Part shown: one piece after another, positions 1-21,907 of the stretch | Position numbering within the stretch: position 1 is the stretch's first letter | How the letters are laid out: every line of letters starts with the position of its first letter | Source: a virus | Virus record (IMG/VR): IMGVR_UViG_3300031801_000027 | Location: 1-21,907 of that record | Direction: 5' to 3' (one strand) | Length of the DNA: 21,907 nt | Program-made: the position numbers and the translations under genes | The notes under the pieces: model-generated | Told to the model about the DNA's origin: nothing | The model's database searches: none | The model's input: only the letters and a program-made list of their open reading frames with translations

Positions 1-1
1 T

Positions 2-2953
2 ACTTTTTTTGGTCCAATTGGACATTCGGCATTACACTATTCTGATATTTTCAGATCTCAAAGTCCCGCAGGCAGCGCAGGTAATGATTATAAGCTTAAG
101 CTAAGTGTTTCTTATAGCGGTCCACAAGAAATAATGGAGAAATATCGTTTAACAGAACCCGGTCAAATATATACTAGCTATTTAACTCTTATAACAACTA
201 AGCTTAAGTTAGATGAAAATCTAAAAGCGCAAGTCGACGTACTTTTTCAAGGCTATGAAGAATCTATGTTATCAAACAATACTTTGTTTGATTTTCTTAA
301 ACTAAAAATAGAAGAAGCTCAAAAAGCAGCAGAATTAGCAATTGGTTCTGCCGTAGCAGCCGCAGCGGCAAATAAACGGGTTGCCAGATTAGATAACGAC
401 GCAGCAAAAGAAGCAATTTTAGGAGCAGCTGCCAATGAAGCAGCGATATTAGGCATAATCCAACAAGCCAACAGAGAAGCAGCAGCGGAACCACCGCGTC
501 CAGACGGGATGTCCGATGCAGATTGGGCAAAACAAGTAGATAGGAACAGAGCACGTCGATCAGTATTACTCCAAGCTGCTAAAGCTGCTAATGGCGAAGC
601 CGGTTTTCGCCCTCTCTCGGAACAACAAAAAGCTCAAAATGCAGGACACACCGCCAGTGGCGACGTCGCAGCAGGCGCGCCAGTACCTCATACGTATTCT
701 AATGCTGGAGAACTATCTCCTGTAGAAGAAGCTGCTTTAGCTAAAGCAATACATCAAAGAATAATAAATGGCGAGCCTTTAGACGATTTAGGCGGTGGCT
801 TTGTCAGCCAATATTTAGCCGATCCGGCGGCTAGCACAGCACAGATAAAAGCAGCTAATGCTCTTACTGAATCTCGTAATAATACAATTGCAGCGGGGCT
901 TAGAGAGGCAAAGAGTCGCTCAGGCGCGGCAGTACAACAAATACGTATGACTCAATTACGAGCGGCTTTAGATGACTTGTGTTTTGGTCCACAGCATGAT
1001 AAAGTTTGGCAGAAACAAGAACTCAATAAAGATCAATTGCAAAAATACATGGATGGTTTAGCTTCAGGTAACACTGTAAAAGATTTTCTATCACAGCAAG
1101 GTGTAACCGTTGGTGGCACTAATCCTGCCGCCACACCAGCCACAGAAGGCGCCGCAAATCCAAACGCTCCCGGTTCTGCTCCTGCACCTGGAGGCACCAC
1201 TGTACCAGCAGGACAAAACCCAGGTCCAGCAGCCCCAGCAGGAGGCAGTGGAACCGCAGAAAGTGCTCAAGCATTGGCTGCAGCTAGCGCAGGTGCGGAT
1301 GCCGCTAACGCAAAAGTTGTTGAAATTGAGAACCAGCAAAGAGCTTTACAAGCGACATATGACAATGCTGCGCCCAATTCCCAGGCACAAAAGGACGCAA
1401 ACGCCGCAAAGACCGCCTTGGATGCGCCGCTGATGGCAGCGCGAGTTGCCGCCGCCGCCGCCGTCAAAGCGCGAGCGGACGCTAACGGGAATCTTACTTC
1501 TTTAGGCACCAAAGCCGAGATTCAAGCCAAACTCACCGGCTTCAAAGTGGTAGAATATATTTATCTAGGTGATTTTGTAAGCTTGATTATGAAAAGACTT
1601 ATTTCAACAGCCGGTGGCATCAACGCCAGAACAAAGCCTATATTGGAAAGAACGCGCCTATTGTTAACAAAAATAGCTTTAGCGTCGACCCCCATGTCAG
1701 TAACAAAAGCTGTACCTCTATATAAGCTTCCAATTTCCAAATTACAAATACAAAAATGGTTAGCTGATACACTTTATGGCAACTTTAGAACAACCATTAC
1801 TTTGTTTGAGGCTTTTAGAAAGCTAACTAATATAATTTCTTTAGCTCAGCAAAGAAAAGCTCGAATAATGAGCGAAGAATCCAAAATCCAATACACAGTT
1901 CGGTTTATACCTTATGCAATGATCGAAGCAGGCAGCAGCTATCAATTAGCCACATCTAGAAATAATGAAGACTTGATCAAACATTGTTTGATATTTTCAA
2001 CAAAAGATGTCGGACAAGCGTTTACTGCTGATATGGATGGAAGTTATACTTCTAATATTGCTGCAAGAATACCGCATTTCTTCATCGGTGGTCAAGCATA
2101 CAGCGTAGTTAAGAAATTTGATATATCTGAAATACAAGATGAAGACATAATGAAAGTGCAAATGGAAAAAATGAGAGCAGCCGGTTCAAAAGCTGATCAC
2201 ATCGCCGCCCTTTTTGAAATTAGTTTGACCATGATGGGTACCCCGTTTTTCCAACTAGGGCAATTCTTTTATGTAGAAGCTCCAACTGTTAGGCTTGGTG
2301 AGGGAAGCGCTAAACATTGGTTTCATTTAGAAGGATATTATTCTGTTAAAGATTTATCACATGAATATACTGCCGGTGGTGGTTACGTAACAAAAATAAA
2401 AGGTTATTTGCAAGCCCCAGCCGTAGGGTCAGGCGCCGTAACTATTATGACAGCAAAAGAATTTGCCGATTCAGAAGTAGCTGCAGCCATGGCTGAAAAT
2501 CCGAATATGACAGCAGATGAACAACGAGATCTCCATAAGCTAGCGTTTGACGAACAAGAGGAAAAATTGGATGCTACGGCACGCGAAGATGCCGCAAGGC
2601 TAAATCAAGAAGCTGCAGAAGCAGCCGACGCACTTAAGTCATTAGCATTGCCAGCACCACCAGTGGTAATAGACGCAGCCGGTCAAGCAGCAATCAAAGC
2701 CGCAGGAGAAGAAGCTTATAATGCGAAACTCGCTGAATTGAGGGAAGCAAATGGAGATGATGCTGAACAATATGATGAGCTTGCGAAAATGGAAGCAGAG
2801 AGTGCTAGAGAAGCTGCAGAAGATAAAGCAACTATAGAACAACAAGCAAAGGCAGAAGAAGCCGCTAAAGCAGCTGCAGCAGCCGGTGGCACTCCCGCTC
2901 AACCTGCTGCTAATGCGCCAGCGGAAGAACCTGCTGCTACACCTAGCAATTAA
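2..2953 (+). CDS. Large virion protein, probable tail/baseplate hub component (5' end outside window)
   Basis: The frame is open to the left edge: codons from position 2 read without a stop into the first ATG at 134, and no Shine-Dalgarno precedes that ATG, so the real start lies outside the window. Ordered segments flank two low-complexity regions. Roughly 320-1500 is Ala/Pro/Gly/Gln-rich, and 2440-2950 is Ala/Glu-rich and probably helical, ending in an Ala-Pro tail. The folded part at about 1880-2430 contains GTPFFQLGQFFYVEAP followed by GYYSVKDLSHEY and a GGGYVTKIKG strand. That order (a G-P-x-x-x-G-Q strand, a GYY-V turn, then an xH....GGY.T strand) is the pattern I know from the C-terminal part of gp27/gpD-like tail hub proteins. 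The hub role is inference. A structural role is also supported by the structural-looking gene downstream and the start of replication genes after it. Confidence 0.55.
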   Translation, partial: TFFGPIGHSALHYSDIFRSQSPAGSAGNDYKLKLSVSYSGPQEIMEKYRLTEPGQIYTSYLTLITTKLKLDENLKAQVDVLFQGYEESMLSNNTLFDFLKLKIEEAQKAAELAIGSAVAAAAANKRVARLDNDAAKEAILGAAANEAAILGIIQQANREAAAEPPRPDGMSDADWAKQVDRNRARRSVLLQAAKAANGEAGFRPLSEQQKAQNAGHTASGDVAAGAPVPHTYSNAGELSPVEEAALAKAIHQRIINGEPLDDLGGGFVSQYLADPAASTAQIKAANALTESRNNTIAAGLREAKSRSGAAVQQIRMTQLRAALDDLCFGPQHDKVWQKQELNKDQLQKYMDGLASGNTVKDFLSQQGVTVGGTNPAATPATEGAANPNAPGSAPAPGGTTVPAGQNPGPAAPAGGSGTAESAQALAAASAGADAANAKVVEIENQQRALQATYDNAAPNSQAQKDANAAKTALDAPLMAARVAAAAAVKARADANGNLTSLGTKAEIQAKLTGFKVVEYIYLGDFVSLIMKRLISTAGGINARTKPILERTRLLLTKIALASTPMSVTKAVPLYKLPISKLQIQKWLADTLYGNFRTTITLFEAFRKLTNIISLAQQRKARIMSEESKIQYTVRFIPYAMIEAGSSYQLATSRNNEDLIKHCLIFSTKDVGQAFTADMDGSYTSNIAARIPHFFIGGQAYSVVKKFDISEIQDEDIMKVQMEKMRAAGSKADHIAALFEISLTMMGTPFFQLGQFFYVEAPTVRLGEGSAKHWFHLEGYYSVKDLSHEYTAGGGYVTKIKGYLQAPAVGSGAVTIMTAKEFADSEVAAAMAENPNMTADEQRDLHKLAFDEQEEKLDATAREDAARLNQEAAEAADALKSLALPAPPVVIDAAGQAAIKAAGEEAYNAKLAELREANGDDAEQYDELAKMEAESAREAAEDKATIEQQAKAEEAAKAAAAAGGTPAQPAANAPAEEPAATPSN

Positions 2954-2990
2954 AAGGAATGCGAAAACATAACAAGCAAATAATTATATT

Positions 2991-4202
2991 ATGCCTAGAA
3001 AAATAGCAGCACCACCATTCGGGAAAAACGGACTACCAGCAGACTATCTTTTTTTCCAAAGAAAATATTATAGATTATTCCCAGAGATTTATCCAAGGGG
3101 TCCAGGTTTACCTAAATCGATTGATTTGTGGCGCAACAAGATGTATTATGGGAAAATAGACACCCAACAAAGATTTGTTTATCCCAAGTCTGAAACTTTA
3201 AAGGTAATTTACAAAGATTTACAAACCGTTAACTTTGTTGCCGATGCCCTTTATGATTTTGCAGGCTTCGTTGATCGTGCAGCTGCCTCATTTCGCACTT
3301 GTATGACATCGTTTATTGACATAAGCAAGCCAGTAAAGGCTTATACCAGTTTGATCGATCTTTATTTTGATTATTTTAGCAATACGCTAAACTACGCTTT
3401 TATTAATTTGTTCACCACCCCGCAACAAAGGAACGAAATACTCAATTTTGATGATTTTATGAAACAATATATTGCTTATGTCGATATGAATAGCACTCAG
3501 CCTCATACATTAGTTAGCTTTTTGCGTTCAAATCAAGTTAGCAATAGATGCAGTGGTTTGATCATAGAATTTACTAAAGAGTCTCATCATGATGATTATA
3601 ACAAATGGAAAAAATATTTATCTAGTGATTTTTTCACTGATTACATGAAAATTGCAGCACACTTCGGATTTTATATTAATAAAAATGCGCCTTGGTCGAT
3701 TGTTGCCAATCTAAGTTCTAAAAACATGAAAAAGTATATGCTACCATACGGATTAGAAAATGCCGAACAACACTTTCATACAAATTGTTTTCAAGCAGAA
3801 TATATTAGTTATGAATCTTTTAAGAAATATATGTTTGGTTCTTATAAGGGCTTCTTAGCTCCCAACGCTGATGGTTCGCCTTCTAGAATTGAAAAAGAAG
3901 TTTTACAAAACTGTGTGAGAGACACTACAATCGGCTCAACATTCTCTTTGAAGCGCGTAGTCGAAGATCGCATCACAGAGTTTCAGTCTTTGGTCGATAT
4001 TACATATGAAGAATTCATCGGTATTTATTCCGAACATTATTTTATCGAAAAGTACCTTCAAGTTAGATTACTGGAAAGCGGCTTTCGTTTGAATCCGCGA
4101 AAACAGCGCGATATACTGCACAAAGTGCTTCGAAAATACAAACATTCAGATGTATATCAAGCTATGATTTTTTTGCAAAAAGAGCTTTTAAAACTCATTT
4201 AG
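2991..4202 (+). CDS. Conserved-looking phage protein of unknown function, probable virion protein
   Basis: A 403-residue soluble protein, rich in aromatic residues (many Phe and Tyr) with a basic C-terminus. I see no signal peptide, membrane span or catalytic motif. The N-terminus, MPRKIAAPPFGKNGLPADYL, looks extended and could be an arm. The ATG at 2991 has no good Shine-Dalgarno: the nearest AGGA, at 2955-2958, is over 30 bases away. An in-frame stop at 2970-2972 nevertheless limits the start to this codon or a later one. It lies 37 bases after the hub-like protein and just before the promoter of the replication unit, so it probably closes the structural module. I do not recognise the family, and a virion role is inferred from position only. 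Confidence 0.6.
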   Translation: MPRKIAAPPFGKNGLPADYLFFQRKYYRLFPEIYPRGPGLPKSIDLWRNKMYYGKIDTQQRFVYPKSETLKVIYKDLQTVNFVADALYDFAGFVDRAAASFRTCMTSFIDISKPVKAYTSLIDLYFDYFSNTLNYAFINLFTTPQQRNEILNFDDFMKQYIAYVDMNSTQPHTLVSFLRSNQVSNRCSGLIIEFTKESHHDDYNKWKKYLSSDFFTDYMKIAAHFGFYINKNAPWSIVANLSSKNMKKYMLPYGLENAEQHFHTNCFQAEYISYESFKKYMFGSYKGFLAPNADGSPSRIEKEVLQNCVRDTTIGSTFSLKRVVEDRITEFQSLVDITYEEFIGIYSEHYFIEKYLQVRLLESGFRLNPRKQRDILHKVLRKYKHSDVYQAMIFLQKELLKLI

Positions 4203-4205
4203 GTA

Positions 4206-4234
4206 TTGACTACAAAAATAAAGTTTATTATCAT
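4206..4234 (+). promoter_or_regulatory. Sigma70-type promoter of the polymerase/tubulin/SSB unit
   Basis: TTGACT at 4206-4211 and TATCAT at 4229-4234 are separated by exactly 17 bases in the 70-base gap between the structural module and the polymerase gene. The expected transcription start is near 4241. An AGGA at 4264-4267 then serves the ATG at 4273. The spacer contains an inverted repeat, listed separately. Confidence 0.7.
4217..4229. repeat. Inverted repeat AATAAA-G-TTTATT in the promoter spacer
   Basis: Six-base arms around a central G fill most of the spacer between the -35 and -10 boxes, where a repressor or activator could sit. The same outer half-sites recur at 6645 and 11472. Confidence 0.45.
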
Positions 4235-4272
4235 ACAACTAACATGTTTTATAGCTATAAGATAGGACACTA

Positions 4273-5454
4273 ATGTTCTTCCAAACGTTCGACGACAAAC
4301 AAAACTGCTTCATGGTATACAAAGAAGCAAAGTTCCATAAAAATATAACGCCTACCTGTACCCAAACTTGGTCCTACGCTTCTTATCTGCGAGATCAAGA
4401 AGTAGAATATGCATCAATATACGCTCTGGGTGCTTCTATGGAAGAAGTATGCAACGACAAACAAAAAATAGTATATAACGAAACACAGGCAAAAATCAAA
4501 GCAGTCATCAAGTCATGCCATGAAGTAGGACTAGATTTAGACAAAATATGCTTATATGAAGTAATGCCTCGCCATCTATTAACGACTTGGGCAGAAATCA
4601 AGAATAGCATATGCAAAAGCGTATTCGCAAAATACAAAAAACCCGACAACTACGACCAGCTATTAAAAATAAATAAAGTCATAGCAGACGTCAGGCAAAG
4701 ACATCTAAATCTTGACTTATCAAAGATAATCCAACTAACAGTACAAGACAAGAACACATATAAGCTTATTTCAGAAAACAAACCATTTATAGATTATGAT
4801 ATGACTAAAACCGTTACAGGTCGCTTAAGCACTAAAAAGAATTCTTTTCCTGTAATGACAATTGCAAAGAAATATCGTGATATTCTTATTCCAAATAACG
4901 ACTGGTTCTTCGAAATGGACTTCAACGCATGCGAGCTACGAGTAGCCTTAGCTTTACTTGGAGAAGAACAGCCAGAAGAAGATCTCCACGATTGGAACCT
5001 AAAGCATGTCTTTACTAGGGCAAAAGATCGCGATAATGCTAAAAAACGTATATTTGCGTGGCTTTATAACCCTAATAACAAGGATGACAACGTTAGTAAG
5101 ATTTACGACCGGGAAAAACTCAAAACTTTGTATTATAAGCAAAATAAAGTAATTACCCCATTTGGACGAGAAATAGAGTGTGATGAAGATCACGCTGTAA
5201 ACTATCTGGTACAATCAACAGCAGCCGATTTAGTATTTGAGCAAATGTATAAGGTCTGGGAATATTTGCGAGACAAAAAGAGCTTTATTAAATTTTGCAA
5301 TCACGATAGCGTGATGATTGATTTACACACTGAACAAGAATATGAGTTTAATGACATTAAGCAACTATTTAGTAATACTAGATTTGGAAAATTTAAAGTT
5401 AATTCTTTGGGCGGCAAAAACTGGGCTGATATGAAAGCATTACTTATTAAATAA
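4273..5454 (+). CDS. Short family A (Pol I-like) DNA polymerase, palm/fingers only
   Basis: The C-terminal half carries the family A polymerase motifs in order: TGRLST (residues 182-187); motif A as DFNACELR (216-223) with the metal-binding Asp216; a motif B-like RDNAKKRIFAWLY (253-265); the QSTAAD segment (314-319); and motif C as NHDSV (343-347), where most relatives have HDE. It should therefore be a template-directed DNA polymerase. At 393 residues it is far shorter than Pol I (about 930) or T7 polymerase (about 700). I see no 3'-5' exonuclease or 5' nuclease domain, and residues 1-170 are helical and unrecognised. A separate FEN-type nuclease is encoded at 9691. It is the first gene after the promoter at 4206. 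Since a complete DnaE polymerase is also present, this one may serve repair, gap filling or primer replacement (inference). Confidence 0.88.
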   Translation: MFFQTFDDKQNCFMVYKEAKFHKNITPTCTQTWSYASYLRDQEVEYASIYALGASMEEVCNDKQKIVYNETQAKIKAVIKSCHEVGLDLDKICLYEVMPRHLLTTWAEIKNSICKSVFAKYKKPDNYDQLLKINKVIADVRQRHLNLDLSKIIQLTVQDKNTYKLISENKPFIDYDMTKTVTGRLSTKKNSFPVMTIAKKYRDILIPNNDWFFEMDFNACELRVALALLGEEQPEEDLHDWNLKHVFTRAKDRDNAKKRIFAWLYNPNNKDDNVSKIYDREKLKTLYYKQNKVITPFGREIECDEDHAVNYLVQSTAADLVFEQMYKVWEYLRDKKSFIKFCNHDSVMIDLHTEQEYEFNDIKQLFSNTRFGKFKVNSLGGKNWADMKALLIK

Positions 5455-5466
5455 AAGGAACACATT

Positions 5467-5727
5467 ATGAAACTTACAAGAACCTATCTTAAACAGCTTA
5501 TCAAAGAAGAACTGGAAGCACCGACAGGTGATGGTGGCTTAGAAGGCGGCTCTCAGGCTTTAAAAGTAATTGGAGCCTATCTCCCTAAAATCACCAGAAA
5601 AGAAGATTACTTAAGTCTTTTTAAGGCTGTTATGGCAGCTGCTTCGCAAATCGGGGTATCCCCAGCGCCGCAGCTGAAGGCAATGTATCGTGACGGAACT
5701 ATTGTGAACTGGCTCAAAAGCTTATAA
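5467..5727 (+). CDS. Small protein with LTRTYLKQLIKEEL N-terminus, function unknown
   Basis: This 86-residue protein follows the polymerase by 12 bases, and AAAGGA sits just before its ATG. Residues 3-16, LTRTYLKQLIKEEL, form an amphipathic basic/acidic helix. They are followed by a Gly-rich linker (GDGGLEGGS) and a helical domain of about 55 residues. From memory, similar N-terminal segments (x-T-x-x-x-L-K-x-x-I-K-E-E) occur on many small proteins of uncultured marine phages, which would suggest a removable or targeting peptide. I could not verify that here. Its place between the polymerase and the tubulin-like gene suggests early expression, while the N-terminal peptide might suggest packaging in the virion. 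The function is not known. Confidence 0.7.
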   Translation: MKLTRTYLKQLIKEELEAPTGDGGLEGGSQALKVIGAYLPKITRKEDYLSLFKAVMAAASQIGVSPAPQLKAMYRDGTIVNWLKSL

Positions 5728-5753
5728 ACTTATAATATTCCAGAGAGGAAAAT

Positions 5754-6602
5754 ATGCAAACCGTAATAGGTTTAGGTCAAGCAGGATGTAATATTGCTGA
5801 CCAATTCAAACAATACCCACAATATAAAACAATCAAGTTAGATGAAGGATTAAGAAAGACTAAGAGTTCTTTTGGTCTTAAGCGTCAGACATCCCCAGAA
5901 CTGTATGAAAAAAACCTGCCGAGAGGTATAGTAAAATATTTACAAGAGGGGGTGATGTCCGAAACATTATTCATCACCAGTTGTGGTATGGTGTCTGGCG
6001 CTGCTTTATCTATTTTATCAAAAATAAAAGATAATACAAACATTACAGTTATGTATATTATTCCCGAAAGAACAGAACTAGTTGGAGACAAAAAACTCCA
6101 AAACAACTTACTTTTCAACGTGTTCCAAGAGTATGCCCGTTCAGATTTATTTAAAAGAGTTTATTTGCTTGACAATCAATTACTTTCTGATATAATGGGC
6201 CCTGTTCCAATAATGAAACGTTGGGATTCTATGAATACTTTGATTGTTTCTACATACCATATGACAAACGTTTTTGAGCATACACAGCCGGTACTTACTA
6301 CGACTACAAGCCGTATTGATACCGCCCGTGTAAGTACGATTGGATTGCTAGACGCAAAAAAAAATGAAGAAAAAATGTTTTTTTTGCTTGACTTTCCAAG
6401 AGAAAAAAATTATTATTATGGTGTTCCTAAAAAACAATTAGAGACAGATGAGAATCTGATGGAAATTATTCAAAGGAACTTAAAAAGTAATATAGATCAT
6501 GATAAAATGAAAACAACTTATTCGGTATATTCTACGGAATATGATGAACTTTTTGCTTATTGTGAAAAAAGTAGTACTTTATTACAAAAACTAGCGTCTT
6601 GA
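5754..6602 (+). CDS. Divergent FtsZ/tubulin superfamily protein
   Basis: The 282 residues follow the FtsZ layout. VIGLGQAGCNIA (4-15) matches the first nucleotide-binding loop. ITSCGMVSGAALSIL (74-88) sits where FtsZ has its GGGTGTGAAP box. ITVMYIIPERTELVG (97-111) resembles the strand leading to FEG. LLDNQLL (138-144) matches the IDN-x-x-L segment. A long helix from about 157 to 180 is followed by RIDTARV (187-193), where FtsZ has NVDFADV. The glycine box is degenerate, and Arg192 replaces the second loop Asp that FtsZ uses for GTP hydrolysis in the neighbouring subunit, so it may bind without hydrolysing or act as a regulator (inference). It is shorter than PhuZ or TubZ. It lies between a polymerase and SSB in one unit. 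A clear AGAGGAAA precedes the ATG. Confidence 0.72.
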   Translation: MQTVIGLGQAGCNIADQFKQYPQYKTIKLDEGLRKTKSSFGLKRQTSPELYEKNLPRGIVKYLQEGVMSETLFITSCGMVSGAALSILSKIKDNTNITVMYIIPERTELVGDKKLQNNLLFNVFQEYARSDLFKRVYLLDNQLLSDIMGPVPIMKRWDSMNTLIVSTYHMTNVFEHTQPVLTTTTSRIDTARVSTIGLLDAKKNEEKMFFLLDFPREKNYYYGVPKKQLETDENLMEIIQRNLKSNIDHDKMKTTYSVYSTEYDELFAYCEKSSTLLQKLAS

Positions 6603-6644
6603 GAGATTTGTCAAGGCGACTTTAACCAAAATAAAACAAGGAGA

Positions 6645-6655
6645 AATAAATTATT
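6645..6655. repeat. Inverted repeat AATAA-A-TTATT between ribosome binding site and SSB start
   Basis: The repeat fills the gap between AAGGAG (6638-6643) and the ATG at 6656. Its half-sites match the repeats in the promoter spacers at 4217 and 11472. Protein binding here could control SSB translation or local transcription; no function is shown. Confidence 0.4.
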
Positions 6656-7399
6656 ATGGCTATTGATATGAATAAAATGCGTGCTCGTCAAACAGCACTC
6701 AAGAACAAGGGTGGAGACGGCAACAATCAGTTTTGGCGTCCTCAAGAGGGAGAGCAGACAATCCGTATTGTAACTCCCGCTGATGGAGACCCTTTCCGTG
6801 ATTTCTGGTTCCACTATGAAGTGGGCGATGAAAAGGGCTTTCTTTCGCCCAAGCGTAACTTTGGGGAGGATTGTCCTCTTGATAGTTATGTGCGAGCGCT
6901 TTGGAAGGATGGTTCTGAAGAATCTAAGCGTATGGCTCGTAAGCTTGGCGCACGTCAGCGTTTTTTCGCAGCGGTAGTTGTACGCGGTGAAGAAAGCGAG
7001 GGTGTAAAGGTTTGGGGCTTCGGTAAACGTGCCTATGAGACCCTTCTCGGTTTGGTGCTCAATCCAGAATATGGAGATGTCACCGACCCAGTAAATGGTA
7101 CTGATTTGGTAGTTACCTATAGCAAACCCGCTGGAGCTTCTTTTCCAGAAACCAAGATTACGCCTCGTCGTAAGTCTTCACCGCTTCATAAAGACAGCGA
7201 GAAGACAACAGCGCTTTTGGAAAGCGTACCTGATTTTGATGAGGTATTTACCGCATCACGTCGCACTGGAGAAGAGGTACAAGATATTCTTGACCGCTTC
7301 TTGCAATCTAGTGAGGCAGAAGGTACGGATAGCGCAGAGGTTACTAATATCTCTGGCGCTTCCAAAGTTGACAAGGCTTTTTCCGAGCTTCTAGGTTAA
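6656..7399 (+). CDS. Single-stranded DNA-binding protein (gp32-like)
   Basis: The 247-residue protein has a basic N-terminus (MNKMRARQTALKNK). An OB-fold-like region begins FWRPQEGEQTIRIV (25-38) and continues through DFWFHYEV. A charged, Ser/Glu/Asp-rich tail ends in KAFSELLG. The same order of basic arm, OB core and acidic tail is seen in T4 gp32 and relatives, which coat single-stranded DNA during replication and recombination. There is one clear Cys and no full zinc motif like the one in T4 gp32. It is the last gene of the unit and is followed at once by a terminator. All 18 Arg codons are CGN (14 CGT, 3 CGC, 1 CGA), unlike neighbouring genes that also use AGA/AGG, which suggests selection for high expression. 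The repeat in its leader may be a control site. Confidence 0.8.
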   Translation: MAIDMNKMRARQTALKNKGGDGNNQFWRPQEGEQTIRIVTPADGDPFRDFWFHYEVGDEKGFLSPKRNFGEDCPLDSYVRALWKDGSEESKRMARKLGARQRFFAAVVVRGEESEGVKVWGFGKRAYETLLGLVLNPEYGDVTDPVNGTDLVVTYSKPAGASFPETKITPRRKSSPLHKDSEKTTALLESVPDFDEVFTASRRTGEEVQDILDRFLQSSEAEGTDSAEVTNISGASKVDKAFSELLG

Positions 7400-7413
7400 C
7401 CACACACCGCAGG

Positions 7414-7446
7414 GGGGCACGGGTTTACAGGTGCCCCAACTTTTTT
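7414..7446 (+). terminator. Rho-independent terminator after SSB
   Basis: GGGGCAC (7414-7420) pairs with GTGCCCC (7431-7437) around a 10-base loop. AAC and then six T (7441-7446) follow. It is the only strong GC hairpin with a U tract that I found, and it lies 14 bases after the SSB stop. Confidence 0.85.
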
Positions 7447-7450
7447 ATAA

Positions 7451-7457
7451 AGGAGAA
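7451..7457 (+). promoter_or_regulatory. Ribosome binding site supporting a TTG start
   Basis: AGGAG at 7451-7455 lies 7 bases before the TTG at 7463. No in-frame ATG is available before the first zinc-binding Cys, so TTG is the likely start. Confidence 0.65.
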
Positions 7458-7462
7458 GAGAA

Positions 7463-7744
7463 TTGCTAGTTAACGCTGTGGAATGCAAGGAATGCAACAC
7501 CATTATTTTTTCAAGGACGAAAAGCGATTTAAGAGAATGTGACTGCGGAAGGGTGATGGTTTCCGGCGGTCAAGAACATTTCAAGTATGATGTCTATACT
7601 AATCCTCAATACGAAATCAAAAAGATTAATATTAAAGCCAGCCTAAAAGAGCTTTATGAAGATTGGTATAACATGGACGACGAATTCGGTTTGATCAAAA
7701 TCGAAACTCCTGAAAAAGACCATCCAAACGTTCAAGTATTTTAG
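7463..7744 (+). CDS. Small zinc-ribbon protein
   Basis: A 93-residue protein starting at TTG behind a good AGGAG. CKEC (8-11) and CDC (26-28) supply four Cys for one zinc site. The CxxC-x(14)-CxC spacing, followed by the GR-V-V-GG turn, resembles a group of small phage zinc ribbons that begin NAI-C-x-x-C and have a C-x-C-G-x-I-x-V-x-G-G second half. The second half here (about residues 45-93) is acidic and contains a YEDWYNMDDE stretch. Such proteins may contact nucleic acid or a polymerase, but no specific role can be stated. It lies directly after the terminator, and I saw no clear promoter of its own, so it may depend on read-through. Confidence 0.72.
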   Translation: MLVNAVECKECNTIIFSRTKSDLRECDCGRVMVSGGQEHFKYDVYTNPQYEIKKINIKASLKELYEDWYNMDDEFGLIKIETPEKDHPNVQVF

Positions 7745-7759
7745 CCAAAAGGAGTAAAA

Positions 7760-8062
7760 ATGAGCGCAATAAGTATTCACAAACGGGGAGACCCCGATTT
7801 CAATAAAAAAGTAGCTGCTATAGCCAGACGCTTTAAAGGCAAAGGTGGAGGACCAGATGCAGAAACCTGTGTCAACGCCAACAAACACGATATAAACAAA
7901 GGTTATGTTTACTTTTGGTCAGACAACAGCGATATAACCAACCTTCTAAAAAGAAGTAAAAAGTATGTATTAGAGGTAAGCGATTACGGCGAAACTGTCC
8001 AAATCAAAATGGACAAAAACGGTTTTAGAAGTTGCGTCCACTCTTTCAAAGTGGCTAAATAA
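7760..8062 (+). CDS. Hypothetical protein
   Basis: A 100-residue basic protein with AAAGGAG before the ATG, 15 bases after the zinc-ribbon gene and 9 before recA. The N-terminal half is Lys/Arg/Gly-rich (RRFKGKGGG near residues 23-31). The C-terminal half alternates as beta strands do (YVLEVSDYGETVQIKM). Two Cys (about positions 37 and 92) do not form an evident metal site. I do not recognise it. Tight spacing to recA suggests joint transcription. Confidence 0.65.
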   Translation: MSAISIHKRGDPDFNKKVAAIARRFKGKGGGPDAETCVNANKHDINKGYVYFWSDNSDITNLLKRSKKYVLEVSDYGETVQIKMDKNGFRSCVHSFKVAK

Positions 8063-8071
8063 GGAAACCAA

Positions 8072-9190
8072 ATGGCAAAGAAAAAAGAAAAGGCTGGTCG
8101 TCTATCAATCGACCAAATGCGAAAGCTTATCAACAAGAAAGCAGGGCAAGAAGTATCTATCGATCTCACAGACGATAATAACCCCACAATCGTAAAGCAA
8201 TGGATTCCAACTGGTTCACGCTGGCTGGATGGTATTGTATGTCGTGGGAAAATGGGTGGCATCCCTGTTGGCAAAGTATCAGAGATTGCCGGTCTGGAAG
8301 CCAGCGGCAAATCCTATATGGCTGCTCAAATCGCGGGTAATGCCCAACGAATGGGGATTGACGTTGTTTACTTCGATTCAGAATCAGCGTTAGACAACAA
8401 GTTTGTAGAGAGATCTGGATGCGACCCGAAGAAGCTGCTCTATATCCCAGCAACATCAGTTGAATTCGTCTTAGAATCAATCGAAGAACTCCTAAAATCA
8501 AACGATAATCAAATGTTGTTCATTTGGGACAGCTTGGCGCTCACACCCGCTATTTCAGATATCGAAGGCGACTTCAACCCACAATCCTCTATGGCTGTAA
8601 AAGCGCGTATTCTTGCGAAGGGTATGTCCAAACTTACTATTCCACTGGCATCAAGCCAATCTACATTTTTGGTATTAAACCAACTGAAAACGAATATTAC
8701 TCGTTCCCCTTCAGAAGTGATGACCACGCCATATGTAACCCCCGGCGGTAAAGCTATGATTTATGCATATTCATTGCGTATCTGGCTCACCCGTCCCAAA
8801 GCAAAAGCATCTTTTGTTACAGACGACAAAGGCTATAGAATAGGTAATACAGTAAAAGTAAAGATTGAGAAGTCACGCTTTGGTTCTCAAGGACGTCAAT
8901 GTCAATTTAAGATTTTATGGGGCGATACTGTAGGTGTTGCCGATGAAGACAGCTGGTTTGACGCTATTCAAAGTTCAGAACACATCAAACAATCAGGCGC
9001 CTGGTATGAGCTAGTTTTTGCAGATGGCACTTCCGAAAAGTTTCAGTCAGCGCATTGGGCTAAAAAGCTTCAAGACAAAAAGTTCAAAACACGAGTTTTA
9101 GAAATTATGGATGAAGAGATTGTAACGAAGTTCGACGCAAGGACTGGTAATGCTGACGGTTTCTATGATGACGAAGAAAATACAGCATAA
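8072..9190 (+). CDS. recA: RecA/UvsX-type recombinase
   Basis: The 372-residue protein has the RecA ATPase core: Walker A as GLEASGKS (74-81), a Walker B strand MLFIWDS with Asp153, and the RecA-like run DSLALTP followed by IEGD. NQLK (203-206) matches the sensor strand, and TPGGKAMIYAYSLRI (223-237) matches the T-x-GG-A-L-K-F-Y-A segment. It should bind single-stranded DNA with ATP and carry out strand exchange in recombination-dependent replication or repair, working with the phage SSB. The IEG element and overall length (E. coli RecA is 353) place it nearer to bacterial RecA than to T4 UvsX. The C-terminus is acidic (DDEENTA). AAGGAAA precedes the ATG. Confidence 0.92.
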   Translation: MAKKKEKAGRLSIDQMRKLINKKAGQEVSIDLTDDNNPTIVKQWIPTGSRWLDGIVCRGKMGGIPVGKVSEIAGLEASGKSYMAAQIAGNAQRMGIDVVYFDSESALDNKFVERSGCDPKKLLYIPATSVEFVLESIEELLKSNDNQMLFIWDSLALTPAISDIEGDFNPQSSMAVKARILAKGMSKLTIPLASSQSTFLVLNQLKTNITRSPSEVMTTPYVTPGGKAMIYAYSLRIWLTRPKAKASFVTDDKGYRIGNTVKVKIEKSRFGSQGRQCQFKILWGDTVGVADEDSWFDAIQSSEHIKQSGAWYELVFADGTSEKFQSAHWAKKLQDKKFKTRVLEIMDEEIVTKFDARTGNADGFYDDEENTA

Positions 9191-9202
9191 GCATTTTACT
9201 CT

Positions 9203-9218
9203 TGGCACTTTTATTGCA
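9203..9218 (+). promoter_or_regulatory. Possible sigma54 promoter (TGGCAC-N5-TTGCA)
   Basis: TGGCAC at 9203-9208 and TTGCA at 9214-9218 place GG and GC exactly 10 bases apart, as at -24/-12 of sigma54 promoters. The gap is otherwise non-coding. The same bases could also be a sigma70 -35 (TTGGCA at 9202) paired with TATAGT at 9224-9229 over 16 bases, so the class of promoter is uncertain. Confidence 0.4.
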
Positions 9219-9243
9219 ACTTATATAGTCACACCTTTTCTAC

Positions 9244-9272
9244 TTGACTTGTTTATTTCTATAAATTATACT
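9244..9272 (+). promoter_or_regulatory. Sigma70-type promoter before the deaminase
   Basis: TTGACT (9244-9249) and TATACT (9267-9272) are spaced by 17 bases. The expected transcription start, 6-8 bases past the -10, coincides with the ATG at 9281, and no Shine-Dalgarno lies in between. Confidence 0.75.
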
Positions 9273-9280
9273 ATTTCTGT

Positions 9281-9694
9281 ATGACAAATGAACCTAAAAT
9301 AAGGCAACTATCGAGAAAAGAAAAGAAATATGTAGATTTAGCAAAACGCATTTCTTTTCAGTCTGATTATTCCCATAGACATGGCGCAGTACTCACAAAA
9401 GGGGCTAATATAGTAAACGTCTCTTGCAATAAAAACAAGTTTAGTTCTTTCGCTATGAGGTTCAAAAAAAATAATAAAGACTTTGCGACAGTGCATGCTG
9501 AACTCGGTACTATATTAAACGTAGAAAGAGTTAACACAGACGGAGCAACGGTATACGTTGTGAGAACGAACAACCAAGGTGAGTTTAGATTAAGCAAACC
9601 TTGCAATATGTGTGAAGAAGCTATGCGTTGGGTTGGAGTAAAGAAAGTTATATATTCCACCAGCGAAGGCACATTCAAGGAAATGAAATTATGA
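9281..9694 (+). CDS. Zinc-dependent cytidine/dCMP deaminase family protein
   Basis: The 137 residues contain the paired deaminase motifs: HAE (72-74), with Glu74 as proton shuttle, and PCNMC (107-111), whose two Cys complete the zinc site with His72. An upstream HGAVLTKG segment (34-41) matches the usual substrate-pocket strand. The likely reaction is hydrolytic deamination of dCMP (or a cytidine nucleoside) to the uracil form, feeding dTMP synthesis. It is shorter than T4 dCMP deaminase (193), so substrate choice is open. The gene has no Shine-Dalgarno and starts where transcription is expected to begin. Its stop overlaps the next start as ATGA. Confidence 0.82.
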   Translation: MTNEPKIRQLSRKEKKYVDLAKRISFQSDYSHRHGAVLTKGANIVNVSCNKNKFSSFAMRFKKNNKDFATVHAELGTILNVERVNTDGATVYVVRTNNQGEFRLSKPCNMCEEAMRWVGVKKVIYSTSEGTFKEMKL

Positions 9695-10659
9695 GTAAAC
9701 AAGAAAGAGTAATGATAATAGATGGGCTAAATATGTTTTTACGAAGTTATATTGTAGTTCCACAAATCTCCAAAGAGGGTCAGCCAATTGGCGGCACAAC
9801 AGGATTTCTAAAATCATTACAGAAGCTTACAAGAGAAGTAAAGCCAGATAAGATTGTTATCTGCTGGGATGGTCGTGGTGGAAGCCGTAAGAGAAAAGAG
9901 AAAAACCCAAACTACAAAGAAGGGCGAAAGCCCATTAGATTGAATAGAAACTTTAAAGTTCTGACCGATGAAGAAGAAAAAGAAAACAAAGTCTGGCAAC
10001 TACACCGCACCGTTGATTATCTCAATAACTTTCCGGTCATCCAAACTCTAGCAGACGAAGTAGAAGCAGATGACATTATATCTTATATCTGTCGACTTTC
10101 AGCATATAAAAATCATCAAAAGGTGATTGTATCAAGCGATAAAGACTTCTTCCAATTGTTAGACGAAAGTACTATTCTCTATCGCCCAATCCAAAAAGTA
10201 ATTCTAAATCGTAAAAAGATTATTGAAGAATACGGCATCCATCCAAACAATTTTGCATTGGCACGTGCTGTAGTTGGCGATAAATCAGATAACCTATGTG
10301 GCGTACCAGGAATTGGTCTCAAAACGATGTCTCGCCGCTTTCCATTTTTTAGCAGAGAAGAAGATGTCTTTATAAAGGAATTGATAGAATTTTGCGAAAA
10401 TCAAGAAAGCACACTCAAGGCATATAAAGCAATTCCAGAGAACGAAAAACTAATTAAAGAGAACTATGAATTGATGCAATTGTATAGCCCTAGCTTATCG
10501 ATACAAACTAAACAGAATATCGATTGGGTTATAAAAGAGTTTGAGTTCAAATTTAGGAAAACGGATACTAATATAATGATGTACCAAGATGGGATAAATG
10601 AAATCAATTGGAACTCTATGTTTGAGGATTTCAATAGAATACAAAGGGATAACAAATAA
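9691..10659 (+). CDS. 5'-3' exonuclease / flap endonuclease (RNase H-like FEN)
   Basis: The ATG at 9691 is chosen over an in-frame ATG at 9628. It overlaps the upstream stop as ATGA, has AAGGA about 9 bases ahead, and puts MIIDGLNMFLRSY at the N-terminus, as is usual in the family. The 322 residues show the PIN/FEN acidic sites: IIDG near 8-11, a CWDGRGG strand with the basic NPNYKEGRKP arch region, DEVEADDI, and VSSDKDFFQLL. These are followed by VVGDKSDNLCGVPGIG with the helix-hairpin-helix that grips duplex DNA. Relatives such as T4 RNase H and T5 D15 remove RNA primers and flaps on the lagging strand. This supplies the 5' nuclease that the short polymerase at 4273 lacks. Confidence 0.9.
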   Translation: MSKQERVMIIDGLNMFLRSYIVVPQISKEGQPIGGTTGFLKSLQKLTREVKPDKIVICWDGRGGSRKRKEKNPNYKEGRKPIRLNRNFKVLTDEEEKENKVWQLHRTVDYLNNFPVIQTLADEVEADDIISYICRLSAYKNHQKVIVSSDKDFFQLLDESTILYRPIQKVILNRKKIIEEYGIHPNNFALARAVVGDKSDNLCGVPGIGLKTMSRRFPFFSREEDVFIKELIEFCENQESTLKAYKAIPENEKLIKENYELMQLYSPSLSIQTKQNIDWVIKEFEFKFRKTDTNIMMYQDGINEINWNSMFEDFNRIQRDNK

Positions 10660-10748
10660 TGAGCTTTTTAGAAATAATTTTACTATCAGGCACTTTGGCA
10701 ATTGCTTTACACTGCGCCTATAGCATGAACAACTGCAATAAAAAGTAA
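10659..10748 (+). CDS. 29-residue hydrophobic peptide, possible membrane protein
   Basis: The ATG at 10659 overlaps the exonuclease stop (TAATG), with AAAGGGA upstream within that gene. The peptide is MSFLEIILLSGTLAIALHCA followed by a short polar end (YSMNNCNKK). One hydrophobic span of about 17 residues and a basic C-terminus suggest a single-pass inner-membrane peptide. It might be a lysis-linked or small signalling peptide, but no family is recognised. The coupling and composition support it; the short length keeps confidence low. Confidence 0.42.
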   Translation: MSFLEIILLSGTLAIALHCAYSMNNCNKK

Positions 10749-10784
10749 TCGACTACTTATTGCTTACACAAGGAGGACATCATT

Positions 10785-11159
10785 ATGTCTTGGATAAAAC
10801 CTATTGTTATTGAGAACAGCAGATTACCAGGATGGTTATCAAAATTTGCCCCAATTGAAGTTTGGGCATTCAGCTTTGGTCCCTTCATCGTTTGTCGCGG
10901 AGAAATGTCTGAAGAAATCAAACGCCACGAAACTATTCACTTCTATCAGCAATTAGAATTGCTTTTTGTTTTGCAATGGCTCTTATATGGACTTTTCTAC
11001 GTTATTGGACGTTTTACGACCGGCACGTGGAAAGACGCTTATTATCATAACCCATTTGAAGTAGAAGCATACAACCATGATGGAGAAAAAGAGTATCTAA
11101 AGGAGCGAAAGCTCTGGGCTTGGACTAAATATATTAAGGTGCTAATCAAAGGAACCTAA
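10785..11159 (+). CDS. Putative membrane-associated zinc metallopeptidase (HExxH)
   Basis: A 124-residue protein behind AAGGAGG. HETIH (48-52) gives two zinc ligands and the catalytic Glu49. PFEVEAY (90-96) supplies a third acidic ligand about 40 residues later, the gluzincin arrangement. Between them is a strongly hydrophobic stretch (about 57-76, LELLFVLQWLLYGLFYVIGR), so it may sit in or on the membrane. The fold resembles small HExxH-containing proteins annotated as hypothetical in phages and bacteria. Substrate and activity are unknown. It might act on envelope proteins, given its hydrophobic and secreted neighbours, or it may have lost activity. Confidence 0.62.
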   Translation: MSWIKPIVIENSRLPGWLSKFAPIEVWAFSFGPFIVCRGEMSEEIKRHETIHFYQQLELLFVLQWLLYGLFYVIGRFTTGTWKDAYYHNPFEVEAYNHDGEKEYLKERKLWAWTKYIKVLIKGT

Positions 11160-11162
11160 TGA

Positions 11163-11411
11163 GTGAAGACACTAGCAATCCTTGTTCTACTAATTTCATT
11201 TTCTGCATTGGCAGCGCCACCGCGTGTCAACCCCAATACAAGATCTAAATTTTATGATTTTGGTGAACAAGTGATTGATGGTGAAATCCGCCGCCCAACT
11301 GCCCTATACACAGATGCTCGCAATCGCGCCCGATTTGGGCGATTATTACGTCTTAAACGATCTTTTTTACCCGATTTATTTGAGACAGCCAAAGAGAAAA
11401 TTTTTAAGTAA
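11163..11411 (+). CDS. Small secreted protein with signal peptide, function unknown
   Basis: The GTG at 11163 is chosen because it yields a textbook signal peptide: MKTLAILVLLISFSALA, with cleavage likely after Ala-x-Ala near residue 17. AAAGGA (11148-11153) lies 9 bases before it. A competing ATG at 11159 gives only 29 polar residues. The mature part, about 65 residues, is basic and includes YDFGEQVIDGEIRRPTALY and RLLRLKRSFLPDL. A DF-x(4)-DGE-x-x-RP segment followed by a basic helix reminds me of short segments in envelope and gliding-motility proteins of Myxococcota and Bdellovibrionota. That is from memory and tentative. It could be a host-derived exported protein acting in the periplasm. 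Confidence 0.62.
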   Translation: MKTLAILVLLISFSALAAPPRVNPNTRSKFYDFGEQVIDGEIRRPTALYTDARNRARFGRLLRLKRSFLPDLFETAKEKIFK

Positions 11412-11460
11412 AAAACTTTTCTAATCCTTACGCAGACTTATAAATTAGATTGAAAACCAA

Positions 11461-11489
11461 TTGACTTTTATAATAAGCTTATTTATACT
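11461..11489 (+). promoter_or_regulatory. Sigma70-type promoter of helicase-reductase unit
   Basis: TTGACT (11461-11466), a 17-base spacer and TATACT (11484-11489) lie in a 105-base gap. The expected start is near 11496, leaving a short leader with AGAGGTG (11508-11514) before the ATG at 11517. Confidence 0.78.
11472..11483. repeat. Palindrome AATAAGCTTATT inside the promoter spacer
   Basis: A perfect 12-base palindrome lies entirely between the -35 and -10 boxes, a classic operator position. Its half-site AATAA matches the repeats at 4217 and 6645. Confidence 0.5.
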
Positions 11490-11516
11490 TACTCTACCAA
11501 ACAAAACAGAGGTGAA

Positions 11517-12887
11517 ATGGAAAATTTAGGAGTATTTGGAAAGTCCTTCCAAGAAAATCTATGTAAACTGTTAGTTTACGACCGGTCCTTCTGCGACCAG
11601 ATGCAAGAAGTCCTCGACGTCGGCTTCCTAGAACTAAAATACTTACAAGTATTTACACGCAAACTCTTTGAATATAAAGACGAATATAAAACACACCCTA
11701 CGAACGGAACTCTCAACTCTATTTTTAATACAGAACTAGAAGTAGAGAGTACGGTAATCAAAAAGCAGATTGGCGATTACTTTGTGCGTATACAAGCATT
11801 CCCAGATGTAGAAGATCACGAATACGTAAAAGATAAAAGTTTAGAATTCTGCAAAAAGCAAGTCCTAAAAAACGCTATGATGAAGTCCGTTCCTCTGCTC
11901 AACAATTGCTCGTTTGAGGAAATCGAACAACTCATCATAAAAGCCCTACGATTAGGAGCAGATAATGACTTTGGCTATGATTACATCAAAGACTTTGATG
12001 CACGCTTTTTACTTAAAGCCAGAAACCCAATATCTACAGGCTGGACCAAAATTGATAAAATCACAAAAGGCGGTTTAGGTTCTGGTGAATTATGCGTAGT
12101 TATTGCCCCAACGGGAGCAGGAAAATCGCACGTCTTGGTTCATCTAGGAGCACAAGCTCTAAAACAAGGCAAAAACGTTGTTCATTTTACATTAGAATTG
12201 TCCGACACTGCCGTTGCAAGACGTTATGATGCCTGTATCACCGGAATCAACCTAGACAACCTTATAGATGAAAAAGAAGCCATTTTTGAGAAAGTACAAG
12301 AAGTTGATGGTCAACTCATAGTAAAGGAATATCCCACAAAGTCTGCGACACCGGTTACTATCAAAAACCATCTAGAAAAGATTAGGCAAACGCAGATGGA
12401 AATCGATATGGTTATTGTAGATTATGGAGATCTTTTAAGAGGCACATCTGTGGGAAAGAATACAGAGAAAAGACACGAGTTAGAATCTATTTATGAAGAG
12501 TTGCGAGGAATAGCGCAGGAGTTTAACTGCCCTCTCATCACAGCTTCACAAACCAATCGAAAAGGACTAAACGAAGAAGTCATCACAATGGAATCGATTT
12601 CTGAAGCATTTAATAAATGTTTCATTGCTGATTTTATTATAAGTCTTTCAAGAACAATCAAAGATAGGAGTTGCAACATTGGGCGACTATTTGTTGCAAA
12701 AAACAGAAATGGACCTGACGCCATTATATATTCTGTTTTTATGGATACAGGCACGGTAACTATAAAAGTGTTAGAGCAGGAGGACGTGGTAAAGATACAA
12801 GCGCAACAACAAGCAAATAAAGAAAGGTCCGATATGAGTTCAGCAAGGAAAGTTTACCAGCAACACAAGAAGGAAAAACAAACATGA
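11517..12887 (+). CDS. Replicative DNA helicase, DnaB/gp41 family
   Basis: The 456-residue protein has an N-terminal helical domain of about 160 residues, a linker, and a RecA-like motor. Walker A is APTGAGKS (197-204), the catalytic Glu is probably in FTLELSD (224-230), Walker B is MVIVDYGDLL (298-307), and the sensor strand is TASQTNR (342-348), the counterpart of DnaB's SQLNR. A downstream VAKNRNGP fits the DnaB arginine-finger region. It should form a hexamer that unwinds the fork 5' to 3'. No primase domain is fused and none is seen in the window, so the primase is elsewhere or comes from the host. It is the first gene after the promoter at 11461 and its stop overlaps the reductase start by four bases (ATGA). 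Confidence 0.9.
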   Translation: MENLGVFGKSFQENLCKLLVYDRSFCDQMQEVLDVGFLELKYLQVFTRKLFEYKDEYKTHPTNGTLNSIFNTELEVESTVIKKQIGDYFVRIQAFPDVEDHEYVKDKSLEFCKKQVLKNAMMKSVPLLNNCSFEEIEQLIIKALRLGADNDFGYDYIKDFDARFLLKARNPISTGWTKIDKITKGGLGSGELCVVIAPTGAGKSHVLVHLGAQALKQGKNVVHFTLELSDTAVARRYDACITGINLDNLIDEKEAIFEKVQEVDGQLIVKEYPTKSATPVTIKNHLEKIRQTQMEIDMVIVDYGDLLRGTSVGKNTEKRHELESIYEELRGIAQEFNCPLITASQTNRKGLNEEVITMESISEAFNKCFIADFIISLSRTIKDRSCNIGRLFVAKNRNGPDAIIYSVFMDTGTVTIKVLEQEDVVKIQAQQQANKERSDMSSARKVYQQHKKEKQT

Positions 12888-14752
12888 CGCAGGAACTAAC
12901 TAATAAAATTTTATCAGATATTACAGTACATATGAAGTATGCCAAATACCTTCCCAAAAAGAAACGTAGAGAAACTTGGACAGAGTTGGTAGACAGAAAC
13001 AAAAAGATGCACTTAAAGAAATTTCCGCAGTTAAAAGAAGAGATTAGCGCTGCGTATCAGTTCGTATATGATAAGAAGGTTTTGCCTTCTATGCGTTCTA
13101 TGCAGTTTGGAGGAAAGCCTATTGAAGTTGCACCAAATCGTATCTTTAACTGCGCTTACATCCCAATCGATGACTGGCGTTCTTTTCACGAAGCTATGTT
13201 TCTTCTTCTAGGAGGCACAGGCGTCGGTTATAGCGTTCAGTTCCATCACGTAAATCAGCTACCTCAAATCACAAAACCATCGCTAAAGTACACACGTAGG
13301 CATCTTATTGGAGATAGTATCGAAGGATGGGCAGATGCCGTAAAAGTTCTTATGAAAACCTATTTCCTTGGAGGATCTAAAATCCGCTTTGATTACAGCG
13401 ACATACGCTCGAAGGGTGAAGCGCTCCTTACATCCGGCGGCAAAGCTCCCGGTCCTCAACCACTTCGCGAATGTTTGGTTAAGCTAGAAGGTATACTTTC
13501 AGAAAAAGAAACAGGCGACAAACTTACTCCTATTGAAGTACACGATATGATTTGCCATATTGCTGATGCAGTTTTGGCTGGTGGTATTCGCAGAGCAGCC
13601 CTAATCTCTTTGTTTAGTGCTGGTGACAATGATATGATTGCTGCAAAGTTCGGCAACTGGTGGGAGAAAAACCCACAACGCGGTAGAGCAAACAACTCTG
13701 TTGTTCTTATGCGACATCTCGTTACAAAAGACTTCTTTATGGACTTATGGGCAAGAGTAAAAGAAAGTGGAGCAGGAGAACCCGGTTTCTATTTCTCAAA
13801 CGATAAAGATTACGGAACGAACCCCTGCTGTGAAATTGGCTTGCGCCCCTACCAGTTCTGTAATCTAACAGAGATCAATGCTTCTGATGTTAGCAGTCAA
13901 GAAGATTATGAAGAAAGAGCAAAAGCAGCAACATTTATCGGCACTCTACAAGCCAGTTATACCGACTTTCATTATCTCCGTGAAGTCTGGCATAGAAACA
14001 CAGAAAGAGATGCATTAGTTGGTGTATCAATGACCGGCATTGCATCAGGCGCCGTACTGAAACTTGATATGAAACAAGCTGCTAAAGCTGTCATTCAAGA
14101 GAATAAGCGAGTTGCCGAGTTGATTGGTATTAATCAAGCAGCAAGAACAACTTGCGTAAAGCCAGCAGGAACCACAAGCCTAACGTTAGGCACATCAAGT
14201 GGCATTCACGCTTGGCACAATAAATATTATATTAGACGCATGCGTGTAGGCAAGAATGAATCAATTTATACTCATTTGGCAATTTATCATCCAGAGTTGA
14301 TTGAGGATGAATATTTTAGACCACACGATACTGCTGTGATTGCTGTCCCTCAAAAAGCACCTCATGGTGCGATTACAAGAAAAGAATCAGCAATCGATCT
14401 TTTAGAAAGAATAAATAAGATTAGCGACGAGTGGGTAAAGACCGGACATCGTAAAGGTCAAAACTCTCACAACGTTTCAGCTACTATTTCCGTTAGAGAC
14501 AATGAATGGGAAAGTACTGGCGAGTGGATGTGGGAAAACAGAGACGTATACAACGGCTTATCTGTAATCCCATATGACGGTGGCTCATATGTACAAGCAC
14601 CATTTGAGGATTGCACTAAAGCAGAATATGAAGAACTATCCTCTACTCTAAAAGAAATTGATCTTACACAAGTTGTAGAGATAGAAGACAATACAGATCT
14701 CAAAGGCGAATTAGCTTGTGCCGGTGGTGCATGCGAAATTACCTTTGTATAA
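12884..14752 (+). CDS. nrdJ: Adenosylcobalamin-dependent (class II) ribonucleotide reductase
   Basis: The 622 residues align by motif with the monomeric Lactobacillus leichmannii enzyme RTPR. NCAYIPI supplies Cys90 (RTPR Cys119). NPCCE (313-317) supplies the radical Cys315 (Cys408) and Glu317 (Glu410). FCNLTE supplies Cys326 (Cys419). The C-terminal CAGGAC gives the shuttle pair Cys612/Cys617 with the same C-x4-C spacing as RTPR 731/736. It should reduce ribonucleotides, probably triphosphates, to deoxy forms with B12 and thioredoxin-type reductant, without oxygen or an NrdB subunit. It is about 115 residues shorter than RTPR, including a shortening between GVGYSV (114-119) and EGWAD (147-151), near the RTPR allosteric insertion. 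It is translationally coupled to the helicase. Confidence 0.93.
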   Translation: MTQELTNKILSDITVHMKYAKYLPKKKRRETWTELVDRNKKMHLKKFPQLKEEISAAYQFVYDKKVLPSMRSMQFGGKPIEVAPNRIFNCAYIPIDDWRSFHEAMFLLLGGTGVGYSVQFHHVNQLPQITKPSLKYTRRHLIGDSIEGWADAVKVLMKTYFLGGSKIRFDYSDIRSKGEALLTSGGKAPGPQPLRECLVKLEGILSEKETGDKLTPIEVHDMICHIADAVLAGGIRRAALISLFSAGDNDMIAAKFGNWWEKNPQRGRANNSVVLMRHLVTKDFFMDLWARVKESGAGEPGFYFSNDKDYGTNPCCEIGLRPYQFCNLTEINASDVSSQEDYEERAKAATFIGTLQASYTDFHYLREVWHRNTERDALVGVSMTGIASGAVLKLDMKQAAKAVIQENKRVAELIGINQAARTTCVKPAGTTSLTLGTSSGIHAWHNKYYIRRMRVGKNESIYTHLAIYHPELIEDEYFRPHDTAVIAVPQKAPHGAITRKESAIDLLERINKISDEWVKTGHRKGQNSHNVSATISVRDNEWESTGEWMWENRDVYNGLSVIPYDGGSYVQAPFEDCTKAEYEELSSTLKEIDLTQVVEIEDNTDLKGELACAGGACEITFV

Positions 14753-14757
14753 AAAAC

Positions 14758-14786
14758 TTGACTTTACAAAAAAAATAAAATAATAT
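14758..14786 (+). promoter_or_regulatory. Weak candidate promoter
   Basis: TTGACT (14758-14763) and TAATAT (14781-14786) are spaced by 17 bases in an A-rich gap after the reductase. The better TATAAT at 14787 is too far away (23 bases). AAGGAGG follows before the ATG at 14816. Confidence 0.4.
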
Positions 14787-14815
14787 TATAATTGACCAAA
14801 CCATAAGGAGGTATT

Positions 14816-15112
14816 ATGAGTCAACCTAGTTTAATTGTAGTCGATGAGGCTACGGAAGAAGAAGTATCCAAGGATCAATATGTGATTGATTATCTAAAAT
14901 CTTTAATCGCCTTGGAAGAAGCGATGGAGCCTTATAAGGAACAAAAAAGGGAGCTACGTGTTGAATATATTGAAAACAACTGGCTTACCAAAGCTGATAT
15001 CTGGTCAGCAGTAAAAGCTTTCCGTCTTTATAAAGCAACAGCAGATATGGACGATCTAAACGATATGTTCGAACTTATTGAGAAACAATTTGGTACCCCG
15101 GAGGTTCCATGA
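14816..15112 (+). CDS. Small acidic helical protein of unknown function
   Basis: A 98-residue protein with a strong AAGGAGG and a predicted mostly helical make-up. A charged helix (EEAMEPYKEQKRELRVEYI, about 39-57) is followed by a short turn and further helices. The order of a helix rich in Glu/Lys, a turn, a KAFRLYK-like helix and an acidic end faintly recalls GapR-type (DUF2312) DNA-binding proteins of alphaproteobacteria and their phages, but I would not assign it on this. Its stop overlaps the next start (ATGA), coupling it to the GroES-like gene. Confidence 0.62.
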   Translation: MSQPSLIVVDEATEEEVSKDQYVIDYLKSLIALEEAMEPYKEQKRELRVEYIENNWLTKADIWSAVKAFRLYKATADMDDLNDMFELIEKQFGTPEVP

Positions 15113-15396
15113 AATTTGACCCACGAAATCGATTTATTCTTGTAAGCGAAATAGAAAGCGCAAAAGAAGAAACTCAACCAACGGTATTAGTACCAGAAGG
15201 TTATTCAATAAAAACTAGTCCATATGGAGTGTATAAAATTCAGCAACTGTCTGAAGATTGTACTAAAGTCAGTTTAGAAGATATTGGCAAACTAGTTATG
15301 GTCGATGATTCGATGGTCGAGACAGCCAGTTTGGACCAAGGCGACTTTCTATTAATTTTAGAAAATCATATTTACGGTGTCTTAAACGAACAATAG
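15109..15396 (+). CDS. GroES-like co-chaperonin (gp31-type), divergent
   Basis: At 95 residues it matches GroES (97) in length and order of elements. NRFILVSEIES (7-17) resembles the first strand (x-DRVLVK-x-x-E). QPTVLVPEGY (23-32) sits at the mobile loop, with Thr-Val-Leu in place of the GroEL-binding Ile-Val-Leu of E. coli GroES. IGKLVMVDDSMVE (59-71) matches the VGD-x-V-x-F segment, and QGDFLLILENHIYGVL (76-91) matches EEYLIM-x-E-x-DILAIV at the end. Sequence identity is low, so the assignment rests on pattern. T4 gp31 and similar proteins replace host GroES so that GroEL can fold the capsid protein, which would be the role here. The preceding gene overlaps by four bases. Confidence 0.6.
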   Translation: MKFDPRNRFILVSEIESAKEETQPTVLVPEGYSIKTSPYGVYKIQQLSEDCTKVSLEDIGKLVMVDDSMVETASLDQGDFLLILENHIYGVLNEQ

Positions 15397-15408
15397 AGGT
15401 ATAAGTAT

Positions 15409-15876
15409 ATGATATCAGGTGAATTACTTTGTATAGCGGTGCTGAATCTAGGCATGCCAAATGCGCAATATGCTTGCGAACAAATGGAACATGTTGTAAA
15501 TGCAGCAGAAGACTTACACCTTCAACCAGAACTACTGGTTTCGCTTATTCATTACGAAAGCCGTTGGACGCCAACAGCAAGAAGTCGTAGCGGAGCCTGT
15601 GGGCTTACACAGGTTCTGCCGCGATATACTCGACCAAAAAAATCTTGTCAACAACTTATGTTTGCTCCAACAAGCATATATGAGGGCGCAAAAGCTTTAC
15701 GTCGTTGGACCGATAGATTCGGTCGTGGCAATCTTGCTCGTGGTCTTTGTGGATATAATGCTGGCTATAGCTGCCGCACACGCAATAGTCGTGGCTGGCG
15801 TTATTCTCGCAAAATCCAACGAATGACCAGAAGAATCCAACGAGAGATGGATAAAATAGGGAATGATGGATGCTAA
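15409..15876 (+). CDS. Lytic transglycosylase (SLT/goose lysozyme-like fold)
   Basis: The 155 residues carry the SLT signature: the catalytic Glu50 in HYESRW (48-53), GACGLTQVLP (62-71) where relatives have G-x-x-GLMQ-x-x-P, and CGYNAGY (114-120), the A-YNAG motif. It should cleave the MurNAc-GlcNAc bond of peptidoglycan, forming anhydroMurNAc. The N-terminus (MISGELLCIAVLNLGM) is mildly hydrophobic but not a clear signal peptide. The many Cys (8, 23, 64, 80, 114, 122, 155) suggest disulfides and an extracytoplasmic site. The C-terminus is very Arg-rich, which could bind wall or DNA. It may be a virion entry enzyme or lysis aid alongside the endolysin at 21682. AGAGG precedes the ATG. Confidence 0.85.
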   Translation: MISGELLCIAVLNLGMPNAQYACEQMEHVVNAAEDLHLQPELLVSLIHYESRWTPTARSRSGACGLTQVLPRYTRPKKSCQQLMFAPTSIYEGAKALRRWTDRFGRGNLARGLCGYNAGYSCRTRNSRGWRYSRKIQRMTRRIQREMDKIGNDGC

Positions 15877-15933
15877 ATAATCCACAAAACTATTTAGTAG
15901 GTACCATGGTGATTTCACTAAGGAAAATATAAT

Positions 15934-16194
15934 ATGGTTGGATTTATAAAAGCAGTATTAATCTGTATTAGCGTTAGCATAACAGCCCCCGGAATGACGG
16001 GCAAAGGCAACGAAAGAACACGCTGCCTGCCCATGGAAACTCCCACACTAGCTAGTGTTATGCGTGAGGTTTTATCAGAAACTTTAAGCGACATTAGTGA
16101 CACTTTCTTTATCCCCGCAGAAGCAGAAGAAGAATCTAAAATAACACATGGAGTATTGATATTAGATGCTTCCATTGTATCTTCTGAAAAATAA
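15934..16194 (+). CDS. Small hypothetical protein, possibly exported
   Basis: An 86-residue frame with AAGGAAA upstream. Residues 5-18 are hydrophobic (IKAVLICISVSITA) and could be a short signal or anchor. The rest is polar and acidic (AEAEEESK near 62-69). Codon use resembles its neighbours, favouring it over the antisense frame at 15918-16175. It follows the transglycosylase gene, so a wall-related role is possible, but nothing else supports one. Confidence 0.5.
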   Translation: MVGFIKAVLICISVSITAPGMTGKGNERTRCLPMETPTLASVMREVLSETLSDISDTFFIPAEAEEESKITHGVLILDASIVSSEK

Positions 16195-16206
16195 TTAAGA
16201 GGCGAA

Positions 16207-16896
16207 TTGACTTATAATATAACAATCGGTTCTAGTTTACAAGCACTTCAGCACGCATGCCAAAATGACACCAAGCTGATATTAAATCATTTAGGGTTTC
16301 CAGATAAATTTGCGTCTTCGTACATCAAACATACTTGGGGGCTTATCTTTACGAAACTAATGTTAGATGGCAAAGTGGTCGGCGGTGATACAGTAAAAAA
16401 CATAAGAATAACCGATGATTACATACAAGTAGTTTGCGAACACAATATTATCAACAACATTGATTATGATACATTATATATTTTTTCTGACAAAAATATT
16501 ATAGGTTTACCAGATGTATCAGAAGAAGTAGATGAACACGAAGTTATTGATATTCTAAAAACAGTATCCCTAGTCACCCCTTATAAAGAAAAGATTATAG
16601 AAACAAAAGATAATTTGATAAATAAGTTGTATATTATAAAAGAATATGATACGATGCCTATAGAAATATATTCGATATCATCTCTTACTAAAGAACAACT
16701 AGCAAATTTTGATTATTCAGACACTATGGTAAAATTCAAAAGCGAACACTTATTAGAGAAAAACAACTTTGTTGGAAATACAAAATCTCTCAACAAACCT
16801 TCGCCAATCAATCTAGAGGTTGTCAGGCGAATAGTCCGTAAACAGATGGACAAATACGAGAACACAGAAAAAATAAAGTTTATGTATGGAAGTTAA
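16207..16896 (+). CDS. Conserved-looking hypothetical protein
   Basis: A 229-residue soluble protein that probably begins at the TTG at 16207, 4 bases after AAGAGG. No ATG is available until residue 52. It has alternating strand and helix character and a notable IKHTWGLIFTKLMLDGKVVGG segment (about 39-59), plus a SDTMVKFKSEHLL segment near 170-182. I recognise no catalytic motif or family. The end overlaps the nucleotidyltransferase-like gene by 11 bases, so the two are likely expressed together with DnaE. Confidence 0.65.
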   Translation: MTYNITIGSSLQALQHACQNDTKLILNHLGFPDKFASSYIKHTWGLIFTKLMLDGKVVGGDTVKNIRITDDYIQVVCEHNIINNIDYDTLYIFSDKNIIGLPDVSEEVDEHEVIDILKTVSLVTPYKEKIIETKDNLINKLYIIKEYDTMPIEIYSISSLTKEQLANFDYSDTMVKFKSEHLLEKNNFVGNTKSLNKPSPINLEVVRRIVRKQMDKYENTEKIKFMYGS

Positions 16897-17800
16897 CGAA
16901 CTAGTCACAAACAAACAGCAGTTTAACCTAGCAGGTATTATCCCAGTAGCGGGACAGCCATTAGATTACAACTTCCCTTGGCACGATTCACTCGCTCCAA
17001 TTGGACAGAACTACCTAGCAGTCGAGAAAGCAGTATTTGATTGTGCTGTGGCTGGCTGTGATACAATATGGCTTGTGTGCCCCAAGGATATGCAGCCTCT
17101 TATTCGTTACAGATTGGGCGATTATATTTTAGACCCAATAAAGTTCTTTACCGGGTACCACTTTGGAAGTCGACCCAAAAGATCAGAAATCCCAATATAC
17201 TATTGTCCCATCGAGCCAAAGGACACAGATAGAAGAGATTGCCTATCGTGGAGCATTATAACTGGTGCTCAATACGCTTATCGCCTCGCTCGTCAAATCG
17301 GCAGATGGGTGACACCAGATAGATACTTTGTTTCTTTTCCATATGGTATGTACACTCCTTTCTATATGAAGGACAAAAGAGCCAAAATACGTGACAAAGA
17401 CCCATTCTATCTTACATACGAGGGCAAAAGCTTTAAAGATGGTTTATATCTTCCATTTACATTTGCCCCTCAAGATTTCCTAGATTGCAGAAGAAAGTTT
17501 AGGAAAAGCGAGCGAAGAGGACGAGACGCGGAAGGTAATGTATATTCAGCCGCAGAACGATATTCTGGACGCTACTTTACACACGATTTTGTTTTCAGCG
17601 AAGTAAACACAGAAAACGCCCAAGTACTTGATATTCCTTGGTATTATGACATATCCAGCTGGGCTGGACTAAAAACTTGGCTGGCAAGTGAACATAAGCT
17701 TGACAAACCAAAAGGAATTATATTATCATATAACGAATGGAATCCTTTAGGAATTGACCCAACAATAGAGGAAGAGGAACTTGATGAACAAGAAGAGTAG
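16886..17800 (+). CDS. Nucleotidyltransferase-like (GT-A fold) protein
   Basis: The first 65 of 304 residues look like the start of a sugar-phosphate nucleotidyltransferase: AGIIPVAGQ (16-24) replaces the usual GGxGTRL loop, LAPIGQNYLAVEKAVFD (36-52) parallels the M-LPI-x-K-P-x-x-x-x-x-I region, and AGCDTIWLVCP (56-66) parallels AGI-x-x-I-x-x-V. The remainder is rich in aromatic and Arg residues and ends in an acidic tail (EEEELDEQEE). The consensus NTP-binding Gly/Arg motif is altered, so activity is uncertain. Its frame overlaps both the upstream orphan and the DnaE start (17784), suggesting translational coupling. It could activate a sugar or modify a nucleotide; a purely structural or replisome-associated role is not excluded. 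Confidence 0.55.
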   Translation: MEVNELVTNKQQFNLAGIIPVAGQPLDYNFPWHDSLAPIGQNYLAVEKAVFDCAVAGCDTIWLVCPKDMQPLIRYRLGDYILDPIKFFTGYHFGSRPKRSEIPIYYCPIEPKDTDRRDCLSWSIITGAQYAYRLARQIGRWVTPDRYFVSFPYGMYTPFYMKDKRAKIRDKDPFYLTYEGKSFKDGLYLPFTFAPQDFLDCRRKFRKSERRGRDAEGNVYSAAERYSGRYFTHDFVFSEVNTENAQVLDIPWYYDISSWAGLKTWLASEHKLDKPKGIILSYNEWNPLGIDPTIEEEELDEQEE

Positions 17801-20800
17801 TATACCCTTTGTAGGGCTACACGCCCACAGCGGCATAGGCAGTCCCTTTGATGGACTTGGATATCCTAGCGAGCATATGGACTTTGCTTTCGAAAACGGC
17901 AATGATGCCCTTGCACTAACAGACCACGGTAATATGAATGGATTTGCTTACCAAGTCCAACACGCCCAAAAAATGATGGAGGATGGCAAAGATTTTAAGC
18001 CCATTTTCGGCGTAGAAGCTTATTTCCTACCTAGCGTAGAAGACTGGCGAGTACAGCTAGAAAAAGCAAAAGCAGACAAGAAAGCCAAAAGAAGCATTGA
18101 TAAAACCAAGTCAGGTACAACAATCGAAGACGAAGGCAATAAACGAGAAGTAAAGAACATTCTTAACCGACGTCGCCATCTTATTCTTTTAGCTCAAAAT
18201 CAAACAGGGTTAACTAATATTTTTAGTATGGTTTCTAAATCATACAGCCCAGATTATTTCTATCGGTTTCCGCGTATGGACTACGCAATGCTCAACGAAC
18301 ACAATGAAGGAGTAATTGCCGCCAGCGCTTGTCTTGGTGGCATATATGCTGGAAACTATTGGGAAAATATCGAGAAGGGTGAAGACGCTGTATTAGAAGT
18401 AATGCGCGATACAACCGAAAGAATGCTTGATATTTTCGGTGATCGTTGGTATGGCGAACTCCAATGGAATAACATCGAGGAACAACATGAATTAAACAAG
18501 CTAATCGTCAAAGTATGTAATGAATATGATGTAGAACTTATCTCTACAGCTGACAGCCATTATCCCAACAGAGATGCCTGGAAAGACCGAGAACTCTACA
18601 AGCGTTTGGGTTGGCTTAGTAGAGGTACTCCTAAATGGGCAACCAACACAGAACTCCCCGCTGGCGTCGAAGAAATCGGCTATGAGCTATTTCCAAAGAA
18701 CGGAGATCAGATGTGGGAGGCATATGAAAACTATACACAAGAAGGCGACTATGATGATACGCTAGTACGCGAAAGTATCGAACGCACGCATCACATCGCT
18801 CACAATCGTATTGAACGCTTTATGCCTGATAATAAAGTTCGCCTACCGGGATTTGTTATTCCCGCTGGTCAAACACCAGACGGAGCATTAGTAGCTATTA
18901 GCATCGATGGGCTTCGTGGACTTGGACTACAAAACAATACAGAATATGTCGACCGTCTCAAAGAAGAGCTTAACATTATCAGCGAACGAGGATTTAGCAA
19001 ATATTTCCTTACAATGAAAGCAGTCGTCGACAAGGCGACTACTATACAGCTTACAGGTGCAGGACGTGGTTCAGCCGCAGGTTCGCTTGTGTCATATGTT
19101 TTAGGTATCACGCAAGTCGACCCAATCAAATACAATCTATTGTTCTCTCGTTTTATGACGAAGGACTCAAAAGACTACCCCGATATTGATTACGATGTAT
19201 CTAGCCCGATGGAACTCAAAGAAATGTTGATTGAGGACTGGGGAGGCAACACTGTTGTCCCCATCTCGAACTTTAACAAGTTACAGTTGCGTTCTCTAAT
19301 CAAAGACATCGCAAAGCTCTATGAAATTCCTTTTGTAGAGGCGAACTCTGTAACTTCTAAAATGATTGCAGAGGCAACACCGATTGCTAAAAAGATGCGC
19401 GGTATCAAAGCTGGTGTCTATGCTCCAACCTTTGAAGAGGTAATGGAATATTCAGACAGTTTAAAAAACTTCTTACGTAAGTATCCTAAAATCAAAACGC
19501 ACGTAGAAGCATTAGTCGGTGAAGTTCGCTCTGTATCCAGACACGCTGGTGGAGTGGTTATTGGCGAAGACCTAGACAAGTATATGCCTCTTATTAATAG
19601 CGGTGGCGTCACTCAAACTCCATGGAGCGAAGGGCAACACGTAAGACAGCTAGAGCCAATGGGCTTTATCAAATTTGATATTCTTGGACTATCAACTCTA
19701 AAAATGATTGAGGGTGCAGTTACTCATATCCTTCGGCGTCATCATGGAGTAGAGAACCCAACCTTCGAAGAAGTAAAAGCTTATTATAACGAGTACTTAC
19801 ACCCAGACAAGATAAACCTAAACGATAAGAAAGTTTATAAAAACATCTTCCAGAAAGGCAAATGGGCTGGCATCTTCCAGTTTACAGAAAAGGGAGCACA
19901 AAACTTTTGCAAGAGAGTACAACCAAAGAATATTATTGATGTCGCATCTGTTACATCTATTTATCGTCCCGGTCCATTATCAGCTAATGTACACGAAACA
20001 TTTATGGAAGCAAAAGAAAACCCAAGAGGTATTCGCTACGGACACGATATTGTAAAGGAATACACAAAAGAAACTTATGGTTTCCTTATCTTCCAAGAAC
20101 AAATCGCTTTGCTGGCACACAAGCTTGGTAAAGACTTTAGTTTGGACGAAGGAAACAAACTTCGCAAGCTGCTTACAAAGAAAGGTACAGGAGCAGTAGC
20201 TAAACAGAAAGCTGCTCTCAAACTTAAGTTTGTTGCAGGCTGCATAGAAAAGGGGTTGACCGAAGAGTGGGCAGATAAGATGTGGCAAAAGTTTGAATTC
20301 TTTTCTGGCTACGGTTTTAATAAATCACACGCAGTTTCATATTCTATTATATCTTTTCAGTGCGCGTGGCTATATAATTATTATCCCGCAGAGTGGATGG
20401 CGGCATTTCTGGACAAAGAGCCAGAGAGTAGAAAAGAAAAAGCAATCAACATAGCAAAGAAGCGTGGCTTCAAGCTTAGCCCAGTCAATATTAATAAATC
20501 CATGGCTGACTGGACGATAGATAAAGATGGTAAAACTCTAATCCAACCATTAACCTCTATCAAGGGATTAGGAGAAAAAGCAATTGAACAAATCATCGAA
20601 CACAGACCTTTTAACACTATTGAAGAACTTCTCTTTAGCAAAGAGATTATCTATTCTAAGCTTAATAAGAAAGCAATCAACGTCCTCATCAAAGCCGAAG
20701 CGCTAAACGATTTGATGGACGATAGGTTCAACAACCTAAAACACTTTTGGACGGTTGTAGCCGATAACAGACCGAAATCACTAAAGAAACTAAATGAGCT

Positions 20801-21203
20801 AGCGGAAGAATATAAAGATATCGAGGACTTTACACGAGATGAATACATCGAAGCTAAAGTAGATATTACAGGCATATTCCCATTTCAGTTGATCATGTCT
20901 GAAGATATTCTCCAAAGATTAGATTATTATAAAGTACCAACCATATCAGAGTGGGACCACGAGCTTGGAGTAGCATGGTTTATTCCTCGCGAAGTAATCA
21001 AACGCAAAACAGCAAAGGGTCGACCTTACTATGTTATCAAGACAATTGATAAGAACTCGGCAATGACAGATATTCGCTGCTGGGGAGTAAGACCCGGCAA
21101 AGATAAAATCTTTGTAAATCGCCCTTACATGGCAAAACTTAAGTTTGAAGAACAATGGGGTTTTTCCACAAGAGGAATCCACGAGTGGAAACTATTAGGA
21201 TAA
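17784..21203 (+). CDS. dnaE: DNA polymerase III alpha subunit (DnaE type)
   Basis: I chose the ATG at 17784; a TTG just before it is in frame, but the GAGG at 17774-17777 suits the ATG better. The 1139 residues, near E. coli DnaE's 1160, begin with a PHP domain whose metal ligands look present: His13/His15, Asp47/His48, Glu78, Cys183, Asp257/His259. The C-family palm follows: GRGSAAGS (427-434), PDIDYD (Asp467 and Asp469), and KFDILGL (Asp632). SRHAGG, YRPGPL, FQEQIALLAHKLG and GYGFNKSHA appear in the usual order, then a helix-hairpin-helix (IKGLGEKA, about 925) and an OB-like end. There is little room for the usual tau-binding tail. This is probably the phage's main replicative polymerase. 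Confidence 0.95.
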   Translation: MNKKSSIPFVGLHAHSGIGSPFDGLGYPSEHMDFAFENGNDALALTDHGNMNGFAYQVQHAQKMMEDGKDFKPIFGVEAYFLPSVEDWRVQLEKAKADKKAKRSIDKTKSGTTIEDEGNKREVKNILNRRRHLILLAQNQTGLTNIFSMVSKSYSPDYFYRFPRMDYAMLNEHNEGVIAASACLGGIYAGNYWENIEKGEDAVLEVMRDTTERMLDIFGDRWYGELQWNNIEEQHELNKLIVKVCNEYDVELISTADSHYPNRDAWKDRELYKRLGWLSRGTPKWATNTELPAGVEEIGYELFPKNGDQMWEAYENYTQEGDYDDTLVRESIERTHHIAHNRIERFMPDNKVRLPGFVIPAGQTPDGALVAISIDGLRGLGLQNNTEYVDRLKEELNIISERGFSKYFLTMKAVVDKATTIQLTGAGRGSAAGSLVSYVLGITQVDPIKYNLLFSRFMTKDSKDYPDIDYDVSSPMELKEMLIEDWGGNTVVPISNFNKLQLRSLIKDIAKLYEIPFVEANSVTSKMIAEATPIAKKMRGIKAGVYAPTFEEVMEYSDSLKNFLRKYPKIKTHVEALVGEVRSVSRHAGGVVIGEDLDKYMPLINSGGVTQTPWSEGQHVRQLEPMGFIKFDILGLSTLKMIEGAVTHILRRHHGVENPTFEEVKAYYNEYLHPDKINLNDKKVYKNIFQKGKWAGIFQFTEKGAQNFCKRVQPKNIIDVASVTSIYRPGPLSANVHETFMEAKENPRGIRYGHDIVKEYTKETYGFLIFQEQIALLAHKLGKDFSLDEGNKLRKLLTKKGTGAVAKQKAALKLKFVAGCIEKGLTEEWADKMWQKFEFFSGYGFNKSHAVSYSIISFQCAWLYNYYPAEWMAAFLDKEPESRKEKAINIAKKRGFKLSPVNINKSMADWTIDKDGKTLIQPLTSIKGLGEKAIEQIIEHRPFNTIEELLFSKEIIYSKLNKKAINVLIKAEALNDLMDDRFNNLKHFWTVVADNRPKSLKKLNELAEEYKDIEDFTRDEYIEAKVDITGIFPFQLIMSEDILQRLDYYKVPTISEWDHELGVAWFIPREVIKRKTAKGRPYYVIKTIDKNSAMTDIRCWGVRPGKDKIFVNRPYMAKLKFEEQWGFSTRGIHEWKLLG

Positions 21204-21209
21204 AGGAGG
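21203..21209 (+). promoter_or_regulatory. Ribosome binding site fixing the dUTPase start
   Basis: AAGGAGG lies 5 bases before the ATG at 21215, which favours that start over an in-frame ATG at 21155 inside dnaE. Confidence 0.8.
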
Positions 21210-21214
21210 AAACA

Positions 21215-21682
21215 ATGAACCTAAAAGTATATCGTCTGCGTGAAAGCGCAAAACTACCATTCCGAGCACATGATACTGATGCAGGGATGGACTTGTTCTA
21301 TTGCCCTGATGGTGAAAAGAAATTATATGATTGTTCAAGGAACTATTTCATTCCACCAAAGTCATCGCGAGTGCTCCCAACAGGAATAAAAATAGAAGTT
21401 CCATATGGCTATATGTTAGAAATCAAAAATAAATCGGGCATTGCCTCTAAACGACAACTAATTACCGGTGCTTGCGTAGTAGATCCCGGCTACGATGGAG
21501 AGGTGTACGTCAATCTTCATAATATTGGCATAGTAACTCAATGCATCGCACCCGGCGATAAAATAGCGCAAGCGGTTCTAATACCGATTGTTCATTGTAA
21601 TATAGAAGAAGTAACAGAAGATACCCTAAACCAAGGGTCTGAACGAGGCTTAGGCGGCTTTGGAAGCACAGGAGTTAGATAA
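21215..21682 (+). CDS. dut: dUTP diphosphatase (dUTPase)
   Basis: With the ATG at 21215 the protein has 155 residues, the normal length for trimeric dUTPases. All five motifs are present: HDTDAGMDL (19-27), NKSGIA (72-77, in place of RSGLA), GACVVDPGYDGEV (85-97) with catalytic Asp90 and base-stacking Tyr93, GDKIAQAVLIP (114-124), and the Gly-rich RGLGGFGSTG (144-153) that closes over the substrate. It hydrolyses dUTP to dUMP and pyrophosphate, keeping uracil out of DNA and supplying dTMP synthesis. It follows dnaE by 11 bases and its stop overlaps the next start (TAATG). Confidence 0.94.
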   Translation: MNLKVYRLRESAKLPFRAHDTDAGMDLFYCPDGEKKLYDCSRNYFIPPKSSRVLPTGIKIEVPYGYMLEIKNKSGIASKRQLITGACVVDPGYDGEVYVNLHNIGIVTQCIAPGDKIAQAVLIPIVHCNIEEVTEDTLNQGSERGLGGFGSTGVR

Positions 21683-21907
21683 TGAGTTTAAAATATACAT
21701 TAAGAAAAGGCGACGAAGGACAAGAGGTAAAAAGACTACAAAGTAAACTACCGACTGTCGCTGACGGCAAATTTGGTCCTAAAACAGAAGCAGAAGTTAG
21801 AGCTTATCAGCAACACAACAATCTTGGTGTCGATGGCATTGCTGGACCACAAACCCTTGGCAATCTAGGAATTGAAGTATTACCCGGCATCGATGTGTCA
21901 AGTCATA
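21682..21907 (+). CDS. Endolysin N-terminus: PG-binding domain followed by probable GH25 lysozyme (3' end outside window)
   Basis: The ATG overlaps the dut stop. Seventy-five codons are visible before the window ends. Residues 8-60 form a peptidoglycan-binding repeat: RKGDEGQEVKRLQSKL, then DGKFGPKTEAEVRAYQ and DGIAGPQTLGNL. After a short linker, the frame reads PGIDVSSH, the characteristic opening strand of GH25 muramidases, whose first catalytic-site Asp lies in G-x-D-x-S. It would cut the peptidoglycan sugar backbone during lysis. The catalytic domain is mostly outside the window, so GH25 rests on this short match. Confidence 0.8.
   Translation, partial: MSLKYTLRKGDEGQEVKRLQSKLPTVADGKFGPKTEAEVRAYQQHNNLGVDGIAGPQTLGNLGIEVLPGIDVSSH

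Follow-up and report, generated by a model that had tools for sequence, protein, structure and literature searches.

The window, by which we mean the whole 21,907-nucleotide stretch of viral DNA analyzed here, carries on its plus strand a tubulin-like gene placed among replication genes. A small family-A DNA polymerase of 393 amino acids (polA; positions 4273 to 5454; Pfam DNA_pol_A, E 1.7e-13, and synteny) is followed by an open reading frame of 86 amino acids with no Pfam match (5467 to 5727), by the tubulin-like gene (5754 to 6602) and by a gp32-like single-stranded DNA-binding protein (SSB; 6656 to 7399; Pfam gp32, E 1.5e-14), all four being co-directional. A UvsX/RecA-like recombinase lies farther downstream on the same strand (8072 to 9190; Pfam RecA, E 1.3e-34, and synteny). 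The tubulin-like gene begins with ATG, 3' of a ribosome-binding-site-like GAGAGGA (5743 to 5749), and encodes 282 amino acids; its assignment draws on the open reading frame call, an AlphaFold2 model, structural matches obtained with Foldseek and VIA-align, and dN/dS values.

Besides the 393-residue family-A polymerase, the window encodes a full DNA polymerase III alpha subunit of the PHP type (17781 to 21203), the two being an unusual combination of replicases. The 86-amino acid open reading frame is not conserved, a match being found at a single locus (L001) among the first 80. It starts with MKLTRTYLKQLIKEELE, a similar KITREQLKEKI stretch is found at the end of a protein of Microcystis phage Mel-JY01, and this start might be a targeting motif.

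A tubulin fold in a family of uncultured phages

The sequence-only reading of this locus had described a divergent tubulin/FtsZ protein with FtsZ landmarks in the right order. The reading frame and every motif that it quoted were recovered exactly: GLGQAGCNIA at residues 6 to 15, SCGMVSGAALSIL at 76 to 88, LLDNQLL at 138 to 144 and RIDTARV at 187 to 193, with the long helix appearing in the model at 153 to 175. Judged by its sequence only, the protein is a weak candidate for a tubulin. The Pfam Tubulin profile matches only 24 N-terminal residues, at E 0.019 and under the curated cut-off; the best score among 62 relatives is E 0.0014, and no convincing match was obtained from PHROGs, NCBIfam or PDB sequences. 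Hits to SirA, A-100 and an oxidoreductase among the PDB sequences were set aside as chance matches. Once the predicted fold is counted, the assignment goes far beyond chance.

The AlphaFold2 model, built from a 62-sequence alignment, has a pLDDT of 93.8 and a pTM of 0.91. FtsZ leads the Foldseek comparison with the PDB (E from 7e-13, about 1e-12; TM about 0.7). With VIA-align the model matches CetZ at Z 24.5 (261 residues, rmsd 3.1), TubZ at Z 23.7 (275 residues, rmsd 3.0, 17% identity), FtsZ at Z 23.3 (270 residues, rmsd 3.6) and tubulins at Z about 22, so that Z spans about 22 to 24.5 over 257 to 277 residues among the matches listed. The model confirms a tubulin/FtsZ fold with an N-terminal Rossmann-like GTPase domain, the core helix H7 and a C-terminal activation-type domain, and the protein was rightly taken for a divergent homolog of this superfamily.

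Named after the FtsZ topology and delimited by DSSP of the model, the N-terminal elements are S1 (residues 2 to 7), H1 (8 to 20), S2 (24 to 31), S3 (39 to 42), H3 (57 to 66) and S4 (70 to 75), followed by loop T4 (76 to 83), H4 (79 to 91), S5 (96 to 103), H5 (112 to 129), S6 (135 to 140) and T6/H6 (141 to 148). The core helix H7 (153 to 175; positions 6210 to 6278) leads through a loop of 17 residues into a reduced activation domain (193 to 274; positions 6330 to 6575) composed of S7 (193 to 200), S8 (215 to 225), H10 (about 235 to 245), S9 (253 to 261) and S10 (267 to 274). FtsZ helices H8 and H9 have no counterpart in the model, from which the C-terminal helix H11, linker and tail are also absent, the chain stopping eight residues past the last strand.

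A scan of IMG/VR returned 107 relatives, and later scans with divergent members returned more. The resulting family comprises at least 134 uncultured viral loci, confirmed by HMM, which are represented by 79 sequences of less than 90% identity; members share about 31 to 92% identity with the window protein. No cultured-phage relative was found in INPHARED by tblastn with three divergent members, and a scan of GTDB genomes found no cellular relative. FtsZ matches in supposed phages look like bacterial contamination and were used solely as FtsZ references. The dN/dS values of 0.05 to 0.22 in nine pairs show strong purifying selection on the gene, and the reading frame is open in eight of nine large records, with one TAA flagged in contig G009. 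The longest family contigs measure 186 to 204 kb, and a T4-type gp23 capsid protein is encoded by all four that were tested. The gene is apparently core to a clade of uncultured marine T4-like myoviruses; the cyanophage marker psbA was not found in ten contigs. A second, alpha/beta-style tubulin partner was not found with Pfam Tubulin in four large contigs or with the family profile in nine, a search whose reach is limited by fragments and remote homology.

Nucleotide-binding side, catalytic loop and conserved surface

The phosphate loop T1 (GLGQAGCN, residues 6 to 13; positions 5769 to 5792) is the sole part matched by Pfam Tubulin, and its residues G6, G8, G11 and C12 are nearly invariant in the 79 representatives. 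The T3-region motif PELYE (residues 48 to 52; 5895 to 5909) is paired by hhalign with PEVG of FtsZ and has conserved E49, Y51 and E52. In T6 and the start of H6 (LDNQLL, residues 139 to 144; 6168 to 6185), N141 on the guanine side is present in 79 of 79, as is N161 of H7. Four residues ahead of N161, position 157 (W157 in the window) is aromatic in 68 of 79, a spacing that we take to be the register of tubulin Tyr224 and Asn228. The hhalign alignment to FtsZ, at a modest P of 0.0034, places LDNQLL opposite IPNDKLL and N161 opposite the AAND motif. It is likely, because of the conservation of T1, the T3 region, N141, N161 and the aromatic residue 157 together with the hhalign pairing, that the window protein binds guanine nucleotide.

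Loop T4 does not have the signature GGGTG(S/T)G. The window has SCGMVSGA at residues 76 to 83 (5979 to 6002), and its relatives mostly have the degenerate form GG[SG]Gx[IV]S. In a midpoint-rooted tree, a branch with support 100/93 divides all members with the short T4 from the others, most of which have GG[SG]Gx[IV]S; of the two forms, it is the long one that is similar to FtsZ and tubulin. The Gly-rich box had been described as worn down, correctly, yet the tree shows that this wear is derived and belongs to the clade of the window.

The remodeled T7 region (residues 176 to 192; 6279 to 6329) contains neither NxDxxD nor H8. The altered catalytic loop noticed in the window is a family trait, as NxDxxD occurs in none of the 79 representatives. 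No acid is conserved in residues 176 to 191, where the maximum is 33 of 79, at position 189. A profile search for relatives combined with inspection of residues 76 to 84, 189 and 192, as had been suggested from the window, found T4 worn in the window's clade, position 189 variable (15 D, 18 E, 21 N) and position 192 always basic (77 R, 2 K). Arg192 had been placed where FtsZ has its second catalytic Asp; the arginine is indeed there and is kept, but this is no simple D-to-R exchange within an intact T7, since the model has a 17-residue loop between H7 and S7 without H8 or H9. The alternative that hhalign offers, with T7 at residues 170 to 176, was rejected, as in the model this segment falls within or at the end of H7. 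In Staphylococcus aureus FtsZ the T7 aspartates D210 and D213 promote hydrolysis in the adjoining subunit (PMC8936486). With NxDxxD in 0 of 79 and no conserved acid at 176 to 191, canonical GTP hydrolysis is very unlikely across the whole family.

The same residues bear on whether the protein could form a dynamic cytoskeleton of the PhuZ or TubZ kind, with GTP hydrolyzed by a non-canonical residue such as R192 acting in trans. All 79 representatives have Arg or Lys at position 192, where the T7-equivalent loop ends, and the fold is the same as that of TubZ and PhuZ. We nevertheless regard such a cytoskeleton as quite improbable, given that no catalytic acid is conserved at 176 to 191, that H8 and a C-terminal H11 or tail are missing, and that T1 and T4 have decayed in some members.

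The loss of T7 does not preclude filaments, because an FtsZ whose T7 is truncated and non-catalytic still crystallizes as GTP filaments (PMC8936486). The longitudinal contact of protofilaments is made by T7, the base of H8 and S9 (PMC3678025), and because two of these contacts are remodeled or missing, the protein is possibly monomeric or otherwise assembled.

One lineage has dispensed with T1. In the four loci concerned (L299, 1500 to 2324; L300, 6001 to 6825; L301, 220 to 1044; L302, 6001 to 6825), VALTRPA is found where other members have GLGxAGC. Its representatives retain 8 of 14 conserved nucleotide-loop residues and 29 of 32 conserved residues elsewhere. The model of the L299 protein is a tubulin fold (pLDDT 93.4; VIA-align Z 24.1 to CetZ), and the gene occupies the same position as at other family loci. 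Since the fold, position and other residues are kept, the function shared by the family is not strictly dependent on T1, and nucleotide binding is probably not essential in every member. Beyond N141 and N161, the residues invariant in the 79 representatives are Y24, Q125, Y127, R129, S130, M170 and Q278, and H169 and N172 of H7 are nearly so. To judge by its retention in the lineage that has lost T1, the non-nucleotide surface (YPQY 21 to 24, QEYARS 125 to 130, HMxN 169 to 172, R192 and Q278) must be important.

A monomeric adaptor of tubulin fold would accommodate these observations. Such a pseudo-GTPase would never polymerize and would use the conserved non-nucleotide surface to bind a replisome protein, be it polA, SSB or another, which agrees with the loss of the canonical interface elements T7 and H8, with the presence of non-nucleotide positions among the tightest-kept residues even without T1, and with a gene that always adjoins SSB and polA. 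It is an unlikely explanation, although one to be taken seriously: the nucleotide side is strongly conserved in nearly all members, which would be needless in a pure docking protein, and no partner is known.

Promoter-like sites inside the coding region

The order polA, tubulin, SSB, recA is kept at family loci long enough to reveal it, and in loci retrieved through SSB the tubulin gene is immediately upstream in all 74 with sufficient upstream DNA. At seven loci (L008, L009, L011, L016, L030, L039 and L042) polA and the tubulin gene are separated by as much as about 1 kb of additional DNA, which suggests that this gap is a recurrent insertion point.

The tubulin coding sequence itself contains sigma-70 promoter-like sites on the plus strand. 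The first, TTGACA-16-TATAAT with a TGn extension, is a 12/12 match at codons 139 to 148 (6169 to 6196); 43 loci have an 11/12 or 12/12 site there, and in 40 of these it is 12/12. The second, TTGACT-17-TATTAT, is a 10/12 match at codons 212 to 221 (6388 to 6416); in 80 of 126 family genes this register is occupied by an 11/12 site, for example TTGACA-17-TATTAT. A third site, at codon 31, is found in one clade. Sites of at least 11/12 are present in 59 of the 79 representatives, against a mean of 12.7 (maximum 22) after synonymous-codon shuffling, and 12/12 sites in 29, against 1.7 (maximum 6), a comparison that overstates the count of independent events because the sequences are related to one another. 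At codon 212, 71 of 79 genes use CTT, and of the 68 genes that encode Asp at codon 213, 67 use GAC. Sites of this kind are far rarer in the neighboring genes, occurring in 0 of 73 SSB, 6 of 68 polA and 7 of 57 recA genes. The comparison with shuffled genes does show that these putative promoters are retained beyond the requirement of the protein sequence, and the conservation of L212, D213, Y220 and Y221 may be partly at the DNA level. They are probably promoters of SSB, because that gene starts downstream, at 6656.

It follows that adjacency of tubulin and SSB is in itself no proof of a link at the protein level, and the constant place beside SSB, considered as proof of a functional link, was dropped once the embedded sites had been found. 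The sequence-only reading had also proposed that the gene is transcribed with replication genes. Co-direction from polA through the 86-amino acid frame and tubulin to SSB, and a position conserved in every testable locus, bear out one half of this proposal; against the other half, SSB is probably served by sigma-70 promoters of its own within the tubulin gene.

If the embedded sites were the main reason for the gene's persistence, it would be a carrier of SSB promoters whose protein has no important function. The excess of near-perfect sites (59 of 79 against 12.7 expected), absent from SSB genes and few in polA, speaks for such a role. This is highly improbable in view of dN/dS of 0.05 to 0.22 across the gene, numerous invariant residues away from the promoter codons and a frame open in eight of nine large records.

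Known tubulins, a proposed function and related phages

The window protein shares with FtsZ and CetZ the overall fold, the GxG loop of T1, a PE-like T3, the DN/ND motif of T6 and H7. It differs in having 11 to 15% identity to them and in lacking the GGGTGTG T4, the NxDxxD T7 and, in the model, H8 and H9. The C-terminal linker of FtsZ and its conserved peptide for membrane tethers have no equivalent in the window, and relatives have only short variable tails; the window gene, moreover, stands in a phage replication cluster. One FtsZ-like face opposite an altered catalytic face could suit a protein that antagonizes host FtsZ by mimicry: its intact nucleotide face would cap host FtsZ or co-assemble with it, and for want of a working T7 face filament growth and division would stop. 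Such an antagonist is improbable: the gene is core and syntenic in a very diverse clade rather than a small accessory early gene, residues outside the nucleotide face are conserved as well, and the sequence bears very little resemblance to that of FtsZ (hhalign P 0.0034).

PhuZ and TubZ, the best-studied phage tubulins, are dynamic GTPases. PhuZ of the phiKZ-like jumbo phages is likewise phage-encoded and of tubulin fold, and the L299 model matches Noxifer PhuZ in BFVD at E 2.2e-7; an hhalign match to phiKZ PhuZ (P 0.07), confined to the C-terminal part, is likely chance. PhuZ did not figure among the top matches listed for the window model, which has no bearing in either direction. The defining feature of PhuZ is a C-terminal helix H11 with an acidic tail, which stabilizes the filament (PMC3678025). 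The window protein possesses neither this element nor a catalytic T7 and so is unlike PhuZ in what defines PhuZ; its family belongs to T4-like phages with gp23 capsids, where the gene lies beside polA and SSB. TubZ of Bacillus plasmids has the same fold (Z 23.7, 17% identity over 275 residues) and differs by its C-terminal helix and tail and by T7 catalysis. The best viral fold matches, A0A6J5RW92 (TMq 0.79) and A0A8S5UFG9 (TMq 0.63), are FtsZ-like proteins of uncultured Caudovirales; with 387 to 452 amino acids and 9 to 13% identity to the window protein, they are apparently separate phage tubulin families. By the defining features of each, the window protein is not PhuZ, TubZ or FtsZ. Because it has the fold, fails the T4 and T7 signatures and lacks the C-terminal elements of all three, it fits best as a new family inside the tubulin/FtsZ superfamily, one that is altered catalytically.

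The explanation that we prefer, at a probability of about 0.45, is that a GTP-binding, hydrolysis-deficient tubulin serves phage replication as a static assembly or as a nucleotide-gated scaffold or adaptor. The protein would be made from a polA-tubulin transcript, the SSB-recA block downstream probably being fed also by the sigma-70 promoters within the tubulin coding sequence. It would bind GTP or GDP without hydrolyzing GTP by the canonical route through a T7 aspartate in trans, and a static, non-treadmilling head-to-tail assembly, or a nucleotide-gated scaffold or adaptor, would organize the replication machinery. Both assembly and the role in replication are inferred. Counting against this explanation, the link to replication rests on gene position, and the embedded promoters may be what holds the adjacency to SSB. 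Among the functions that had been guessed for the window protein, a non-hydrolyzing scaffold seems the most likely and a scaffold for the replication site is plausible, while inhibition of host FtsZ is least favored because the gene is near-universal in a diverse phage clade.

A bolder form of the preferred explanation, tentative and on the whole doubtful, is that these proteins are a new phage cytoskeletal family, in which a hydrolysis-dead tubulin forms nucleotide-locked static filaments or rings that organize the replication site in marine T4-like phages, the gene doubling as a conserved set of SSB promoters. If so, the tubulin fold would serve phages without dynamics driven by nucleotide, and phage cytoskeletons would extend past the jumbo nucleus-forming phages. 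From a GG[SG]G T4 to a worn T4 and a lost T1, the family offers a natural series in which to ask what purpose the fold serves where GTP turnover can be spared, and promoters inside the tubulin gene would make a clear, directly testable case of dual coding.

By capsid, ribonucleotide reductase (RNR) and RecA, the closest cultured phage is Mel-JY01, which has the SSB-recA-exonuclease-helicase-RNR block in common with the window phages but no tubulin gene at that place. Immediately upstream of its SSB, in the slot of the window's tubulin gene, Mel-JY01 encodes a predicted S-adenosylmethionine lyase domain (L104, 5714 to 7000; Pfam E 4e-10). In sister phages other open reading frames, often of about 700 and 135 amino acids, separate polA from SSB, and no tubulin was detected by HMM. 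Upstream of SSB, sister phages have a conserved protein of 140 amino acids with HRKKQSNTLYTINALNELV or a close variant (L265, 6624 to 7046; L231, 5306 to 5728).
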